A DNA stretch of 64,000 bases from Thermomonas carbonis (GTDB lineage: Bacteria > Pseudomonadota > Gammaproteobacteria > Xanthomonadales > Xanthomonadaceae). Positions within the stretch are counted from its first letter, which is position 1. Every line of letters begins with the position of its first letter. The stretch spans positions 2,576,001 through 2,640,000 of the forward strand of contig NZ_CP060719.1 in assembly GCF_014396975.1 (NCBI RefSeq), in the 5' to 3' direction. Below, in pieces: positions 1 through 64,000 of this stretch. The notes beneath the pieces were generated by a model. That model was not told the origin of the DNA and made no database searches. It saw nothing but the letters and a program-made list of their open reading frames with translations. Both the position numbers and the translations under genes were made by a program.

Positions 1-331
1 TCAGCTCGTGTCGCTGCCCGGTCTTTGGATCAATCATTCCGTTTCCTCCACCAGGGACCATGAAATGCTGTTGTCCGGTTGTAACATCCATAACCATTCC
101 TGGTTGATGCTGGACTTGCTCTCGCCGCACTGGACAAGAAGTGCCGGCGTAGATGTAGCTATCTCCGTTCGGCTTGATGCAGCGAACGTATCCACCGGAA
201 GAATTCGAGCTATAGCCAGCGCAAGGTGTCTGCTGGTAGACCTTTCCACCGCGTCCGTCCGGGCAGGTGTGAATTTGCGCTTGTGCAGGCAGAGAAAAGA
301 CGGCTAAGAGGAATGCTAGTGCGAATTTCAT
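1..331 (-). CDS. Secreted DUF4124-like small protein (partial)
   Basis: 110 codons are visible before the frame leaves the window. An 18-residue signal peptide (MKFALAFLLAVFSLPAQA) is followed by IHTCPDGRGGKVYQQTPC, the start typical of DUF4124 proteins (Cys, glycine turn, aromatic, PC). Later cysteines may form disulfides in the periplasm. Function unknown. The start follows a GGAGAAAG ribosome site. Its own attC lies outside the window. Confidence 0.7.
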   Translation of the reverse strand, partial: MKFALAFLLAVFSLPAQAQIHTCPDGRGGKVYQQTPCAGYSSNSSGGYVRCIKPNGDSYIYAGTSCPVRREQVQHQPGMVMDVTTGQQHFMVPGGGNGMIDPKTGQRHEL

Positions 332-370
332 GGCTCTTTCTCCAAGCATTCGAGAACTGTGATTGAGGAC

Positions 371-471
371 TAACGCCTGAGTTAAGCCGGACCGCTGCGC
401 GGAACGGCGGAGTGGTACACGTCACCATGCAGCCGAGCCGCGAAGCGGTCTCGGCTTGAACGAATTGTTAG
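371..471 (-). other. attC 1
   Basis: Type 1, 101 bp. Types used here, by inner arm: 1 = CCGGACCGCTGCGCGGAACG with GGAGTGGTACAC; 2 = GTGATGGTA with CCATTTAAGCC; 3 = CCGCACCGATTTGCGGCG and usually CTTGGACG; 4 = CGCTTTGCGGCCTTGGGC; 5 = GGCGTGCTACACGCTAGCAC; 6 = CCGAAACGCGTAG, long stem; 7 = GGAGCGCTTTGCGGCCGC. Outer arms TTAAGCC/GGCTTGAA match classical attC boxes. Confidence 0.97.
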
Positions 472-848
472 CCGTCTCCGAAGTCCGGCAGAGCTTCTGC
501 AGCTCGCTGGAGTGCAGTGCGTGCCGGGGGATGGCGGCTGGAAATGTACAGGACCACGTCCTTTGGATTGGCGAGGCCGAACGGTCCCATGATCGCAGCG
601 TGCTCGGGATTTACACAGTCGCTGCGGCCGCACAAACGCATGAAAGTATTGGGAAGGTCTGGGTCGTAGTCAGGGTCACGGTACAGAATCCATGCCGCAA
701 CGAGTGCCGAGCGAATGCCACCCAAGCCGCCTAACCCAAACGTGCCTGATTTGGCGCCAAGCCATTCCCAGCACGCACCACCATCGGCCTTCCGTACCTT
801 CCTCTCAAAAAGCTCAAGTCGATAGCTGTGCTCATCTTCAAAGTGCAT
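468..848 (-). CDS. HNH-endonuclease-like protein, first His replaced
   Basis: 126 aa. The pattern CWEWLGAKSG ... MRLCGRSDCVNPEHA resembles the HNH_3 type (CWxWxG ... HxCxxxxCVNPxHL). The middle Asn and last His are kept, but the usual first His (before LCG) is Arg here, so nuclease activity is doubtful. Stop codon is the TAA inside the attC. Single-gene cassette. Confidence 0.6.
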   Translation of the reverse strand: MHFEDEHSYRLELFERKVRKADGGACWEWLGAKSGTFGLGGLGGIRSALVAAWILYRDPDYDPDLPNTFMRLCGRSDCVNPEHAAIMGPFGLANPKDVVLYISSRHPPARTALQRAAEALPDFGDG

Positions 849-867
849 CGAGAACTCCCGAGACGGC

Positions 868-968
868 TAACGCCTGAGTTAAGCCGGACCGCTGCGCGGA
901 ACGGCGGAGTGGTACACGTCACCATGCAGCCGAGCCGCGAAGCGGTCTCGGCTTGAACGAATTGTTAG
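868..968 (-). other. attC 2
   Basis: Type 1, 101 bp. Confidence 0.97.
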
Positions 969-1360
969 AGCCCGGGCCGTTGCGCACGATTGAGCTGCCA
1001 GAACGCCAGGCCCGTCAGTCCGCCAAACAGCGCGGCTGGCACAAACCCCTCTTGCCACGAGAATGGAAGTGCGAACGTCAGCAGCGATGGTGCCGCACCC
1101 GCGATCAAGTAGTGAAAAGGGCTGCTCCAACCTTTGGCGTTGGCAAGCCGTAGGAAAAGCTGCCCGTACGTGAAGATCAAGATGTAGGCGAGCGGCAGAA
1201 AAAGCATGGCCCAAGTGCTGGCGATCCGGGCGACCATTGCAAAGCTGGCGGGTGATGCGGGGAAGGTGGATGTGGTTTGGTAGTAGAGCCACGCCGCGTA
1301 GAACGGTGCGGCGGCACAGATGACGAGTGGACTGATTGCTGCTGCTTTGACTGCCGACAT
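965..1360 (-). CDS. Small membrane protein, function unknown
   Basis: 131 aa with about four hydrophobic segments (roughly residues 6-26, 39-66, 84-98 and 107-123). No family recognised. Ends on the TAA within attC 2. Confidence 0.6.
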   Translation of the reverse strand: MSAVKAAAISPLVICAAAPFYAAWLYYQTTSTFPASPASFAMVARIASTWAMLFLPLAYILIFTYGQLFLRLANAKGWSSPFHYLIAGAAPSLLTFALPFSWQEGFVPAALFGGLTGLAFWQLNRAQRPGL

Positions 1361-1376
1361 TATTGATTCCGGGCTC

Positions 1377-1477
1377 TAACGCCTGAGTTAAGCCGGACCG
1401 CTGCGCGGAACGGCGGAGTGGTACACGTCACCATGCAGCCGAGCCGCGAAGCGGTCTCGGCTTGAACGAATTGTTAG
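1377..1477 (-). other. attC 3
   Basis: Type 1, 101 bp. Confidence 0.97.
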
Positions 1478-1749
1478 GGCGAACCGAGGGTGCCTTGACT
1501 GGCTTGACGAGCATTGTCACGTAGTGCCAAGTCCTTCCCCGTGCCGTAACCGAACACGAGCATGAAGTAGACAAGCCCTAAAGCGCCAACGCCAAGACCA
1601 AGCCCCTTGTTCGTCTTTGCGATCTGCGCGCCAAACGCAAGAAAAGCGCAAGCAAAGAAAAGAGGCGACAGCACAATGCCTGCCAGCACGAATGCCATGG
1701 GAAGAAGCGCGGCAGCAGCGTTTGATGCTTTGAAAGCTTTGAGTTGCAT
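1474..1749 (-). CDS. Small membrane protein, function unknown
   Basis: 91 aa from MQLKAFKASN, chosen because GGAGAAAG lies just upstream; the frame extends back into the attC but that part is site sequence. Two or three hydrophobic stretches (about residues 11-40 and 51-69). Confidence 0.6.
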   Translation of the reverse strand: MQLKAFKASNAAAALLPMAFVLAGIVLSPLFFACAFLAFGAQIAKTNKGLGLGVGALGLVYFMLVFGYGTGKDLALRDNARQASQGTLGSP

Positions 1750-1766
1750 ATCTTTCTCCTGAGCCC

Positions 1767-1868
1767 TAACGCCTGAGTTAAGCCGGACCGCTGCGCGGCA
1801 CGGCGTGATGGTACACGTCACCATTTAAGCCGAGCCGCGAAGCGGTCTCGGCTTGAACAAATTGTTAG
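1767..1868 (-). other. attC 4
   Basis: Type 2, 102 bp; right arm reads GAACAAATTG instead of GAACGAATTG. Confidence 0.96.
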
Positions 1869-2298
1869 GCGGCAACTCGTAGACCATTTGAACGGCACCA
1901 GCGACCTCCAAATCTGGCTGGAAGCCCATGCGCGCGTACAGACGCTTGGCGGGGTTGTCGTCGTAGACCCGCAGCTGCAGGCGTTGGAACCCACGCGAGG
2001 TCGCGATGGTCTTCGCCTGGCCAACGGCCCATGAGCCAATACCTCGATTTTGATGTGTGGGAAGAATCTGCAGGTCTCTGAGACCTAATCCATGTTGTTC
2101 AGGAGTGAGCCGCAGTAGCCCAATGTCTTGACCGTCCAACTGAATGATGAAGTTCTCGAAGTCTGTCCAGCTGCGTAGGAATCTTTCCGGGTCCCAATCA
2201 ATTGCGCGATCGGCGAGGTAGCGACTCATGTTGCCGCGGTTGAGCGACTCGCAGAAGGCGAGGTCAATCTCTTCTGCGGGTCGCAATTCAAGCTCCAT
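1825..2298 (-). CDS. GNAT-family N-acetyltransferase
   Basis: 157 aa. The acetyl-CoA loop appears as QNRGIGSWAVGQAK (about residues 83-96), followed by YDDNPAKRLYARMGF, the usual end of the GNAT fold. Substrate unknown. The frame has no stop at the cassette end and runs 13 codons into attC 4 (tail NNLFKPRPLRGSA). Confidence 0.85.
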   Translation of the reverse strand: MELELRPAEEIDLAFCESLNRGNMSRYLADRAIDWDPERFLRSWTDFENFIIQLDGQDIGLLRLTPEQHGLGLRDLQILPTHQNRGIGSWAVGQAKTIATSRGFQRLQLRVYDDNPAKRLYARMGFQPDLEVAGAVQMVYELPPNNLFKPRPLRGSA

Positions 2299-2305
2299 TG
2301 CCGCC

Positions 2306-2406
2306 TAACGCCTGAGTTAAGCCGGACCGCTGCGCGGAACGGCGGAGTGGTACACGTCACCATGCAGCCGAGCCGCGAAGCGGTCTCGGCTTGAACGAAT
2401 TGTTAG
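2306..2406 (-). other. attC 5
   Basis: Type 1, 101 bp. Confidence 0.97.
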
Positions 2407-2732
2407 GGCCCGCCAAGTATAAGCAGCCCGATTACGACAACTACAATTGCAGCTAGTAGGAACGAGAGTCCCGGCTTGCTAGGAGCAGACATAGGGCTCT
2501 GGTGATCGGTTGGGCGAATGAGTCCTCTGGCGATCAGGACTTCATGTGCGACAGGCAGATCATTCTCATGAATGACCCAGACGCCAACGAAGCCAGGCGT
2601 GAAGCTAGCGCCGAAGCCCGGCATTCTTGAGGAGTGGGAGTTCGATACGTGAGTTTCGACGCCCTGCGCGTGGAGATCACGGGCTAGCCGATTGGCGAAA
2701 TTTAGGTCGCTCGTGGAATAAATCAGTTGCAT
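2403..2732 (-). CDS. DUF2007-like protein with C-terminal membrane anchor
   Basis: 109 aa. The N-terminal half (MQLIYSTSDLNFANRLARDL ... VWVIHENDLPVAHEVL) resembles DUF2007, a small alpha/beta domain of proposed but unproven signalling role. One C-terminal transmembrane helix (about residues 90-107). Confidence 0.6.
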   Translation of the reverse strand: MQLIYSTSDLNFANRLARDLHAQGVETHVSNSHSSRMPGFGASFTPGFVGVWVIHENDLPVAHEVLIARGLIRPTDHQSPMSAPSKPGLSFLLAAIVVVVIGLLILGGP

Positions 2733-2749
2733 GCGGTTGTCGCGGGCCC

Positions 2750-2851
2750 TAACGCCTGAGTTAAGCCGGGCCGCTGCGCGGCTTGGCGTGATGGTAAACG
2801 CTACCATTTAAGCCGAGCCGCGAAGCGGTCTCGGCTTGAACGAATTGTTAG
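2750..2851 (-). other. attC 6
   Basis: Type 2, 102 bp. Confidence 0.97.
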
Positions 2852-3213
2852 CGCCGACCGCCGCGCAGTGCCTTGAGCTTAGTGATGAACCACGACTGGC
2901 TGGATTGCGCAGGCGCTTTGCCGCAACGAACCTGGTAAGGCTTGCCCGACATGCTGCTTTTGGTGGCGGCAAGCTCAATAAACGCCTCAGTGGATGTGAC
3001 CAAGCCTTTCTTGAGCAAGTAGTCGTACTTGCGTTGCAAGTGCTCGCTGGCCTTCTGTGCGTCGTACCAGGAACCGTTGCGAGAGAACTCACAGTTGGAC
3101 TGTTTGAGGGCTGCAAACAGCTGGTCGACCTCCTGAGTGGTTGCAGGCGAGGGCGACTGAGCGGACGCAGCGCTGGAAATCAGTAGCAGTAATGTGAGGA
3201 ATGCGATTTTCAT
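2848..3213 (-). CDS. Secreted DUF5329-like protein
   Basis: 121 aa with a signal peptide (about residues 1-18). The core NCEFSRNGSWYDAQKASEHL ... TKSSMSGKPYQVRC matches the DUF5329 pattern; two cysteines could pair. Function unknown. A clear paralogue sits in another cassette at 28289-28657. Confidence 0.75.
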   Translation of the reverse strand: MKIAFLTLLLLISSAASAQSPSPATTQEVDQLFAALKQSNCEFSRNGSWYDAQKASEHLQRKYDYLLKKGLVTSTEAFIELAATKSSMSGKPYQVRCGKAPAQSSQSWFITKLKALRGGRR

Positions 3214-3226
3214 GCAATCAAGGCGC

Positions 3227-3327
3227 TAACGCCTGAGTTAAGCCGGACCGCTGCGCGGAACGGCGGAGTGGTACACATCACCATGCAGCCGAGCCGCGAA
3301 GCGGTCTCGGCTTGAACGAATTGTTAG
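3227..3327 (-). other. attC 7
   Basis: Type 1, 101 bp. Confidence 0.97.
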
Positions 3328-3332
3328 GCGGC

Positions 3333-3629
3333 TCAGACTCCTCCGCACCCAGGGAGAGTAAGACCAACGCTTGCGAATGCGAGTACAAGAACGAGCAAGG
3401 TTACGCCAACCGATGCGGCTCCGAGAAGCAGTGATTTCCGTGCGAACGCCTCACGCAGCAGCACCATGCAGCTGATCGCACCGATGGCGACACCGAGTAG
3501 CAGTACGTTCGGGCCGACTGACTGACAAAGAAATCTGCCAGTGAGATAGATGCCGATGCCGTATGTGCTGGCACTGAGAAGCAATAGCCACCAGCCGGCG
3601 TGCTTCTTGAGATTGCTTGAAATCATCAT
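3333..3629 (-). CDS. Small membrane protein, function unknown
   Basis: 98 aa starting MMISSNLKK (the second ATG three bases on is equally possible). Three hydrophobic segments (about residues 12-32, 42-57 and 69-90). Has its own TGA before the attC. Confidence 0.6.
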   Translation of the reverse strand: MMISSNLKKHAGWWLLLLSASTYGIGIYLTGRFLCQSVGPNVLLLGVAIGAISCMVLLREAFARKSLLLGAASVGVTLLVLVLAFASVGLTLPGCGGV

Positions 3630-3637
3630 GTGCCGCC

Positions 3638-3738
3638 TAACGCCTGAGTTAAGCCGGACCGCTGCGCGGAACGGCGGAGTGGTACACGTCACCATGCAGC
3701 CGAGCCGCGAAGCGGTCTCGGCTTGAACGAATTGTTAG
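3638..3738 (-). other. attC 8
   Basis: Type 1, 101 bp. Confidence 0.97.
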
Positions 3739-4052
3739 GTGCCAACCTGTTCGTCAAGATTCACTCCACAAAACGGACAAAAATTGACCGCGTCAAAGAA
3801 CAGCGTCCTGCGCAAGCCGAAATAGCTCGTGTGCCTGCCAATATTGCCGCGGCAGCGAGGGCAACGTATCCGGTACTGGTAGAAGAATAGGCTTATGAAA
3901 TAACTGACGAGAAAAGCGGCAGCCAGAACGTGTAGCGGAGGACTCTCTAGCACTGCACCAGCGACTATCGCTCCTACCATGCATACGAAGGAACCGATCA
4001 ACCAGTAGCCGATGCGACTCTTCCGCTTTGTCAGATGGTCACGAATTTTCAT
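3735..4052 (-). CDS. Membrane protein with zinc-ribbon cysteines
   Basis: 105 aa from the ATG (an in-frame GTG lies two codons upstream). Two transmembrane helices (about residues 18-34 and 43-57), then CPRC and CPFC pairs about 27 residues apart, a likely zinc ribbon on the cytoplasmic side. Function unknown. Confidence 0.6.
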   Translation of the reverse strand: MKIRDHLTKRKSRIGYWLIGSFVCMVGAIVAGAVLESPPLHVLAAAFLVSYFISLFFYQYRIRCPRCRGNIGRHTSYFGLRRTLFFDAVNFCPFCGVNLDEQVGT

Positions 4053-4059
4053 TGGCACC

Positions 4060-4163
4060 TAACGCCTGAGTTAAGACGGGCCGCTTTGCGGCCTTGTGTG
4101 GGTGAAAATCTAGCAGAACTCACACGAGGCCGCGAAGCGGTCTCGGCTTGAACGAATTGTTAG
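4060..4163 (-). other. attC 9
   Basis: Type 4 variant, 104 bp. Confidence 0.95.
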
Positions 4164-4347
4164 ACCGCTGACGCCGCGCTTTTGGTCCAATCACAAGAGA
4201 ACTGGAGATCCCGTTGATAACACGAGCGGATCACCGGGCGGAGGCATAACGGGTTTGAGTTATGCCGGAGTCTGGGCGAGGGTGGATCAGAGAAGCTCTT
4301 TGGGCTTATGCCAACAGCTTTTTGCAAAGGTCTTGCCGTCTGCGGTC
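4164..4347. repeat. ORF-less cassette insert, family C (divergent copy)
   Basis: 184 nt. Shares the block GGGTTTGAG..TGCCGGAG.CTGGGCGAG and GATCAGAGAAGCTCTTTGGGC with the other family C inserts, but the rest has diverged. No convincing gene. Confidence 0.6.
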
Positions 4348-4449
4348 TAACGCCTGAGTTAAGCCGGGCCGCTGCGCGGCTTGGCGTGATGGTAAACGCT
4401 ACCATTTAAGCCGAGCCGCGAAGCGGTCTCGGCTTGAACGAATTGTTAG
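4348..4449 (-). other. attC 10
   Basis: Type 2, 102 bp. Confidence 0.97.
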
Positions 4450-4781
4450 GCAGCAAGCCGGTAAACGTACATCAGGCCGCCGGCAAGCCAGAGAAATCCG
4501 AAGAGTGATATGAGTGCGCTGGCAGTCACAAGCTCATCCTCTTGACTTGGCTCTTCAAGTAGGAAGTCTCTGAAGCGCTCAGAGAAGATCAGCGCAAGCC
4601 CCAAGGCGAAGATCAGGGCACCACTGAGTGAGAACAGAGCAGCACTTGCGAGGTTTCGGATTTCCCCTCTGCCTCCGTTCGCTTGATATCCGGCGATTCC
4701 AACCCCGATCCATAGCGCACCGAGCACTAGTCCGGAGCGCAGATTTATACGGCCAATTGATGGGCGTGCGAAGAACTGCAT
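4446..4781 (-). CDS. Small membrane protein, function unknown
   Basis: 111 aa starting MQFFARPSIG. Three hydrophobic segments (about residues 18-34, 46-67 and 87-108) separated by an acidic loop (LLEEPSQEDEL). No family recognised. Confidence 0.6.
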   Translation of the reverse strand: MQFFARPSIGRINLRSGLVLGALWIGVGIAGYQANGGRGEIRNLASAALFSLSGALIFALGLALIFSERFRDFLLEEPSQEDELVTASALISLFGFLWLAGGLMYVYRLAA

Positions 4782-4789
4782 TTGCTGCC

Positions 4790-4890
4790 TAACGCCTGAG
4801 TTAAGCCGGACCGCTGCGCGGAACGGCGGAGTGGTACACGTCACCATGCAGCCGAGCCGCGAAGCGGTCTCGGCTTGAACGAATTGTTAG
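4790..4890 (-). other. attC 11
   Basis: Type 1, 101 bp. Confidence 0.97.
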
Positions 4891-5270
4891 ATGGCAGCCT
4901 GGCTTTGAGCCAACATCAGCACGTAGCCATCTGGATCCTCAAGTCTGCACTCACCACCGGGCATGTAGAACGGAAATTTGATCTCCCCAGGCGAGTGGCC
5001 AAGATCAGTCAAAGCAGCGTGGGTCTGGGCGATGTTGTAAAAGTAGAGGTAGAAGAGAATGGCCTGTTGAGCCGAGTCAATTGGCCCGTCGGCCAACCCG
5101 AGCATCAAGTTCGCCTTCTCACTCTCGAGCCATGCCCAAACTGGAGCAGAGTGCCCATGCGGAACAACAGTGTTTGCGACCTTGAACCCTAAGTCAGCGT
5201 AGAACTTGATGCTTCGCTCAACGCTAGCCACATGAGCGAAGGCAACCAGGGATTTTGTTTGGGCTGCCAT
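4887..5270 (-). CDS. VOC/glyoxalase-fold protein
   Basis: 127 aa. Pattern AHVASVERSIKFYADLGFKV at the start and CRLEDPDGYVLML at the end is that of the vicinal-oxygen-chelate (glyoxalase/bleomycin-resistance) fold. The end motif keeps the metal-ligand Glu of ...EDPDG. Substrate unknown. Start chosen at the ATG after AGGAAGC; an ATG 15 bases upstream is in frame. Confidence 0.8.
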   Translation of the reverse strand: MAAQTKSLVAFAHVASVERSIKFYADLGFKVANTVVPHGHSAPVWAWLESEKANLMLGLADGPIDSAQQAILFYLYFYNIAQTHAALTDLGHSPGEIKFPFYMPGGECRLEDPDGYVLMLAQSQAAI

Positions 5271-5286
5271 TCTGCTTCCTGCCATC

Positions 5287-5388
5287 TAACGCCTGAGTTA
5301 AGACGGACCGCTGCGCGGCACGGCGTGATGGTACACGACACCATTTAAGCCGAGCCGCGAAGCGGTCTCGGCTTGAACGAATTGTTGG
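5287..5388 (-). other. attC 12 (GTTGG end)
   Basis: Type 2, 102 bp. The right core is GTTGGGC instead of GTTAGGC. The paired cassette end at 5642-5652 still reads GCCTAAC, so the A-to-G change at 5387 is recent and specific to this site. Confidence 0.93.
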
Positions 5389-5642
5389 GCAGCAGACGCG
5401 TGCCTGTGACGTACAACAAGAACTACGGCTAGAACTAACGCGGCAAAGAGTAGGCCATAGGCTTGATTGAGCAGTCGTGTTGCCACCCGGCAGTAAGCTT
5501 CCACGTGATCAATCGTACTTGGCCCGCAATGGCCGAACCTCATGTCTGCCGTGACCAGCGCGGACAGCAGGAACCAGAATCCGGCTGCAACCAGCAGAGC
5601 TAGCAGTAGGAAAAGCATTGCTGACGCCACGCGTTGCTTCAT
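5298..5642 (-). CDS. Small membrane protein extended into its attC by stop loss
   Basis: 114 aa from MKQRVASAM. Two membrane helices (about residues 8-28 and 62-79). In other cassettes the attC supplies the stop (CTAAC); here that triplet is CAA because of the A/G change at 5387. The frame therefore continues through attC 12 to 5298, adding about 29 site-encoded residues (QFVQAETASRLG...). Confidence 0.6.
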   Translation of the reverse strand: MKQRVASAMLFLLLALLVAAGFWFLLSALVTADMRFGHCGPSTIDHVEAYCRVATRLLNQAYGLLFAALVLAVVLVVRHRHASAAQQFVQAETASRLGLNGVVYHHAVPRSGPS

Positions 5643-5648
5643 GCTGCC

Positions 5649-5752
5649 TAACGCCTGAGTTAAGCCGGACCGCTTTGCGGCCTTGGGCAAGTGAAACTTG
5701 CAAGGAACTTGCACGAGGCCGCGAAGCGGGCTCGGCTTGAACGAATTGTTAG
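5649..5752 (-). other. attC 13
   Basis: Type 4, 104 bp. Confidence 0.96.
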
Positions 5753-5969
5753 ACCGGTGCCAGCCGTTGCTTTTGACCAACGAACCAGTCAGACCTGAGT
5801 CTAGTGCCGACAACCGCCCTTTGCGAGATGCAGAACCCAGAAACGGAGTGCCGGCGCTCTAGCCGGCACGGAGTTTGTGGCGAGGATCAAATGCCAGGGC
5901 GAGGCGAGGGAAGAACGAACACCACCTTGGCCTGACGCTTGTTGACCGGCATTTGTTTCTGGACCGGTC
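5753..5969. repeat. ORF-less cassette insert, family A
   Basis: 217 nt. Ends are inverted (ACCGGTGCCAG ... CTGGACCGGT). A perfect 8-bp hairpin lies at 5848-5869 (GTGCCGGC, six-base loop, GCCGGCAC). Eleven copies of this family occur in the window. A short frame MPVNKRQA opens at one end but is not maintained downstream in all copies. Confidence 0.85.
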
Positions 5970-6072
5970 TAACGCCTGAGTTAAGCCGCACCGATTTGCG
6001 GCGTTGTGCAAGTGAAGATTAGCAAGACTTGCACGACGCCGCGAAGCGGTGTCGGCTTGGACGAATTGTTAG
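5970..6072 (-). other. attC 14
   Basis: Type 3, 103 bp. Confidence 0.96.
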
Positions 6073-6258
6073 CCCGATGAAGCCGGCTGTTCTTGCAGAT
6101 TGGAAGCTTAAGTAGGTTCATTTGAAGCCAAGAAATCTTCCGCCGCGCGGAGTTGTAGCGGGTTTGAGGTGCGACGGAGCGCGGGCGAGAGGCGATCAGG
6201 GAAGCTCTTCGGGCTTTGCCGAGAATGCTCTAAGCGATGATCTATTTCTTCTGCGGGC
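6073..6258. repeat. ORF-less cassette insert, family C
   Basis: 186 nt, nearly the same as 37906-38090 and 50307-50492. Ends are inverted (GCCCGATGAAG ... CTTCTGCGGGC). No open frame of note on either strand. Confidence 0.85.
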
Positions 6259-6359
6259 TAACGCCTGAGTTAAGCCGGACCGCTGCGCGGAACGGCGGAG
6301 TGGTACATGTCACCATGCAGCCGAGCCGCGAAGCGGTCTCGGCTTGAACGAATTGTTAG
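6259..6359 (-). other. attC 15
   Basis: Type 1, 101 bp. Confidence 0.97.
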
Positions 6360-6365
6360 CCGCGA

Positions 6366-6596
6366 TCAGTTGTCCATGACCTTTCTGCCGCCGCTGCCGA
6401 CAATCTTGTCACCTCTGATCACTACGTCGTTGTTGCCGTTCAGCAGGCCATCTACTACGTCAATCGTCTCGCTCAACAGAGCAACGAGACTAATCATCTG
6501 CTGTGGCGTCAGGTTTCCGCTCGTAGTTGCGTTCTTCAGCATTCTTACGCGGTTCTTAAGGTCATTCGCTTTGCGTGACAGCACTGCTGCGGACAT
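6366..6596 (-). CDS. Small coiled protein, paralogue of 14698-14967
   Basis: 76 aa from MSAAVLSRKAN, which lines up with the start of the related cassette protein at 14698-14967 (shared RLKND/LKNRV, SG.LT..Q, LLS.T..V.D.LL..N.DV.I.G.KI); GAGG lies nine bases upstream. An ATG at 6611 is also in frame. Helical, charged and cytosolic; function unknown. Confidence 0.6.
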   Translation of the reverse strand: MSAAVLSRKANDLKNRVRMLKNATTSGNLTPQQMISLVALLSETIDVVDGLLNGNNDVVIRGDKIVGSGGRKVMDN

Positions 6597-6640
6597 CAGA
6601 TCGATCCTCATTTGATCGAAGGCGTATCCGACCTAGCGGC

Positions 6641-6747
6641 TAACGCCTGAGTTAAGCCGAAACGCGTAGTGGAAGCAAAGGCATGGCAGGCTTTTTATGC
6701 CATGCCTTTGCTGGAACGAAGTGGTTTCGGCTTGAACGAATTGTTAG
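6641..6747 (-). other. attC 16
   Basis: Type 6, 107 bp, with a long inner stem (CAAAGGCATGGCA / TGCCATGCCTTTG). Confidence 0.96.
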
Positions 6748-6965
6748 GTCTCACTCGGTCGATGGTGAATGACTGTATGGATGTCTTGGCAATTTTTGAG
6801 TACGGCGTACTTCCCGTTTGATCGCGTGACCAGCGAGATTGGTACCGACGTCGCTCCGTCGTCCACGGAGATCCGGACCTCCAGGTCTTGACTCTCAAAC
6901 GTCTGTAGGTCGCGGATCAGCTGAGCCACGGTTTTTCCTCTGCTTGTCCATTCCGGATTGATCAT
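6744..6965 (-). CDS. Small conserved-style protein, function unknown
   Basis: 73 aa. TVAQLIRDLQTFESQDLEV followed by VDDGATSVPISLV resembles small proteins of the pattern 'LixxLxxfdpdxxVxixxddGxxxpIxxv' seen in accessory regions. No function known. Confidence 0.6.
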   Translation of the reverse strand: MINPEWTSRGKTVAQLIRDLQTFESQDLEVRISVDDGATSVPISLVTRSNGKYAVLKNCQDIHTVIHHRPSET

Positions 6966-6977
6966 GTCTCTGAGACC

Positions 6978-7080
6978 TAACGCCTGAGTTAAGCCGGGCC
7001 GCTTTGCGGCCTTGGGCGAGTGAAAATGAGCAGAGCTCGCACGAGGCCGCGAAGCGGGCTCGGCTTGAACGAGTTGTTAG
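6978..7080 (-). other. attC 17
   Basis: Type 4, 103 bp; ends GAGTTGTTAG. Confidence 0.96.
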
Positions 7081-7297
7081 ACCGGTGCCAGCCGTTGCTT
7101 TTGACCAACGAACCGATCTGACGGGAGTCTAGTGCCGACAACCGCTCTTTGCGAGATGCCAAACCCAGAAACGGAGTGCCGGCCGCTCTAGCCGGCACGG
7201 AGTTTGTGGCGAGCATCAAAAGCTTGGGCAAGGCGAGGCAAGAACAACGCCGACTTGGCTTGACGCTTGTTGACCGGCATTTGTTTCTGGACCGGTC
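7081..7297. repeat. ORF-less cassette insert, family A
   Basis: 217 nt; same inverted ends and GTGCCGGC/GCCGGCAC hairpin (7-base loop) as other family A inserts. Directly followed by another family A cassette. Confidence 0.85.
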
Positions 7298-7400
7298 TAA
7301 CGCCTGAGTTAAGCCGGGCCGCTTTGCGGCCTTGGGCGAGTGAAAATGAGCAGAGCTCGCACGAGGCCGCGAAGCGGGCTCGGCTTGAACGAATTGTTAG
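7298..7400 (-). other. attC 18
   Basis: Type 4, 103 bp. Confidence 0.96.
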
Positions 7401-7616
7401 ACCGGTGCCAGCCGTTGCTTTTGACCACGAACCCGTTACTTGAGCCAAGTCTAGACCTGACGATCGCTCTTTGCGAAATGCTGAACCCAGAAACGGAGTG
7501 CCGGCCGCTCTAGCCGGCACGGAGTTTGTGGCGAGGCTCAAAAGCCTGAGATAAGACAAGAACAGCCGCCAACTTGGCTTGACGCTTGTTGACCGGCACT
7601 TGTTTCTGGACCGGTC
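7401..7616. repeat. ORF-less cassette insert, family A
   Basis: 216 nt; second of two adjacent family A cassettes, diverged from its neighbour by substitutions and small indels outside the hairpin and the ends. Confidence 0.85.
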
Positions 7617-7718
7617 TAACGCCTGAGTTAAGCCGGACCGCTGCGCGGCACGGCGTGATGGTACACGTCACCATTTAAGCCGAGCCGCGAAGCGGTCTCG
7701 GCTTGAACGAATTGTTAG
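7617..7718 (-). other. attC 19
   Basis: Type 2, 102 bp. Confidence 0.96.
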
Positions 7719-8326
7719 CCACCAAATGCAGATGCAATAACGGACTGTGCGGTTCCACTGATCACTAGCCAGACTACAACCGCAATGTTCAGCATAACCG
7801 TGAACCAGAAGACCGACTGGAAGGATGTCTTGACCGTCTTGTGGCGTGATTGCTGCTGAGCGATGAGTGCGCCAGGCCAGCCGCCAAGTAGATCGATGAA
7901 ATGAAGGGTGCTCTCTGGAGTACGTTGCATGTTCTTGCCGGCTGCAACCTTATCCAAGGTGTACATGATGTACGACAGGCAGCTTAGTAAGGCATAGCCA
8001 AATAAGAATGCAGTGGGCAGAAATCCAAGAAACGCACTGGTCAGAATAATGACGAGTGAGGCGATTGCAATCGCCAGTCTTGGCATGGGCTTTTGTGGCT
8101 TGCGCTCTGCGATTTTCTGGCCCGCGTAACGAACATCAACCGCATTCGTGCGGCCGCGACTGTCTTTGGCCGCAGAGTAGGAGATGAGATCGCCGTCAAC
8201 GGGTCTACGAGACCCGAACTGGAACGCTTTGATATGAACAAAAGCCCGGTCGCCACCCCCGTGCGGGAGAACAAATCCAAAGCCCTTGTCGTCGTTCCAG
8301 TTTGAGATTCGTCCTACAAGTCTCAT
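7715..8326 (-). CDS. Cold-shock domain plus DUF1294 membrane protein
   Basis: 203 aa. Residues 1-68 are a cold-shock (OB-fold) domain: GRISNWNDDKGFGFVLP with the RNP-like KGFGFV and AFVHIKAF motifs. Residues about 82-200 form a DUF1294 membrane domain (several helices; YTLDKVAA, TLHFIDLLGGWPGALIAQQ). This CSD-DUF1294 fusion is known in bacteria; it presumably binds nucleic acid at the membrane. One of the largest cassette genes here. Confidence 0.9.
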   Translation of the reverse strand: MRLVGRISNWNDDKGFGFVLPHGGGDRAFVHIKAFQFGSRRPVDGDLISYSAAKDSRGRTNAVDVRYAGQKIAERKPQKPMPRLAIAIASLVIILTSAFLGFLPTAFLFGYALLSCLSYIMYTLDKVAAGKNMQRTPESTLHFIDLLGGWPGALIAQQQSRHKTVKTSFQSVFWFTVMLNIAVVVWLVISGTAQSVIASAFGG

Positions 8327-8344
8327 AGATGCTCGGTTGGTGGC

Positions 8345-8447
8345 TAACGCCTGAGTTAAGCCGCACCGATTTGCGGCGTTGTGCGAGTGAAGATTAGCAA
8401 GACTTGCACGACGCCGCGAAGCGGTGTCGGCTTGGACGAATTGTTAG
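8345..8447 (-). other. attC 20
   Basis: Type 3, 103 bp. Confidence 0.96.
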
Positions 8448-8657
8448 GCCGCACCAGCCTGGTTTTGCAGGCTTTTCCCGCAAACAGGCTCTTGCGAAGA
8501 CCTCACGAGCGAGACCTGCGACGAGTCTGCGCCAGGTGCGCGTTGGCCGAAGGCTTACGCGGCCCGCGACCAAAGGCCAACACACCTGAACTTTTGCGTC
8601 TTGGCCCAGCGGAAGAGCTGGACCCCCGCCAAACCGCAATCTTTCATGGCTGCGGCC
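8448..8657. other. ORF-less cassette insert, singleton
   Basis: 210 nt, not matching families A-D. Ends are inverted (GGCCGCA ... TGCGGCC). A 30-codon minus frame (start at 8650, MKDCGLAG) exists but has no support as a gene. Confidence 0.6.
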
Positions 8658-8760
8658 TAACGCCTGAGTTAAGCCGGGCCGCTTTGCGGCCTTGGGCAAG
8701 TGAAACTCAATGGTACTTGCACGAGGCCGCGAAGCGGTCTCGGCTTGAACGAATTGTTAG
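8658..8760 (-). other. attC 21
   Basis: Type 4, 103 bp. Confidence 0.96.
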
Positions 8761-9077
8761 GCATCTTTGCGTGACCTCAACCTAACGTACGCGTAGGAAC
8801 CGGCCAAGCCTATGAAAAACCAAAACGCAATGAGGAACAAGATCATGATTGGTGCGTAGTTCGGGGTCATTCTGCCGAAGACCGCGACGGTGAGCTCACG
8901 CATTAGCTCTCTATTCTCGAGGAACGGCATCAGCTTTGCCGGCGCTCTGGCGACATGAATCAGCGGATGTGAATAGGGCTCCGGCAACAGGAAAGCATTT
9001 GCTAGAAAACATGCTGGCACAAGCAAGCCAATGGCGAAGTGCCGAAGAATGCTCTTAGTTCCGGTCAGACGAATCAT
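8757..9077 (-). CDS. Membrane protein, function unknown
   Basis: 106 aa with two transmembrane helices (about residues 12-31 and 76-97) flanking a roughly 45-residue loop, probably periplasmic, and a basic C-terminus. Confidence 0.6.
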   Translation of the reverse strand: MIRLTGTKSILRHFAIGLLVPACFLANAFLLPEPYSHPLIHVARAPAKLMPFLENRELMRELTVAVFGRMTPNYAPIMILFLIAFWFFIGLAGSYAYVRLRSRKDA

Positions 9078-9087
9078 TCAAGATGCC

Positions 9088-9188
9088 TAACGCCTGAGTT
9101 AAGCCGGACCGCTGCGCGGAACGGCGGAGTGGTACACGTCACCATGCAGCCGAGCCGCGAAGCGGTCTCGGCTTGAACGAATTGTTAG
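9088..9188 (-). other. attC 22
   Basis: Type 1, 101 bp. Confidence 0.97.
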
Positions 9189-9196
9189 CTGCGTCT

Positions 9197-9661
9197 CTAG
9201 TACTGCCATGAACTAACACGGTTCACATGCTCAATAGTCCCGCCGCCCCAGCACCTACCCATACAAATACGGGATGAGCTGTCACTGGAGGGCTTGGGAA
9301 TCTGTGGCCTTGCACGAAATATGCCTTCAACAACGGCATAGGTGCCGTTGATGCTACTTAAGGAGCTTTGATCAACGTTGAATTTTGGATCAAAGCCAGT
9401 CATTTCGATGTTGCCCTGGGTGTTGTGGCGGTAGTCGTCTGGCGTTGCATAGACTCCAGATTTCCCCTCAAAAGCGAAAGAGAACTTCACGACTCCGATA
9501 ACTCGAACAGAGTGGCCATCAAATTTCTCTGGCGCGGCCAACAGCTCATAGACGGACGCATCAATAGCGTCATGGCGTGAGAAGGCAACAGCATTTAGCT
9601 CGCTAACGGTAGCGCAGCCAAATAGGAGCAAGGAAAGAACCGCGGCCGCGAGAATCTTCAT
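9197..9661 (-). CDS. Putative lipoprotein
   Basis: 154 aa. Lipobox LLLFGC at residues 11-16. The region YELLAAPEKFDGHSVRVIGVV is a pattern common to OB-fold-like lipoproteins that 'spread' over a ligand, but the function is unknown. C-terminal CMGRCW pair. Confidence 0.65.
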   Translation of the reverse strand: MKILAAAVLSLLLFGCATVSELNAVAFSRHDAIDASVYELLAAPEKFDGHSVRVIGVVKFSFAFEGKSGVYATPDDYRHNTQGNIEMTGFDPKFNVDQSSLSSINGTYAVVEGIFRARPQIPKPSSDSSSRICMGRCWGGGTIEHVNRVSSWQY

Positions 9662-9668
9662 GAGCAGC

Positions 9669-9771
9669 TAACGCCTGAGTTAAGCCGCACCGATTTGCGG
9701 CGTTGTGCGAGTGAAGATTAGCAAGACTTGCACGACGCCGCGAAGCGGTGTCGGCTTGAACGAATTGTTAG
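9669..9771 (-). other. attC 23
   Basis: Type 3, 103 bp, but with CTTGAACG instead of CTTGGACG; the only type 3 site belonging to a coding cassette. Confidence 0.96.
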
Positions 9772-10154
9772 GTTGCGGTCACGTGCGTTGCTCGCTGTGT
9801 GGCGAGTGCTTGACCCAACATAGCTCCTATCAGGGTGGTGACACCGGAGCCCAGGAACGCGACCCAGTTGTGGCGAGCGATCATAGGGAGCGGGTTTGGA
9901 TCAACTGGTGCTGCAATAGCGTAGAGGAAGTAGACCGTTACAGCCCAGAGGGCAAGCCAAACCCCGATTGCTGGAAGGATGATTCCTTTACGAGCGACGA
10001 ATCCGCCGACGAAGGCGGACAAGAGCGCTACCACTACAGAGCGGAGAGCTATTTGCTCCATAGACTCGGCCAAAAGCGAGCTCGCAAGATTGTTCAAGAG
10101 GATCTGCGTAATGATCAGGGCGGCTACCCCAAGCAAGAGCCTTTTTGATGACAT
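9768..10154 (-). CDS. Small membrane protein, function unknown
   Basis: 128 aa from MSSKRLLLGV, chosen for the AAGGAGAA upstream. Four hydrophobic segments (about residues 6-27, 37-57, 60-80 and 99-118). Confidence 0.65.
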   Translation of the reverse strand: MSSKRLLLGVAALIITQILLNNLASSLLAESMEQIALRSVVVALLSAFVGGFVARKGIILPAIGVWLALWAVTVYFLYAIAAPVDPNPLPMIARHNWVAFLGSGVTTLIGAMLGQALATQRATHVTAT

Positions 10155-10177
10155 TCGAAAGTTCTCCTTGAGCAACC

Positions 10178-10280
10178 TAACGCCTGAGTTAAGCCGGGCC
10201 GCTTTGCGGCCTTGGGCAGGTGAAAATGTATAGCACTTGCACGAGGCCGCGAAGCGGGCTCGGCTTGAACGAATTGTTAG
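10178..10280 (-). other. attC 24
   Basis: Type 4, 103 bp. Confidence 0.96.
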
Positions 10281-10813
10281 CCGACATTGTGCTTGTAGGC
10301 GTTGTAGACCAGCTCAGTACATGGCTTGCCGCGGGACTTGGCATGGCGCGTCTCCACTTTGAGCATTCCCACCCGTTCCAGCAAGCGGATGGATGAAAGG
10401 TTGCGCGTATCCGCGATTCCAACAACCTTCTTGGCGCTCGTGCTCTCGAAAACGAGCGCGATGGCTTCCTTGACCGCTGCGGTGGCTAGGCCGTTTCCTT
10501 GTGATTGACGCCTGAGCGTGAACCCGATCTCTGCTTGGCTCGCGTCACTAGCGAGAATCAAACCGATGTCGCCAATGAGTGTGAGGCTGTTGGCGTCGGC
10601 AATTCCAATCTGGCACCAACTGCCGGGCTGCAAAAGGGGCGCTTGATTCATATACTTGAGAAGGACGCGAGCGTCATGATCCGGGGTGGCCACCCAGCCT
10701 TGGTAGCGGCCGAGCTCAGGATCTCGGCGATAGGACTGGAAGTCGGCCAGATCTGTTGCATTGAGTCTGCGCAACACAATGCTGCCGGCAGCACGTGGAA
10801 GGAGATCGATCAT
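10277..10813 (-). CDS. GNAT acetyltransferase, RimJ/RimL type
   Basis: 178 aa. IVLRRLNATDLADFQSYRRDPEL is the usual start of RimL-type acetyltransferases. The acetyl-CoA loop RRQSQGNGLATAAV and ADTRNLSSIRLLERVGM follow in order. Could acetylate a protein N-terminus or a small amine; substrate unknown. Confidence 0.88.
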   Translation of the reverse strand: MIDLLPRAAGSIVLRRLNATDLADFQSYRRDPELGRYQGWVATPDHDARVLLKYMNQAPLLQPGSWCQIGIADANSLTLIGDIGLILASDASQAEIGFTLRRQSQGNGLATAAVKEAIALVFESTSAKKVVGIADTRNLSSIRLLERVGMLKVETRHAKSRGKPCTELVYNAYKHNVG

Positions 10814-10831
10814 GTGCTCTGCAATGACGGC

Positions 10832-10932
10832 TAACGCCTGAGTTAAGCCGGACCGCTGCGCGGAACGGCGGAGTGGTACACGTCACCATGCAGCCGAGCC
10901 GCGAAGCGGTCTCGGCTTGAACGAATTGTTAG
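10832..10932 (-). other. attC 25
   Basis: Type 1, 101 bp. Confidence 0.97.
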
Positions 10933-11309
10933 GCACGTGGCAGTAGGCGCTCACGTTCTAATATTTCCATTACCGCCGGCAGTGTGTATTGCTGCCATGG
11001 AATCACTGCCGCGGGCATATTTTCACGCCGATACGCGCCTGAGTCGAAGGCCTGGTAAATCTCAAACGGAAGCCCAGAAAACTCAATTCCTACATAGACA
11101 GCGAGGCAGTCCATGGTGCAAGCGGCGGCGCCGTAGCCAATCTCACCGTAGGAGAACTCGACAGCAACGTGTTTAGCTAGGAGCTCAGGGAAGTCCTCGG
11201 GTACAGCCCCGTGCTTCAAGCAAAATGCATCAACAGCCCCGTCGGTGAGGCCGTTGCGAGGAAATGCGTCAACGCACGCTTTGACAAGTTGCTGAAGTTC
11301 TTCGTCCAC
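10929..11309 (-). CDS. Hypothetical cytosolic protein
   Basis: 126 aa with GTG start. Acidic and soluble; no signal peptide or known motif. Two cysteines in AACTMDC. Confidence 0.55.
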   Translation of the reverse strand: MDEELQQLVKACVDAFPRNGLTDGAVDAFCLKHGAVPEDFPELLAKHVAVEFSYGEIGYGAAACTMDCLAVYVGIEFSGLPFEIYQAFDSGAYRRENMPAAVIPWQQYTLPAVMEILERERLLPRA

Positions 11310-11313
11310 TGCC

Positions 11314-11414
11314 TAACGCCTGAGTTAAGCCGGACCGCTGCGCGGAACGGCGGAGTGGTACACGTCACCATGCAGCCGAGCCGCGAAGCGGTCTCGGCTT
11401 GAACGAATTGTTAG
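11314..11414 (-). other. attC 26
   Basis: Type 1, 101 bp. Confidence 0.97.
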
Positions 11415-11424
11415 ACCCCACTCA

Positions 11425-11952
11425 TTACTGCGGTACAGGATCCCTTTGGGACCAAATGACGGAGATGATCTTCCACCCGTTGTCACTGCGAACGAGGTGC
11501 CACATCTCACGCCCCCAATGTTCTTCTTTCCCATTGACTAATAGAGAGTAGTTGAAATTCACGGAGGCGATTTCGCCGTCTGTGTCTATGACTGGGTCCC
11601 GAAACACTTCTTCAATGGATTCCGAGCCAACCGCGGTAATTCTATCGATCATGGTCAAGAAGTTATTTTCTGGCCACCTCACTACTCGGCGTACTTCAGG
11701 CACAAAAGTCTTGAGTCGTGCAACCCGTGCATCGTCGTCTACGAGTTGCCAGGTAACGTGGGCAGGGTTGTCTGACACAAAGAGGGTGACAAAAGTCGCC
11801 TTGTCTTTCTTGATGATCGATGTGCGAAATGCTTCAACTACCTCACGAATGGCCGCAACGTCCTTAGGATCGTTTTGGGCGGCTAATGCAGGCTGCAGGC
11901 CAAACGAAAGTGCCAGCAGGGCAACGAAGGCAAAGGCTCTTAATGAGGACAT
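11425..11952 (-). CDS. Secreted SnoaL/DUF4440-like protein
   Basis: 175 aa. Signal peptide to about residue 24 (LQPALAA). The rest has the NTF2-like pattern (AIREVVEAFRTSIIKKDKATFVTLF ... WHLVRSDNGWKIISVIWS) of SnoaL/DUF4440 domains. Periplasmic; ligand unknown. Confidence 0.75.
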   Translation of the reverse strand: MSSLRAFAFVALLALSFGLQPALAAQNDPKDVAAIREVVEAFRTSIIKKDKATFVTLFVSDNPAHVTWQLVDDDARVARLKTFVPEVRRVVRWPENNFLTMIDRITAVGSESIEEVFRDPVIDTDGEIASVNFNYSLLVNGKEEHWGREMWHLVRSDNGWKIISVIWSQRDPVPQ

Positions 11953-11971
11953 TTGAACTCTCCGTGGGGTC

Positions 11972-12073
11972 TAACGCCTGAGTTAAGCCGGACCGCTGCG
12001 CGGCACGGTGTGATGGTACACGTCACCATTTAAGCCGAGCCGCGAAGCGGTCTCGGCTTGAACGAATTGTTAG
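11972..12073 (-). other. attC 27
   Basis: Type 2, 102 bp. Confidence 0.96.
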
Positions 12074-12408
12074 GTCTGCCTTTGTCCGAACATGATGACG
12101 CACATGCCCAAGAAACAGAGGCTCACGCCAATCCAGTCCGTGACTGTGGGTTTGACAGAATCAACGGCCCAGAGCCAGAGCAATGCGACTCCAATGTACA
12201 CACCGCCATACGCTGCGTAGACACGCCCGGCGGCCTGTGGGTGCAAGGTGAGGAGCCATGCAAACGCTGCGAGGCTTAGCGCAGCTGGCACGAGAAGCCA
12301 GGCGGATTTGCCTTGCTTGAGCCACAAGTAGGGAAGGTAACAGCCAATGATCTCCGCTAGCGCAGTGGCGAAGAACAGCCCGAGTGTTTTTGCGATCTCA
12401 ACTAGCAT
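12070..12408 (-). CDS. YnfA/UPF0060-family membrane protein
   Basis: 112 aa, four transmembrane helices, family-typical length. [18 protein letters not shown] and [20 protein letters not shown] are hallmark stretches of the UPF0060 (YnfA) family, related to small drug-resistance-like transporters. Physiological role in this host unknown. Confidence 0.9.
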
Positions 12409-12426
12409 GATTGTGCGGTGCAGACC

Positions 12427-12528
12427 TAACGCCTGAGTTAAGCCGGACCGCTTTGCGGAACGGCGGCGTGCTACACGCTAGCACGCAAGCCGAGCCGCGA
12501 AGCGGTCTCGGCTTGAACGAATTGTTAG
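12427..12528 (-). other. attC 28
   Basis: Type 5, 102 bp. Confidence 0.96.
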
Positions 12529-12531
12529 GCC

Positions 12532-12993
12532 TCATAGCCAGCGCGAGACCTGCTCACAGAATGCAGCGTACGCGCCGGGGAAGCGAGTAGAAAGATACCG
12601 CTCCTCCGGCTGAATCTGGAACCGCGTGATGTAGAGAATGAAGGCAGGGATGGCCACGAAAGCGGCCGCGTTGCGCAAGTAGAGCGCCCAGCCCAGAAGA
12701 ATCGCCGCGTGACCCAAGTACATGGGGTTGCGGGTGTAGCGATAAATACCTGAAGTGACCAAGTGCGTGGACAAGGCTGGCCGAAGAGGGTTGATCGTCG
12801 TCCCGGCGCGCTTAAACGTAAGTTTAGGGAGAAGGTTGAGCGCCAAGCCAACAAAGGCCAGGGACATAGCCAAGAGCCTGCGTAGCGGGAGCTCGAACGA
12901 GAGTGCCGGCAGAAAGTGGGCGGCACCGAACGCGGCAATACCGAGCAGGGCTAAGACAACGGGCGGCGGTATTTTTGTCTCAAGCCAGCGCAT
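12532..12993 (-). CDS. Isoprenylcysteine methyltransferase-like membrane protein
   Basis: 153 aa. Four hydrophobic helices, with LVTSGIYRYTRNPMYLGHA and RFQIQPEERYLSTRFPGAYAAF, the SAM-binding signature of the ICMT/PEMT-like family (RNPMY and E-E-x-L). Bacterial members methylate unknown membrane substrates. Confidence 0.88.
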   Translation of the reverse strand: MRWLETKIPPPVVLALLGIAAFGAAHFLPALSFELPLRRLLAMSLAFVGLALNLLPKLTFKRAGTTINPLRPALSTHLVTSGIYRYTRNPMYLGHAAILLGWALYLRNAAAFVAIPAFILYITRFQIQPEERYLSTRFPGAYAAFCEQVSRWL

Positions 12994-13009
12994 TGTTTGG
13001 AATGAGGCC

Positions 13010-13111
13010 TAACGCCTGAGTTAAGCCGGACCGCTGCGCGGAACGGCGTGATGGTACACGTCACCATTTAAGCCGAGCCGCGAAGCGGTCTCGGCTTGAA
13101 CGAATTGTTAG
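13010..13111 (-). other. attC 29
   Basis: Type 2, 102 bp. Confidence 0.96.
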
Positions 13112-13485
13112 GCACGGGCACGTGATCTAAGCAGGGCGGCGAACAGAAGTCCAACAACACCGCCGCAGAACGTTGCGATAAACGGAAGATGGGTTGGCTG
13201 ATAGGCGAGTCCCTGGTAACGATCTGTTTCCGGATACCAAGAAGAATCGAGTAAGAACCATGCCGCCAAAGCACCAACTACGAGAGCTAGGCAAGACGCC
13301 TGGAACTTGCGGCTAGGCGCGGCAACGTAGGTTGTCACCACAACGGCTAAGGCTGCCGCGAATCCCGCTCCAGGTAGATGCCACAAGCCGGCGAGATCAG
13401 TGACGATTGAGCCGGTGATGCCGGCAATAAAGAATGCGCCCGCGACTGCGAGAAAGGCTAGGAACCATCGCTCGAACGGCAACAT
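13108..13485 (-). CDS. Small membrane protein, function unknown
   Basis: 125 aa from MLPFERWF after AGGAGAAAG. Four hydrophobic segments (about residues 7-27, 38-55, 63-79 and 101-120). Confidence 0.65.
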   Translation of the reverse strand: MLPFERWFLAFLAVAGAFFIAGITGSIVTDLAGLWHLPGAGFAAALAVVVTTYVAAPSRKFQASCLALVVGALAAWFLLDSSWYPETDRYQGLAYQPTHLPFIATFCGGVVGLLFAALLRSRARA

Positions 13486-13500
13486 TCTTTCTCCTGTGCC

Positions 13501-13603
13501 TAACGCCTGAGTTAAGCCGCACCGATTTGCGGCGTTGTGCAAGTGAAGATTAGCAAGACTTGCACGACGCCGCGAAGCGGTGTCGGCTTGGACGAAATGT
13601 TAG
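13501..13603 (-). other. attC 30
   Basis: Type 3, 103 bp; ends GAAATGTTAG. Confidence 0.95.
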
Positions 13604-13812
13604 CGCGGTGCGTAGTCACAGAGGCTCAGGTCGCTCCCCTGATTGCATCCTGACCGTCGAAGCTGGCGTTCGGTCAGGGCCAGCCACCGCTTTTCCCGAG
13701 AACCAATGCCTGGAGAAGATCGTCACTTGGCGATCGCGAGCAATCTCGGAGAAGGCAGGAACCAGCACAAATTTTCTAAGAGCAAGTTCCGTGAACTCGT
13801 TCTACCCCGCGC
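13604..13812. repeat. ORF-less cassette insert, family B
   Basis: 209 nt. Five copies in the window. Ends are inverted (GCGCGGTGCGTAG ... CTACCCCGCGC). Inner inverted repeat CTGACCG/CGGTCAG. No consistent gene. Confidence 0.85.
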
Positions 13813-13915
13813 TAACGCCTGAGTTAAGCCGGACCGCTGCGCGGCCTTGGGCAAGTGAAGATCATAGCGACTTGCACGAGGCCGCGAAGCGGGCTCGGCT
13901 TGAACGAAATGTTAG
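13813..13915 (-). other. attC 31
   Basis: Type 4 variant, 103 bp; ends GAAATGTTAG like attC 30. Confidence 0.95.
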
Positions 13916-14123
13916 CGCGGTGCGTAGGCACAGAGGCTCAGGTCGCCAACCTGTTTGCATCCTGGAGGTCGATGTTGGCGTTCGGTCAGGGCCAGCCGCC
14001 GCTTTCCCGAAAACCCAATGCTGGAAAGCGCGATTGACCTGCCAATGGCGAGCATCTTAGAGAATGCGGAGAACAGGCCAATTTTTTTAAGAGCAAGTTC
14101 TGTGAACTCGTTCTACCCCGCGC
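13916..14123. repeat. ORF-less cassette insert, family B
   Basis: 208 nt; tandem neighbour of 13604-13812, about as diverged from it as from the distant copies. Confidence 0.85.
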
Positions 14124-14225
14124 TAACGCCTGAGTTAAGCCGGACCGCTGCGCGGCACGGCGGAGTGGTAAAACCTACCACTTAAGCCGAGCCGCGAAGC
14201 GGTCTCGGCTTGAACGAATTGTTAG
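14124..14225 (-). other. attC 32
   Basis: Type 2 variant, 102 bp. Confidence 0.95.
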
Positions 14226-14548
14226 GTGGCATCTCGTTTGGCCAGGGGCACTACACGATTCCACGCCAGGATGAGGGGAGAGGTAGCGATCAAGGCTCCT
14301 GCTGCAAAGACTGTTGCCCACCACCCTGGACGTTCTGGAACCAGATAGAACACAGCCAGTATGCCCCCGAGGGATGTTGTGACACTCATCAGCAATGACA
14401 GGATGAGAGCCGGTAGCCAAGCGACGCCAACTTTCTTCTTGCATGTGGCGCAACGAATCGATTTGGCAGGGCCGAGCCATGCTCTGGACCACCGTGACAG
14501 GCAATACCCGCCGCAATGTGGACACGCGTCTCGCGCCGATCTGTCCAT
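14222..14548 (-). CDS. Zinc-ribbon membrane protein
   Basis: 108 aa. N-terminal CPHCGGYC and CATC pairs (residues 9-36) form a likely zinc ribbon; two transmembrane helices follow (about 44-68 and 76-95). Function unknown. Confidence 0.65.
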   Translation of the reverse strand: MDRSARDACPHCGGYCLSRWSRAWLGPAKSIRCATCKKKVGVAWLPALILSLLMSVTTSLGGILAVFYLVPERPGWWATVFAAGALIATSPLILAWNRVVPLAKRDAT

Positions 14549-14554
14549 GCCACC

Positions 14555-14656
14555 TAACGCCTGAGTTAAGACGGACCGCTGCGCGGAACGGCGGCGTGCT
14601 ACACGCTAGCACGCAAGCCGAGCCGCGAAGCGGTCTCGGCTTGAACGAATTGTTAG
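14555..14656 (-). other. attC 33
   Basis: Type 5, 102 bp. Confidence 0.96.
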
Positions 14657-14697
14657 CCACGGCCCCGGACATAGAGCTGGCAGAGTCAACCGAAATG

Positions 14698-14967
14698 TCA
14701 GTTCTGACCGACCTTTGTCCCGTTGACGCCCACGTTACGGCCGAACTTCCCAATGCCGTCGTTCTGGGCAATCTTGCTTCCGCTGATTGCCACGTCACTG
14801 TTCTTGCTGAGCAACGCGTCCAAGACCTCAACAGTGTCCGAAAGAAGTGAGCCGAGCTTCTGAACTTGGGCGGCTGTCAGGACGCCGCTCGCGGTTGCAG
14901 TTTTGAATTGCCTGACATCGTTCTTCAGTCGATTCAACGTAGCTTGTGCGTGGACGATATTCGACAT
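14698..14967 (-). CDS. Small coiled protein, paralogue of 6366-6596
   Basis: 89 aa, helical and soluble. Shares its register with the 6366-6596 product, including LL...SDVAISGSKI near the C-terminus. Has a Gly/Asn-rich tail. Function unknown. Confidence 0.6.
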   Translation of the reverse strand: MSNIVHAQATLNRLKNDVRQFKTATASGVLTAAQVQKLGSLLSDTVEVLDALLSKNSDVAISGSKIAQNDGIGKFGRNVGVNGTKVGQN

Positions 14968-15015
14968 TTGAGTCAGACCTTTTGGTTGAGCAGACGTTGC
15001 ACTGCATGCCGTGGC

Positions 15016-15118
15016 TAACGCCTGAGTTAAGCCGGAGCGCTTTGCGGCCGCGGCGATGGTTGAATCTTACGACCATTTCCGCGGCCGCGAAGCGGTCTCG
15101 GCTTGAACGAATTGTTAG
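15016..15118 (-). other. attC 34
   Basis: Type 7, 103 bp; identical to attC 73. Confidence 0.96.
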
Positions 15119-15510
15119 ATGCCATGCCCTGTTCGCGAGAAGAGAAAGCCTTCTTGGTTGTCGATGTTGCAAACAAGGTCTTGGCTATCAGTTCTAGTGC
15201 AATGAATTTCAGCAGGCCCGACTTGGCGGCCGTTCTCGCACTCTCCGACTTTGAGGTTGAAGTCAATCTTCTCTCGGCTGGTGTCTACTGTTCCGGCCTG
15301 ACTACAGGTTGTAGGAGCTGAATTTGGGTTCGGGTAGTAGATCGTTCGCGTGGCATAAATCCCATTGCTGCACATGGTCAGCGTGTTCCTGGCCAAGTCC
15401 ACTCGATCTATTGTGTGCTTCCAGCACTCTTCCTTGGCCACCTTCTGAGCGACAGAGGAACATCCTGAAGCGGATAGGACGAATACTGCAAATGCGAAGT
15501 ACTTGAGCAT
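15115..15510 (-). CDS. Putative lipoprotein (duplicated cassette)
   Basis: 131 aa. Lipobox LSASGC at about residues 12-17. Six further cysteines suggest disulfides in the mature protein. The whole cassette, attC included, recurs without visible change at 33611-34111. Confidence 0.7.
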   Translation of the reverse strand: MLKYFAFAVFVLSASGCSSVAQKVAKEECWKHTIDRVDLARNTLTMCSNGIYATRTIYYPNPNSAPTTCSQAGTVDTSREKIDFNLKVGECENGRQVGPAEIHCTRTDSQDLVCNIDNQEGFLFSRTGHGI

Positions 15511-15516
15511 GGCATC

Positions 15517-15617
15517 TAACGCCTGAGTTAAGCCGGACCGCTGCGCGGAGCGGCGGAGTGGTACACGTCACCATGCAGCCGAGCCGCGAAGCGGTCTCGG
15601 CTTGAACGAATTGTTAG
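15517..15617 (-). other. attC 35
   Basis: Type 1, 101 bp. Confidence 0.97.
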
Positions 15618-16294
15618 GTCGCTCTTGGGGAAACAAAGAGGAATTTGTAGAAAAATTCCCTGCAATCGCTGATCTCAAAGCTAAGCGCGCCGTTTTGAAG
15701 TAGGTCAAGACACTCGAGTGCTATTTTCTCCACATCATTCTTTAAAGAAAGAACGTTGATCTTTGAGATGTAGTCATCAAGCGAGTCGTGGTAAATACCA
15801 TCCCAGGGCTTGCGAGGCATAGTTATTGTTTTTGGCGCATTCGGGTCAAGGCGGAACACAACATTAGTTTTACCGTTGTCGTTCTTAGATAGCAGGCTGC
15901 CGTCGTGATAGAGCCCATTTCTCAATGTTGTCAGGTACTCGATTTCGTCTTTCGTATATGCGCTGAAAGAGTGAAGTGCCGCCTTTATCCCGTTCTTGTA
16001 ATTGGTCGCTTTGGACTTGTTGCGGTAAGCGCCACCAATTTGATCAAGCACAGCGAATGACGCCAACATAGGCGTGTAGATTCTAGTCCTGGCATTAATC
16101 GCTGATGCTTGCGCAGTTTCAATCAAGTCATAAAGACTTGAAGAGACATTGGCGTTCTTGATGAGCGTGCGTCTGTGCATCCTGGTGAGATGAATGTAGG
16201 CAAGTTCTTCTATCGTGAGATCATCAAGGTTCTTGGACATAAAATGATCGTGCAGCTCAAAGCCGTTTGCATTCTTGAAATTGGAAAAATCCAT
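15614..16294 (-). CDS. HEPN-like helical protein
   Basis: 226 aa, mostly helical, from a cassette clearly richer in A+T than its neighbours. Contains LTTLRNGLYHDGSLL: the R-x4-H arrangement (Arg-Asn-...-His) of HEPN domains, which often act as RNases in defence and toxin systems. The assignment rests on that motif and the helical context only. Confidence 0.55.
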   Translation of the reverse strand: MDFSNFKNANGFELHDHFMSKNLDDLTIEELAYIHLTRMHRRTLIKNANVSSSLYDLIETAQASAINARTRIYTPMLASFAVLDQIGGAYRNKSKATNYKNGIKAALHSFSAYTKDEIEYLTTLRNGLYHDGSLLSKNDNGKTNVVFRLDPNAPKTITMPRKPWDGIYHDSLDDYISKINVLSLKNDVEKIALECLDLLQNGALSFEISDCREFFYKFLFVSPRAT

Positions 16295-16319
16295 GCGGTG
16301 AGATTCCTTGTTAGCGACC

Positions 16320-16421
16320 TAACGCCTGAGTTAAGCCGGGCCGCTGCGCGGCTTGGCGATGTGGTAAACGCTACCACTTAAGCCGAGCCGCGAAGCGGTC
16401 TCGGCTTGAACGAATTGTTAG
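16320..16421 (-). other. attC 36
   Basis: Type 2, 102 bp. Confidence 0.96.
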
Positions 16422-16759
16422 CCCGCAGAGCCTGAAGCCAAATGACGAGGAACTTTGGTCTTGAGTAGCTGGATCAGCTCCCGAGCCATGTAGTCGTAGT
16501 CATCCGGAATGTCCAAACAGACAACGCGTGCGGCCCCAAGGTGACGTCTAAACTTGGCCGTGAGCTTGGCACGGTGTGAGCGCTCCATGACAAACACGAT
16601 ATGAGCCCACTCCAGGAGTTCAGGCGTGACAGGGTTGTCTGCTTCATTCTTCAGGCCGGCCGATGCCGTCTCAATGCCAGGCCAATCGGCGAACACTTGC
16701 TCGGCAGTTGGACTGCGAAGACGGTTCTGACCACATATGAAAAGGACGTTGCGAAGCAA
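16418..16759 (-). CDS. Low-molecular-weight protein-tyrosine-phosphatase-like protein
   Basis: 113 aa. NVLFICGQNRLRSPTAEQVF carries the phosphatase P-loop C-x5-R-S. The C-terminal DIPDDYDYM supplies the expected acidic DP-like loop. Shorter than classical LMW-PTPs (about 150 aa) but typical of the short bacterial subfamily. TTG start after AGGATC; no ATG fits. Confidence 0.82.
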   Translation of the reverse strand: MLRNVLFICGQNRLRSPTAEQVFADWPGIETASAGLKNEADNPVTPELLEWAHIVFVMERSHRAKLTAKFRRHLGAARVVCLDIPDDYDYMARELIQLLKTKVPRHLASGSAG

Positions 16760-16775
16760 AAGTGATCCTGCGGGC

Positions 16776-16878
16776 TAACGCCTGAGTTAAGCCGGGCCGC
16801 TTTGCGGCCTTGGGCAAGTGAAACTTGCAAGAACTTGCACGAGGCCGCGAAGCGGGCTCGGCTTGAACGAATTGTTAG
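16776..16878 (-). other. attC 37
   Basis: Type 4, 103 bp. Confidence 0.96.
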
Positions 16879-17546
16879 GTGTCACCAATTGTAATGGACG
16901 AAGAGGTCCCTTTTAGTAGAACTTCCCCATTGTGAGCGCTCACAAAAATAACCTTTGACTGGGTGACAAGCCCATCATCCGGAATTTTCTCTTGAAATTT
17001 CCAGGCTAGGGAATCCGTTTCCTCTAGATAAACAATTTGTGGATAAAGAGCTTTGTGTTCGTAACCTTTTGAACTGGCAATAGATGCTGCATGTTCGAGA
17101 GATATGAATCCGAGTTTTTCAGGGGACTCGGCAAATGCTGGGAGGTCTATTTCTTGAAGAATACTGCCGTCGCTGCGCAGCTTAATTTGTGCGGTATACG
17201 AATCAATCCCGACGCTTCTCATTTGAAACTCGAACTGAAGATCGTAAGCGTATACCTCATAGTGGTAATCTTTGGAGCTCGGCTCGTCATGCGCTAGCCG
17301 ATCAAAATCAACGATTCGTACGCCGGTAAATTTGAGGCGGTCTGCAAATGGACCTAGACGTTTGCGAAGGTGGTCTAGAACCTTCAAACGCACTTGCTCT
17401 GGAACATCCGATAGGCTTTTAGATTCAATGGGATCGTAGCGCCCAAGCCACATTAGCGCTGGTCCCTTAGTCACCGGTCTGAGATGCGCGCTGGTGCAAG
17501 CATTGAGAGTTGCTAGGGTGAGTATTAAAACTGCGAAATTCTTCAA
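16875..17546 (-). CDS. Putative lipoprotein
   Basis: 223 aa, TTG start. Lipobox LATLNAC near residue 17. The C-terminal half (KVIFVSAHNGEVLL; SLEHAASIASSKGY) vaguely recalls PepSY-like domains. Function unknown. A+T-rich for the array. Confidence 0.6.
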   Translation of the reverse strand: MKNFAVLILTLATLNACTSAHLRPVTKGPALMWLGRYDPIESKSLSDVPEQVRLKVLDHLRKRLGPFADRLKFTGVRIVDFDRLAHDEPSSKDYHYEVYAYDLQFEFQMRSVGIDSYTAQIKLRSDGSILQEIDLPAFAESPEKLGFISLEHAASIASSKGYEHKALYPQIVYLEETDSLAWKFQEKIPDDGLVTQSKVIFVSAHNGEVLLKGTSSSITIGDT

Positions 17547-17554
17547 GTGACACC

Positions 17555-17656
17555 TAACGCCTGAGTTAAGCCGGGCCGCTTTGCGGCCTTGGGCAAGTGA
17601 AAATCATGGTACTTGCACGAGGCCGCGAAGCGGGCTCGGCTTGAACGAATTGTTAG
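17555..17656 (-). other. attC 38
   Basis: Type 4, 102 bp. Confidence 0.95.
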
Positions 17657-17658
17657 GC

Positions 17659-18009
17659 CTACAAGGTCATAACTGTACGAATGAATTCACCGGAAGGGCT
17701 GTAGACGGCCAAATCTTGATCCCCAGGCCGCTGCGCGCACGAGCCAGTTTCCTGAATCGGAAACACGGTAGCCACACTTACAAGAATTTCATTGTCCCTG
17801 TTGCGAGTTAGCTGAATCTCGCACTGCGATTCGGCGCTCCGGCAGCGCTGACCAAAGCGAGACCGCGCGTCATCAAGCGCGGCGCGTTCGGCGCCGCTCA
17901 AGTTGTTTCGGTCCGGTTGTTTAAAGCATTCGGGCGTTGGTTTGGAGGATGAGCAACCTGATAGTCCAACAAATCCAAGAATGAGGGCGATGGCGATCGA
18001 ATTTGTCAT
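17659..18009 (-). CDS. Putative lipoprotein
   Basis: 116 aa. Lipobox VGLSGC at about residues 14-19, then a Ser/Lys linker and four more cysteines. Function unknown. Confidence 0.65.
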   Translation of the reverse strand: MTNSIAIALILGFVGLSGCSSSKPTPECFKQPDRNNLSGAERAALDDARSRFGQRCRSAESQCEIQLTRNRDNEILVSVATVFPIQETGSCAQRPGDQDLAVYSPSGEFIRTVMTL

Positions 18010-18016
18010 GTAGGCC

Positions 18017-18118
18017 TAACGCCTGAGTTAAGCCGGACCGCTGCGCGGCACGGCGTGATGGTACACGTCACCATTTAAGCCGAGCCGCGAAGCGGTCTCG
18101 GCTTGAACGAATTGTTAG
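18017..18118 (-). other. attC 39
   Basis: Type 2, 102 bp. Confidence 0.96.
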
Positions 18119-18120
18119 GC

Positions 18121-18600
18121 CTATGCCTCTGGTTTGCACGGGAGTGGTGAAGGCGTAGCGCCAGGAGTTGCGTAGGAGTAGACATCCATCTTGGATAGAT
18201 ACCACTTACCTCCAAGCTTCTGGAAGATGTATCGAGCGTCAGCGACGCCTTCCGGTACCCCGAGAACAACTGATCTCGTGTCGTCGTTGGTTGCCGTCTC
18301 TACTATGTATCTGGCGTCGGATTGTGCGAGATCTGCAGAATCCGGTAGTACGTCCCATCCGCCGCGATGCATTCCCGAAATGCTGCATGGAATGCGCCGG
18401 GAAGCGGCCGCTGTCAAACCGTCTTCCGCAAATTCTTCGGTAGCCATCAACTTAGGAAGAGCGCGCTCTTCCAAGAAACTCTGATCCTTTTGCATCCTTT
18501 CAAATGCGACCAGGAAGTCCTCCGCGCTGGGCGCGGCTGAGGGAGGTGAGCAACCCATTAGAAGCGCAGTTGCTGCAACGATAGCCAGTAGTTGTCGCAT
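18121..18600 (-). CDS. Putative lipoprotein
   Basis: 159 aa from MRQLLAIVA. Lipobox ALLMGC at residues 12-17. An aromatic C-terminal GGKWYLSKMDVY resembles the last strand of NTF2-like folds, but this is only suggestive. Confidence 0.65.
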   Translation of the reverse strand: MRQLLAIVAATALLMGCSPPSAAPSAEDFLVAFERMQKDQSFLEERALPKLMATEEFAEDGLTAAASRRIPCSISGMHRGGWDVLPDSADLAQSDARYIVETATNDDTRSVVLGVPEGVADARYIFQKLGGKWYLSKMDVYSYATPGATPSPLPCKPEA

Positions 18601-18605
18601 AGGCC

Positions 18606-18707
18606 TAACGCCTGAGTTAAGACGGACCGCTGCGCGGAAAGGCGGCGTGCTACACGCTAGCACGCAAGCCGAGCCGCGAAGCGGTCTCGGCTTGAACGAA
18701 TTGTTAG
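18606..18707 (-). other. attC 40
   Basis: Type 5, 102 bp. Confidence 0.96.
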
Positions 18708-19072
18708 GGCGCCAGCATTGAACGGTAACGTTCCCTGACGTTCTCAAGACCAATTCCGAACTGCTCGATCTTCTGATGATCCCAACTGCGGGGGTTTACC
18801 CAGTACTCGGCTTTGTGCTCGCAGACACCTGCGAGCTCAGCATCAATGTGCCGCAGAGGAATTGCCGCGGCTGACCACAGTCGAACCAATTGAGCCTCGC
18901 GCTGGGGATCAATTGCTTGACTGGCCTCAAAGTCTCGATAGTAGAGAAACGTCTCATTGAGCGCTTGCGACACAGCCCTCAAAGCGTTGTCGGCGAGTTC
19001 ACGCTTATCTTTTTGAAGCTGAGCAATAGGGCCCAGCAGCCCGATAAGTCTTTCGACTACCCACTCCAACAT
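18704..19072 (-). CDS. Hypothetical helical protein
   Basis: 122 aa, strongly helical and soluble (KDKRELADNALRAVSQALNE). No motif recognised. Confidence 0.6.
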   Translation of the reverse strand: MLEWVVERLIGLLGPIAQLQKDKRELADNALRAVSQALNETFLYYRDFEASQAIDPQREAQLVRLWSAAAIPLRHIDAELAGVCEHKAEYWVNPRSWDHQKIEQFGIGLENVRERYRSMLAP

Positions 19073-19094
19073 ACGAAGATCTCCCCTTGCGCCC

Positions 19095-19197
19095 TAACGC
19101 CTGAGTTAAGCCGCACCGATTTGCGGCGTTGTGCGAGTGAAGATTAGCAAGACTCGCACGACGCCGCGAAGCGGTGTCGGCTTGGACGAATTGTTAT
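19095..19197 (-). other. attC 41 (GTTAT end)
   Basis: Type 3, 103 bp; core reads GTTATGC, outside the GTTRRRY consensus. Confidence 0.94.
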
Positions 19198-19410
19198 GCG
19201 CCTGATGCAGTGGGTGAACCCGGCGAGCTGAAGTGATCTTAGGCCCGCGAGGATCGGGATGCGATAGCCGCGTCATGAAAGCCAGGGCGGTGGGCGGTGC
19301 GGACCCGCTTTTCCAATGAACACCTGCACTCAGCCAATACCAAACCGCCGACGTGTAACCCGATCACTGTTGCCAAAAAAATCGAAAAGCTCTTTGCGTT
19401 TGACCGCGCA
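19198..19410. repeat. ORF-less cassette insert, family D
   Basis: 213 nt, one of five copies. Both ends carry the non-standard core GTTATGCGC ... GCGCATAAC. A run of A precedes ATCGAAAAGCTCTTTGCG near the right end. No convincing gene. Confidence 0.8.
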
Positions 19411-19511
19411 TAACGCCTGAGTTAAGCCGGACCGCTGCGCGGAACGGCGGAGTGGTACACGTCACCATGCAGCCGAGCCGCGAAGCGGTCTCGGCTTGAA
19501 CGAATTGTTAG
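19411..19511 (-). other. attC 42
   Basis: Type 1, 101 bp. Confidence 0.97.
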
Positions 19512-19518
19512 GTGTTGC

Positions 19519-19860
19519 TTACTGAAGCCCGAGAACCAGCTTTAAGCCGCTGTCCACCTTGTCCATAGCCAAACCAGTCAGGGTCTTGACCTTGGAAGTA
19601 AGAACAGCGCGATCTAGCGTGATCAACTGCGAGACATTCACAACGGAAGGCTGAGGCAACCCGGAGTCTGACTTGGTGATGCGGACGTTGCCAGGTGCCT
19701 CTGCCAAGGCAATATTGGAAGTGATCGTAGCGACAATCACCGTAGCAATACGGCTGGCATTAAACGGGTTGGCTTGAACGACGAGAACAGGGCGTCTGTA
19801 GCCAGGGCCAGAGCCCACCGGGCTGGAGAGGTCAGCCCACCAGATCTCACCACGCTTCAT
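19519..19860 (-). CDS. PemK/MazF-family toxin
   Basis: 113 aa from MKRGEIWWADL. GYRRPVLVVQANPFN and TVIVATITSN are the standard MazF/PemK signatures; family members are mRNA-cleaving toxins. Starts 14 bases inside the upstream antitoxin gene, so the two are translated as a coupled pair within one cassette. Confidence 0.93.
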   Translation of the reverse strand: MKRGEIWWADLSSPVGSGPGYRRPVLVVQANPFNASRIATVIVATITSNIALAEAPGNVRITKSDSGLPQPSVVNVSQLITLDRAVLTSKVKTLTGLAMDKVDSGLKLVLGLQ

Positions 19861-20083
19861 GAGCGATGGCTCCAAGCTGGGCAGCTGCCAAGGCAGGATC
19901 AACAGGCTCCTGTCCAGCAGCGTAGACGGCGTTTAGTTGTTCCGTCACGAGCGAGTCTTGGCGTTTGCCAAGGTATTCCTGAATGGCCTGGGCGTACAGC
20001 TGGCTGCGAGACACGCGAAGGCGAAGGGCAAGCTTCTCCGCCGCGGAGAAGACCGGATCTGGGAGTGAGATGGCTACTTTCAT
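19847..20083 (-). CDS. MazE-like ribbon-helix-helix antitoxin
   Basis: 78 aa. MKVAISLPDPVFSAAEKLA and RVSRSQLYAQAIQEYL form a ribbon-helix-helix DNA-binding domain; the C-terminal part should cover the toxin. Overlaps the toxin start. A 20-bp near-palindrome just upstream is a likely autoregulatory site. Confidence 0.9.
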   Translation of the reverse strand: MKVAISLPDPVFSAAEKLALRLRVSRSQLYAQAIQEYLGKRQDSLVTEQLNAVYAAGQEPVDPALAAAQLGAIAHEAW

Positions 20084-20092
20084 GATCTGAAA

Positions 20093-20112
20093 GGTAACAC
20101 CCCGGTATTACC
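20093..20112. promoter_or_regulatory. Candidate operator of the MazEF-like pair
   Basis: GGTAACACC CC GGTATTACC, a 9-bp inverted repeat with one mismatch, 10 bases upstream of the antitoxin start. Ribbon-helix-helix antitoxins normally repress their own promoter at such repeats; binding here is inferred. Confidence 0.5.
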
Positions 20113-20123
20113 GGTGCAACACC

Positions 20124-20224
20124 TAACGCCTGAGTTAAGCCGGACCGCTGCGCGGAACGGCGGAGTGGTACACGTCACCATGCAGCCGAGCCGCGAAGCG
20201 GTCTCGGCTTGAACGAATTGTTAG
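20124..20224 (-). other. attC 43
   Basis: Type 1, 101 bp. Confidence 0.97.
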
Positions 20225-20229
20225 GTGGC

Positions 20230-20631
20230 CTAGTCATACCAGCATTCTCTGGCCAAAAAGCACGTTGATTCATCGAGCGCGTAATTTACTCCGAGACCAG
20301 ACTCGTTCACAAAACCCCTCTCGCGCACTATCCGAGTCGTCAGCCCTTGAGCTTGGTAAAGCTTGTAGTAATAAGATTGGACGTTGATAGGGGTTGGTGG
20401 CCGTAAGGCTGCTGCCACTTTATTGCAAGTATCAGGGTCTAACTTTGTGAGCGAGAAATCTCCCCCATGATTGGCAAAACCCCAGTCGTCAACCTTCACG
20501 ACCGCAAGCCCATCTGCTGAGGAAAGACGCAGTTCATCCTGAATCAGATATCGGATGCGACGTTTCTCCATCGCCTCGCATCCTGGCAGCACGAGCGCTA
20601 CTAGGAGTACCAATATTACGCGATGTGTCAT
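20230..20631 (-). CDS. Putative lipoprotein
   Basis: 133 aa from MTHRVILVLL. Lipobox LVLPGC at about residues 13-18. Further cysteines (DTCNKV, STCFLARECW). Function unknown. Confidence 0.65.
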   Translation of the reverse strand: MTHRVILVLLVALVLPGCEAMEKRRIRYLIQDELRLSSADGLAVVKVDDWGFANHGGDFSLTKLDPDTCNKVAAALRPPTPINVQSYYYKLYQAQGLTTRIVRERGFVNESGLGVNYALDESTCFLARECWYD

Positions 20632-20638
20632 GGCCACC

Positions 20639-20739
20639 TAACGCCTGAGTTAAGCCGGACCGCTGCGCGGAACGGCGGAGTGGTACACGTCACCATGCAG
20701 CCGAGCCGCGAAGCGGTCTCGGCTTGAACGAATTGTTAG
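20639..20739 (-). other. attC 44
   Basis: Type 1, 101 bp. Confidence 0.97.
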
Positions 20740-21092
20740 GCACCAAACTCCTGGACTACCTCAATGACTCCAACAATGTTGTCGTTGAGAGCCTCCAAGT
20801 CCTCCGCCGGAACCCACCACTCGGTGTGATACGAGGCCCCGACTTGTTGAACCGGATAGTTGGCCATGAAGGTGGCATTGACGAAGAAGCGGGTTACGGC
20901 GCCGTACCCGAAGTCCATGGTGTTCCACTTCTCCGAGATCTCTGCCGCGTACTTCTGATTCGTTACGGGGTAGAAGATCGGCTGCTCAGGTAGGCGAGGC
21001 GGCCAACGGCGAAAGCCACTTTCCCGAAGTAGGTCAAGCTCCTTCGGTCCAACTGGCCGGAACATTTCTATGACGTTCGTCGAATCTGTCAT
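20736..21092 (-). CDS. Small protein of the 'ADP-ribosylation/crystallin J1' type
   Basis: 118 aa. FRPVGPKELDLLRESGF, PPRLPEQPIFYPVTNQKYA and HTEWWVPAEDLEALNDNIVG follow a conserved bacterial family that databases label ADP-ribosylation/crystallin J1, though it lacks an obvious ADP-ribosyl hydrolase core. True function unknown. Confidence 0.7.
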   Translation of the reverse strand: MTDSTNVIEMFRPVGPKELDLLRESGFRRWPPRLPEQPIFYPVTNQKYAAEISEKWNTMDFGYGAVTRFFVNATFMANYPVQQVGASYHTEWWVPAEDLEALNDNIVGVIEVVQEFGA

Positions 21093-21100
21093 TTGGTGCC

Positions 21101-21201
21101 TAACGCCTGAGTTAAGCCGGACCGCTGCGCGGAACGGCGGAGTGGTACACGTCACCATGCAGCCGAGCCGCGAAGCGGTCTCGGCTTGAACGAATTGTTA
21201 G
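21101..21201 (-). other. attC 45
   Basis: Type 1, 101 bp. Confidence 0.97.
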
Positions 21202-21209
21202 GCCCCAGG

Positions 21210-21671
21210 CTATTTAACTTGAAACTTCTTGGGCAGGTGCTGGTTGAGTGAATCAACGAGTGACTTTGTGAGCGGACCGGTGGGCCACCTGATTGCACCA
21301 TCACATTCAAAATCAATGCGCTCCTGGCTGAGCTGGAGCGACAGGCGAGCGTCTGTGCCGTGCCCTACCAGTCCACAACCCTGACTGAAGTCGGTAGCGG
21401 ATTGAGCTAGCTGAAACAGCCGGACTGTCTCAGTCGGATCCAAGTGCTCTTTGAACTCGATAGTCGTCAGGCCGCTTTTGGTGTCTGCGAATGGCATGGA
21501 TTCTCTTGTTACGGACAGCTCACCAGAAGACAGAAGCGACAAGCGAATGAAGGGCCCGGTAACACCACCGCCCGTCTTAATCTGCAAAGAATTCTGCGCG
21601 ACCGTTTGAGATGCGCAAGCGGAGGCTGAGGCCGCGAGGAACAGGGCAAGGACAACGTGAGTTTTCTTCAT
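21210..21671 (-). CDS. Putative exported lipoprotein
   Basis: 153 aa. Hydrophobic leader followed by ASASAC near residue 19, a plausible lipobox. Mature part beta-rich. Function unknown. Confidence 0.6.
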   Translation of the reverse strand: MKKTHVVLALFLAASASACASQTVAQNSLQIKTGGGVTGPFIRLSLLSSGELSVTRESMPFADTKSGLTTIEFKEHLDPTETVRLFQLAQSATDFSQGCGLVGHGTDARLSLQLSQERIDFECDGAIRWPTGPLTKSLVDSLNQHLPKKFQVK

Positions 21672-21677
21672 GGGGCC

Positions 21678-21778
21678 TAACGCCTGAGTTAAGCCGGACC
21701 GCTGCGCGGAACGGCGGAGTGGTACACGTCACCATGCAGCCGAGCCGCGAAGCGGTCTCGGCTTGAACGAATTGTTAG
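21678..21778 (-). other. attC 46
   Basis: Type 1, 101 bp. Confidence 0.97.
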
Positions 21779-22119
21779 CTGTCATCTGTGCAGACGCGAT
21801 ACGAGATCTTCTGTGACTCTAGAATACTGAGGCACCCAGCAACTTCTTTTGCGCGCCAGCCGTCAAAGAATAGACAAGCACCACAGGTTGCTCCGCCGAT
21901 TGGCAGGTCTAGGGTGCCTGTCTGCCAAAGCTGCAGTAGTGCACCTTGCTCATGTTCGCGGATTGCTGCTTCCGGCGTGGGGACCACCAAGCGACCACCA
22001 TCCACGCTAAAGAGGGAGATTTCGCCCGTGATGGGGTTCTTCCAGGAATAGCCATGGCTGACAAATGCCGACGCGAGCTCATCAGCTTTGGCGTTAACGT
22101 AAGCGATGAGGATAGTCAT
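21775..22119 (-). CDS. Hypothetical protein
   Basis: 114 aa, soluble. A CGAC pair (TCGACLFF) and a further Cys may bind metal. No family recognised. Confidence 0.55.
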   Translation of the reverse strand: MTILIAYVNAKADELASAFVSHGYSWKNPITGEISLFSVDGGRLVVPTPEAAIREHEQGALLQLWQTGTLDLPIGGATCGACLFFDGWRAKEVAGCLSILESQKISYRVCTDDS

Positions 22120-22125
22120 GACAGC

Positions 22126-22227
22126 TAACGCCTGAGTTAAGCCGGGCCGCTTTGCGGCTTTTGGCGAGTGAAGATCATAGCGACTAACACGAGCCGCGAA
22201 GCGGTCTCGGCTTGAACGAATTGTTAT
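22126..22227 (-). other. attC 47 (GTTAT end)
   Basis: Type 4 variant, 102 bp; core GTTATGC. Confidence 0.94.
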
Positions 22228-22433
22228 GCGCCTGACTCAGGAGGTGAACCCGGCGGGCTGAAGCGATCTTAAGCCCGGGAAGATCGGGATGCGAAGATCA
22301 CGTCACGAAGGTCAGGTTGGTGGGTGGCCAGGAAAGCGAACACTGTCAGCTGCATGGCACGATCAACTGGGGACTTCAGATCGCATGGCCGATGGATTCA
22401 AGCCGAAGAAGCGCGGTTACGCGTGACCACGCA
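22228..22433. repeat. ORF-less cassette insert, family D
   Basis: 206 nt; nearly the same as 33402-33607. Inner inverted repeat CGGGCT/AGCCCG. Lacks the poly-A end seen in other copies. Confidence 0.8.
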
Positions 22434-22535
22434 TAACGCCTGAGTTAAGACGGACCGCTTTGCGGCCTTGTGTAAGTGAAAATTAGCAGACTTACACGAG
22501 GCCGCGAAGCGGTCTCGGCTTGAACGAATTGTTAG
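22434..22535 (-). other. attC 48
   Basis: Type 4 variant, 102 bp. Confidence 0.95.
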
Positions 22536-22753
22536 ACCGGTGCCAGCCGTGGCTTTTGAGGAGGAACCCACCATCTGAGCCACGTTTAGAACTGACGATC
22601 GCTCTTTGCGAGATGCTGACCCAGAAACGGAGTGCCGGCGCTCTAGCCGGCACGGAGTTTGTGGCGAGGATCAAATGCCTGGGCGAGGCAAAGGAAGAAC
22701 AAGCACCAACTTCGCTTCACGCTTGTTGACCGGCAATTGCTTCTGGACCGGTC
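22536..22753. repeat. ORF-less cassette insert, family A
   Basis: 218 nt; hairpin GTGCCGGC/GCCGGCAC kept. Confidence 0.85.
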
Positions 22754-22854
22754 TAACGCCTGAGTTAAGCCGGACCGCTGCGCGGAACGGCGGAGTGGTA
22801 CACGTCACCATGCAGCCGAGCCGCGAAGCGGTCTCGGCTTGAACGAATTGTTAG
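22754..22854 (-). other. attC 49
   Basis: Type 1, 101 bp. Confidence 0.97.
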
Positions 22855-22862
22855 GTGCGCCC

Positions 22863-23171
22863 CTAGTCACCGAGGAACCAAACATATGAATGTGTTGTGC
22901 CATGAGCCTCGGAAACAAGTGCGATCAGGTCATCCAGCTGTTTAGCGGGCCTGCCGCCAGCGACCTTGGTGCGGACTTGGTGCAACTCTGAGAGAAGATC
23001 AGGCAACTGCAGCTGGTTGAAGCAAGCGTCACCAGCAGGATCGATGTAACGAGCGCACGAGCCGGGCTGTTGATAGAGGAGCTTACTTAGGTTGCTCAGA
23101 AGGAAATCAGCGTCCGAAAGCTCGCCGAGAACTTCACCGCGTTCGTTCTTCCAGTAAACGTTGATTCCCAT
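22863..23171 (-). CDS. Hypothetical protein (duplicated cassette)
   Basis: 102 aa from MGINVYWKNERG. Soluble, no known motif. Near-identical to 42525-42833, from which it differs at about four bases and one residue (Ala for Thr in DDLIALVSEA). Confidence 0.65.
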   Translation of the reverse strand: MGINVYWKNERGEVLGELSDADFLLSNLSKLLYQQPGSCARYIDPAGDACFNQLQLPDLLSELHQVRTKVAGGRPAKQLDDLIALVSEAHGTTHSYVWFLGD

Positions 23172-23179
23172 TGCGCACC

Positions 23180-23280
23180 TAACGCCTGAGTTAAGCCGGA
23201 CCGCTGCGCGGAACGGCGGAGTGGTACACGTCACCATGCAGCCGAGCCGCGAAGCGGTCTCGGCTTGAACGAATTGTTAG
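23180..23280 (-). other. attC 50
   Basis: Type 1, 101 bp. Confidence 0.97.
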
Positions 23281-23687
23281 CTTTGTGCGACGCACTTGTT
23301 CCCTGGGGTGCGTTCAATAGTTGCCGTCGTCCCTGAGTCTGGAAAGGTCAGAGTGAGGCTCCTTTTGTCCGGGCTTGCGTGGAAGACGAGGGTCCTAGGT
23401 TTTTCACCAACGGCACGGCTTTGAACCTGAATCTCATCACCGAAATCGCGATAAGTGACTTCACCTGGTTCGGTCTCTGGGAAGCATTCCTTGTCGTACA
23501 GAATGTAAGAGCCATCAGCGCGGAATTCCATGACAGACCCCTCAATATCCTTTTCTTTTGGTGCGGTTGCGTACCAAAAGCCAGTTAGCCATGGCGCAGT
23601 TAATTGGCTGTCATCTGCATGGCCGGGCGCCGCGGAGAAAAGCGCAGCCGCGAATAGAATTTTCTTCAAAGTCACCACTGTGTTCAT
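23277..23687 (-). CDS. Secreted protein, function unknown
   Basis: 136 aa from MNTVVTLKK. Signal peptide cleaved near PGHADD (about residue 24). WLTGFWYATAPKEKDIEGSVMEF and the following beta strands suggest a lipocalin-like small barrel. Function unknown. Confidence 0.6.
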   Translation of the reverse strand: MNTVVTLKKILFAAALFSAAPGHADDSQLTAPWLTGFWYATAPKEKDIEGSVMEFRADGSYILYDKECFPETEPGEVTYRDFGDEIQVQSRAVGEKPRTLVFHASPDKRSLTLTFPDSGTTATIERTPGNKCVAQS

Positions 23688-23695
23688 AACAAAGC

Positions 23696-23796
23696 TAACG
23701 CCTGAGTTAAGCCGGACCGCTGCGCGGAACGGCGGAGTGGTACACGTCACCATGCAGCCGAGCCGCGAAGCGGTCTCGGCTTGAACGAATTGTTAG
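23696..23796 (-). other. attC 51
   Basis: Type 1, 101 bp. Confidence 0.97.
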
Positions 23797-24359
23797 CTGC
23801 GCTCTTTCAGGGTTTGCAGCATTTTCAAAGTTTGGGAAGCCGTGGTCTTTGTGAAGAAGATCTCACGCTGTCCACGCCCGACGAGAAGTGCGTTTGCGAT
23901 TGTGAGACCTGCGCTCGTTAGGTCTCGGAACTGGTTCGGCGTTATGGCCGCCTTATCGAAAGCCGCCTCGTATGAGAGCGATTTGCTACGGTGGGAGAAA
24001 AGATTACTGCGGAGTATGGCTAGCTTCGGCCGCAAGTGGCTTACGGACGAAAGGGCGGATTTGGCATCGGCAATCCGGTCGTCGGATATGAGTCCGTCCT
24101 TTTCCGCTTCTGCGATAAGCGACTCGAAGTTGATTGTGTCATTGCGATTCTCGAACAATGAGGCGAGATGCGTCACCAGAGATACAAAGTTCGCGTGCTC
24201 ATCAAAGCGAAAGAACTCCGGAAACCGGTTCATTGCGTCAATGATGTTAGGCCTTGTGTCAGCCCCGACATAGACCCACCAAACGTCGTAGAAACGCCTG
24301 GCGAGGACAGTCAGGTGGCCTAGACGGTCAACTCGCGTATCGAATGGAAGTGACGGCAT
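23793..24359 (-). CDS. HEPN (AbiU2-like) protein
   Basis: 188 aa, all-helical. LRPKLAILRSNLFSHRSKSL fits the R-x5-H signature and surroundings of the AbiU2-like HEPN domain, named after a lactococcal phage-abortive-infection protein. A defence role is an inference from the family. Single-gene cassette without an evident partner. Confidence 0.7.
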   Translation of the reverse strand: MPSLPFDTRVDRLGHLTVLARRFYDVWWVYVGADTRPNIIDAMNRFPEFFRFDEHANFVSLVTHLASLFENRNDTINFESLIAEAEKDGLISDDRIADAKSALSSVSHLRPKLAILRSNLFSHRSKSLSYEAAFDKAAITPNQFRDLTSAGLTIANALLVGRGQREIFFTKTTASQTLKMLQTLKERS

Positions 24360-24375
24360 GTGAGCTCTTTGCAGC

Positions 24376-24478
24376 TAACGCCTGAGTTAAGCCGGGCCGA
24401 TTTGCGGCCTTGGGCGAGTGAAAATGAGCAGCGCTCGCACGAGGCCGCGAAGCGGTCTCGGCTTGAACGAATTGTTAG
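24376..24478 (-). other. attC 52
   Basis: Type 4 variant, 103 bp. Confidence 0.95.
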
Positions 24479-24695
24479 ACCGGTGCCAGCCGTTGCTTTT
24501 GACCAATGAACCGATCTGACCTGAGTCTAGTGCCGACAACCGCTCTTTGCGAGCAAGTCGAACCCAGAAACGGAGTGCCGGCGCTCTAGCCGGCACGGAG
24601 TTTGTGGCGAGGATCAAAAGCCTGGGCAAGGCGAGGCAAGAACAACGCCAACTTGGCTTGCCGCTTGTTGACCGGCCTTTGTTTCTGGACCGGTC
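24479..24695. repeat. ORF-less cassette insert, family A
   Basis: 217 nt; hairpin and inverted ends kept. Confidence 0.85.
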
Positions 24696-24802
24696 TAACG
24701 CCTGAGTTAAGCCGACTTGCGTAGTGGAGGCAAAAGCGTGGCAAGCTTTTTCTGCCACGCTTTTGCTGTAACGAAGCAAGTTCGGCTTGAACGAATTGTT
24801 AG
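24696..24802 (-). other. attC 53
   Basis: Type 6, 107 bp; outer arms GCCGACTTGCGTAG / AAGCAAGTTCGGC. Confidence 0.95.
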
Positions 24803-25110
24803 GCTTGCTCGCCGGGTAGCTTTGCCGCAAGTACATCAACGTTTTCGATGGAGGGAGGCTCGGAGAACAACTCACCTGCCTTTGCCATCAACGCTGCTGC
24901 GACCTTGCCGGAGAGATGTTCCTGCCGACCCGCTTCATCCGGGAAAGCATCAAAAATTCCGAAAGTGCTTGGTCCAAGGCGAATGCCAAACCATGCAATG
25001 GTGGCAGGCTCCTCATTGACGATGGGAAGGCCACTCACAAGGAAGCTCTCAACCTCTTTCTCTTTTCCGGGTTTCGCTTCAAGGCGAACGAACAAGGCTA
25101 CTTTGACCAT
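24799..25110 (-). CDS. Antibiotic-biosynthesis-monooxygenase (ABM) fold protein
   Basis: 103 aa. VALFVRLEAKPGKEKEVESFL, ATIAWFGIRLGPSTFGIFDAF and HLSGKVAAALM follow the small ABM/YgiN-like ferredoxin fold in order. Members are quinol or small-molecule oxygenases or stress proteins; substrate unknown. Followed by 40 bp of spacer before attC 54. Confidence 0.85.
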   Translation of the reverse strand: MVKVALFVRLEAKPGKEKEVESFLVSGLPIVNEEPATIAWFGIRLGPSTFGIFDAFPDEAGRQEHLSGKVAAALMAKAGELFSEPPSIENVDVLAAKLPGEQA

Positions 25111-25166
25111 GGCATGTCTCCTGTTGTTAAAACGACATCACGATACGCGATGTTCTCTTGCAAGCC

Positions 25167-25270
25167 TAACGCCTGAGTTAAGACGGACCGCTTTGCGGCC
25201 TTGTGTGGGTGAAAATCTAGCAGAACCTGCACGAGGCCGCGAAGCGGTCTCGGCTTGAACGAATTGTTAG
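25167..25270 (-). other. attC 54
   Basis: Type 4 variant, 104 bp. Confidence 0.95.
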
Positions 25271-25488
25271 ACCGGTGCCAGCCGTGGCTTTTGACCAAGA
25301 ACCCATGACCTGAGCTAGGTCTAGAACTGACGATCGCTCTTTGCGAAATGCTGAACCCAGAAACGGAGTGCCGGCGTTCTTGCCGGCACGGAGTTTGTGG
25401 CGAAGATCAAAAGCCTGGGCCGGCAAGGAAAGATCAAACACCAACTTGGCTTGACGCTTGTTGACCGGCACTTTCTTCTGGACCGGTC
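25271..25488. repeat. ORF-less cassette insert, family A
   Basis: 218 nt; hairpin stem kept with altered loop (GTTCTT). Confidence 0.85.
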
Positions 25489-25591
25489 TAACGCCTGAGT
25501 TAAGCCGGGCCGCTTTGCGGCCTTGGGCAAGTGAAACTCAATGGTACTTGCACGAGGCCGCGAAGCGGGCTCGGCTTGAACGAATTGTTAG
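25489..25591 (-). other. attC 55
   Basis: Type 4, 103 bp. Confidence 0.96.
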
Positions 25592-25890
25592 GCTGCTGCG
25601 CGCTTACGCCACTGGCTACAAGTGTTGGAGTGGCCAAAAATGTCATGACTCGATGCTCTCCCATGTGGCTCAACTAGGTCAGGGAACTTGTTTAGTTGAG
25701 CCGAGAGTTGCTGGTGGACAACCATGAACGGCTCACCGCCGCCTTTGTAAGAGTTAAGAGCTTCCACGTACGCCGCCTGATTTTGTTGGGCAAGGCGAAG
25801 GATGAAGTCGTGACTAGTGAACGTATCAGGCATCGCAGCGATGTGCTTTGGGTACAGCGCGAAGAGGTGTGAAAAGTCGTGCTTTCCCAT
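25588..25890 (-). CDS. Hypothetical protein
   Basis: 100 aa from MGKHDFSHLFALYPKHI after GGAGAATTAC. Soluble and helical, basic C-terminus (WRKRAAA). No family recognised. Confidence 0.65.
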   Translation of the reverse strand: MGKHDFSHLFALYPKHIAAMPDTFTSHDFILRLAQQNQAAYVEALNSYKGGGEPFMVVHQQLSAQLNKFPDLVEPHGRASSHDIFGHSNTCSQWRKRAAA

Positions 25891-25907
25891 GTAATTCTCC
25901 TGCAGCC

Positions 25908-26010
25908 TAACGCCTGAGTTAAGCCGGGCCGCTTTGCGGCCTTGGGCAAGTGAAACTTGCAAGAACTTGCACGAGGCCGCGAAGCGGGCTCGGCTTGAAC
26001 GAATTGTTAG
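25908..26010 (-). other. attC 56
   Basis: Type 4, 103 bp. Confidence 0.96.
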
Positions 26011-26576
26011 CCCGTAGCGTTAAGGTGCATGCAGATTCTCGAAAGAACTAAGAGTGCATGCTCAATGTCTGGCGGTGATGTTGTGTTGCGATACCATCGA
26101 AGACGTTTACCTGCACCTTGTGGCTGCGCCCAATAATAGTTGAAGGGAAAGGTTGCTGGTGGAAGCGCTGAATTTGGAACAAGAAACTGATCCGTTAGAT
26201 AAGTCCATTTGAATGGAGCGAGAATTTCGTCCTTGATCTGTTGAACGGATCGTCCTGTGAATGAGATATGAGTTGCGTCTTTGAAAGGTGCATTGCCCCT
26301 GACCGCGATTACCAAGCTGTGCGATTTCCCAAGAATTGCGAGAGCTGGCACTTCATCTATGTAGAAGGTGGTGCCTTGGGTTCGTTCCTGTTCGCACTTG
26401 GTAGTTAGCTCAGAAAAACTGGTTCCGAAGCCTCTGACTTCCCCTGAAGGATTGCCATGCCAAGCATTGCGATTAGTGTGGTAGCAGAAAAGTTTTGAGA
26501 GATAGGCGCCCACTGCATTCTCGTCCTCTATCCGTTCGTAGCTCGATAGCGGTTTGAGTGGCAAGACTTGTGTCAT
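26007..26576 (-). CDS. Hypothetical protein
   Basis: 189 aa, soluble, aromatic-rich and lower in GC than most neighbours. No motif recognised; among the larger cassette genes. Confidence 0.6.
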   Translation of the reverse strand: MTQVLPLKPLSSYERIEDENAVGAYLSKLFCYHTNRNAWHGNPSGEVRGFGTSFSELTTKCEQERTQGTTFYIDEVPALAILGKSHSLVIAVRGNAPFKDATHISFTGRSVQQIKDEILAPFKWTYLTDQFLVPNSALPPATFPFNYYWAQPQGAGKRLRWYRNTTSPPDIEHALLVLSRICMHLNATG

Positions 26577-26582
26577 AAGGGC

Positions 26583-26683
26583 TAACGCCTGAGTTAAGCC
26601 GGGCCGCTGCGCGGAACGGCGGAGTGGTACACGTCACCATGCAGCCGAGCCGCGAAGCGGTCTCGGCTTGAACGAATTGTTAG
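26583..26683 (-). other. attC 57
   Basis: Type 1, 101 bp. Confidence 0.97.
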
Positions 26684-27087
26684 GGCGCACGGAACAATGC
26701 TGGCGCTTTTGCCGTCAACTTTGGCTGTTGAAAGGATGCGAGTCCGTCGACAACCGAAAAGGGTAGGTAGGCCATGAATCGTTGTTCTCCGCGCTGCTCA
26801 ATGTCGATCATAGCGCCGCTTGTGTTGTCTTCAACTGTCGGTGGCTCAAGAAGAATGACGAGGGCTGTGCCCAGCGCCCCGGCGGTGATGCCTTGCTGAA
26901 GTTCGTCAACAAGTGAGCCAAATGATTGCTCTTCTTCTCCTGGTTGGAATGCCGGGAAAAGCTCCTGAACCTGACCGTGAGCGTGCATTAATAGCGCGAA
27001 GCAAGGCACCAGCGACTGCGAGCCAATGAGGCGACCAATGACTGCCTGCGAGATTGAGAGCAGCTGATCTTGACGATGCGTAAGCAA
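26680..27087 (-). CDS. Hypothetical protein
   Basis: 135 aa, TTG start (no ATG fits near the cassette head). Soluble; acidic stretch FQPGEEEQSF mid-protein. Function unknown; start uncertain. Confidence 0.5.
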   Translation of the reverse strand: MLTHRQDQLLSISQAVIGRLIGSQSLVPCFALLMHAHGQVQELFPAFQPGEEEQSFGSLVDELQQGITAGALGTALVILLEPPTVEDNTSGAMIDIEQRGEQRFMAYLPFSVVDGLASFQQPKLTAKAPALFRAP

Positions 27088-27118
27088 GGTTGGAGTCCGT
27101 AAGAAATGGGGTGCGCCC

Positions 27119-27220
27119 TAACGCCTGAGTTAAGCCGGGCCGCTGCGCGGCTTGGCGGGATGGTAAACGCTACCATTTAAGCCGAGCCGCGAAGCGGTCT
27201 CGGCTTGAACGAATTGTTAG
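27119..27220 (-). other. attC 58
   Basis: Type 2, 102 bp. Confidence 0.96.
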
Positions 27221-27444
27221 GCCGCAGCGATGGACGCAATTGCCCCAATCTCCGTCAAGTCATTCACTAGCTGCTGTGCCATCGAGTTGTCTGAAACGTA
27301 GACACGTTGAGTCTCACCACTAAGTACACCATCCGTTATCGCCTTACCCTGGACAAGGTCTATGCCGGTAGCGGCCCTGATGATGTTCGTACATGCAACC
27401 TTGTTGAACCCAACTTGCCAGCCTTGGATCTCGACGATTGTCAT
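27217..27444 (-). CDS. Ribosomal L7/L12 C-terminal-domain-like protein
   Basis: 75 aa from MTIVEIQGWQVGFNKVACTN. Pattern (TNIIRAATGIDLVQGKAITDGV ... LVNDLTEIGAIASI) resembles the factor-binding C-terminal domain of L7/L12 standing alone. Whether it binds translation factors is unknown. Confidence 0.55.
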   Translation of the reverse strand: MTIVEIQGWQVGFNKVACTNIIRAATGIDLVQGKAITDGVLSGETQRVYVSDNSMAQQLVNDLTEIGAIASIAAA

Positions 27445-27452
27445 ATGCGGCC

Positions 27453-27553
27453 TAACGCCTGAGTTAAGCCGGACCGCTGCGCGGAACGGCGGAGTGGTAC
27501 ACGTCACCATGCAGCCGAGCCGCGAAGCGGTCTCGGCTTGAACGAATTGTTAG
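27453..27553 (-). other. attC 59
   Basis: Type 1, 101 bp. Confidence 0.97.
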
Positions 27554-27569
27554 GCCGCACCTGCGTGAC

Positions 27570-27737
27570 TCATGCCGCCTTTGCCTGGGCAATGCACAAC
27601 TGAAGCTTGGCTAGGAATTCTTCAGCCTCACTCTCACTCATGTCCAGCGGGTCACCATTTGAAGCAACAGCGACAATGCAAATGGCGGATCCGTCGAACC
27701 AGACGTCCAAGCGGTCTTTTGTAGGTGATTGCGTCAT
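27570..27737 (-). CDS. 55-aa hypothetical protein
   Basis: Short gene filling a small cassette: MTQSPTKDRLDVWFDGSAIC at the start, LDMSESEAEEFLAKLQLCI near the end, TGA stop. AAGGATCC lies just upstream. Acidic C-terminal helix. Below the usual ORF size cut, but no better gene fits the cassette. Confidence 0.6.
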   Translation of the reverse strand: MTQSPTKDRLDVWFDGSAICIVAVASNGDPLDMSESEAEEFLAKLQLCIAQAKAA

Positions 27738-27753
27738 GGATCCTTCTGCGGCC

Positions 27754-27854
27754 TAACGCCTGAGTTAAGCCGGACCGCTGCGCGGAACGGCGGAGTGGTA
27801 CACGTCACCATGCAGCCGAGCCGCGAAGCGGTCTCGGCTTGAACGAATTGTTAG
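27754..27854 (-). other. attC 60
   Basis: Type 1, 101 bp. Confidence 0.97.
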
Positions 27855-27862
27855 ACCAACGC

Positions 27863-28171
27863 CTAACGTAGCTGACGAACCCCAACGGCCTTGTCAGTGC
27901 CCTCGACTTTCATCTTCCAGCCTCCACTCGTTTGAAAGATGATGACGTCAGGGGAGTAGGCGTAGTGATAGTGATAGTGGTACTCGGTCTGCAGCCAAAT
28001 CTGACCGTTCTGGAGCTTTATTACGGTCTCGCCTTCCCATCCTTCGAACTCACCATCGATCTGTGATTCGATGACGTCTTGGGCTTGAGCCGCAGTTGGG
28101 TGCAGGAGAGTGACAAAGCCTACAGACATTGACAGTGCGAGTAGAAGGACTGTTCTTTGTATGACCTGCAT
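27863..28171 (-). CDS. Small secreted protein with His/Tyr-rich strand
   Basis: 102 aa. Signal peptide to about residue 30 (TAAQAQD). FEGWEGETVIKLQNGQIW and TEYHYHYHYAYSPDV are distinctive, with alternating Tyr/His that could bind metal. Similar periplasmic proteins are known from other Gram-negatives; function unknown. Confidence 0.7.
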   Translation of the reverse strand: MQVIQRTVLLLALSMSVGFVTLLHPTAAQAQDVIESQIDGEFEGWEGETVIKLQNGQIWLQTEYHYHYHYAYSPDVIIFQTSGGWKMKVEGTDKAVGVRQLR

Positions 28172-28190
28172 GACTTTCCCCTAGTTGGTC

Positions 28191-28292
28191 TAACGCCTGA
28201 GTTAAGACGGACCGCTTTGCGGAACGGCGGCGTGCTACACGCTAGCACGCAAGCCGAGCCGCGAAGCGGTCTCGGCTTGAACGAATTGTTAG
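28191..28292 (-). other. attC 61
   Basis: Type 5, 102 bp. Confidence 0.96.
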
Positions 28293-28657
28293 CGCCGGCC
28301 GCCACTACGAACCGCGTTTAGCTGGCTTTTAAACCAAGAGCTGCTCGATACCGGAGCTGTCTTGCCACAGCGTACCTGGTAGGGCTTGCCCGACATGCTG
28401 CTCTTTGTGGCGGCAAGTTCAATGAATGACTCGGTGGTCGTTACCAAGCGCTTCTTCAGCAGGTAATCATACTTGCGCTGCAGGTGCTCGCTCGCTTTCT
28501 GGGCATTGTGCCAAGATCCGTTGCGGGAGAACTCACAGTTGGATTGCTTCAGGGCGGCAAAGAGCTGGCCCACTTCTTGGGTCGTCTTTGCCGACGGCGT
28601 CTGAGCGATCGCGCCGCCTGCAAATAGAAGTAAAAGTGTGAGTGCTGGGATCTTCAT
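28289..28657 (-). CDS. Secreted DUF5329-like protein (paralogue)
   Basis: 122 aa with signal peptide to about residue 18. Very similar to 2848-3213 throughout (NCEFSRNGSWHNAQKASEHL; SSMSGKPYQVRCGK) but in a cassette with a different attC type, so the two were acquired separately or one site was exchanged. Confidence 0.75.
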   Translation of the reverse strand: MKIPALTLLLLFAGGAIAQTPSAKTTQEVGQLFAALKQSNCEFSRNGSWHNAQKASEHLQRKYDYLLKKRLVTTTESFIELAATKSSMSGKPYQVRCGKTAPVSSSSWFKSQLNAVRSGGRR

Positions 28658-28669
28658 GGAGTAAGGCGC

Positions 28670-28770
28670 TAACGCCTGAGTTAAGCCGGACCGCTGCGCG
28701 GAACGGCGGAGTGGTACACGTCACCATGCAGCCGAGCCGCGAAGCGGTCTCGGCTTGAACGAATTGTTAG
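28670..28770 (-). other. attC 62
   Basis: Type 1, 101 bp. Confidence 0.97.
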
Positions 28771-29261
28771 GGCGCAATCTGGATTGTTACCGGCACATCA
28801 ATCATGGCCCAGATTTGATCCATTTGCGCGTTGGTCACTGCAATGCAGCCGTCAGTCCAGTCGTAGCGCTGAAGAACGTCAGGAGAGTAGCTGGAGCTAT
28901 TGGGTTGGCCGTGAATCATGATGTCGCCGCCTGGCGATACACCAAGCTCCCTGGCGTGCTTTTTGTCTTGGGCGTTCGGATACGAGACGTGGATTGACAG
29001 GTAGTACTGGCTGTTCGGGTTCTTGTAATCGAGGACGTAGCGGCCCTCCGGGGTTCTCTTGTCACCCTCACGCTCCTTGTGACCAACGGGCGAACGGCCC
29101 AAAGAGATCGGGAACGTTGCTAGGAGTTCTTTCCCGTCATATAGGAACATTTGCCGTGCGGCCTTGTGCACGTAGACGAAGGTCGCCTTCTGCGGCGGCG
29201 GCGGGGTGGCACCGACCGAAAGGCTTGCGAATAGGGCGATGAGTAGACAGGGAACCTTCAT
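28767..29261 (-). CDS. L,D-transpeptidase (YkuD/ErfK domain)
   Basis: 164 aa from MKVPCLLIALF; signal peptide to about residue 18. YkuD domain: HKAARQMFLYDG at the start, RTPEGRYVLDY, then IMIHGQPN and the catalytic block TDGCIAVTN with the nucleophile Cys (the usual SxGC reads TDGC). Would cross-link or modify peptidoglycan in the periplasm. Confidence 0.93.
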   Translation of the reverse strand: MKVPCLLIALFASLSVGATPPPPQKATFVYVHKAARQMFLYDGKELLATFPISLGRSPVGHKEREGDKRTPEGRYVLDYKNPNSQYYLSIHVSYPNAQDKKHARELGVSPGGDIMIHGQPNSSSYSPDVLQRYDWTDGCIAVTNAQMDQIWAMIDVPVTIQIAP

Positions 29262-29269
29262 TTGCGCCC

Positions 29270-29372
29270 TAACGCCTGAGTTAAGCCGGGCCGCTTTGCG
29301 GCCTTGGGCAAGTGAAACTTGCAAGAACTTGCACGAGGCCGCGAAGCGGGCTCGGCTTGAACGAATTGTTAG
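29270..29372 (-). other. attC 63
   Basis: Type 4, 103 bp. Confidence 0.96.
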
Positions 29373-29583
29373 ACCGGTGCCAGCCGTGGCTTTTGACCAA
29401 GAACCCGTGAACAGAGCCAAGTGTAGAACTGACGATCGCTCTTTGCGAACTGCTGACCCCAGAAGCGGAGTGCCGGCCGCTCTAGCCGGCACGGAGTTTG
29501 TGGCGAGGATCGAATGCCTGAAACAGGCGAGGGCCCGGCTCCGAGCTTTGCGCTTGTTGACCGGCATTTTCTCTGGACCGGTC
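29373..29583. repeat. ORF-less cassette insert, family A
   Basis: 211 nt; slightly shorter copy, hairpin kept. Confidence 0.85.
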
Positions 29584-29684
29584 TAACGCCTGAGTTAAGC
29601 CGGACCGCTGCGCGGAACGGCGGAGTGGTACACGTCACCATGCAGCCGAGCCGCGAAGCGGTCTCGGCTTGAACGAATTGTTAG
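29584..29684 (-). other. attC 64
   Basis: Type 1, 101 bp. Confidence 0.97.
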
Positions 29685-30046
29685 CCCCCAACTGCGGGAA
29701 CTTTGTGAATTGACCCGTTCCCTTGGCGGTCACACTTAAGCACGTAGTTCTCACCTGCAGTAAAGTTGAATACAAGTTTCATGCTGCCATCAAAGACAAA
29801 ATAATTCGGACACGTGTAGTAGATGGAACGCGTTCCACGAGCCACATAGATGTGAAGTCCATTCCCGTCAATATCTTGGTCATCCACGCTGAGTATGCCG
29901 TACCCCCAGTTGGGATCTGTCTGTTGCTGTTCTGCTAGCAGTGTCAGTGATGCGTAGTTCTCGCCGGGCGTTCGTTTAGCTGAGATCAGCATAGAGCTGC
30001 AGCCTAGTACGAAGAATGGAGCTAGCAAGAGCGATGCATGTCTCAT
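29681..30046 (-). CDS. Putative lipoprotein
   Basis: 121 aa. Lipobox FFVLGC at about residues 11-16. Mature part has YYTCPNYFVFDGSMKLVF; function unknown. Confidence 0.65.
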   Translation of the reverse strand: MRHASLLLAPFFVLGCSSMLISAKRTPGENYASLTLLAEQQQTDPNWGYGILSVDDQDIDGNGLHIYVARGTRSIYYTCPNYFVFDGSMKLVFNFTAGENYVLKCDRQGNGSIHKVPAVGG

Positions 30047-30053
30047 TGGGGGC

Positions 30054-30156
30054 TAACGCCTGAGTTAAGCCGGGCCGCTTTGCGGCCTTGGGCAAGTGAA
30101 ACTTGCAAGAACTTGCACGAGGCCGCGAAGCGGGCTCGGCTTGAACGAGTTGTTAG
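30054..30156 (-). other. attC 65
   Basis: Type 4, 103 bp; ends GAGTTGTTAG. Confidence 0.96.
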
Positions 30157-30375
30157 ACCGGTGCCAGCCGTGGCTTTTGACCAAGAACCCATGAACTGGG
30201 CCAAGTCTAGACCTGACGATCGCTCTTTGCGAAGTGCTGAACCCAGAAACGGAGTGCCGGCCGCTCTAGCCGGCACGGAGTTTGTGGCGACGATCAAAGG
30301 CCTGAGACAAGCGAGGGAAGAACAAACCCAACTTGGCGTGACGCTTGTTGACCGGCAGTTGTTTCTGGACCGGTC
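30157..30375. repeat. ORF-less cassette insert, family A
   Basis: 219 nt; hairpin kept (7-base loop). Confidence 0.85.
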
Positions 30376-30478
30376 TAACGCCTGAGTTAAGCCGGGCCGC
30401 TTTGCGGCCTTGGGCAAGTGAAACTCAATGGTACTTGCACGAGGCCGCGAAGCGGGCTCGGCTTGAACGAATTGTTAG
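30376..30478 (-). other. attC 66
   Basis: Type 4, 103 bp. Confidence 0.96.
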
Positions 30479-30490
30479 ACCTGCCAACAG

Positions 30491-30856
30491 TTATCCCCGC
30501 CACTCAAACTCAATGGGAAACGTGTGGCGGCAAGCCGTGCGCCGTGAAGGGTAGCGCCATTTAGAGAGGGCAGAAACGATTGACTCGTCATATCCGCTGG
30601 GCTTCCCGCGACTGCGGCCGATCGGATGCCAAGTTGCAGAAGTGATCTCGGGTAACTCCACCAGTCCTGTCGCCAGGATTGTGAGGGAGATTTCCACCTG
30701 TCCGGGGAACTCGTTATGCAAGCGGCGTGGAAGCTCGGGTGCAACGAAAAACACCGGCGCGAGATTAGAAGTGCATTCTTGCATCGGTTCTTTGCCTGTT
30801 GATGCGCCGGACGCCGCGCCTAGCAGTAGAGCGCAAAAAGAGCAGAGAACTTTCAT
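30491..30856 (-). CDS. Secreted TonB-C-terminal-like protein
   Basis: 121 aa from MKVLCSFCALL; signal peptide. VEISLTILATGLVELPEI and FDESIVSALSKWRYPS-like text (here YDESIVSALSKWRYPS) follow the TonB C-terminal-domain pattern, but there is no transmembrane anchor or proline linker, so it is not a functional TonB by itself. Confidence 0.65.
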   Translation of the reverse strand: MKVLCSFCALLLGAASGASTGKEPMQECTSNLAPVFFVAPELPRRLHNEFPGQVEISLTILATGLVELPEITSATWHPIGRSRGKPSGYDESIVSALSKWRYPSRRTACRHTFPIEFEWRG

Positions 30857-30864
30857 GGCAGGTC

Positions 30865-30965
30865 TAACGCCTGAGTTAAGCCGGACCGCTGCGCGGAACG
30901 GCGGAGTGGTACACGTCACCATGCAGCCGAGCCGCGAAGCGGTCTCGGCTTGAACGAATTGTTAG
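30865..30965 (-). other. attC 67
   Basis: Type 1, 101 bp. Confidence 0.97.
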
Positions 30966-31405
30966 CCCGCAGCCTCACATGCTTCACTGATCTTTACTTG
31001 GTACTCGATTACAGCTGACTCTTGAGTGATCTCTGTCTTGCTGCATTGAATCAGGAACGGTCTCTTTGCGCCCGCAGGAATAGGGCCAATGAGTCGCGTT
31101 TCACACTCGTTGATTTGTGACCCTGGCTTTCCAATCGTTGCGGAAATTACAGCATCACGCCACTCGAGGTTTGAAGAATTGTGGGCCACGCCAAAGATGG
31201 CTACTTGATCCACGTCTGGCACGAAATTGTGCCTTTCAATAGCGAGTCCTGCCGGTGCGGTCTTGCAGGGGGCGTGTACAGGAGCGGTGGATTGCATGTC
31301 CTTCATGTACTGCCTCTCCGCGTACCACATGAAGCCGAAAACGGTGGCCGCAATGAGTGCGATCGTAATTATTGCGCTGAGTACGGAGATGAGAAGTTGC
31401 TTCAT
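30962..31405 (-). CDS. Membrane-anchored periplasmic protein
   Basis: 147 aa from MKQLLISVLSAI. One N-terminal helix (residues 4-27) then a beta-rich domain with VAIFGVAHNSSNLEWRDAVI, an Ig-like strand pattern. Function unknown. Confidence 0.6.
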   Translation of the reverse strand: MKQLLISVLSAIITIALIAATVFGFMWYAERQYMKDMQSTAPVHAPCKTAPAGLAIERHNFVPDVDQVAIFGVAHNSSNLEWRDAVISATIGKPGSQINECETRLIGPIPAGAKRPFLIQCSKTEITQESAVIEYQVKISEACEAAG

Positions 31406-31411
31406 GCGGGC

Positions 31412-31518
31412 TAACGCCTGAGTTAAGCCGAAACGCGTAGTGGAGGTAAAAACATGGCAAGCTTTTCCTGCCATGTTTTTGCCGTAACGAAGCGGTTTCG
31501 GCTTGAACGAATTGTTAG
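31412..31518 (-). other. attC 68
   Basis: Type 6, 107 bp. Confidence 0.96.
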
Positions 31519-31667
31519 GCCAGCGTTTTAGGCGACGAGACCGCACATGCGACGGCTTGCGCGTGCAGCACCGAGAGAACCAAAGCAGCGACGAAACAAA
31601 GATGTTGCCGAAGGGACTGAACCACACGGTTGCACAGAGTAGCCGAAATTTGCCCGAAGTCCGACGC

Positions 31668-31949
31668 CTAGTTTTGGACGCGGAAATTGGCGAACAGCGC
31701 CCACGCGATGAGCGTCGCAGAAATCCCCCACGCTCCGGAAAGCACCGCGGCCCCTGTCTCGGAGATCGGACCTACGAGATCGGAGAGCAGCGCGTAGGGG
31801 AAATAGAGAACTTTGAGGGTGATGTCGTGCCAAGCGGGCAGTGTGCAGCCCTCAGTGTAGAAGCAGGATATCGACGAATACACCAAATACCGAAGACCAG
31901 AGTTGTGCAGGAATGCGGTGATCACTCCGATGCTGCATAAAAATGGCAC
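31668..31949 (-). CDS. Small membrane protein, function unknown
   Basis: 93 aa, GTG start. Hydrophobic N-terminal half and a C-terminal helix (about residues 66-86). The 149 nt between its stop and attC 68 hold no recognisable feature. Confidence 0.5.
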   Translation of the reverse strand: MPFLCSIGVITAFLHNSGLRYLVYSSISCFYTEGCTLPAWHDITLKVLYFPYALLSDLVGPISETGAAVLSGAWGISATLIAWALFANFRVQN

Positions 31950-31966
31950 GTGCTTTTTGATGGGCC

Positions 31967-32069
31967 TAACGCCTGAGTTAAGCCGGGCCGATTTGCGGCC
32001 TTGGGCAGGTGAAAATATATAGCACTTGCACGAGGCCGCGAAGCGGGCTCGGCTTGAACGAATTGTTAG
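31967..32069 (-). other. attC 69
   Basis: Type 4 variant, 103 bp. Confidence 0.95.
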
Positions 32070-32274
32070 CGCGACGCCCTTTCTGGAGCCCCGCTTTCAG
32101 TTGCGCATCATCCGATTGGCCTGTGGTCGGCTGCTTTCCTGGATGATCGGGCAGGGCGCGATGGAGTTGCCACCGAAGCCCGCCGTCAAGCGGAGCGAAA
32201 GCAATTCACGCGGTCCCACGCGGACGCGCACTGTCGCCGAAGCCCGTGGCCAAGCTTTGTGTGAACTTGAGCGC
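32070..32274. other. ORF-less cassette insert, singleton
   Basis: 205 nt, unlike families A-D in sequence but of the same size. No convincing gene; ends share GTTAGCGC/GCGCTAAC. Confidence 0.6.
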
Positions 32275-32376
32275 TAACGCCTGAGTTAAGACGGACCGCT
32301 TTGCGGAACGGCGGCGTGCTACACGCTAGCACGCAAGCCGAGCCGCGAAGCGGTCTCGGCTTGAACGAATTGTTAG
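32275..32376 (-). other. attC 70
   Basis: Type 5, 102 bp. Confidence 0.96.
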
Positions 32377-32663
32377 GCGCGCCCATGCACAAAGAACTTA
32401 CGCGCCTCCGGGTGGAACGATTCAATCAATGCTGGCTCGCTGCGGTCCTGGCGAGACCAGATTGACCATATCGACTCTCCAGCAGCGTCAGCAATGTCTG
32501 GATCAACCGATTGATCTTGAACAAGTTGCAGAAGAGCCGCCTCAGCCTCCGGCTCATCGTATTCACCAAGATCCATTGCTGCATCATGACGGTCGCCGAA
32601 CGGCGCTGCCTGATTTAGCACAACCGTTATCAAACCCGCCGGCTGATTGGTCTTGGCAGTCAC
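32373..32663 (-). CDS. Small HEAT-like hypothetical protein
   Basis: 96 aa, GTG start after AGGAATC. YDEPEAEAALLQLVQDQSVDPDIADAAGESI resembles one helical HEAT-type repeat. Function unknown. Confidence 0.6.
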   Translation of the reverse strand: MTAKTNQPAGLITVVLNQAAPFGDRHDAAMDLGEYDEPEAEAALLQLVQDQSVDPDIADAAGESIWSIWSRQDRSEPALIESFHPEARKFFVHGRA

Positions 32664-32687
32664 GACTAGAAGATTCCTGTGCGCGCC

Positions 32688-32789
32688 TAACGCCTGAGTT
32701 AAGCCGGACCGCTGCGCGGCACGGCGTGATGGTACGCGTCACCATTTAAGCCGAGCCGCGAAGCGGTCTCGGCTTGAACGAATTGTTAG
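32688..32789 (-). other. attC 71
   Basis: Type 2, 102 bp. Confidence 0.96.
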
Positions 32790-33288
32790 GCGCGCGCCAC
32801 TGAAGCTTGATTGATTCCGTATGCGCTCCATCTGATTCCAGTCGATCGATTAAGCCAATGCATATATCTTGCAGAATCAAAAGCAATGGCACAGCAGTTT
32901 CTCTACGGTGCCTGAGGAAATTCAGTGCCTCATAGAACTTCGATTCCGTGTCAAGGCGCGAGAACGGCTGCTCTACGTAATGGTGCATCACCTCGTTACG
33001 ATATTTGACGATTTGCGTCCAATCTCGGTCTAGCAGTTCTGGATGGCTTGAGTCGACGTGCTCTTTCAGCTTTTGAATCAAAGGGCCGAGTGTGTTCTTT
33101 GAGTCTAGGTAGAGCCTCCAGTTGGAAGGGTCTTCACCAGCAAGGCTGGCGTCTTTCCCGGGCGGAATTAGATGAGGCAGCATCATCTTAAGTCTTGCCT
33201 CAATTCCTTGGAAAACATAAACACACCTTCCAAGCTCCGCGAAAAGTAGCTCGTGTTGCTTTGAAGTTGGGATCCAAACTTTGCTCAT
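32746..33288 (-). CDS. HEPN-like helical protein with attC-encoded tail
   Basis: 180 aa, all-helical. VKYRNEVMHHYVEQPF gives a HEPN-type R-N-x3-H motif. The reading frame has no stop before the attC and ends 13 residues inside it ([14 protein letters not shown] tail). Possible nuclease of a defence or toxin type; inference from the motif only. Confidence 0.6.
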   Translation of the reverse strand: MSKVWIPTSKQHELLFAELGRCVYVFQGIEARLKMMLPHLIPPGKDASLAGEDPSNWRLYLDSKNTLGPLIQKLKEHVDSSHPELLDRDWTQIVKYRNEVMHHYVEQPFSRLDTESKFYEALNFLRHRRETAVPLLLILQDICIGLIDRLESDGAHTESIKLQWRAPNNSFKPRPLRGSA

Positions 33289-33299
33289 CGATAAGCGCC

Positions 33300-33401
33300 T
33301 AACGCCTGAGTTAAGCCGGGCCGCTTTGCGGCTTTGGGCGAGTGAAGATCATAGCGACTTACACGAGCCGCGAAGCGGTCTCGGCTTGAACGATTAGTTA
33401 T
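33300..33401 (-). other. attC 72 (GTTAT end)
   Basis: Type 4 variant, 102 bp; ends CGATTAGTTAT, the most altered right arm in the array. Confidence 0.92.
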
Positions 33402-33607
33402 GCGCCTGATTCAGTCGGTGAACCCGGCGGGCTGAAGCGATCTTAAGCCCGCGAAGATCGGGATGCGAAGGTCACTTCACGAAGGCCAGGTTGGTTGGTG
33501 GCCAGTAAAGCCAACACTGTCAGCTGCATTGCACGATCAATTGGGGACTTCAGATCGCATGGCTGATGGATTCAAGCCGAAGAAGCGCGGTTACGGGTGA
33601 CCACGCA
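33402..33607. repeat. ORF-less cassette insert, family D
   Basis: 206 nt; close copy of 22228-22433. Confidence 0.8.
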
Positions 33608-33710
33608 TAACGCCTGAGTTAAGCCGGAGCGCTTTGCGGCCGCGGCGATGGTTGAATCTTACGACCATTTCCGCGGCCGCGAAGCGGTCTCGGCTTGAAC
33701 GAATTGTTAG
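33608..33710 (-). other. attC 73
   Basis: Type 7, 103 bp; identical to attC 34. Confidence 0.96.
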
Positions 33711-34102
33711 ATGCCATGCCCTGTTCGCGAGAAGAGAAAGCCTTCTTGGTTGTCGATGTTGCAAACAAGGTCTTGGCTATCAGTTCTAGTGCAATGAATT
33801 TCAGCAGGCCCGACTTGGCGGCCGTTCTCGCACTCTCCGACTTTGAGGTTGAAGTCAATCTTCTCTCGGCTGGTGTCTACTGTTCCGGCCTGACTACAGG
33901 TTGTAGGAGCTGAATTTGGGTTCGGGTAGTAGATCGTTCGCGTGGCATAAATCCCATTGCTGCACATGGTCAGCGTGTTCCTGGCCAAGTCCACTCGATC
34001 TATTGTGTGCTTCCAGCACTCTTCCTTGGCCACCTTCTGAGCGACAGAGGAACATCCTGAAGCGGATAGGACGAATACTGCAAATGCGAAGTACTTGAGC
34101 AT
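33707..34102 (-). CDS. Putative lipoprotein (second copy of 15115-15510)
   Basis: 131 aa, same protein as 15115-15510. The duplication spans one whole cassette including the type 7 attC, as expected for cassette excision and reinsertion or for copying from the same source. Confidence 0.7.
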   Translation of the reverse strand: MLKYFAFAVFVLSASGCSSVAQKVAKEECWKHTIDRVDLARNTLTMCSNGIYATRTIYYPNPNSAPTTCSQAGTVDTSREKIDFNLKVGECENGRQVGPAEIHCTRTDSQDLVCNIDNQEGFLFSRTGHGI

Positions 34103-34108
34103 GGCATC

Positions 34109-34211
34109 TAACGCCTGAGTTAAGCCGCACCGATTTGCGGCGTTGTGCGAGTCAAGATTAGCAAGACTTGCACGACGCCGCGAAGCGGTGTCGGCTTGGA
34201 CGAATTGTTAT
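34109..34211 (-). other. attC 74 (GTTAT end)
   Basis: Type 3, 103 bp; core GTTATGC. Confidence 0.94.
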
Positions 34212-34429
34212 GCAGCGTCTGAGAGTAGGCGAAGCAACGCGGATGAAGCGATCTTAGGCCCGCGAAGATCGGGACGCGAGAGTCACTTCACGAAAGCCAA
34301 GGCGGTGAGCGGCCCGAAACCGCTGTTGCCAATGAACACATGCATTGAGCCAACAACAGGCTGACAACTTGCAAGGCAATCAGAGCTGCCCACAAAAAAA
34401 TCGAAAAGCTCTTTGCGTTTGACCGCGCA
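34212..34429. repeat. ORF-less cassette insert, family D
   Basis: 218 nt; diverged copy sharing the left block (AAGCGATCTTAGGCCCGCG) and the right block (AAAAAAATCGAAAAGCTCTT). Confidence 0.75.
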
Positions 34430-34530
34430 TAACGCCTGAGTTAAGCCGGGCCGCTGCGCGGAACGGCGGAGTGGTACACGTCACCATGCAGCCGAGCCGC
34501 GAAGCGGTCTCGGCTTGAACGAATTGTTAG
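34430..34530 (-). other. attC 75
   Basis: Type 1, 101 bp. Confidence 0.97.
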
Positions 34531-34934
34531 CCGTCAACACGAACGCTGCAGTTCTTTGCCGGGATTTCAACACTAATCTTTGGTGGTGCCGAACCAGAGC
34601 ATTGCGTAACGATTACTTGGGAGGCCCGTCTCATATGGGCAGAAAATTTCTGAATCTCCCCGCTAGTATGTGGTTTCCCGACCTTAGAAACGTAAAGTTC
34701 GTAGCCACCTCTCCGCACACGGAGGCCCATGTAGATGTCGCCGCTTTGTACCGGCACGTGAGACTCCTCGGGGAAGCCCTCTGCATCGAACCCGGCTCTA
34801 CGCAGCGCCTCCACAGCGCAACTCATGCCCCTAGCTGTCGGACTGTCAATCTCAACCCTTGTCTCTGAGATTGGATCACATCCCAGGCAAGTAGAAGCTA
34901 GTAGAACAATCGCAACGACGGGAAATCCTTTCAT
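34527..34934 (-). CDS. Putative lipoprotein
   Basis: 135 aa. Lipobox STCLGC at about residues 14-19. Three more cysteines. Function unknown. Confidence 0.65.
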   Translation of the reverse strand: MKGFPVVAIVLLASTCLGCDPISETRVEIDSPTARGMSCAVEALRRAGFDAEGFPEESHVPVQSGDIYMGLRVRRGGYELYVSKVGKPHTSGEIQKFSAHMRRASQVIVTQCSGSAPPKISVEIPAKNCSVRVDG

Positions 34935-34941
34935 TGACGGC

Positions 34942-35044
34942 TAACGCCTGAGTTAAGCCGCACCGATTTGCGGCGTTGTGCGAGTGAAGATTAGCAAGAC
35001 TTGCACGACGCCGCGAAGCGGTGTCGGCTTGGACGAATTGTTAG
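34942..35044 (-). other. attC 76
   Basis: Type 3, 103 bp. Confidence 0.96.
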
Positions 35045-35254
35045 CGCGGTGCGTAGTCACAGAGCCTCAGATGGCCAACCTGATTGCATCCTGGCCGTCG
35101 AAGGTGGCGTTCGGTCAGGGCCAGCCACCGCTTTCCCGAAAAACCAACGCCTGAAGAAGCGTTTTTGCTGGCTGATCGCGAGCAATTGCGACAACAGCTG
35201 AGAACAACAGAATAATTTTTAGAGCAAATTCCGTGAACTCGTTCTACCCCGCGC
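35045..35254. repeat. ORF-less cassette insert, family B
   Basis: 210 nt; conserved inverted ends and GGCGTTCGGTCAGGGCCAGCC block. Confidence 0.85.
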
Positions 35255-35355
35255 TAACGCCTGAGTTAAGCCGGACCGCTGCGCGGAACGGCGGAGTGGT
35301 ACACGTCACCATGCAGCCGAGCCGCGAAGCGGTCTCGGCTTGAACGAATTGTTAG
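35255..35355 (-). other. attC 77
   Basis: Type 1, 101 bp. Confidence 0.97.
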
Positions 35356-35360
35356 CTCTC

Positions 35361-36110
35361 TTACTCATTGGGTTTTGGCTTAGGCGTGAGGCTATCTCTG
35401 AGTGCAAGAACTTGTTTACGCCGATCCGCTCGCAATGCAGGAACCACATAGATTTCATGCAGCACTTCAGAAAGTGAGGCAAGGATCACTCGCAGATGCT
35501 TGGATTGCCAGCCGTCGTAGGAATTTTCATGAACCTTGGCGCTTGTTACCTGTTGGATCGTAAGAAGAGTGTCGAAGAACGTGGGGTCGACCTCCGGGTG
35601 CTTTTCCTTCAGTGACTTGATCCGCTCGTCATAGTTCTCTCCTTCCGCTTCACTCAGTACGCCAAGCTCATAAACGATCTTGCGCGCACAGGCTGACGCG
35701 CCGGTCAAATAGTTACTCTTAAGACACCCCTCTGCTTCCGTAAGAAGTTCCCGGAGCGGTCGTGGCACTCTGTCGTCTAGAACGAAGAACGAGGTCGGTA
35801 CAGAGTAAAAGAACAGTCCGTCAAGGATCTCACTGAGGCTGCTACCTTCCACTTGCCGAAAGCGGTACGTGGTAGTGCCGCTCCAAGAGCCGGAGTTAAC
35901 TACGCCTGGGGGATCAAACGACAAGTGCATTGACTTGTGGTGGCATGACTCGCAGCGCACGAAGTACGCGGTGCAGGGCTTTTCATCCGTCCAGTCAAAA
36001 GTGACATGGTCGTACACGTGATAGGCAACGTGTCGCCGATTGCAGAATGGACAGTTGTAGACCCTTCCATCTACGAAGTACTTCGAGTCGAGGTGCGATT
36101 GATCTGTCAT
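35361..36110 (-). CDS. Zinc-ribbon plus DUF4145-like (HEPN-related) protein
   Basis: 249 aa from MTDQSHLDSK, the largest cassette gene here. CPFCNRRH and CESCHH pairs (about residues 20-60) form a zinc ribbon. The C-terminal part (ACARKIVYELGVLSE ... SAKVHENSYDGW) follows DUF4145, a HEPN-related domain seen next to restriction and defence genes. Confidence 0.7.
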   Translation of the reverse strand: MTDQSHLDSKYFVDGRVYNCPFCNRRHVAYHVYDHVTFDWTDEKPCTAYFVRCESCHHKSMHLSFDPPGVVNSGSWSGTTTYRFRQVEGSSLSEILDGLFFYSVPTSFFVLDDRVPRPLRELLTEAEGCLKSNYLTGASACARKIVYELGVLSEAEGENYDERIKSLKEKHPEVDPTFFDTLLTIQQVTSAKVHENSYDGWQSKHLRVILASLSEVLHEIYVVPALRADRRKQVLALRDSLTPKPKPNE

Positions 36111-36118
36111 AAGAGAGC

Positions 36119-36219
36119 TAACGCCTGAGTTAAGCCGGACCGCTGCGCGGAACGGCGGAGTGGTACACGTCACCATGCAGCCGAGCCGCGAAGCGGTCTC
36201 GGCTTGAACGAATTGTTAG
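36119..36219 (-). other. attC 78
   Basis: Type 1, 101 bp. Confidence 0.97.
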
Positions 36220-36221
36220 CC

Positions 36222-36662
36222 CTACACGCGATCAAGTAGTTCATGGGACGGGCCATAGCCAATCTTCCACCCAGCGAAGCAGCCAAGGACGCCGCACGTT
36301 GAACAGCGGTATCCCACGTAAAGCCATTTGATATCTGTGCTATCTGCGTAGAGGGAGAATCCAACTCCTATATTGGCACCCGAAGATTGGCACTCACTAC
36401 ATTGCCAGCTCTCCGGCTCAGCGTCACTCCAATACTCTTGACTGTCGCAGATGAAGTGCGCAACTCCGCACGCAGTGCATGTTCTGCGGGCAACCCCCTC
36501 GTTGTCGTCGGCTTCAAGGCTGAATTGATCGGATCCGCAACTGCAGCGGGCTAAGCGGAACACGTGGGTCTGGTATCCATCAGAACTGTAAGCCTCCAGG
36601 TACTCCTCTATGTCTTGAGGAGCACTGCCGACCCACCACCTTCCGGTCGTATCGATAGTCAT
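36222..36662 (-). CDS. Multi-zinc-ribbon protein, function unknown
   Basis: 146 aa, soluble. Four cysteine pairs in order: CSCG, CTACG, CSEC and CSTCG, compatible with two zinc ribbons. No catalytic motif recognised. Confidence 0.65.
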   Translation of the reverse strand: MTIDTTGRWWVGSAPQDIEEYLEAYSSDGYQTHVFRLARCSCGSDQFSLEADDNEGVARRTCTACGVAHFICDSQEYWSDAEPESWQCSECQSSGANIGVGFSLYADSTDIKWLYVGYRCSTCGVLGCFAGWKIGYGPSHELLDRV

Positions 36663-36671
36663 CTGTAGGGC

Positions 36672-36773
36672 TAACGCCTGAGTTAAGACGGACCGCTGCG
36701 CGGAACGGCGGCGTGCTACACGCTAGCACGCAAGCCGAGCCGCGAAGCGGTCTCGGCTTGAACGAATTGTTAG
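36672..36773 (-). other. attC 79
   Basis: Type 5, 102 bp. Confidence 0.96.
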
Positions 36774-37138
36774 GTGCCGCCCTTACTCCCAAAAAGCGCT
36801 AGCAGAAAGACATACACGCCGGCTGGAATGAGTAGCCCTGTCAATGCTGCGAGATGTGCCAGCCACGCGGCTGAAATCCCAACTGCAACCGCAAAGATGA
36901 TGTACAAGCTGGTCATTCCTAGGATCGGAATCAGGTACGCATAGGACGTGCGTTGCAGAGCACCACGTCTGAGCAGCGGAAGAAATATGCCTAAAGACAG
37001 CAAATGGGTCGCCGCAGAGAACGCGATTGATCCGAAGAAAAGCAGGCCCAACAGTTCTGCTTGTCCAGGACCCGAAGCTATACAGATCGAGGGCAATGAA
37101 CTGAGAGCAGCAAATGCTGGCAGGCGATACTGGTTCAT
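36770..37138 (-). CDS. Small membrane protein, function unknown
   Basis: 122 aa from the ATG (an in-frame GTG lies two codons upstream). Hydrophobic leader plus three helices (about residues 27-55, 66-90 and 92-115). Confidence 0.6.
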   Translation of the reverse strand: MNQYRLPAFAALSSLPSICIASGPGQAELLGLLFFGSIAFSAATHLLSLGIFLPLLRRGALQRTSYAYLIPILGMTSLYIIFAVAVGISAAWLAHLAALTGLLIPAGVYVFLLALFGSKGGT

Positions 37139-37145
37139 AGGCACC

Positions 37146-37249
37146 TAACGCCTGAGTTAAGCCGGGCCGATTTGCGGCCTTGGGCAAGTGAAACTTGCAA
37201 GGAACTTGCACGAGGCCGCGAAGCGGTCTCGGCTTGAACGAATTGTTAG
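37146..37249 (-). other. attC 80
   Basis: Type 4, 104 bp. Confidence 0.96.
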
Positions 37250-37461
37250 ACCGGTGCCAGCCGTGCTTTTTGACCAACGAACCGATCTGACCTGAGTCTA
37301 GTGCCGACAACCGCTCTTTGCGAGATGCCGAACCCAGAAACGGAGTGCCGGCCGCTCTAGCCGGCACGGAGTTTGTGGCGAGGATCAAAGGCCTGGAACA
37401 GGCGAGGGCCCGCGGCTCCGAGCGTTTCGCTTGTTGACCGGCATTTGTTTCTGGACCGGTC
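37250..37461. repeat. ORF-less cassette insert, family A
   Basis: 212 nt; hairpin kept. Confidence 0.85.
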
Positions 37462-37564
37462 TAACGCCTGAGTTAAGCCGGGCCGCTTTGCGGCCTTGGG
37501 CAAGTGAAACTCAATGGTACTTGCACGAGGCCGCGAAGCGGGCTCGGCTTGAACGAATTGTTAG
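37462..37564 (-). other. attC 81
   Basis: Type 4, 103 bp. Confidence 0.96.
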
Positions 37565-37577
37565 GCCTCAGCCTTAA

Positions 37578-37796
37578 CTACTCGGGCCTAAGTGGGAACA
37601 ACGGTTCCGAGCTTGCCTTGTATGCGCTGTAGCCGCCGCCAATCTGTAGGCCGCGAGCTTCAGCCAGCACGACAATTGCACCCATGAATTCGTTGGCCTG
37701 ATCCACCGTGATGAGTCCGCCGCCATCTTGCTCAATTGCGAAGTTGAATTCCCAAGCGACCTGCGGTTCGTTGCCAGACATTCGCTGGTACTCCAT
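37578..37796 (-). CDS. Small hypothetical protein
   Basis: 72 aa from MEYQRMSGNEP (or 67 aa from the next Met). EFNFAIEQDGGGLITVDQAN; soluble, function unknown. Confidence 0.6.
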   Translation of the reverse strand: MEYQRMSGNEPQVAWEFNFAIEQDGGGLITVDQANEFMGAIVVLAEARGLQIGGGYSAYKASSEPLFPLRPE

Positions 37797-37802
37797 GAGG
37801 CC

Positions 37803-37905
37803 TAACGCCTGAGTTAAGCCGCACCGATTTGCGGCGTTGTGCAAGTGAAGATTAGCAAGACTTGCACGACGCCGCGAAGCGGTGTCGGCTTGGACGAATT
37901 GTTAG
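37803..37905 (-). other. attC 82
   Basis: Type 3, 103 bp. Confidence 0.96.
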
Positions 37906-38090
37906 CCCGCTGAAGCCGGCTGTTCTTGCAGATTGGAAGCGAACTGAGTTCATTTGAAGCCAAGAAATGTTTCACCGCGCGGAGTTGTAGCGGGTTTGAG
38001 GTGCGACGGAGCGCGGGCGAGAGGCGATCAGGGAAGATCTTCGGGCTTTGCCGAGAATGCTCTAAGCGATGATCTATTTCTTCTGCGGGC
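37906..38090. repeat. ORF-less cassette insert, family C
   Basis: 185 nt; close copy of 6073-6258. Confidence 0.85.
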
Positions 38091-38193
38091 TAACGCCTGA
38101 GTTAAGCCGCACCGATTTGCGGCGTTGTGCAAGTGAAGATTAGCAAGACTTGCACGACGCCGCGAAGCGGTGTCGGCTTGGACGAATTGTTAG
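38091..38193 (-). other. attC 83
   Basis: Type 3, 103 bp. Confidence 0.96.
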
Positions 38194-38402
38194 CGCGGTG
38201 CGTAGTCACAGAGGCTCAGATGGCCAACCTGATTGCATCCCGGCCGTCGAAGGTGGCGTTCGGTCAGGGCCAGCCGCCGCTTTTTCCGAGAACCAATGCC
38301 TGGAGAAGATCGACAGTTGCTGATCGCGAGCACTCTCGGGGAGGGCGGGAGCCAGCATAAATTTTCTAAGAGCAGGTTCCGTGAACTCGTTCTACCCCGC
38401 GC
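38194..38402. repeat. ORF-less cassette insert, family B
   Basis: 209 nt; forms a run of two ORF-less cassettes (C then B), both with type 3 attC. Confidence 0.85.
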
Positions 38403-38503
38403 TAACGCCTGAGTTAAGCCGGACCGCTGCGCGGAACGGCGGAGTGGTACACGTCACCATGCAGCCGAGCCGCGAAGCGGTCTCGGCTTGAACGAATTGT
38501 TAG
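38403..38503 (-). other. attC 84
   Basis: Type 1, 101 bp. Confidence 0.97.
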
Positions 38504-38838
38504 GCCGCAGTGCGTTGGTTCAACGCCAACAAAAGCCATAGCAATATTGCTGCAACTGAAGCGCTTAGCAAGTAGAGGATTGGAAGATCACCCAGCGTCA
38601 CGGGCATCATTTGAAGGGCCCGAGCATCTGGATGGTTCATAGATGACAGCCGAAACTCATAGATGGCCAAAACCGCGAGTGGAGTAGCAAGCGCCAGTCC
38701 CACGACGGTCCAGAGCGATCTACCGGCCTTAGGGGTTCTCTGAAGGAAGAGTCGGCGAGCCGGGTAAATGCCTGAGACAGCAATCAATGCGATGACTGCT
38801 GAGGAGCCAAACATCACATAGCCGATAGTTTCGTACAT
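38500..38838 (-). CDS. Small membrane protein, function unknown
   Basis: 112 aa with three transmembrane helices (about residues 5-25, 42-60 and 84-106). Confidence 0.6.
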   Translation of the reverse strand: MYETIGYVMFGSSAVIALIAVSGIYPARRLFLQRTPKAGRSLWTVVGLALATPLAVLAIYEFRLSSMNHPDARALQMMPVTLGDLPILYLLSASVAAILLWLLLALNQRTAA

Positions 38839-38844
38839 GCGGCC

Positions 38845-38945
38845 TAACGCCTGAGTTAAGCCGGACCGCTGCGCGGAACGGCGAAGTGGTACACGTCACC
38901 ATGCAGCCGAGCCGCGAAGCGGTCTCGGCTTGAACGAATTGTTAG
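38845..38945 (-). other. attC 85
   Basis: Type 1, 101 bp. Confidence 0.97.
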
Positions 38946-39256
38946 GCCTCACCCGTTCTCTGTTCTGGTAGCGGATTGTCAGCTGTGGAACGTTCTACGA
39001 TGCGCAATGTGAGCTCATCTCCAACGGATAGTTGAGCGTGATGCCAATGAAGGTGGACGTGCATCGGCTCATCTGTGGCCGACGTGAGTCCCGTGAGACT
39101 GGTCTCTAGGATGCACGAATCCTTTAAGTTGGCCGTGCCTTGTGATGCAGATCCTAGTTTCCCTCGCGCAGTGAGGGTATGGGATAGCACGCTCAAGCTA
39201 TCTGAGCCAGCAGACGAAACTAATTTGCCGTTGACTACCAGTTCGATGACGATCAT
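38942..39256 (-). CDS. Hypothetical protein
   Basis: 104 aa, soluble and beta-rich with a His-rich strand (MHVHLHWHHAQL). No family recognised. Confidence 0.55.
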   Translation of the reverse strand: MIVIELVVNGKLVSSAGSDSLSVLSHTLTARGKLGSASQGTANLKDSCILETSLTGLTSATDEPMHVHLHWHHAQLSVGDELTLRIVERSTADNPLPEQRTGEA

Positions 39257-39266
39257 TTGTGAGGCC

Positions 39267-39369
39267 TAACGCCTGAGTTAAGCCGCACCGATTTGCGGCG
39301 TTGTGGAAGTGAAGATTAGCAAGACTTGCACGACGCCGCGAAGCGGTGTCGGCTTGGACGAATTGTTAG
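39267..39369 (-). other. attC 86
   Basis: Type 3, 103 bp. Confidence 0.96.
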
Positions 39370-39578
39370 CGCGGTGCGTAGTCACAGAGGCTCAGATTGC
39401 CAACCTGATTGCATCCCGGCCGTCGAAGCTGGCGTTCGGTCAGGGCCAGCCACCGCTTTTCCCGAGAACCAACGCCTGGACAAGATCGGCAGTTGCTGAT
39501 CGCGAGCACTTTCGGGGAGGGCGGGAGCAAGCACAAATTTTCTAAGAGCAAGTTCTGTGAACTCGTTCTACCCCGCGC
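39370..39578. repeat. ORF-less cassette insert, family B
   Basis: 209 nt; followed directly by a family A cassette. Confidence 0.85.
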
Positions 39579-39683
39579 TAACGCCTGAGCTAAGCCGGGC
39601 CGCTGCGCGGCATTGGCGATGGTCAAATCATAGCCGGCCAGCGCCGAGGCCGCGAAGCGGGCTCGGCTTGAGCGAATTGTTAG
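39579..39683 (-). other. attC 87
   Basis: Type 4 variant, 105 bp, with GAGCTAAGCC instead of GAGTTAAGCC and GAGCGAATTG. Confidence 0.93.
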
Positions 39684-39900
39684 ACCGGTGCCAGCCGTGC
39701 TTTTGGCCAACGAACTGATCTGACTTGAGTCTAGTGCCGACAACTGCTCTTTGCGAGCAAGTCGAACCCAGAAACGGAGTGCCGGCGCTCTGGCCGGCAC
39801 GGAGTTTGTGGCGAGGATCAGAGGCCTGGGCGAGGCGAGGGAAGAAAAAACACCAATATGGCTTGACGCTTGTTGACCGGCCTTTGTTTCTGGACCGGTC
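39684..39900. repeat. ORF-less cassette insert, family A
   Basis: 217 nt; hairpin kept with loop GCTCTG. Confidence 0.85.
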
Positions 39901-40002
39901 TAACGCCTGAGTTAAGACGGACCGCTTTGCGGAACGGCGGCGTGCTACACGCTAGCACGCAAGCCGAGCCGCGAAGCGGTCTCGGCTTGAACGAATTGTT
40001 AG
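39901..40002 (-). other. attC 88
   Basis: Type 5, 102 bp. Confidence 0.96.
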
Positions 40003-40439
40003 CGGGCAGACACGCGCCAAACAACCGATACACCTCCAGAGTTGTGCACGCCCACAAGAACAGGTTTAGATGACGCGTCTGCTGGACAGCGATAGAAAAC
40101 GTACGAGCTGAGTAGCTGGCGCTCAGTTGGCCACCATTCCTGCCTGTAGCGCGATGGCTTAGCTTCTGAAGCTGGGATGAGCTTGCACTGTGCGGGTGGC
40201 CGCCAAGCCGTGCCTAGCTTGTGCTTGAAAGAAAGAGCGCTTTCGTTAGTGTCGATGTTATGGATTTCATGGAGTTCGGTTGCTGAGTCAGGGAGCCATG
40301 AGGGAATCCAACCGCTTGAGATGCCGCCTCTCGATTTGACTTCAGTCATGTCGGAATAGGTGGTCTCCAAAACATCAAGAGGGCCACAACCCGCCAGCAA
40401 ACTGCCGAAGATGCAAATGGCTGCGCTTAGTTGCTTCAT
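39999..40439 (-). CDS. Putative lipoprotein
   Basis: 146 aa. Lipobox SLLAGC at about residues 13-18. Mature part aromatic-rich (SGWIPSWLPDSATELHEIHN); similar 'STELHEIHN' stretches occur in other small bacterial lipoproteins. Function unknown. Confidence 0.65.
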   Translation of the reverse strand: MKQLSAAICIFGSLLAGCGPLDVLETTYSDMTEVKSRGGISSGWIPSWLPDSATELHEIHNIDTNESALSFKHKLGTAWRPPAQCKLIPASEAKPSRYRQEWWPTERQLLSSYVFYRCPADASSKPVLVGVHNSGGVSVVWRVSAR

Positions 40440-40445
40440 GCCCGC

Positions 40446-40546
40446 TAACGCCTGAGTTAAGCCGGACCGCTGCGCGGAACGGCGGAGTGGTACACGTCAC
40501 CATGCAGCCGAGCCGCGAAGCGGTCTCGGCTTGAACGAATTGTTAG
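40446..40546 (-). other. attC 89
   Basis: Type 1, 101 bp. Confidence 0.97.
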
Positions 40547-40968
40547 GTGGGCCCTGGATACAATTGAGTGATATTTGAGTCAAACGCTGTGCGCATGACT
40601 TGAGGCAGCCAACTTTCTTTGCGCAACGCAGTACGAAGATTGGCAGGAATTTGGTCCAAGAGTTGGTCCCAACGCTTGGCCGTCTCTGGGACCGAGCACG
40701 AGGCGCCATCTTTGAGAATGAAGGTGATCCAAATCGTGTCCCAAGTGAAATCATCAGTCTGTCCGGCGAAGACTCTTTCAATCTCTGACCATGCGACAAA
40801 ATTCTCCGAGCCACCTGGGGCAAGAAACGGTCGATAGTCGATATGAGAGATGACAAGCCCGCCAGGCTGGAAAGAGACTTGCCAGTCGTCAGCTGGTCGT
40901 AAAAGGAAGCCACGTTTGCCAGCCTCAATCCGATAGCGAATGAAATCGCGAAATTTCACGATGCCCAC
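40543..40968 (-). CDS. Hypothetical protein
   Basis: 141 aa, GTG start. Soluble alpha/beta text (WSEIERVFAGQTDDFTWDTIW). It reads like a PH-domain-type bacterial protein but no definite match. Confidence 0.55.
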   Translation of the reverse strand: MGIVKFRDFIRYRIEAGKRGFLLRPADDWQVSFQPGGLVISHIDYRPFLAPGGSENFVAWSEIERVFAGQTDDFTWDTIWITFILKDGASCSVPETAKRWDQLLDQIPANLRTALRKESWLPQVMRTAFDSNITQLYPGPT

Positions 40969-40969
40969 C

Positions 40970-41072
40970 TAACGCCTGAGTTAAGCCGCACCGATTTGCG
41001 GCGTTGTGGAAGTGAAGATTAGCAAGACTTGCACGACGCCGCGAAGCGGTGTCGGCTTGGACGAATTGTTAT
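40970..41072 (-). other. attC 90 (GTTAT end)
   Basis: Type 3, 103 bp; core GTTATGC. Confidence 0.94.
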
Positions 41073-41287
41073 GCGCCTGATGCAGTGGGTGAACCCGGCG
41101 GGCTGAAGTGATCTTAAGCCCGCGAAGATCGGGATGCGATTGCCACATCACGAAAGACAGGCCGGTAGGCGGTGCGGATCTGCCTTTGCCAACGAACAAC
41201 TGCACACAGCCAACACCAAACCACTGAATTGCAACTTGGTCACTGTTGCCAAAAAAGATCGAAAAGCTCTTTGCGTTTGACCGCGCA
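41073..41287. repeat. ORF-less cassette insert, family D
   Basis: 215 nt; close to 19198-19410, with the AAAAAAGATCGAAAAGCTCT end. Confidence 0.8.
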
Positions 41288-41389
41288 TAACGCCTGAGTT
41301 AAGACGGACCGCTTTGCGGAACGGCGGCGTGCTACACGCTAGCACGCAAGCCGAGCCGCGAAGCGGTCTCGGCTTGAACGAATTGTTAG
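41288..41389 (-). other. attC 91
   Basis: Type 5, 102 bp. Confidence 0.96.
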
Positions 41390-41406
41390 GCCGCTGCCCG
41401 GAATTT

Positions 41407-41877
41407 CTAGAGAAGTTCCCACTCAACAATAAAATCTGGATTCGCAGTCTGATTGCCTCTGGCTTTTGTTTCTTGATGGTGTCTGGTCGCGGTCTTGTTA
41501 GTGAGATCAAATTCAAGGATCACATCTGCAACCTTTTTCCCAGACTTGGCGCGGATCTTTGTGTCTGTCCAGGATTCAATCGTGTATTCACTTAGGAGGG
41601 AGAACAGGGCGGAAGAGGGCATGCGCGGTTCATCTTCCTTTGTCATGAGTGCTGCGACCGCCTCAGTGCACGACATGGTCTCTTTGCGGCAAATGATCTG
41701 TACGGTGTTGATCTTTGACAAGGGCGGAGAACCTACCTCTGTGTCTGTAACCCACCGACCAGACGCTTCAATTGAGTCTGGGGTAACTGCTATTGAAGCT
41801 GGAAGAGCCCTAATCTGGTCGTCAGCTTGCGCGCAAGCCGTGAGGGATAGAAGGGCAATAATCACTATGGGTCTCAT
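41407..41877 (-). CDS. Putative lipoprotein
   Basis: 156 aa. Lipobox LLSLTAC at residues 9-15. Mature part beta-rich with a Cys pair (IICRKETMSC). Function unknown. Confidence 0.65.
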   Translation of the reverse strand: MRPIVIIALLSLTACAQADDQIRALPASIAVTPDSIEASGRWVTDTEVGSPPLSKINTVQIICRKETMSCTEAVAALMTKEDEPRMPSSALFSLLSEYTIESWTDTKIRAKSGKKVADVILEFDLTNKTATRHHQETKARGNQTANPDFIVEWELL

Positions 41878-41896
41878 TGAATGCTCTCCTGCGGCC

Positions 41897-41999
41897 TAAC
41901 GCCTGAGTTAAGCCGGACCGCTGCGCGGCCTTGGGCAAGTGAAACTTGCAAGAACTTGCACGAGGCCGCGAAGCGGGCTCGGCTTGAACGAATTGTTAG
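41897..41999 (-). other. attC 92
   Basis: Type 4 variant, 103 bp. Confidence 0.96.
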
Positions 42000-42409
42000 C
42001 GCCCAGGCCACGTACCCTTATGCACGACTTGCTCGCCAGCGAACGTGACCTTGTTAACGCGATAAGCCTCTCGGCCAAAGGTGAATTTGGCCCAGTACTC
42101 ACACTCACACATGATTGCGACGTCTGTTGGAGAGTGCAACTCATAATTTAGGTTCAGCGCATCTGTATGACCAACTACTGAGGGAGCCCGGCCGGATAAG
42201 CCGCATGCTGCGACCGTGTGCGTAAGAAAGCTGACCGTATCACCGGACGTAAGCCTCCAGACTTGGGGCCTTGCGTCCGTACCCTCAAAGTCCCCGCTGC
42301 AGCCAAGAAACTCGAACGACTGCAATGCGAGCGGCGATGCATGCTGAACTCTCACAGGCGTGCAGGCCGCGAGTATCAAGGTGACTAGTGTGATCGCGAT
42401 ATTCTTCAT
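41996..42409 (-). CDS. Putative lipoprotein
   Basis: 137 aa. Lipobox LILAAC at about residues 11-16; four more cysteines including MCECEYW. Function unknown. Confidence 0.65.
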   Translation of the reverse strand: MKNIAITLVTLILAACTPVRVQHASPLALQSFEFLGCSGDFEGTDARPQVWRLTSGDTVSFLTHTVAACGLSGRAPSVVGHTDALNLNYELHSPTDVAIMCECEYWAKFTFGREAYRVNKVTFAGEQVVHKGTWPGR

Positions 42410-42415
42410 GGGCGC

Positions 42416-42516
42416 TAACGCCTGAGTTAAGCCGGACCGCTGCGCGGAACGGCGGAGTGGTACACGTCACCATGCAGCCGAGCCGCGAAGCGGTCTCGGC
42501 TTGAACGAATTGTTAG
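42416..42516 (-). other. attC 93
   Basis: Type 1, 101 bp. Confidence 0.97.
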
Positions 42517-42524
42517 GTGCGCCC

Positions 42525-42833
42525 CTAGTCACCGAGGAACCAAACATATGAATGTGTTGTGCCATGAGCCTCGGAAACAAGTGTGATCAGGTCATCCAGC
42601 TGTTTAGCGGGCCTGCCGCCAGCGACCTTGGTACGGACTTGGTGCAACTCTGAGAGAAGATCAGGCAACTGCAGCTGGTTGAAGCAAGCGTCACCAGCAG
42701 GATCGATGTAACGAGCGCACGAACCGGGCTGTTGATATAGGAGCTTACTTAGGTTGCTCAGAAGGAAATCAGCGTCCGAAAGCTCGCCGAGAACTTCACC
42801 GCGTTCGTTCTTCCAGTAAACGTTGATTCCCAT
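42525..42833 (-). CDS. Hypothetical protein (second copy of 22863-23171)
   Basis: 102 aa; differs from the first copy at about four bases, one of them changing a residue. Older or separately acquired compared with the identical 15.1/33.7 kb pair. Confidence 0.65.
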   Translation of the reverse strand: MGINVYWKNERGEVLGELSDADFLLSNLSKLLYQQPGSCARYIDPAGDACFNQLQLPDLLSELHQVRTKVAGGRPAKQLDDLITLVSEAHGTTHSYVWFLGD

Positions 42834-42841
42834 TGCGCACC

Positions 42842-42942
42842 TAACGCCTGAGTTAAGCCGGACCGCTGCGCGGAACGGCGGAGTGGTACACGTCACCATG
42901 CAGCCGAGCCGCGAAGCGGTCTCGGCTTGAACGAATTGTTAG
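42842..42942 (-). other. attC 94
   Basis: Type 1, 101 bp. Confidence 0.97.
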
Positions 42943-43190
42943 GCCTCACGTGATTGTGCCCGGAAGAGCCCCGCCGACTCCAGAAAGAGCTCGCGTGCAA
43001 CCCGCTCGGCACCGGCGAGATCACGAACTGAGAATCCGTAAGCTGCTTCTGCTCGCGTGGCGACCCCGAGAGGAAGTCTGCTTTGGAGTGGCCAGTTGGC
43101 ACATATGTAACGGGCAACCGCCTGCTTGTCTGCAGAGAGCTGATGCAGATGGCTTCTGAGAAGTTCGATGGATCGCGAACCTACTGTCAT
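42939..43190 (-). CDS. Small hypothetical protein
   Basis: 83 aa, helical and basic. SIELLRSHLHQLSADKQAVARYICANWPL. No family recognised. Confidence 0.55.
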   Translation of the reverse strand: MTVGSRSIELLRSHLHQLSADKQAVARYICANWPLQSRLPLGVATRAEAAYGFSVRDLAGAERVARELFLESAGLFRAQSREA

Positions 43191-43196
43191 GAGGCC

Positions 43197-43297
43197 TAAC
43201 GCCTGAGTTAAGCCGGACCGCTGCGCGGAACGGCGGAGTGGTACACGTCACCATGCAGCCGAGCCGCGAAGCGGTCTCGGCTTGAACGAATTGTTAG
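43197..43297 (-). other. attC 95
   Basis: Type 1, 101 bp. Confidence 0.97.
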
Positions 43298-43311
43298 GTT
43301 TGACGCTCTTG

Positions 43312-43623
43312 CTAGTTGACCTTCATGGACACGGGCACGTCCTCACACTCAGGTCGTTCCGTGCCATCTGCTCTGACGGGAGGGAACTTCCAACGTTTCG
43401 CGGCTTGGAAAACGGCGCGATCCATCTTCTTGTCGCCGCTCGACTGGACCATTGAGATGTCATATGGACGCCCTTGCTTGTCAGCGCAGACCCGGATTAC
43501 TGCGGTTGCGTCAGCGCCGACCACTCCGATTGCTCGTACTGGCTGCGGCAAAGGGTCAGCGGCGAACGTATTCGCTGTTGCGATGCTCATGAGTGCCAAT
43601 AACAAGTTGCGGAAGTCTTTCAT
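43312..43623 (-). CDS. Secreted TonB-C-terminal-like protein
   Basis: 103 aa from MKDFRNLLLAL; signal peptide to about residue 22 (NTFAAD). ATAVIRVCADKQGRPYDISM and MDRAVFQAAKRWKFPPV follow the TonB C-terminal pattern. Like 30491-30856 it has no anchor or linker; a secreted stand-alone domain. Confidence 0.7.
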   Translation of the reverse strand: MKDFRNLLLALMSIATANTFAADPLPQPVRAIGVVGADATAVIRVCADKQGRPYDISMVQSSGDKKMDRAVFQAAKRWKFPPVRADGTERPECEDVPVSMKVN

Positions 43624-43631
43624 GTCAAACC

Positions 43632-43732
43632 TAACGCCTGAGTTAAGCCGGACCGCTGCGCGGAACGGCGGAGTGGTACACGTCACCATGCAGCCGAGCC
43701 GCGAAGCGGTCTCGGCTTGAACGAATTGTTAG
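43632..43732 (-). other. attC 96
   Basis: Type 1, 101 bp. Confidence 0.97.
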
Positions 43733-43746
43733 GGCGCTGCGTGATT

Positions 43747-44055
43747 CTACGAGCACTTGCATGGCAACCGATCCCGATCGAGCGCTTGAACCGTGCATGT
43801 CCCGCGCAATCTTGATCGTCTTATCTGAATTGTCTTGGCTATCTTGGGTGGCGGCGAGGTGAGTCTGCAGGAGCCGGTTCCTCCAGCGGTACAGCAAGTG
43901 ACATAGTGGACTTCATTACCCTGGAATGCTCTTGGTGAGAAGGACTGTTCAATCACTTCTGGTGGAAGTATTGGGTCAACTACAAGCATAAGAATTGACC
44001 AGATGATTGCGCTACACACTGCAACGCATAGGCCAAACAAGGCCATTTTTTTCAT
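43747..44055 (-). CDS. Membrane-anchored Cys-rich small protein
   Basis: 102 aa from MKKMALFGLCV (an in-frame ATG at 44121 would add 22 residues of unlike character). N-terminal helix (residues 4-26), then a periplasmic part with VTCCTAGGTGSC and CKC. Function unknown. Confidence 0.55.
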   Translation of the reverse strand: MKKMALFGLCVAVCSAIIWSILMLVVDPILPPEVIEQSFSPRAFQGNEVHYVTCCTAGGTGSCRLTSPPPKIAKTIQIRRSRLRGTCTVQALDRDRLPCKCS

Positions 44056-44140
44056 GAGCCGGCTCACAAATTTGTTGTGCGAGCATATTTGCCAAATGTG
44101 CGGAGTAAACGAAGCGGGCATGAGCCCGAGGTGAGCGCCC

Positions 44141-44241
44141 TAACGCCTGAGTTAAGCCGGACCGCTGCGCGGAACGGCGGAGTGGTACACGTCACCATGC
44201 AGCCGAGCCGCGAAGCGGTCTCGGCTTGAACGAATTGTTAG
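44141..44241 (-). other. attC 97
   Basis: Type 1, 101 bp. Confidence 0.97.
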
Positions 44242-44645
44242 CGCCCAGCCTGTTGCATTAATGCCAGTTTACGATTGCGCTCGGCGTCCGGCCAGGCCTT
44301 GTGTCCGCGAGGCACGCGCAAGTAGTGCTGGATCGCTAGAGCGTACATCCCGCGGTCAAAGCACGAGTTGCCCATATTGAAATGCAGGGCGGGGTGCCAC
44401 TCCGGTTCACACAACGTCATCGCTTTGCGATACGCCGCCTCTGCTCTGGCGGGTTGTTTCAATGCGTCATGGCAACTGCCGATGGCGATCCAGCAGTCCC
44501 CGTCTTCCGGGTCTGCATCCGCTGAGTTCCTGAATAGCGCGAGCGCTTCCTTGTAGCGGCCGCAATGAAATAGGTCGTCCGCGTCCGAGTAAGCGGAGAT
44601 GTTCAGTGAATAGTCCGGTGGTCTTTCAGTTGCGCGGCTTGTCAT
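44238..44645 (-). CDS. TPR-repeat protein
   Basis: 135 aa from MTSRATERPP. Three tetratricopeptide repeats (about residues 20-53, 54-87 and 89-122; e.g. YKEALALFRNSADADPEDGD, ARAEAAYRKAMTL). Cytosolic protein-binding scaffold; partner unknown. Confidence 0.8.
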   Translation of the reverse strand: MTSRATERPPDYSLNISAYSDADDLFHCGRYKEALALFRNSADADPEDGDCWIAIGSCHDALKQPARAEAAYRKAMTLCEPEWHPALHFNMGNSCFDRGMYALAIQHYLRVPRGHKAWPDAERNRKLALMQQAGR

Positions 44646-44651
44646 GGGCGC

Positions 44652-44754
44652 TAACGCCTGAGTTAAGCCGGACCGATTTGCGGCCTTGGGCATGTGAAAA
44701 TTATCAGAACTTGCACGAGGCCGCGAAGCGGGCTCGGCTTGAACGAATTGTTAG
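44652..44754 (-). other. attC 98
   Basis: Type 4 variant, 103 bp. Confidence 0.95.
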
Positions 44755-45032
44755 GCACGGACCCGACGTTTTTGTCTCGTCATGGCATACCAGGACACGA
44801 CCATGACAATGACGAGCGCTAACGTTGGAAGGAGGGCATAGTCGAATACTGTCGCGTCATACTCCGGTGTGGTCAGTACTTTGCGCAACCAATAGATCCA
44901 AAAGACGTACTCAGCTAGAGCCGCTGTGAGTACAACTACAAAGTAGCGAATCTTAGACGTAAGCCATAGGCCAACAATTCCCGCTGCGATTACAGCGGGA
45001 AGAACAATCGTGAAAGCGGCGAGGTTGATCAC
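44751..45032 (-). CDS. Small membrane protein, function unknown
   Basis: 93 aa, GTG start. Three helices (about residues 3-24, 29-48 and 64-84) and a very basic C-terminus (RQKRRVRA), suggesting it faces the cytoplasm. Confidence 0.6.
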   Translation of the reverse strand: MINLAAFTIVLPAVIAAGIVGLWLTSKIRYFVVVLTAALAEYVFWIYWLRKVLTTPEYDATVFDYALLPTLALVIVMVVSWYAMTRQKRRVRA

Positions 45033-45038
45033 AGTGCC

Positions 45039-45139
45039 TAACGCCTGAGTTAAGCCGGACCGCTGCGCGGAACGGCGGAGTGGTACACGTCACCATGCAG
45101 CCGAGCCGCGAAGCGGTCTCGGCTTGAACGAATTGTTAG
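45039..45139 (-). other. attC 99
   Basis: Type 1, 101 bp. Confidence 0.97.
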
Positions 45140-45154
45140 CCGCGTAACAAGGCA

Positions 45155-45469
45155 CTAAGTCTTATCCCACCGCTCAGCAAAGAGCCCAAATCCAGACTCA
45201 AGATAGTCTAGGAGTTGCTGTGCGCTAAGAGTCGTGCGGAGGATGATGTCATTGAGGCTTAGCAGTGGCGGAAATAGATCTGTACCTGCGCGGTGCGTAA
45301 CGGAAGAAACAGTGAAAATTAGAGGATTGAGCGGATGATCCTTAGGCAAGAGCTCGATTCCGCTGTTCGGCTGAGTGAAGGAGATTAGCTCACCTACTCT
45401 CGGTAGATGGGAAAGATCAAGCTCACCGTGAACGAGCCCGAATGGCTCGTCGCTTACGTAGACCGACAT
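45155..45469 (-). CDS. Hypothetical protein
   Basis: 104 aa from MSVYVSDEPFG (a TTG six codons upstream is an alternative). Soluble; RVGELISFTQPNSG and VSSVTHRAG suggest a small beta barrel. Function unknown. Confidence 0.55.
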   Translation of the reverse strand: MSVYVSDEPFGLVHGELDLSHLPRVGELISFTQPNSGIELLPKDHPLNPLIFTVSSVTHRAGTDLFPPLLSLNDIILRTTLSAQQLLDYLESGFGLFAERWDKT

Positions 45470-45511
45470 AGCAATTTGAAGTCTCAAGATATCTGCATTC
45501 CAACTAGCGGC

Positions 45512-45612
45512 TAACGCCTGAGTTAAGCCGGACCGCTGCGCGGAACGGCGGAGTGGTACACGTCACCATGCAGCCGAGCCGCGAAGCGGTCTCGGCTTGA
45601 ACGAATTGTTAG
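45512..45612 (-). other. attC 100
   Basis: Type 1, 101 bp. Confidence 0.97.
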
Positions 45613-45618
45613 GCACCA

Positions 45619-46041
45619 CTACCAGAACTTCCACCACTTCTTCTCGGCAGAAGGAAGTGGGCCGATGCCCGGGATGAGGATTTCTCCTGGATCATCACTG
45701 GCGTGGAAAAAGCCAACCTCATGCTTGATCGCAAGCTCCCTCATCTTTGCGTGAGCCTCATCTGCCAGAGACCAGCTAAACGCCGAATAGATGACGTTCT
45801 GACCAATGCAATGGTCTGTGACTTCCGGACCTTCAGCGTCTGGGGAAGACAGCGGACCGTTGATTGGCGGGAAGAACTGGATCATCTCCGCGAACCAACG
45901 CTGCAACGCGGGAGAAGCGACTTGAGGATCGTCGTAGCTATGGTCTTCCGACCATTCCGCTTGTTTCGCGTACCAATTCATGAAAGACGCGCGATCGTGC
46001 GGAGCCGCGCTCGGCTCAAATACCATCATGTCAAAGCTCAT
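45619..46041 (-). CDS. Conserved-style hypothetical protein
   Basis: 140 aa, acidic and soluble. MSFDMMVFEPSAAPHDRASF, FPPINGPLSSPDAEG and KHEVGFFHASDD read like a widespread family of small cytosolic proteins of unknown role. Ends KKWWKFW. Confidence 0.65.
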   Translation of the reverse strand: MSFDMMVFEPSAAPHDRASFMNWYAKQAEWSEDHSYDDPQVASPALQRWFAEMIQFFPPINGPLSSPDAEGPEVTDHCIGQNVIYSAFSWSLADEAHAKMRELAIKHEVGFFHASDDPGEILIPGIGPLPSAEKKWWKFW

Positions 46042-46062
46042 AGATGCCTCAAATGTGGTGCC

Positions 46063-46163
46063 TAACGCCTGAGTTAAGCCGGACCGCTGCGCGGAACGGC
46101 GGAGTGGTACACGTCACCATGCAGCCGAGCCGCGAAGCGGTCTCGGCTTGAACGAATTGTTAG
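46063..46163 (-). other. attC 101
   Basis: Type 1, 101 bp. Confidence 0.97.
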
Positions 46164-46777
46164 CTGCGAAAAGGGCTGTGCCTCTCAGAGTGAGACTTCC
46201 GCCTAGTGGGTCTGGAAAACGCATAATTATCTCGTGCCAATTCAAGTAGATCGGACTGAGGGATTGCGGAAGCTACAGCTATACGCTCCGCGTCAATCAA
46301 ACTACCAAGGTAATCTGTCGCCTTTTTAGATAGTGCCAAGAGATGCGCCATTTGCTGTGGGGAGAGGATAGATATCATCTCGGTGCCATCAGTGACGCGG
46401 CTAACGACGGGTTCACCGGTTGGCCCTTCTGAGAGTTCAACTTGAACAAATGATGTTTCATAGTCATTGACAGAGTGGGCCGCCCATTTGTCTCTAAGAT
46501 CTAAAAACTCCTGATGATGCTGTTGTTCGCTCACGCTAAGAATGGCGATAAATTCGTCCTTTATCTTGACCCTTACACCTTGGCCGAATATCCGAGCGTA
46601 GGTGACTAACGATGCAATGCAGAGCCCGCGCATACACCAAATTGAATGAATGTCGGTGTTGGCTGAAATGCTGAGAAGCGTACTGGTCATTTCCGTCGTG
46701 GTAAGGCTATCCAATCTAAGTCCACTTAGATCAGCCAGGCGTTGCGTTTCTTTCTTGCAGTAGTCGAGTAGTGTCAT
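46160..46777 (-). CDS. HEPN-like helical protein
   Basis: 205 aa from MTLLDYCKKETQRL. Mostly helical; FLDLRDKWAAHSVNDYE has the R-x4-6-H arrangement and following polar turn of HEPN-type domains. Function inferred only from that motif; could act in phage defence. Confidence 0.55.
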   Translation of the reverse strand: MTLLDYCKKETQRLADLSGLRLDSLTTTEMTSTLLSISANTDIHSIWCMRGLCIASLVTYARIFGQGVRVKIKDEFIAILSVSEQQHHQEFLDLRDKWAAHSVNDYETSFVQVELSEGPTGEPVVSRVTDGTEMISILSPQQMAHLLALSKKATDYLGSLIDAERIAVASAIPQSDLLELARDNYAFSRPTRRKSHSERHSPFRS

Positions 46778-46785
46778 TTCGCAGC

Positions 46786-46886
46786 TAACGCCTGAGTTAA
46801 GCCGGACCGCTGCGCGGAACGGCGGAGTGGTACACGTCACCATGCAGCCGAGCCGCGAAGCGGTCTCGGCTTGAACGAATTGTTAG
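46786..46886 (-). other. attC 102
   Basis: Type 1, 101 bp. Confidence 0.97.
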
Positions 46887-47218
46887 GCAACATCCCATGG
46901 GCGAACTGCCTCAAGATCCGGGAGGGGTGTCGCGCCTTGACCAACCAACTCTAAGCCAACGAGTGCGCCATGGCGTTCCCAGACGATCAACTGAATGTCT
47001 TCTCCAGCCGATGTCGCGAAGGCCTCCGCGACAATTCGTCCGTTGGAGCCGTCCCCGTCGGGACCAAACCACACGGTCGAGCACCCACACTTGCACAAAG
47101 CGGTGACTTGCAAGGAGCCGACGGACGCGACAAGTTCCGGTGAAATATCAGTCGTGGCCCCCACTTCTAAGGTGCGAAGGACGAGCGCGGCTTCTAGCTT
47201 TGAGATTGGGCGCAACAT
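46883..47218 (-). CDS. Hypothetical protein
   Basis: 111 aa from MLRPISKLEAALVL. CKCGCSTVWF may bind metal; the C-terminal half is beta-rich. Function unknown. Confidence 0.6.
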   Translation of the reverse strand: MLRPISKLEAALVLRTLEVGATTDISPELVASVGSLQVTALCKCGCSTVWFGPDGDGSNGRIVAEAFATSAGEDIQLIVWERHGALVGLELVGQGATPLPDLEAVRPWDVA

Positions 47219-47232
47219 TGTTTGCTGTTGCC

Positions 47233-47333
47233 TAACGCCTGAGTTAAGCCGGACCGCTGCGCGGAACGGCGGAGTGGTACACGTCACCATGCAGCCGAGC
47301 CGCGAAGCGGTCTCGGCTTGAACGAATTGTTAG
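47233..47333 (-). other. attC 103
   Basis: Type 1, 101 bp. Confidence 0.97.
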
Positions 47334-47344
47334 GCCGCCAGCAA

Positions 47345-47668
47345 TTACTCGTGATCATGCATCCAAGCTGGTATGTCGCGCTGCGATTGCAAAAGACGCC
47401 AGACATCTATGTGCTGCGTTTGCTCGACATAAAAAATCAAGTACGGAAAGCCCTTGACTGACCAATGCCTCAGACCAGGAAGGTTCAGCTCGTGAGCGTA
47501 CCGAGGTGATCCAGCCGCTGGGTGGCGGCTAATGTGCGCTATTGCAGTTTCCAGTGCATCCGCAAATGAAAGCGCTATCTCAGATCCAGCTTCCGTAAGG
47601 TAGTGGTCAAACGCCTCTTGAATATCGGCGTCTGCCTGCTTGCGCGGGATTACAGGCTTTGATTTCAC
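47345..47668 (-). CDS. ParE/RelE-family toxin
   Basis: 107 aa, GTG start overlapping the antitoxin stop as GTGA. ADADIQEAFDHYLTEAGSEIALSF, HPAAGSPRYAHELNLPGLRHW and FPYLIFYVEQTQHIDVWRLL are the ParE/RelE fold in order. ParE members poison gyrase, RelE members cleave mRNA; the sequence looks ParE-like. Confidence 0.92.
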   Translation of the reverse strand: MKSKPVIPRKQADADIQEAFDHYLTEAGSEIALSFADALETAIAHISRHPAAGSPRYAHELNLPGLRHWSVKGFPYLIFYVEQTQHIDVWRLLQSQRDIPAWMHDHE

Positions 47669-47907
47669 CGCTTCTTTGGCCTACTTACGCGCAGGCGCAA
47701 ACTATCAAAGTAGTTAGAGGAGAACGGCGTCGCTCCAAGCTCCGACTCAGCACCGGCAAGCAGTAGGTTGCGAAGTCGCAGCCTATCTTGATCCTTGCGG
47801 ATCAGTTCTCGGACATATTCGCTGCTAGTGCCATAGCCACCTTGCGACACTTGCTTGTCGACGAAGGACTTCAACGTTTCTGGCAAAGAGATATTCATTG
47901 TGCTCAT
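47665..47907 (-). CDS. ParD-family antitoxin
   Basis: 80 aa from MSTMNISLPETLKSFVDKQV. SSEYVRELIRKDQDRLRL completes the ribbon-helix-helix domain typical of ParD. Translated ahead of the toxin with a 4-base overlap; a two-gene cassette carrying its own promoter region (47908-47962). Confidence 0.92.
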   Translation of the reverse strand: MSTMNISLPETLKSFVDKQVSQGGYGTSSEYVRELIRKDQDRLRLRNLLLAGAESELGATPFSSNYFDSLRLRVSRPKKR

Positions 47908-47962
47908 GTGGCTGAGCCTACCGCTGTTGGCAAAAATTGGCAAGAAGCTTGATTCGGCGGCC

Positions 47963-48063
47963 TAACGCCTGAGTTAAGCCGGACCGCTGCGCGGAACGGC
48001 GGAGTGGTACACGTCACCATGCAGCCGAGCCGCGAAGCGGTCTCGGCTTGAACGAATTGTTAG
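47963..48063 (-). other. attC 104
   Basis: Type 1, 101 bp. Confidence 0.97.
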
Positions 48064-48075
48064 ACCTTGCCCGAG

Positions 48076-48375
48076 TCATGGCTCATAGCTGCCAAGGAAG
48101 ACTGCGATTCCTATGTAGAACACGACTGCCAAGATAGCGGCGACGCGGGCTTCTTTGCCCAACACGCTATCAGGACCTGCCAGCCGCCGGACACGAACTG
48201 CATTGCCCAGCGCTGAGGGGGCAATGGTCAATGCGACGAAGAAGACAGTGAGCAGAGCGTAGCCATTCATGTTCGGCCTGTACGTGATTTGTACAACACA
48301 AAGACATCCGATCCCTGTTAGCGTCCCCAAAAGCCAGGTAATGGTTCTTTCTGCAATCGCGTCAATCTTTCGCAA
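48076..48375 (-). CDS. Small membrane protein, function unknown
   Basis: 99 aa, TTG start (weakly supported). Three hydrophobic segments (about residues 12-30, 38-55 and 76-95). Confidence 0.5.
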   Translation of the reverse strand: MRKIDAIAERTITWLLGTLTGIGCLCVVQITYRPNMNGYALLTVFFVALTIAPSALGNAVRVRRLAGPDSVLGKEARVAAILAVVFYIGIAVFLGSYEP

Positions 48376-48379
48376 GGTC

Positions 48380-48480
48380 TAACGCCTGAGTTAAGCCGGA
48401 CCGCTGCGCGGAACGGCGGAGTGGTACACGTCACCATGCAGCCGAGCCGCGAAGCGGTCTCGGCTTGAACGAATTGTTAG
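48380..48480 (-). other. attC 105
   Basis: Type 1, 101 bp; the only type 1 site belonging to an ORF-less cassette. Confidence 0.97.
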
Positions 48481-48697
48481 ACCGGGGCCAGCCGTTGCTT
48501 TTGACCAAGATCCCGCGACCTGAGCCGAGTGTAGAGCTGACGATCGCTCTTTACGAGATGCTGAACCCAGAAACGGAGTGCTGGCGCTCTAGCCGGCGCG
48601 GAGTTTGTGGCGAGGCTCAAAGCCCTGGGAACGACGGTGCACGAACGACCGAGATTGGCCTGACGCTTGTTGACCGGCATCTGCCTCTGGACCGGTC
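48481..48697. repeat. ORF-less cassette insert, family A
   Basis: 217 nt; hairpin arms changed to GTGCTGGC / GCCGGCGC, the most diverged stem in the family. The only family A copy next to a type 1 attC. Confidence 0.8.
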
Positions 48698-48798
48698 TAA
48701 CGCCTGAGTTAAGCCGGACCGCTGCGCGGAACGGCGGAGTGGTACACGTCACCATGCAGCCGAGCCGCGAAGCGGTCTCGGCTTGAACGAATTGTTAG
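48698..48798 (-). other. attC 106
   Basis: Type 1, 101 bp. Confidence 0.97.
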
Positions 48799-49122
48799 GC
48801 GGCACCCGGCAGGATGGTCTGGCCTCCCAGCGATCTGCGCGCTCAGCCAGTTGTTCCGGGCACCGCGAGAGCAAGCATGGAAACATCCCCCGGCGATGCC
48901 CTCGGCACATCCAGTGCGACTGCAAGCAAGCACACATGCATCCCTCGGCTCGCAGCGAACTGCTGCGGTCTGCAGATATGCGGCCTCTTTAGCATTTCGG
49001 ACCGGGATGCCTTGAGTAGTGCAGTGCCGTGACCACGGCATTTGTGCGGACACCGTTTCTGCGCCGGCTGAGCAGCCGATAAGGGTGAGGCCAAGTACCA
49101 GGATGGTCATGAGCCGATGCAT
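48709..49122 (-). CDS. Cys-rich lipoprotein with attC-encoded tail
   Basis: 137 aa. Lipobox TLIGC near residue 17. Eight cysteines in the mature part (CEPRDACVLACSRTGC, GGCFHAC). No stop before the attC, so about 29 residues are site-encoded ([16 protein letters not shown]...). Confidence 0.6.
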   Translation of the reverse strand: MHRLMTILVLGLTLIGCSAGAETVSAQMPWSRHCTTQGIPVRNAKEAAYLQTAAVRCEPRDACVLACSRTGCAEGIAGGCFHACSRGARNNWLSAQIAGRPDHPAGCRLTIRSSRDRFAARLHGDVYHSAVPRSGPA

Positions 49123-49135
49123 TTTCTTTGCCGCC

Positions 49136-49236
49136 TAACGCCTGAGTTAAGCCGGACCGCTGCGCGGAACGGCGGAGTGGTACACGTCACCATGCAGCCG
49201 AGCCGCGAAGCGGTCTCGGCTTGAACGAATTGTTAG
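49136..49236 (-). other. attC 107
   Basis: Type 1, 101 bp. Confidence 0.97.
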
Positions 49237-49583
49237 GTGCCGGGAGCTTTGCGAAGAAAGTTGTATTCCGATTCTTGAACACTCTTTCCCCATAGTTGTC
49301 CGTCGCGGTGCACCAGAACGCCGTTGCCAAAAAACCGTAGGGCGATGTTGCCGTCAGAAACGAGGATTCCGCCGCTCGGTGGGGTAGCGTAGTGCTTCGA
49401 CCAGCCAGTTTGGTTCCGCGAAATCCAGTTCTGAAGTGCCTGGTGGTCCGGTGTCCCAGGCTGAATTTCATGGACGGATGTGCTGTCACGAACGGAAACT
49501 GGTGTGTCCGGTGACAAGGACAGTTCAAGCCGTGCACTGCATGCGGCGAGGATAAGAAGGCTTGTTAGCATCAGCTTGCGCAT
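49233..49583 (-). CDS. Putative lipoprotein
   Basis: 116 aa from MRKLMLTSLL after GGGAAAT. Lipobox LILAAC at about residues 10-15. Function unknown. Confidence 0.65.
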   Translation of the reverse strand: MRKLMLTSLLILAACSARLELSLSPDTPVSVRDSTSVHEIQPGTPDHQALQNWISRNQTGWSKHYATPPSGGILVSDGNIALRFFGNGVLVHRDGQLWGKSVQESEYNFLRKAPGT

Positions 49584-49599
49584 ATTTCCCACCGGCACC

Positions 49600-49705
49600 T
49601 AACGCCTGAGTTAAGCCGAAACGCGTAGCGGAGGTAAAAACATGGCACGCTTTTCCGCCATGTTTTTGCCGGAGCGAAGTGGTTTCGGCTTGGACGAATT
49701 GTTAG
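49600..49705 (-). other. attC 108
   Basis: Type 6, 106 bp, with CTTGGACG. Confidence 0.95.
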
Positions 49706-50007
49706 GTGGCATTTGCGATCTCACTTGCTGCCAGCAGAGCTTCTATGGCCGCGGTTGCGTCAGAAGAGTTGACCGCGAACCCTTGAGCGCTGACGATCTG
49801 CCGGCCGTCCAGTGCCAAGGACTCACTGACATACGACGAGTCACTCCACCAAGTGAAACGGGCTACTGCATGCGGAGAGTCAAAGTCGAAGCGAACGGCA
49901 GGATTGTCCGAAGGCTCCGTATAGGTGATCTCGCAAGGCGCTGTGAGTGCGACGACGACGCAGTCTGCAGTTCTGCTCTCAATCAAAAGTTGCGAAGAAT
50001 TTTCCAT
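49702..50007 (-). CDS. Hypothetical protein, cassette abutting the inner attI-like site
   Basis: 101 aa, soluble, beta-rich (VRFDFDSPHAVARFTWWSDSSY) with an alanine-rich C-terminus. Its start is six bases from the attI-like junction at 50014, so it is placed as a first cassette of an older platform would be. Confidence 0.6.
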   Translation of the reverse strand: MENSSQLLIESRTADCVVVALTAPCEITYTEPSDNPAVRFDFDSPHAVARFTWWSDSSYVSESLALDGRQIVSAQGFAVNSSDATAAIEALLAASEIANAT

Positions 50008-50013
50008 GCCACC

Positions 50014-50080
50014 TAACGCCTAGTAGGTTGTGATTTTGCAGCATAGCGCCGCGTTGTTCAGGTTTGGACGACGTAATGCG
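50014..50080 (-). other. Inner attI-like site (diverged copy)
   Basis: Begins TAACGCCTAGTAGGTTGTGA, matching the attI at 51030 at all but one of the first 20 positions, where every attC has TAACGCCTGAGTTAAG. Further shared blocks follow in order: ATAGYGCYGC, TTGTTCA, GTTTGG. Confidence 0.75.
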
Positions 50081-50203
50081 GGCGCCGTTCCTTTGAAGAT
50101 CAAGAGCTTAGCTTCTGTGAAGAATATTTGCATTCCATGCATATTCCGCAGATCTGAGGCGATAAATCTTATTGCCGCGCTTTTGAAGGTGATCGGAGCG
50201 GCC
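50081..50203. other. Unassigned rest of the 190-nt attI-bearing segment
   Basis: No gene and no attC. Holds an imperfect inverted repeat at 50122-50146 (GAATATTTGCAT / ATGCATATTC). It could be the leader and promoter region of a former platform, but no convincing promoter boxes are visible. It is not similar to the sequence beyond the present attI. Confidence 0.5.
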
Positions 50204-50306
50204 TAACGCCTGAGTTAAGCCGCACCGATTTGCGGCGTTGTGCGAGTGAAGATTAGCAAGACTCGCACGACGCCGCGAAGCGGTGTCGGCTTGGACGAAT
50301 TGTTAG
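50204..50306 (-). other. attC 109
   Basis: Type 3, 103 bp. Confidence 0.96.
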
Positions 50307-50492
50307 CCCGCTGAAGCCGGCTGTTCTTGCAGATTGGAAGCTTAAGTGGGTTCATTTGAAGCCAAGAAATCTTCCACCGCGCGGAGTTGTAGCGGGTTTG
50401 AGGTGCGACGGAGCGCGGGCGAGAGGCGATCAGGGAAGCTCTTCTGGCTTTGCCGAGAATGCTCTACGCGATGATCTATTTCTTCTGCGGGC
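50307..50492. repeat. ORF-less cassette insert, family C
   Basis: 186 nt; close copy of 6073-6258. Second cassette from the current attI. Confidence 0.85.
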
Positions 50493-50593
50493 TAACGCCT
50501 GAGTTAAGCCGGGCCGCTGCGCGGAACGGCGGAGTGGTACACGTCACCATGCAGCCGAGCCGCGAAGCGGTCTCGGCTTGAACGAATTGTTAG
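50493..50593 (-). other. attC 110
   Basis: Type 1, 101 bp; first attC of the array. Confidence 0.97.
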
Positions 50594-51021
50594 GGCGCAC
50601 CCGCGATTACCCACGGCAGCTCAACAATGAAGCTAAAGCATACTGCCCCTTCCACATGAAACTCGCTTTGCGCGAGAGGGGAAGGTTTGGTAAAGGTGAA
50701 GTCGAGTGGACCCGATGGATCTAGCCCGGAGCCATCCGTGAGCGGCGCCTCGCCGAAGAAATAGAACTCTCCGCCGTATAGGTGCTTGCCTGACTCCGTT
50801 TGGTTGTACTCATAAGTCTCGGCCGGCTGGTCAAGGTCGATACCGGCCTGCTCGAAGAAGGCGAGCACGGCAAGAGGAAACGGAGTGCTTCCTAGAGCCC
50901 GAAAATTTTGGCAGTACGCGCAGGAGCATTTGTAGGCCGAGGCAGCGAGCGCCTCGTAAGTGCGCCGTGTGCGGGCCTGGTCTATTGAGACCTCAACTCC
51001 CCCGATCTCGACGATGTTCAT
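50590..51021 (-). CDS. Hypothetical protein, first cassette
   Basis: 143 aa, acidic. CSCAYCQNF (residues 32-40) and a C-terminal beta region (SEFHVEGAVCFSFIVELPW). Similar small proteins with CxCxxC near the N-terminus are common in accessory DNA; function unknown. Being next to attI it should be the best expressed from any cassette promoter. Confidence 0.65.
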   Translation of the reverse strand: MNIVEIGGVEVSIDQARTRRTYEALAASAYKCSCAYCQNFRALGSTPFPLAVLAFFEQAGIDLDQPAETYEYNQTESGKHLYGGEFYFFGEAPLTDGSGLDPSGPLDFTFTKPSPLAQSEFHVEGAVCFSFIVELPWVIAGAP

Positions 51022-51029
51022 GTGCGCCC

Positions 51030-51095
51030 TAACGCCTAGTAGCTTGTGAACACGTGGGATAGTGCTGCTTGTTCATTCAAGTTTGGTTGGATCGA
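51030..51095 (-). other. attI-like site of the current platform
   Basis: The cassette junction CCCTAA/CGCCTAGTAG departs from the attC consensus right after TAACGCCT and lies between the first cassette and divergent intI. A second copy of its pattern occurs at 50014. The exact outer boundary cannot be read by eye. Confidence 0.8.
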
Positions 51096-51151
51096 GGAAA
51101 AATCCTACCGTAAAAACAACGTATTACCGAATGGGCATGCATGGGGTGGTG

Positions 51152-51167
51152 TGCACGATGGCGTGCA
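51152..51167. promoter_or_regulatory. Inverted repeat between attI and intI
   Basis: TGCACG ATGG CGTGCA, a perfect 6-bp inverted repeat 22 bases before the intI start and within the region expected to hold the intI and cassette promoters. Could be an operator; no known repressor box recognised. Confidence 0.35.
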
Positions 51168-51189
51168 AATCCAGCACAGGCGCGATCAT

Positions 51190-52226
51190 ATGCTTTATGT
51201 CGATGAAAGCTCGAAATATCCCAGGCTCTTGGCTGAGCCGAGCTGGGAGGGTGATGAGTCGCAGTTGGCGAGGATATCGGCGTTGGTCGAAGACGTTCGC
51301 CGCGTGTTGCGAGCTCGGCATTACAGCGTCAGGACCGAGGCGGTGTATCTGGGGTGGGTCAAGCGGTTCATCTTGGCGAATCGGTTGAGGCATCCATCGG
51401 AGATGGGCCAGCGGGAAGTCGAGGCCTTCCTCACCCGGTTAGCGGTGGAGGGGCAAGTCTCGTCATCGACCCAGAACCAGGCGTTGTCGGCGCTGTTGTT
51501 CTTGTACCGCGATGTCTTGCGGGCGCGCATGGACTGGATGGAGGACGTGGTGCGTGCGAAGCGGGCGCGCAAGCTGCCGGTGGTGTTGGCAGGGGAAGAA
51601 GTGCGGTTGCTGCTGGCGCAGCTGGACGGACGTGCGTGGTTGCTGGCCAGTGTGCTGTACGGAACCGGGATGCGCTTGATGGAGTGCTTGCGCTTGCGGG
51701 TGAAGGATGTTGATTTCGCGCGGGGCGAAATCACCGTGCGGGATGGCAAGGGCGGAAAGGATCGGCGCACGGTATTGCCGCGGAGCCTGGTGGAGCCCTT
51801 GCAGTTGGAAGTCGAGCGTGCCCGTATCCTGCATGCAAGCGACCTCGCTGCGGGCTTCGGGCGGTCTGGCTGCCGCATGCCCTGGCGCGCAAGTATGTCA
51901 ATGGGCCACGCGAATTCGCGTGGCAGTACGTCTTCCCGGCGCGCAATCGCTCGCTGGATCCGCGCGACGATAGCGAACGACGGCATCACGTGGACGCGGA
52001 GTTCGTGTCGCGGGCGCTGAAGCAGGCGCGAGACCGGGCGGCAATCCACAAACCTGTCACGGCGCACACGTTGCGGCATTCCTTCGCGACCCATTTGCTG
52101 GAGGCGGGCTACGACATCCGCACCATCCAGGAACTGCTGGGGCACAAGGACGTGGCGACGACGCAGATCTATACCCACGTGTTGAATCGCGGGCCGAATG
52201 CTGTGCGCAGTCCGCTGGATCGCTGA
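51190..52226 (+). pseudogene. intI: Integron integrase, frameshifted
   Basis: Tyrosine recombinase read in two frames. The first (from MLYVDESSKYPRLL at 51190) contains the N-terminal SAM-like domain, then [21 protein letters not shown] with the first catalytic Arg. One G is missing in the CGGTC at about 51862-51866. The second frame resumes with the integron-specific insert ([18 protein letters not shown]) and [19 protein letters not shown] and the Tyr of TTQIYTH. Without the missing base it would be about 345 aa, a normal IntI length. Confidence 0.9.
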
Positions 52227-52304
52227 GGCAGGCGCTGGCGGGCGTACGCTGATGTCTTTCGCAGCACGGAGGTGGGACGGTGATGGGGTAACGAACAGGC
52301 GGGT

Positions 52305-53258
52305 GTGGAATCACGGAATGCGCTGCTGGCGCAAGTCGGTCTGGCGTGTCGTCGACGGCATCTGAGCAGGAGCACGGAGGCGGCGTATCGATATTGGGCG
52401 AGGCGTCTCATTGACTTCCTGGACGGACAGGCGCTGGAGACGGCCGGGGTGGTGCGTTTTCTCGACCAGCTGGCGTCGGTGGAGCATGTGTCGGCAAGTA
52501 CGCATCTGCAGGCATTGCACGGCGTGCTGTTCCTGTTTCGGCATGTCCTGGAGCGCGAGGTGGGACGGTTGGATGGGTTGCGCACCATGCGACGTCCGGC
52601 CCGGGTGCCGGTGGTGCTATCGGTCGAGGAAGTGCGGGCGATCCTCAATGCGATGCGCGGGATGCCGCGGCTGGTAGCGGCGTTGCTGTATGGCTCGGGG
52701 ATGCGCGTCGGTGAGGCGCTGGCCTTGCGGATCAAGGATGTGGATTTCCGGGCTGGCACGATTACAGTGCGGGCCGGCAAGGGGGCAAAGGATCGCGTGG
52801 CGATCTTGCCGCGGCGCGTGCGCGATTCGATGCACCGATTGGCGCTGTGGCGGTTGGCCTTGCACAAGCGCGACCTGGCGCAAGGAGGCGGGCATGCGCC
52901 GTTGCCGAATGCGCTGGAGCGCAAGTATCCGTCGGCATCGCGGGCGTTCGGTTGGCAATTCATGTTTGCCTCAAGCGCGGTGCGGCCATGTCCTAGAACC
53001 GGCCATCGGCTGCGCTGGCATCTGTCGCCGTCCACGGTACAGGAGGCATTCCACGAGGCGTTGCGGATGACCAATTGCCACAAGCAGGCGTCGCTGCATG
53101 TGCTGCGGCATTCGTTTGCGACCCATTTGCTGGCGCAGGGAGTCGACATCCGCACGATCCAGCAGTTGCTGGGGCATCGCCATCTGGACACCACGATGAT
53201 CTACACGCATGTGCACCAACCGGTGCGCGGCACGGTCAGTCCGCTGGATCGCTTTTAG
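52305..53258 (+). CDS. intI: Integron integrase, intact
   Basis: 317 aa, GTG start, 78 bp after the first intI and in the same direction. Tyrosine recombinase with all catalytic residues: Arg in [17 protein letters not shown], His of LLGHRH and Tyr of TTMIYTHV. The integron-specific insert is present ([19 protein letters not shown]). Clearly a different protein from its neighbour, not a tandem copy. Probably supplies the recombination activity for the array. Confidence 0.93.
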
Positions 53259-53268
53259 TCGGTCAGGG

Positions 53269-53658
53269 TTACGGGGTACTGGAAAGGTCGATGCGCAAGC
53301 TGGCTTGCGGTTGCGGGCGGGCGAGGTGGGTGAAAGTCACTGTGCGAGTTTCCAGTTTGGCCGTCGACGGCCCTGCCTGCGAGTTCAAATGGAGGCTCAG
53401 GTTGCGGGCGGTGCCACGGGTCGGCATCCAATGCAGTTCGATCACCGCATCGCCAGCCCACACGCACTGGACGTCGGGCTTGCAGCGCGAGTCGTTGGAA
53501 ACGCGAACATAGCGAAGGAGACCATCAGCCAGGCTCGCGGACTGGCCCGGCATGAGGGCGACCGTGCTGCCATCGGCCACTTTGACGCCGACGTTGTAGG
53601 GATAAGCACAGGCGCCGAACAGGCTGCCCAGAAGGAGGGCGACGACAATCCGTGGCAT
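53269..53658 (-). CDS. Small lipoprotein
   Basis: 129 aa. Lipobox LFGAC at about residues 13-17. Followed by a beta-rich domain with SRCKPDVQCVWAGDAVIEL, a pattern of conserved bacterial lipoproteins of unknown role. First chromosomal gene beyond the platform, convergent with intI. Confidence 0.7.
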   Translation of the reverse strand: MPRIVVALLLGSLFGACAYPYNVGVKVADGSTVALMPGQSASLADGLLRYVRVSNDSRCKPDVQCVWAGDAVIELHWMPTRGTARNLSLHLNSQAGPSTAKLETRTVTFTHLARPQPQASLRIDLSSTP

Positions 53659-53720
53659 GGCGGCGGTTCCTGTGGGGGACGGCCGCAGCTTGGCACTGGC
53701 GGGATGAACGCGGCGCGAGC

Positions 53721-54440
53721 CTAGCCGGTACCACGATCGAACAGGTCGGCGGATCCGGCATCGCGCATGCCCGGATCGCGCCGGGAGGCGAGCCGATCGG
53801 CGAGGCGGGTGGGTTCGGGCAGGCGGTACTTGCCGGTGAAGCGCATGACCAGTTCCGGCGCGGAGGGCATGGCCACGCGATGGCCCGGCGAGACGATCAA
53901 CGGCAGGCAGCCGGGCTTGCTGCGCAGGAGCCAGCCGATCTGTTCCTTGCCCCTGCGCAACGGGGTGAAAGCACCGCGCATTTCGTGCAGCGCCATGCGC
54001 GGCTCGCCGGTCAGGATCTTCTTGGCCACGCCGATGCTGGGCAGGCCGGTGGCGACGCCGAAGTGCGCGGCGATGCCGAGCCGGCGTGGATGGGCGATGC
54101 CGTGGCCATCGATGAAGGCGAGGTCGGGCGCAGCGGGCAACATCGCCAACACTTCGAGCAAGGCGGGGAGTTCGCGAAAGCTGAGGAAGCCGGGAATGTA
54201 GGGCATCCGCGTGGGCAGGCGGGCGACGCGCTGGTCGATCACGTCAAGCGTGTCGGCATCGAGCAGAACCGCCGCGGCGCGGGTGATCGCGCCATCCTCC
54301 TCGAAGCCGACGTCGAAGCCGGCGATGGTGCGCAGCGGCTTGGCGAAGTCATCGCGCAGGGACACCCGTTGCGCGAGGTCGTCCTGCACGGCGCGCAGGG
54401 CGGCGGTATCGCCGGTCCAGTCGGGAAGCGCGTTGCTCAC
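53721..54440 (-). CDS. nfi: Endonuclease V
   Basis: 239 aa, GTG start overlapping the upstream gene's stop (GTGA). [21 protein letters not shown] carries the first catalytic Asp of the nuclease, [15 protein letters not shown] the wedge region, [20 protein letters not shown] the second Asp with the conserved HGIAHPR, and GVAKKIL the C-terminal motif. Repairs deaminated (hypoxanthine) DNA. Slightly long C-terminal tail. Confidence 0.95.
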
Positions 54441-54982
54441 GGTGCGGGCGAGGCCGCGCCGTAGCGAGTCAGTTCCAGCCGTGCGCGGCCGTCGGCATCG
54501 ATGCGGACGATGCTGAGGCGGTCGTATTCGTGATCCGCGATCGGTGTTGTCGTGCAGGCGCACAGCGCGGCGACGATGTCGGGCACGGTATTGCTGTGGC
54601 CGGCGATGAGTACGGTGCCGCGCGTGTGCGTGGTGCGGAGATTCGCGGTGAATTCGGATGCGGGTTGCCCGGCAGCGTATGGCGTGATTGGCAGGCCACG
54701 TGCCTCCACGCCGGGGGCAAGCGTTTGCGAGGTGCGCTTGAATTCGGTGGCGTAGGCGGCGGCGAGTTCGCGCTGGCCCAGATAGGCGGCCAGTGCTTGT
54801 GCCCGTGCGTGGCCGGCGACGCTCAGATCCGGGTCGCGGCTGGCATCGACCTTTTCGGCGTGGCGGACCACGATGAAGGTGACGGCAGTGGTATCGGTCA
54901 CGCGCGGCGCGGTCCCGACGCAGCCGGCAAGCGTGAGCGCAAGCGCGATAAAGGCAAGGAGTCGATGCATGCGGCGAAGCAT
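54437..54982 (-). CDS. SixA-like histidine phosphatase, lipoprotein
   Basis: 181 aa (or 177 from the second Met). Lipobox ALTLAGC near residue 21. [11 protein letters not shown] carries the catalytic RHxE and [13 protein letters not shown] the second His. Small histidine-phosphatase domain held on the membrane; substrate unknown. Starts 4 bp after mfd stops and overlaps nfi, so the three are probably co-transcribed. Confidence 0.85.
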
Positions 54983-54986
54983 ACGA

Positions 54987-57900
54987 CTAGCCCGGTGCCA
55001 AAGCGGTCAACAAGCCGCGCGCTGCGTTGAAGCGCGTGGCTGCATCCGGCAGGTCGAGGGTGATCCGCAGCTTGTCCGGGCCGTCCATCTTGTAGTGCTT
55101 GGGCTGGCCCTGGATCAGGCGGATCACCGACATCGGGTCGACATTGGGTTTCTCGACGAATTGCAGGCGGCCACCGCTCGCGCCGAGGTCGAGCTTGCGG
55201 ATACCGAGATGGGTCGCGTCCAGTTTCAATTCAGCGGTGGCGAACAGGTGCCTGGTCGCATCCGTGAGCAGGCCGAAGCGATCGATCATCTCCACCTGCA
55301 ACTCGCGTAGGGCGTCGCTGTCGCGGGCGGCGCTGATGCGCTTGTACAGGGTCAGGCGCGCGTGCGGATCCGGCAGGTAATCGTCGGGGATCAGCGCAGG
55401 CACGTGCAGGTCGACATCGGCACCGTGGCGGGTGTCGCCATCGACATCCGGCAGCTTGCCCTGCTTGATCGACTTGACCGCGCGTTCCAGCAGTTCAGTG
55501 TAGAGGCTGAAGCCGATTTCGGCCATCTGCCCGCTCTGGCCCTCGCCCAGCAATTCGCCGGCACCGCGGATTTCCAGATCATGGGTGGCCAGGGTGAAGC
55601 CGGCACCGAGTTCGTCCATCGAAGCGATCGCTTCCAGTCGCTTCTTCGCGTCGGGCGTGATCGAGCGCTGGTCGGGGATGGTCAGGTAGGCGTAGGCGCG
55701 GTGGTGGCTGCGGCCGACGCGCCCGCGCAACTGGTGCAACTGGGCCAGGCCGAACTTGTCGGCGCGGTGGATGACGATGGTGTTGGCGTTGGGGATGTCG
55801 ATGCCGGATTCGATGATCGTCGTGCACAGCAGCACGTTGAAGCGCTGTTTGTGGAAATCCAGCATCACCCGTTCCAGTTCGCGTTCCGGCATCTGCCCGT
55901 GCGCGATACCGATGCGCGCATCCGGCACCAAAGCCTGCAACTGGTCGTGCATGCGGCCGATGCTCTCGACATCGTTGTGCAGGAAATACACCTGGCCGCC
56001 GCGCGCGAGTTCGCGCTGGAAGGCTTCGCTGAGCAGCGCATCGTCCCAGGCATGCACGAAGGTCTGTACGGCAAGGCGGTTCGCCGGTGGGGTGGCGATG
56101 ATCGAGAGGTCGCGCAGCCCGCTCATCGCCATGTTCAAGGTGCGCGGGATCGGCGTCGCGGTCAGCGTCAGCAGGTGCACGTTTGCGCGCAGTGCCTTCA
56201 GCGCTTCTTTCTGGCGTACGCCGAAGCGTTGTTCCTCGTCGACGATGACCAGGCCGAGGTCCGCGAACTTCACGTCGGGCTGCAGCAGGCGATGGGTGCC
56301 GACGATCACGTCGAGCTTGCCTTCGGCGAGCTTCTGCAGCTCCGCGTCGATCTCCTTCTTGCTCTTGAAGCGAGACAGCACTTCGACCTTGAGCGGCCAG
56401 TCGGCGAACCGGTCGCGGAAATTGCGGTAGTGCTGCTCGGCCAGCAGCGTCGTCGGCACCAGCACGGCGACCTGCTTGCCGCTGGTGGCGGCGACGAAGG
56501 CCGCGCGCACCGCGACTTCGGTCTTGCCGAAGCCGACATCGCCGCAGACCACCCGATCCATCGGTTGCGACGATGCCAGGTCGCGAATCACCGCTTCGAT
56601 GGCGCTGTGCTGGTCGGGGGTTTCCTCGAACGGGAAGGTGGCGGCGAACGGTTCGTACATCGCCCGGTCGACGTCGATCGCCAGGCCCTTGCGCGCGTGG
56701 CGGCGCGCCTGGATCTCCAGCAGTTCGGCGGCGACATCGCGGACTTTTTCGGCGGCTTTCTTCTTTGCCTTCGCCCATTGCTCGCCGCCGAGGTTGTGCA
56801 GCGGGGCGGTGTCGGGATTGGCGCCGGAATAGCGGCTGATGCGGTCGAGCTGGGCGACCGGCACGTACAGGCGGTCGCCCTTGGCGTACTCGATGTCGAG
56901 GAATTCGCCGGGCATGCCGCCGATGTCCATCGAGAGCAGGCCGCGGTAGCGGCCGACGCCGTGGTCCTCGTGGACGATCGGCGCGCCCAGGCTGAGTTCG
57001 CCGAGGTCGCGGATGATGGCTTCCGGCTCGCGCCCGGCGCGCTTGCGGCGGCGCGGCTGCGAGGCGCGCTCGGGGAACAGCTGGCGTTCGGTGAGCACGC
57101 ACAGCGCGGGGTTATCCAGCGCGAAGCCGTCGTCGAAGGCGGCGACGGCGAGGAAGAACCGACCCCCGTCATCGGCTTTGCTGTCATCCCCGCGTTCGCC
57201 GGGATGACGAGCAAAAGCCGCGAAACTGTCGATGGTGACCGGCTGCAGTCCCGCCGCTTCCAGCACCTCACGCAACGCCTCGCGGCGGCCGGCGGAATCC
57301 GCGGCGACCAGAACACGGCCCGGATAACTACCGAGGAAATCACGCAATGCCTGTGCGGGTGCGTGATCCTTCGCGGCCAACGGTAGCGCGGGCGCGGGCT
57401 GCACCGGCAGCGGCCACGCCTCGGCGTGGCGCGGATGCCGGGCGCTGCAGATCTCGATGCGGTCGCCGCGATTGAGGGTCTCGCGCAACGCGTCGGGAGC
57501 CAGCCACACCTCGGCCGGCGGCAACAGCGGGCGTTCGACATCGTGGCGCAGTTGATCAAAGCGCTGGCCGATCTGTTGCCAGGCATGCTCGGCGGCTTCG
57601 CCCACGCCATCGCAGAGCAGCGGCAGCATGCCGTCGGCCAGGTAATCGAACAGGGTCGCGGTGCTGGTCTCGGCACCGCGCGGCTTCTCGAAGAACAGCG
57701 GCAGGTAGTACTCGATGCCGGCAGGCGCGACGCCGGCCTTCAGGTCCTGCACCAGCGGACTGCGGCGGGTGTCGATGTCGAAACGCTCGCGCAACGCGTC
57801 CAGTGCCCGTTGCACGTGGGCCTCGTCCAGCGGGACCTCGCGGCCGGGCAGCAGTTCGATGCGGTCGATCCGGTCCAGCGAGCGCTGCGATTCCGGGTCG

Positions 57901-58514
57901 AACACCCGGATGGTGTCGATTTCGTCGTCCAGCAGCTCCAGCCGGAACGGCGCGTCGCTGCCCATCGGGTAGACGTCGAGCAGGCCGCCCCGCACGGCGA
58001 AATCGCCGGGGTCCTGGACCTGCGGGACGTTACGGTAGCCGGCGGATTCGAGGCGGCGCTTTTCGGCGTCGAGATCCAGGCGCTGGCCGCTGCGCAGGTC
58101 GAAGCGGTTGCCCAGGACATGGCCGAGCGGGGCCAGCCGTTGCATGAGGGTGGCGACCGGCACCACCACGATGCCGCGCTGCAGATCCGGCAAGCGCGCC
58201 AGCGTGGCCAGGCGCTGGCTGACGATCTCCGGATGCGGGCTGAAACGGTCGTAGGGCAACGTTTCCCAATCGGGGAAGCCCAGCACGGGCAGGCCGTCGT
58301 CACCGGCGGCGAGGATGCGCAGGTCGGCTTCCAACTGGTGGGCGGCGTGGTTGTCGCGGGCGACCACCAGCAACGGGCCGGTATGTTGGCGCGCGGCCGC
58401 GGCAATCGCGCAGGCCAGGGCAGTGCCAGACGGAGGCGCTCGCCACCAGGCGCGCGACTGACCGGGCTTCGGCATGGGAACGGGGAAGGACAGCGACGAG
58501 GCGGGATCAGGCAT
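54987..58514 (-). CDS. mfd: Transcription-repair coupling factor Mfd
   Basis: 1175 aa. UvrB-like N-terminal region, then the RNA-polymerase-interacting domain (HEDHGVGRYRGL, about residue 515) and the RecG-like translocase: Walker A GDVGFGKTEVA, DEEQRFG box and QLRGRVGRSHHRAYAYL. C-terminal TRCF domain with the D7 fold. It removes stalled polymerase and recruits UvrA. A palindromic repeat adds about nine in-frame residues near residue 436. Confidence 0.98.
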   Translation of the reverse strand: MPDPASSLSFPVPMPKPGQSRAWWRAPPSGTALACAIAAAARQHTGPLLVVARDNHAAHQLEADLRILAAGDDGLPVLGFPDWETLPYDRFSPHPEIVSQRLATLARLPDLQRGIVVVPVATLMQRLAPLGHVLGNRFDLRSGQRLDLDAEKRRLESAGYRNVPQVQDPGDFAVRGGLLDVYPMGSDAPFRLELLDDEIDTIRVFDPESQRSLDRIDRIELLPGREVPLDEAHVQRALDALRERFDIDTRRSPLVQDLKAGVAPAGIEYYLPLFFEKPRGAETSTATLFDYLADGMLPLLCDGVGEAAEHAWQQIGQRFDQLRHDVERPLLPPAEVWLAPDALRETLNRGDRIEICSARHPRHAEAWPLPVQPAPALPLAAKDHAPAQALRDFLGSYPGRVLVAADSAGRREALREVLEAAGLQPVTIDSFAAFARHPGERGDDSKADDGGRFFLAVAAFDDGFALDNPALCVLTERQLFPERASQPRRRKRAGREPEAIIRDLGELSLGAPIVHEDHGVGRYRGLLSMDIGGMPGEFLDIEYAKGDRLYVPVAQLDRISRYSGANPDTAPLHNLGGEQWAKAKKKAAEKVRDVAAELLEIQARRHARKGLAIDVDRAMYEPFAATFPFEETPDQHSAIEAVIRDLASSQPMDRVVCGDVGFGKTEVAVRAAFVAATSGKQVAVLVPTTLLAEQHYRNFRDRFADWPLKVEVLSRFKSKKEIDAELQKLAEGKLDVIVGTHRLLQPDVKFADLGLVIVDEEQRFGVRQKEALKALRANVHLLTLTATPIPRTLNMAMSGLRDLSIIATPPANRLAVQTFVHAWDDALLSEAFQRELARGGQVYFLHNDVESIGRMHDQLQALVPDARIGIAHGQMPERELERVMLDFHKQRFNVLLCTTIIESGIDIPNANTIVIHRADKFGLAQLHQLRGRVGRSHHRAYAYLTIPDQRSITPDAKKRLEAIASMDELGAGFTLATHDLEIRGAGELLGEGQSGQMAEIGFSLYTELLERAVKSIKQGKLPDVDGDTRHGADVDLHVPALIPDDYLPDPHARLTLYKRISAARDSDALRELQVEMIDRFGLLTDATRHLFATAELKLDATHLGIRKLDLGASGGRLQFVEKPNVDPMSVIRLIQGQPKHYKMDGPDKLRITLDLPDAATRFNAARGLLTALAPG
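57183..57208. repeat. Palindromic repeat inside mfd
   Basis: GTCATCCC CGCGTTCGCC GGGATGAC: an 8-bp perfect stem. Sequences of this kind are dispersed in many GC-rich Gram-negative genomes and read PAFAGMT or similar when translated. Here read as RHPGERGDDS within Mfd, adding residues in a surface region without breaking the frame. Confidence 0.8.
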
Positions 58515-58601
58515 GCGAAAAGGCGACCGGCGCCGGGCGCGATGCGCCAGCGCTTGGATGTCCGAATTGTGGGGAACCAGCGCGGAGTTTAGCCGCTCGG
58601 C

Positions 58602-59192
58602 TCAGCGAGCCGCGGCGCCCATGCCCGGCAACGGCGGCGGCAGCTTCGGCTTGGGCGGGGGCAGGTCCAGCACCATCCGGATCATGCCGGGATCGCCGGA
58701 CGACTCGCGCTGGAAGCCCAGCGAGGCCGCCAGTGCCTGCATCGGCAGGTTGCTTTCCAGTACTTCGCCATAGATCCGCAGGACCTTGCGGCCCTTGGCC
58801 CAGCGCACCAGCCGGCGCATGAGGTGCCGGCCCAGGCCCATGCCGTTCACGTAATGGCTGACCAGAATCGCGAATTCGGCGTCGCGGCCGTTGTCGTCGA
58901 TGGCGATGCGGGCGACCGCACCGACCAGGGCCTCGCCCGGCGGCAGCGGCTCCGCGGCGACCAGGGCGAACTCGCGGCGCGGGTCGGGGTGGGTCAGGCG
59001 TTCGGCCTGCTCCACGCCCAGTTCCTTCATCGGATGCAGGAAACGCTGGCGGACTTCGTCCGGTTCCAGCAGCACGAAGGCCGCGCGCAGGGGCACGGCG
59101 TCTTCGGGGCGGATCGGGCGGACCAGGACCTCGCGACCATTGGCGAGGAGGATTTTTTCGTGCCACGGGGGCATGCGGTTGCGGGCGGCCAT
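58602..59192 (-). CDS. GNAT-family acetyltransferase (Pat-like domain)
   Basis: 196 aa; MPPWHEKILLANG at 59174 is an alternative start. VLVRPIRPEDAVPLRAAF, QRFLHPMKEL and SHYVNGMGLGRHLMRRLVRWAK (acetyl-CoA loop) match the acetyltransferase domain of protein-lysine acetyltransferases of the Pat group, standing alone without the CoA-ligase part. Proline-rich C-terminus. Confidence 0.85.
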   Translation of the reverse strand: MAARNRMPPWHEKILLANGREVLVRPIRPEDAVPLRAAFVLLEPDEVRQRFLHPMKELGVEQAERLTHPDPRREFALVAAEPLPPGEALVGAVARIAIDDNGRDAEFAILVSHYVNGMGLGRHLMRRLVRWAKGRKVLRIYGEVLESNLPMQALAASLGFQRESSGDPGMIRMVLDLPPPKPKLPPPLPGMGAAAR

Positions 59193-59274
59193 TACGGCAT
59201 CATCCCTGCATCGAAGTTAAGAAAATGAATGGCGCGTGTCCGGCCTGCCCGTGGCGGGCCGGATCGACTGCCGA

Positions 59275-60219
59275 TCAATGCGCCGGGGCGGCAGGCTTGC
59301 CGCGCAAACGGGCGATCCCCATCACTGCACCCAACACGATCGCGCCAGCGATGATGCCGACCACCGCGTTGTACAGGTTCTCCCACAGCCAGCCCGGCGG
59401 GACGGCGCGGACGGCCTCGGCCAGGTGGTGCAGGGCGGGGACGCCGTGGACCAGGATGCCGCCGCCGACCAGGAACATCGCGGCGGTGCCGGCGATCGAC
59501 AGGAACTTCATCAGCTTGGGGGCGAAGGCCAGGATGCCGCGGCCGATCGCGGCGCCGAGCTTGCCGGCACCCTCGCGGGCCAGCCGCAGGCCGAGGTCGT
59601 CGAGCTTGACGATGCCGCCAACCAGCCCGTACACGCCCACGGTCATGATCAGCGAGATCGCCACCAGCACCGCCAGTTGCTTGCTGAAGGGCTGGGTGGC
59701 GACGGTACCCAGCGAGATCACGATGATCTCCGCCGACAGGATGAAGTCGGTGCGGATCGCACCTTTGATCTTGTCCTTCTCGAACGCGACCATGTCCACC
59801 GATTCGTCGGCCACGGCCTCCACCAGTTCGGCGTGGTGCTGTTCGTCCTCCTGCGGTTTGTGCAGGAACTTGTGCGCCAGCTTTTCCACGCCCTCGTAGC
59901 AGAGGAAGGCACCGCCGATCATCAGCAGCGGAGTGATCAGCGGGACGTTGTAGCCCTGCCCGCGCAGCCAGGCTTCCAGTGCGGCCACGCCCAGCGCCGC
60001 CGGCACCAGGATCACCTTGTTGACCATCGAGCCCTTGGCCACCGCCCACACCACCGGCAATTCGCGGTCGGCGTTGACCCCGCTGACCTGCTGGGCATTC
60101 AGGGCGAGGTCGTCACCGAGCACCCCGGCGGTCTTCTTGGTGGCGACCTTGGTCATCACCGAGACGTCGTCGAGCAGGGTGGCGATGTCGTCGAACAGGG
60201 CGAAGAAGCTGGAGGGCAT
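59275..60219 (-). CDS. yedI: DUF808 inner-membrane protein (YedI family)
   Basis: 314 aa, family-typical length. FFALFDDIATLLDDVSVMTKVATKKTAGVLGDDLALNA is the standard start of DUF808, followed by multiple transmembrane helices (EIIVISLGTVATQPF ... FLVGGGILVHGVP). Function unknown. Confidence 0.92.
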   Translation of the reverse strand: MPSSFFALFDDIATLLDDVSVMTKVATKKTAGVLGDDLALNAQQVSGVNADRELPVVWAVAKGSMVNKVILVPAALGVAALEAWLRGQGYNVPLITPLLMIGGAFLCYEGVEKLAHKFLHKPQEDEQHHAELVEAVADESVDMVAFEKDKIKGAIRTDFILSAEIIVISLGTVATQPFSKQLAVLVAISLIMTVGVYGLVGGIVKLDDLGLRLAREGAGKLGAAIGRGILAFAPKLMKFLSIAGTAAMFLVGGGILVHGVPALHHLAEAVRAVPPGWLWENLYNAVVGIIAGAIVLGAVMGIARLRGKPAAPAH

Positions 60220-60229
60220 GGGGGCTCGA

Positions 60230-60287
60230 GGAAAGTAGGGTCAGAGTCGAGTTTCGCATGCGAAACTCGACTCTGACCCTACTTTCC
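60230..60287. repeat. 58-bp perfect palindrome
   Basis: GGAAAGTAGGGTCAGAGTCG ... its exact reverse complement, 29 bp per arm with no loop. Sits in the 79-bp gap between rlmJ and yedI. The AGTAGGGTCAGAGT core resembles ends seen on REP/MITE-like repeats in related genomes (recollection, not checked). Could also act as a terminator or attenuator for rlmJ transcripts. Confidence 0.9.
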
Positions 60288-60298
60288 CGACGCCGCTC

Positions 60299-61156
60299 CT
60301 ACGCGGGGCTTTTCAGCCACGCCACCCGCGACGCCGCCCCGGTCTCGCCGAGCGCGGCCTGCAGCGCGGCCAGTGCGGGCCGCATCGCCACGTCCAACTG
60401 CCAGGGCGCGTTGAGGATCAGCATGCCGCTGCCGTTCATCCGCAGCGGCGAATCGTCGGGCCGCACCAGCAGTTCCAGCACCAGCGCGGACTTGGCCTCG
60501 ATGGCGGCGGCCTTGCGCTGGAACGATTGCAGGGCGCGGCCCTGCTTGATCGGGTACCAGAGCGCGAACATGCCCTGCGGCCAGCGGGCAACGCCCTCGC
60601 GCAGGGCCTTGATGGCGATGTCGAATTCGTCCAACTGCGCTTCGTAGGGCGGATCGACCAGCACCAGACCGCGGGCGAACTTTGTCGCGCGGTGCTTGGG
60701 CGGCAGCATCGCCTTGATCGCTGCATAGCCATCGCGCGCATGCACGGCCACGCGCGAATCGCGGGCGAAGGTGTCCGCCAGCACCGCGGCTTCCTCCGGC
60801 AGCAATTCGCAGGCGGCGATGCGGTCCTGTTCGCGCAGCGCGTGCGCGAGCAGCCACGGCGAGCCCGGGTAGGACTGCGCACCGTGCTGCTGGCGGCAGG
60901 CACGCACGGCAGTGAGGTAGCGCTGGAGTGCGGGGTCACGCGGGCCCTCCGCGACCAGCCGGGCGATGCCGTCCCGGGCCTCGCCGGTCTTCTGCGCGGA
61001 CTCGCCATCGAGCTTGTACAGGCCGCGGCCGGCGTGGGTATCCAGCACGAAGCAGGGCGCGGGTTTCGCGGTCAGGGCATCGCACAGCGCCAGCAGGACG
61101 ACGTGCTTCAGCACGTCCGCGTGGTTGCCGGCATGGAAGGCGTGGCGGTAATTCAT
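60299..61156 (-). CDS. rlmJ: 23S rRNA (adenine(2030)-N6)-methyltransferase
   Basis: 285 aa. MNYRHAFHAGNHADVLKHVV is the diagnostic N-terminus; FVLDTHAGRGLY binds SAM and GLVLVDPPYE carries the DPPY catalytic motif of N6-adenine methylases. Length as in other bacteria. Divergent from creB with about 70 bp between starts. Confidence 0.97.
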   Translation of the reverse strand: MNYRHAFHAGNHADVLKHVVLLALCDALTAKPAPCFVLDTHAGRGLYKLDGESAQKTGEARDGIARLVAEGPRDPALQRYLTAVRACRQQHGAQSYPGSPWLLAHALREQDRIAACELLPEEAAVLADTFARDSRVAVHARDGYAAIKAMLPPKHRATKFARGLVLVDPPYEAQLDEFDIAIKALREGVARWPQGMFALWYPIKQGRALQSFQRKAAAIEAKSALVLELLVRPDDSPLRMNGSGMLILNAPWQLDVAMRPALAALQAALGETGAASRVAWLKSPA

Positions 61157-61226
61157 CGGTGCATTGTCGCATCGACTTCACATTCGCCACCCAAAGCCCG
61201 CCTCATGGCCGGTTACGATGCCGCGC

Positions 61227-61895
61227 ATGCCCACGATCCTGCTGGCCGAAGACGAACCCGCCATCGCCGACACGGTGCTGTATGCGCTGCGCGCCGAAGG
61301 TTTCACTGCGGAACATGTCTTGCTGGGCGGCAGCGTGCTGCCGCGCCTGAAGCAGGGCGGCATCGACCTGGTGATCCTGGACGTGGGCTTGCCGGATCGC
61401 AGCGGCTTCGAGGTCTGCCGGGAGCTGCGCACGACCAGCGCGGTGCCGGTGGTGTTCCTGACCGCGCGCAACGACGAGATCGACCGGGTGCTCGGGCTGG
61501 AGCTCGGCGCGGACGACTACATGGCCAAGCCCTTCTCCCCGCGCGAACTGGTGGCGCGGGTGCGTGCCCGGCTGCGCCGGCATGAGGGCGGCGAGACCCA
61601 GCGCCGCGGCCGGTTCGAGGTCGACGCCGCGGCCCACCGCATCCGCTACGCCGGCCACTGGCTGGACATGACCCGCTACGAGCATGCGTTGCTGCATGAA
61701 CTGCTGCGTCGGCCGGGGGCGATCCTGAGCCGCGCGCAGTTGCTCGATCGTGCCTGGGAAGACGCGCTGGAAAGCGGCGAACGCACCGTGGATACCCACG
61801 TGAAGACGTTGCGCGCCAAGCTGCGCGCGCTGGATCCCAGCCGCGACCCGATCCGCACCCATCGCGGCCTGGGTTATTCGATCGATGTCGACTGA
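61227..61895 (+). CDS. creB: Response regulator CreB
   Basis: 222 aa from MPTILLAEDEPA (an ATG three codons upstream is possible). Receiver domain with EDE acidic cluster, phospho-Asp in LVILDVGLPD and Lys in DDYMAKPFSP; C-terminal OmpR-type winged helix (RTVDTHVKTLRAKL, IRTHRGLGYSI). Followed by creC and creD, the gene order of the carbon-source-responsive Cre system. Confidence 0.93.
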   Translation: MPTILLAEDEPAIADTVLYALRAEGFTAEHVLLGGSVLPRLKQGGIDLVILDVGLPDRSGFEVCRELRTTSAVPVVFLTARNDEIDRVLGLELGADDYMAKPFSPRELVARVRARLRRHEGGETQRRGRFEVDAAAHRIRYAGHWLDMTRYEHALLHELLRRPGAILSRAQLLDRAWEDALESGERTVDTHVKTLRAKLRALDPSRDPIRTHRGLGYSIDVD

Positions 61896-61913
61896 GTTCG
61901 CACGGGCAGCGCC

Positions 61914-63359
61914 ATGAAGATCGGCTTGCGGGTGCTGCTGGGGTATTTCCTGATCGTGGCGGTAGCCGCGCTGTTGCTGGTGAATGTCTTCGTGCAGCAG
62001 GTCAAGCCCGGCGTGCGCCAGGCGATGGAAGACACCCTGGCCGATACCGCCAACGTGCTCGCGGAACTGGCCAGCGACGACCTGCTGGCCGGGCGCATCG
62101 ACAGCGGCCAGTTCGCCGGGCGGATCCGCGCGATGGGCCAGCGCGAGATCCGCGGCAAGATCTGGGGCCAGGTCAAGCACGCGCCCAGCTACCGGATCAG
62201 CGTGACCGACGCGCGCGGGATCGTGGTCTACGACTCGGCCGGCCGCGACCTGGGACGCGACAATTCGCGCTGGAACGACGTGCATCGCACCTTGCGCGGC
62301 GAATACGGCGCGCGTTCCACCCGCGACGATCCGGATGATGAAATGAGTTCGGTGATGTACGTCGCCGCGCCGATCCGTGATGGCGAAGGCCGCATCGTCG
62401 GCGTGCTCACGGTGTCCAAGCCGAATCGCAGCATCCAGCCCTTCATCGAGCGCAGCCAGAACGTGATCCTGCGCTGGGGCTGGGTGTTGCTGGGCAGTGC
62501 CTTGCTGGTCGGCCTGCTGATGGCGTGGTGGTTGTCGCGGCAACTGGCGGGCCTGCGCCGCTATGCCGATGCGGTGTCGGCGGGGCAGCGGGCGAGTTTG
62601 CCTGAGCGCGGCATCGAGAAACCCGCCGGTGAATTCGCCGACCTCGGCCGCGCGCTGGAGAGCATGCGCCGGCAACTGGACGGCAAGCAGTACGTCGAGC
62701 AGTACGTGCACAGCCTCACCCATGAGTTGAAAAGCCCGCTGGCGGCGATCCGTGCTGCTGCCGAGTTGCTGGAATCCCCGTTGCCGGATGCCGATCGCGC
62801 GCGCTTCGCTGCCAGCATCGGCAGCCAGAGCCGGCGGATGGCGACGATGGTGGACAAGCTGCTGGCCCTGGCCGAGGTCGAGCACCGCCAGCGCATCGAG
62901 CGGCCCGAGTCGCTGGACATCGCCGCATTGGCGCGCGAAGTCGTGGACGATGCGGCATCGCATGCGCAGGCGGCGCAGGTGCGCATCGAAGCGCATGCGG
63001 GCGAAGGATTGCCGACCCTGCAGGGCGACGCATTCCTGCTGCGTCGGATGCTGGCCAATCTCGTCGACAACGCCATCGATTTCTCGCCGGCGGATGGCGT
63101 GGTCGAGCTGTATTTGCAGGCCGATGCGGATGCGCTGCGGATCGAGGTCGCGGATCGAGGTCCGGGCATTCCCGACTACGCGCTGGAGCGCGTGTTCGAG
63201 CGGTTCTATTCGTTGCCGCGTCCGGCGGGCGGCAACCGCAGCAGCGGGCTGGGACTGAACTTCGTCGCCGAGATCGCCAAGCTGCATGGCGGACATGCGC
63301 AGCTGCAGAATCGCGATGGCGGTGGTGCTGTCGCCAAGGTGATCTTGCCGCTCGGCTGA
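61914..63359 (+). CDS. creC: Sensor histidine kinase CreC
   Basis: 481 aa. Two membrane helices (about residues 6-25 and 184-205) flank a periplasmic sensor region; HAMP follows. Phospho-His in VHSLTHELKSPLAAIRAAAELL, then N box NLVDNAIDFSPADG, G1 box DRGPGIPD and G2 GLGLNFVAEIAKLHGG. Partner of CreB, 18 bp downstream of it. Confidence 0.93.
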   Translation: MKIGLRVLLGYFLIVAVAALLLVNVFVQQVKPGVRQAMEDTLADTANVLAELASDDLLAGRIDSGQFAGRIRAMGQREIRGKIWGQVKHAPSYRISVTDARGIVVYDSAGRDLGRDNSRWNDVHRTLRGEYGARSTRDDPDDEMSSVMYVAAPIRDGEGRIVGVLTVSKPNRSIQPFIERSQNVILRWGWVLLGSALLVGLLMAWWLSRQLAGLRRYADAVSAGQRASLPERGIEKPAGEFADLGRALESMRRQLDGKQYVEQYVHSLTHELKSPLAAIRAAAELLESPLPDADRARFAASIGSQSRRMATMVDKLLALAEVEHRQRIERPESLDIAALAREVVDDAASHAQAAQVRIEAHAGEGLPTLQGDAFLLRRMLANLVDNAIDFSPADGVVELYLQADADALRIEVADRGPGIPDYALERVFERFYSLPRPAGGNRSSGLGLNFVAEIAKLHGGHAQLQNRDGGGAVAKVILPLG

Positions 63360-63452
63360 TCCGCCTCACCCTCGCTTCATCGTCCGCCCCTCGTGGCGTC
63401 GAATGTCGGCGCGACCCTGCACCCACTTTCCGGCAATGCATGGAGCGGGGCG

Positions 63453-64000
63453 ATGCGATTGGCATTCAAGGCGATCATGGTGGTGGTGCTGACGTTGGCG
63501 ATCCTGGTGCCGTTGACGATGGTCCGCGGCACCATCAACGAGCGACAGGCGTACCGGCAGGAAGCGGTGGAGGCGGTGGCGCAGAGCTATGCGCGGGCGC
63601 AGGGTTTGGCCGGGCCGGTGTTGGTGGTGCCGTACAGCGAGCAGGTCGAGTTGGAGGAAACCGACGCGAAGGGCGTCGTGCGCAAGCGCCAGACCACGGT
63701 CGAGGGCAACTGGCGGTACTTCCCGAAGACGATGACGCTCGAAGGCAACTTGCTGCCATCGATCCGCAAGCGCGGCCTGCACCAGGTGCGGGTTTACGAA
63801 TTGCAGGGCGCGCTGGACGCCACGTTCGACGCGCGCATTCCCGACGCCGACCCGTCGCGCCCGCGCACGCTGGGCACGCCGTGGCTGGACATCGGCATCG
63901 CCGACGTGCGCGGCCTGACCGGCACGCCGACCTTGAAGATGGGCGCGACGCCGCTGCCGGTGCTGCAGGGCCAGCAGGGCCGCAACGAGGCCGGCATGCA
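63453..64000 (+). CDS. creD: CreD inner-membrane protein (partial)
   Basis: 182 codons visible before the window ends. MRLAFKAIMVVVLTLAILVP starts the first membrane helix, followed by MVRGTINERQAYRQEAVEAV and AGPVLVVPYSEQVE, both typical of CreD (formerly Cet). Expression of creD is usually raised by CreBC and linked to envelope stress and beta-lactamase regulation in related bacteria. GGAGCGGGG precedes the start. Confidence 0.93.
   Translation, partial: MRLAFKAIMVVVLTLAILVPLTMVRGTINERQAYRQEAVEAVAQSYARAQGLAGPVLVVPYSEQVELEETDAKGVVRKRQTTVEGNWRYFPKTMTLEGNLLPSIRKRGLHQVRVYELQGALDATFDARIPDADPSRPRTLGTPWLDIGIADVRGLTGTPTLKMGATPLPVLQGQQGRNEAGM

Follow-up and report, generated by a model that had tools for sequence, protein, structure and literature searches.

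In the usual view of integrons, attI is fixed and it is the cassettes that move. In class 1 and class 2 integrons, delta-attI cassettes are described that are excised and inserted by IntI1, carry attI sequence at their downstream end instead of an attC site, and cross over at the attI core (PMC12901181). They consist of a gene followed by 14–244 nt of attI1 or attI2, the 244-nt figure referring to one type that carries this length of the attI2 region (PMC12901181). These cassettes are the closest counterpart found in print to the segment described here, which likewise has attI-derived sequence at its downstream end, but differs in having no ORF before the attI part: it is probably built of platform-head sequence throughout and holds no gene. 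Furthermore, delta-attI cassettes belong to mobile integrons, whereas the present copies lie in chromosomal arrays, have diverged (128/190 positions shared between the two species) and number at most three per array.

Two other systems bear comparison. The gene-less promoter cassettes of the Vibrio superintegron (PMC11014356) are also short and lie in a large chromosomal array, but they are defined by promoter activity and the abstract of that paper mentions no attI end, whereas no promoter was recognised in our unit. CALINs, which are clusters of attC sites without an integron-integrase (PMC12444791), recall the intI-less attI sites described below, most of which adjoin attC sites; they differ in that here an attI-like site is retained at the array, and the window copy lies inside a complete integron. 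The same study of Xanthomonas integrons reported CALINs and a recurring 'empty' cassette, for which the consulted part of the text does not mention attI (PMC12444791). Among open PMC texts, represented mainly by titles and the openings of abstracts, we found neither an attI-only cassette in a chromosomal integron nor attI-headed arrays without intI.

The window, that is the whole 64,000-nt stretch analysed here (G000:C1:2576001-2640000), belongs to a 3.46-Mb one-contig genome and is filled up to 51 kb by the Thermomonas superintegron, whose cassettes lie on the minus strand and point away from intI. Loci of same-genus genomes agree fully or almost fully with named records (L147 with T. beijingensis L041, L139 with Thermomonas L021, L142 with Thermomonas L010), which places the window in Thermomonas. 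Its relevant features are the following.

49599–50013, minus strand: array-order downstream cassette, with an ORF at 49702–50007 (Pfam TriTu immunity protein) and attC at 49599–49706.
50013–50026, plus strand: attI core plus signature CTAACGCCTAGTAG, the same as in the platform attI and matched by the attI profile.
50017–50206, minus strand: attI-ended cassette of 190 nt, measured from one G|TT crossover point to the other, both boundaries being CTAAC cores.
50027–50070, plus strand: further attI-like blocks, of which GTGA, ATA.CGCC and TGTTCAGGTTTG are retained in the copies of a sister species (G237).
50098–50112, plus strand: leader block GATCAAGAGCTTAGC, counterpart of GATCAAGGNCTTGCC, which lies between attI and intI in relatives; supported by the profile alignment, which reaches 50112, and by a consensus.
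50138–50198, plus strand: block apparently homologous to the last leader bases and first intI codons of Rhodanobacter-type platforms (score 48 against 25.2 ± 3.0 for shuffles); the ATG is AAA here.
50203–50307, minus strand: attC of the array-order upstream cassette, found by the attC detector.
51029–51189, plus strand: platform attI and leader (profile match, E 3.7e-16), ending at the probable intI-1 start at 51190.
51190–52226, plus strand: intI-1, integron integrase, with the frame broken near 51868; two pieces each match TIGR02249, and tblastn gives two segments in different frames.
52305–53258, plus strand: intI-2, second integron integrase, intact, 317 aa (TIGR02249, 327.5 bits against a cut-off of 265).

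The TAACGCCT core occurs 112 times in the window: an attC sequence (TAACGCCTGAG) follows it in 110 cases, and TAACGCCTAG in the other two, at 50014 and 51030. The site at 51030 is the platform attI, 161 nt ahead of the probable intI-1 start. The one at 50014 lies about 1 kb and two cassettes from the platform, has no adjoining intI gene and, in cassette orientation, forms the downstream end of the segment, i.e. the usual place of attC. At the opposite end, GGCCTAAC at 50203 is the crossover core, common to the attC of the neighbouring cassette. The segment is a cassette in that it is a discrete, core-bounded unit between different neighbours, and it has no attC: our home-made detector, which recovers 10/10 attC in 46001–51300 and gives one false match on one strand and none on the other in 10.7 kb of chromosomal sequence, found no attC inside 50014–50200, and no attC fold was detected inside any of the three G237 copies either. 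No ORF of at least 60 aa lies within 50014–50203, a weak test, because 190 nt leave room for no more than 63 codons. Towards the far end of the segment there is a short frame on the plus strand, which in the alignment is broken by a 1-nt deletion in one of these copies (G237c). As for a known RNA, no Rfam family reached its gathering score in 115 kb, and a low-E miRNA match fell on the hairpin of a neighbouring attC.

Within the window, CTAACGCCTAGTAG occurs only at the segment and at the platform attI. It is exact in both and is followed by TTGTGA and further blocks up to about 58 nt. Since TAACGCCT is common to all attC, the attI-specific part consists of AGTAG..TTGTGA and the later blocks. 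The next 62 nt, compared in register between the two sites, score 27 against 15.7 ± 3.1 for dinucleotide shuffles (2/1000 as high), and a free local alignment of the rest of the segment after the common start with the platform attI and intI start is at chance level (683/1000 shuffles as high); direct likeness to the window's own attI is thus confined to about the first 60 nt.

We ran a profile of 20 attI–intI leaders on the 64 kb: those of the window, G237 and a third Thermomonas species (G249), plus 17 more, some of which come from further Thermomonas. It matched the platform attI at 51028 (E 3.7e-16) and the segment at 50012–50112 (E 4.2e-5), with the third-best match at E 1.5 and no attC core among the matches listed to E 100. 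When the attI sites of the window, G237 and G249 were removed from the profile, both sites were still at the top; the match to the segment had E 0.067 and covered little more than the core. A 35-leader profile matched only the core in the cassettes (E 2.4) and also gave a reverse-strand match for the identical pair of G237 copies, G237a/b (E 0.052). In the reverse direction, a second cassette model, made from four cassette sequences with that of another genus (G196) included, was run over 86 sources amounting to 700 kb. After the five copies, which match by construction, it returned to E 1 only three further matches, the genuine attI sites of the window, G237 and G249 (E 1.2e-4, 4.4e-4 and 0.0033), and the attI of other genera in loci L002–L081 were not among the matches at E 1. 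Over 398 genomes of the order, the only such site it found was an attI without intI in G653, a genome of a different family (E 1.6e-4, calculated for one genome). Together, the leader profile and the cassette model indicate that homology to the attI of this Thermomonas group holds in both directions, and on these alignments the segment's end is homologous to the attI of related platforms. With whole-cassette blastn, neither the window copy nor G237a matched any linked leader at E 0.01. The sequence-only reading had placed here a second attI-like site inside the array, in a segment without attC and with a normal cassette core at its other end, and all of this agrees with the detector, the profile and the core at 50203. 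Its claim of an attI signature with further blocks holds for CTAACGCCTAGTAG, TTGTGA and the blocks to about 58 nt, but not for TAACGCCT taken by itself, which is not attI-specific.

The segment recurs in relatives. The sister species G237 carries three copies (779116–779304, 790699–790887 and 798282–798469), located 18–37 kb from that genome's platform attI at 761257, each with attC-bearing neighbours on both sides. Two of them are identical and the third agrees with them at 186/199 alignment columns. The window copy and the identical pair are alike at 128/190 positions (E 8.8e-21 for homology): in the attI part, kept positions amount to 14/14, 13/19 and 19/25 in successive blocks, and beyond it to 10/27, 14/15 (the GATCAAGAGCTTAGC block, which is 14/15 identical in the G237 copies), 10/30 and, in the distal part, 48/60. 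The four intact copies have equal boundaries at both ends in two species, and the cassettes before and after them have nothing in common except their attC ends. As unrelated downstream cassettes are joined at the exact core, crossovers at the attI-like end are implied. The exact core boundaries, the homology to attI and the recurrence with equal boundaries between unrelated neighbours are demonstrated, and they bear out the proposals that the segment behaves as a cassette with attI in the place of its attC, and that the attI is mobile. The presence of copies of a docking site in a relative suggests that such sites can move like captured genes.

A decayed fifth copy, with its attI core mutated, lies inside an array of G196 (copies model, E 2.2e-15), and a copy of this type was seen in 1/27 genomes of that genus; full-length matches occur in just 2/25 Thermomonas genomes. 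The copies model gave weak matches in G332, G339, G158, G362 and G333 (E 0.005–0.08), and a pattern allowing three mismatches matched G135, G382, G265, G368, G331 and G254, a search in which the backwards control also matches many genomes. No copies were found on plasmids in PLSDB at blastn sensitivity, and the one pattern searched in viral contigs gave no exact match.

The distal half of the window copy, with the cores removed, was compared with 36 attI–leader–intI starts after a likeness had been noticed by eye. The best score, 48, was obtained with Rhodanobacter sp. C06 (L003), followed by L129, L005, L019, L013 and L002; shuffles gave 25.2 ± 3.0 with a maximum of 35, and 0/200 were as high as 48. 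The aligned part spans the last leader bases and the first intI codons, so that the unit looks like attI, leader and approximately 12–15 intI codons. The same test applied by itself to the other copies gave shuffles as high in 29/200 (G237a/b), 4/200 (G237c) and 159/200 (G196) cases; the putative distal homology to intI is carried by the window copy and by the homology of that copy with the others.

Tandem intI pairs are present in three Thermomonas species (window 51190–53258, G237:C1 759013–761008 and G249:C1 2175897–2177892). Both genes are open in G237 and G249, where intI-1 is a single frame, and the frameshift at 51868 in the window reflects either decay or a sequencing error. In the window, intI-1 and intI-2 are 41% alike, and intI-2 is 63–65% identical to the second gene of G237 and G249. 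The next relatives of intI-2 (53–58%) are in G150, G051 and G199, where the match list shows no second integrase next to them. To E 5, the cassette model recognised no site in the retrieved loci of these three genomes, a second such gene of G150 being left out; two of the three show another attI-like core, CTAACTACCTATTAG, by eye. The sequence-only reading had supposed that each of two integrases once had its own attI: the tandem pair is real, but because the loci of the lone intI-2 relatives hold no site recognised by the cassette model, the data do not support the view that the segment came from an attI belonging to the second integrase.

We searched 395 genomes of the family for a common attI pattern; 63 contain it, 28 of these at two or more places, which makes 102 places altogether. 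We retrieved 82 of these and left out 20; removal of L206 (no pattern match) and L173 (duplicate) and addition of L129 gave 81 distinct sites. An intI gene lies within 700 nt of 43 of them and 38 have none, in a sample enriched for multi-site genomes, as beyond the first 30 most sites were taken because the genome had several; among the first 30 loci, which were picked automatically, 9 have no intI within 700 nt. Sites resembling attC are found on the array side in 27 of the 38 intI-less cases and on the other side in six, where about five false matches are expected (1 in 10.7 kb); the only clear run of three attC-like sites on that other side is in G013. We note that intI-less attI sites occur in many Lysobacteraceae genomes (L181–L185 in G324, L129 in G653 and L151–L232), most of those examined lying beside attC.

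Two genomes provide further detail. G013, of another genus (L176, L233 and L234), holds an independent 212-nt attI-ended unit inside an array, separated from the platform attI of the same array by 20,282 bp and 40 attC-like sites, counted across contig ends; it carries a TTGAC-N18-GAGCAT-like element. G324 holds five attI modules (L181–L185), two of which are followed by intI sequence, cut short in one of them, and three of which have no intI. The three and the two are 94–95% identical up to 196–198 nt from the core, 12 codons into intI; past this point the intI-less modules continue into other DNA, in two different contexts, whereas the two intI-linked modules are alike up to 371 nt. More broadly, 15/38 intI-less sites resemble some linked leader beyond 106 nt, and the likeness ends at 191–199 nt in 11 of them, at 176 in one, and further on in three (234, 255 and 286); 76/78 linked leaders continue beyond 215 nt. 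Because intI codons after approximately 198 nt vary anyway, a sharp breakpoint is demonstrated for G324 only.

We consider it likely that the segment is a cassette derived from a platform head (attI, the attI–intI leader and about the first 12–15 intI codons), now worn and without a gene, which moved via its attI end; with no attC present, its recombination site would be this attI-like end. The earlier suggestion of a fossil platform, in which an older head lost its intI and stayed in place while a newer platform and cassettes were added in front of it, draws on the same resemblance to a platform head and on the frequency of intI-less attI in the family (38/81 distinct sites of the enriched sample, 9/30 automatic picks). 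It is nonetheless improbable for a head left in place, given that the three G237 copies are dispersed among cassettes, two of them being identical and all with attC-bearing neighbours on both sides, and that the boundaries are equal in two species; what survives of the suggestion is that the cassette is probably a relic of a platform's head. We regard as very unlikely that the attI-like end is dead and that the segment is carried along solely as a 5' extension of the attC cassette that follows it. Such an end need not be active, and in the G196 copy the core is lost, but the downstream cassettes of the four intact copies are unrelated and joined at the exact core. Finally, the possibility of a degenerate attC, with a likeness to attI limited by chance to the first 20 bases, is rejected as scarcely credible: the first eight bases are indeed common to all attC, but neither the window copy nor the three G237 copies contain an attC fold, and the profile match and the recurrence refute this reading.

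The segment could also have been kept as a gene-less promoter for the cassettes that follow, as in Vibrio, an explanation that is compatible with a cassette derived from a platform head but that we hold to be rather unlikely. Gene-less cassettes with promoter activity are already known (PMC11014356). A TTGA[C/T]-N16-18-[G/T]A..[A/C/T]T element directed into the array was found in 19/35 leaders, in 18 of them at the same place, and in 11/43 intI-linked and 13/38 intI-less attI sites against 1% of shuffles; the G013 unit has one. The element is absent, however, from the window copy, from G237a and from the window's own platform leader, and no sigma-70-like match was seen in 49600–51400. The lack of a consensus promoter is a weak argument, as a heading of the Vibrio paper states that such promoters are not identifiable in silico (PMC11014356).

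The origin of a platform-head cassette could be pictured as follows. An integrase would once have recombined attI with a same-orientation G|TT site near the intI start, releasing the interval as a circle with attI as its sole site. Recombination of attI with attC (or with another attI) may have brought such circles into arrays, from which they could leave in the same manner; an attI x attC exchange would allow insertion ahead of any cassette, which would yield the observed arrangement. Wherever it is located, a copy would provide a second attI in the middle of an array, this last step being the least certain. A cassette of attI and leader alone blurs the divide between the fixed and mobile parts of integrons. 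It could create new insertion points deep in silent arrays, its kin could account for arrays far from any integrase, and it offers a natural, sequence-defined case in which to test attI x attC exchange in sedentary integrons and the origin of new arrays.

A more general scheme can be put forward tentatively, and we view it as open to considerable doubt: the integron integrases of Lysobacterales might spread their own landing site as a module of about 200 nt (attI, leader promoter and the first 12 or so intI codons), with the attI core at one end and a conserved G|TT in intI at the other, the circle giving rise to an attI-ended cassette or to satellite arrays served in trans. The motif at about 196–198 nt would be the second recombination site. 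By our reckoning the far boundary of the cassette falls 5–10 nt past the G324 breakpoint, which speaks against the platform-head reading. The sequence at this breakpoint (GTGATAAC, GGTGTAAC and similar; GTTATCAC and GTTACACC on the other strand) recurs in many leaders, as judged by eye.

As a separate observation on the leaders of 35 platforms, the GTGATAAC/GGTGTAAC-like motif lies approximately 190–200 nt from the attI core, at intI codons 9–12, where the protein looks variable. Read on the opposite strand, it looks by eye like an integrase core.
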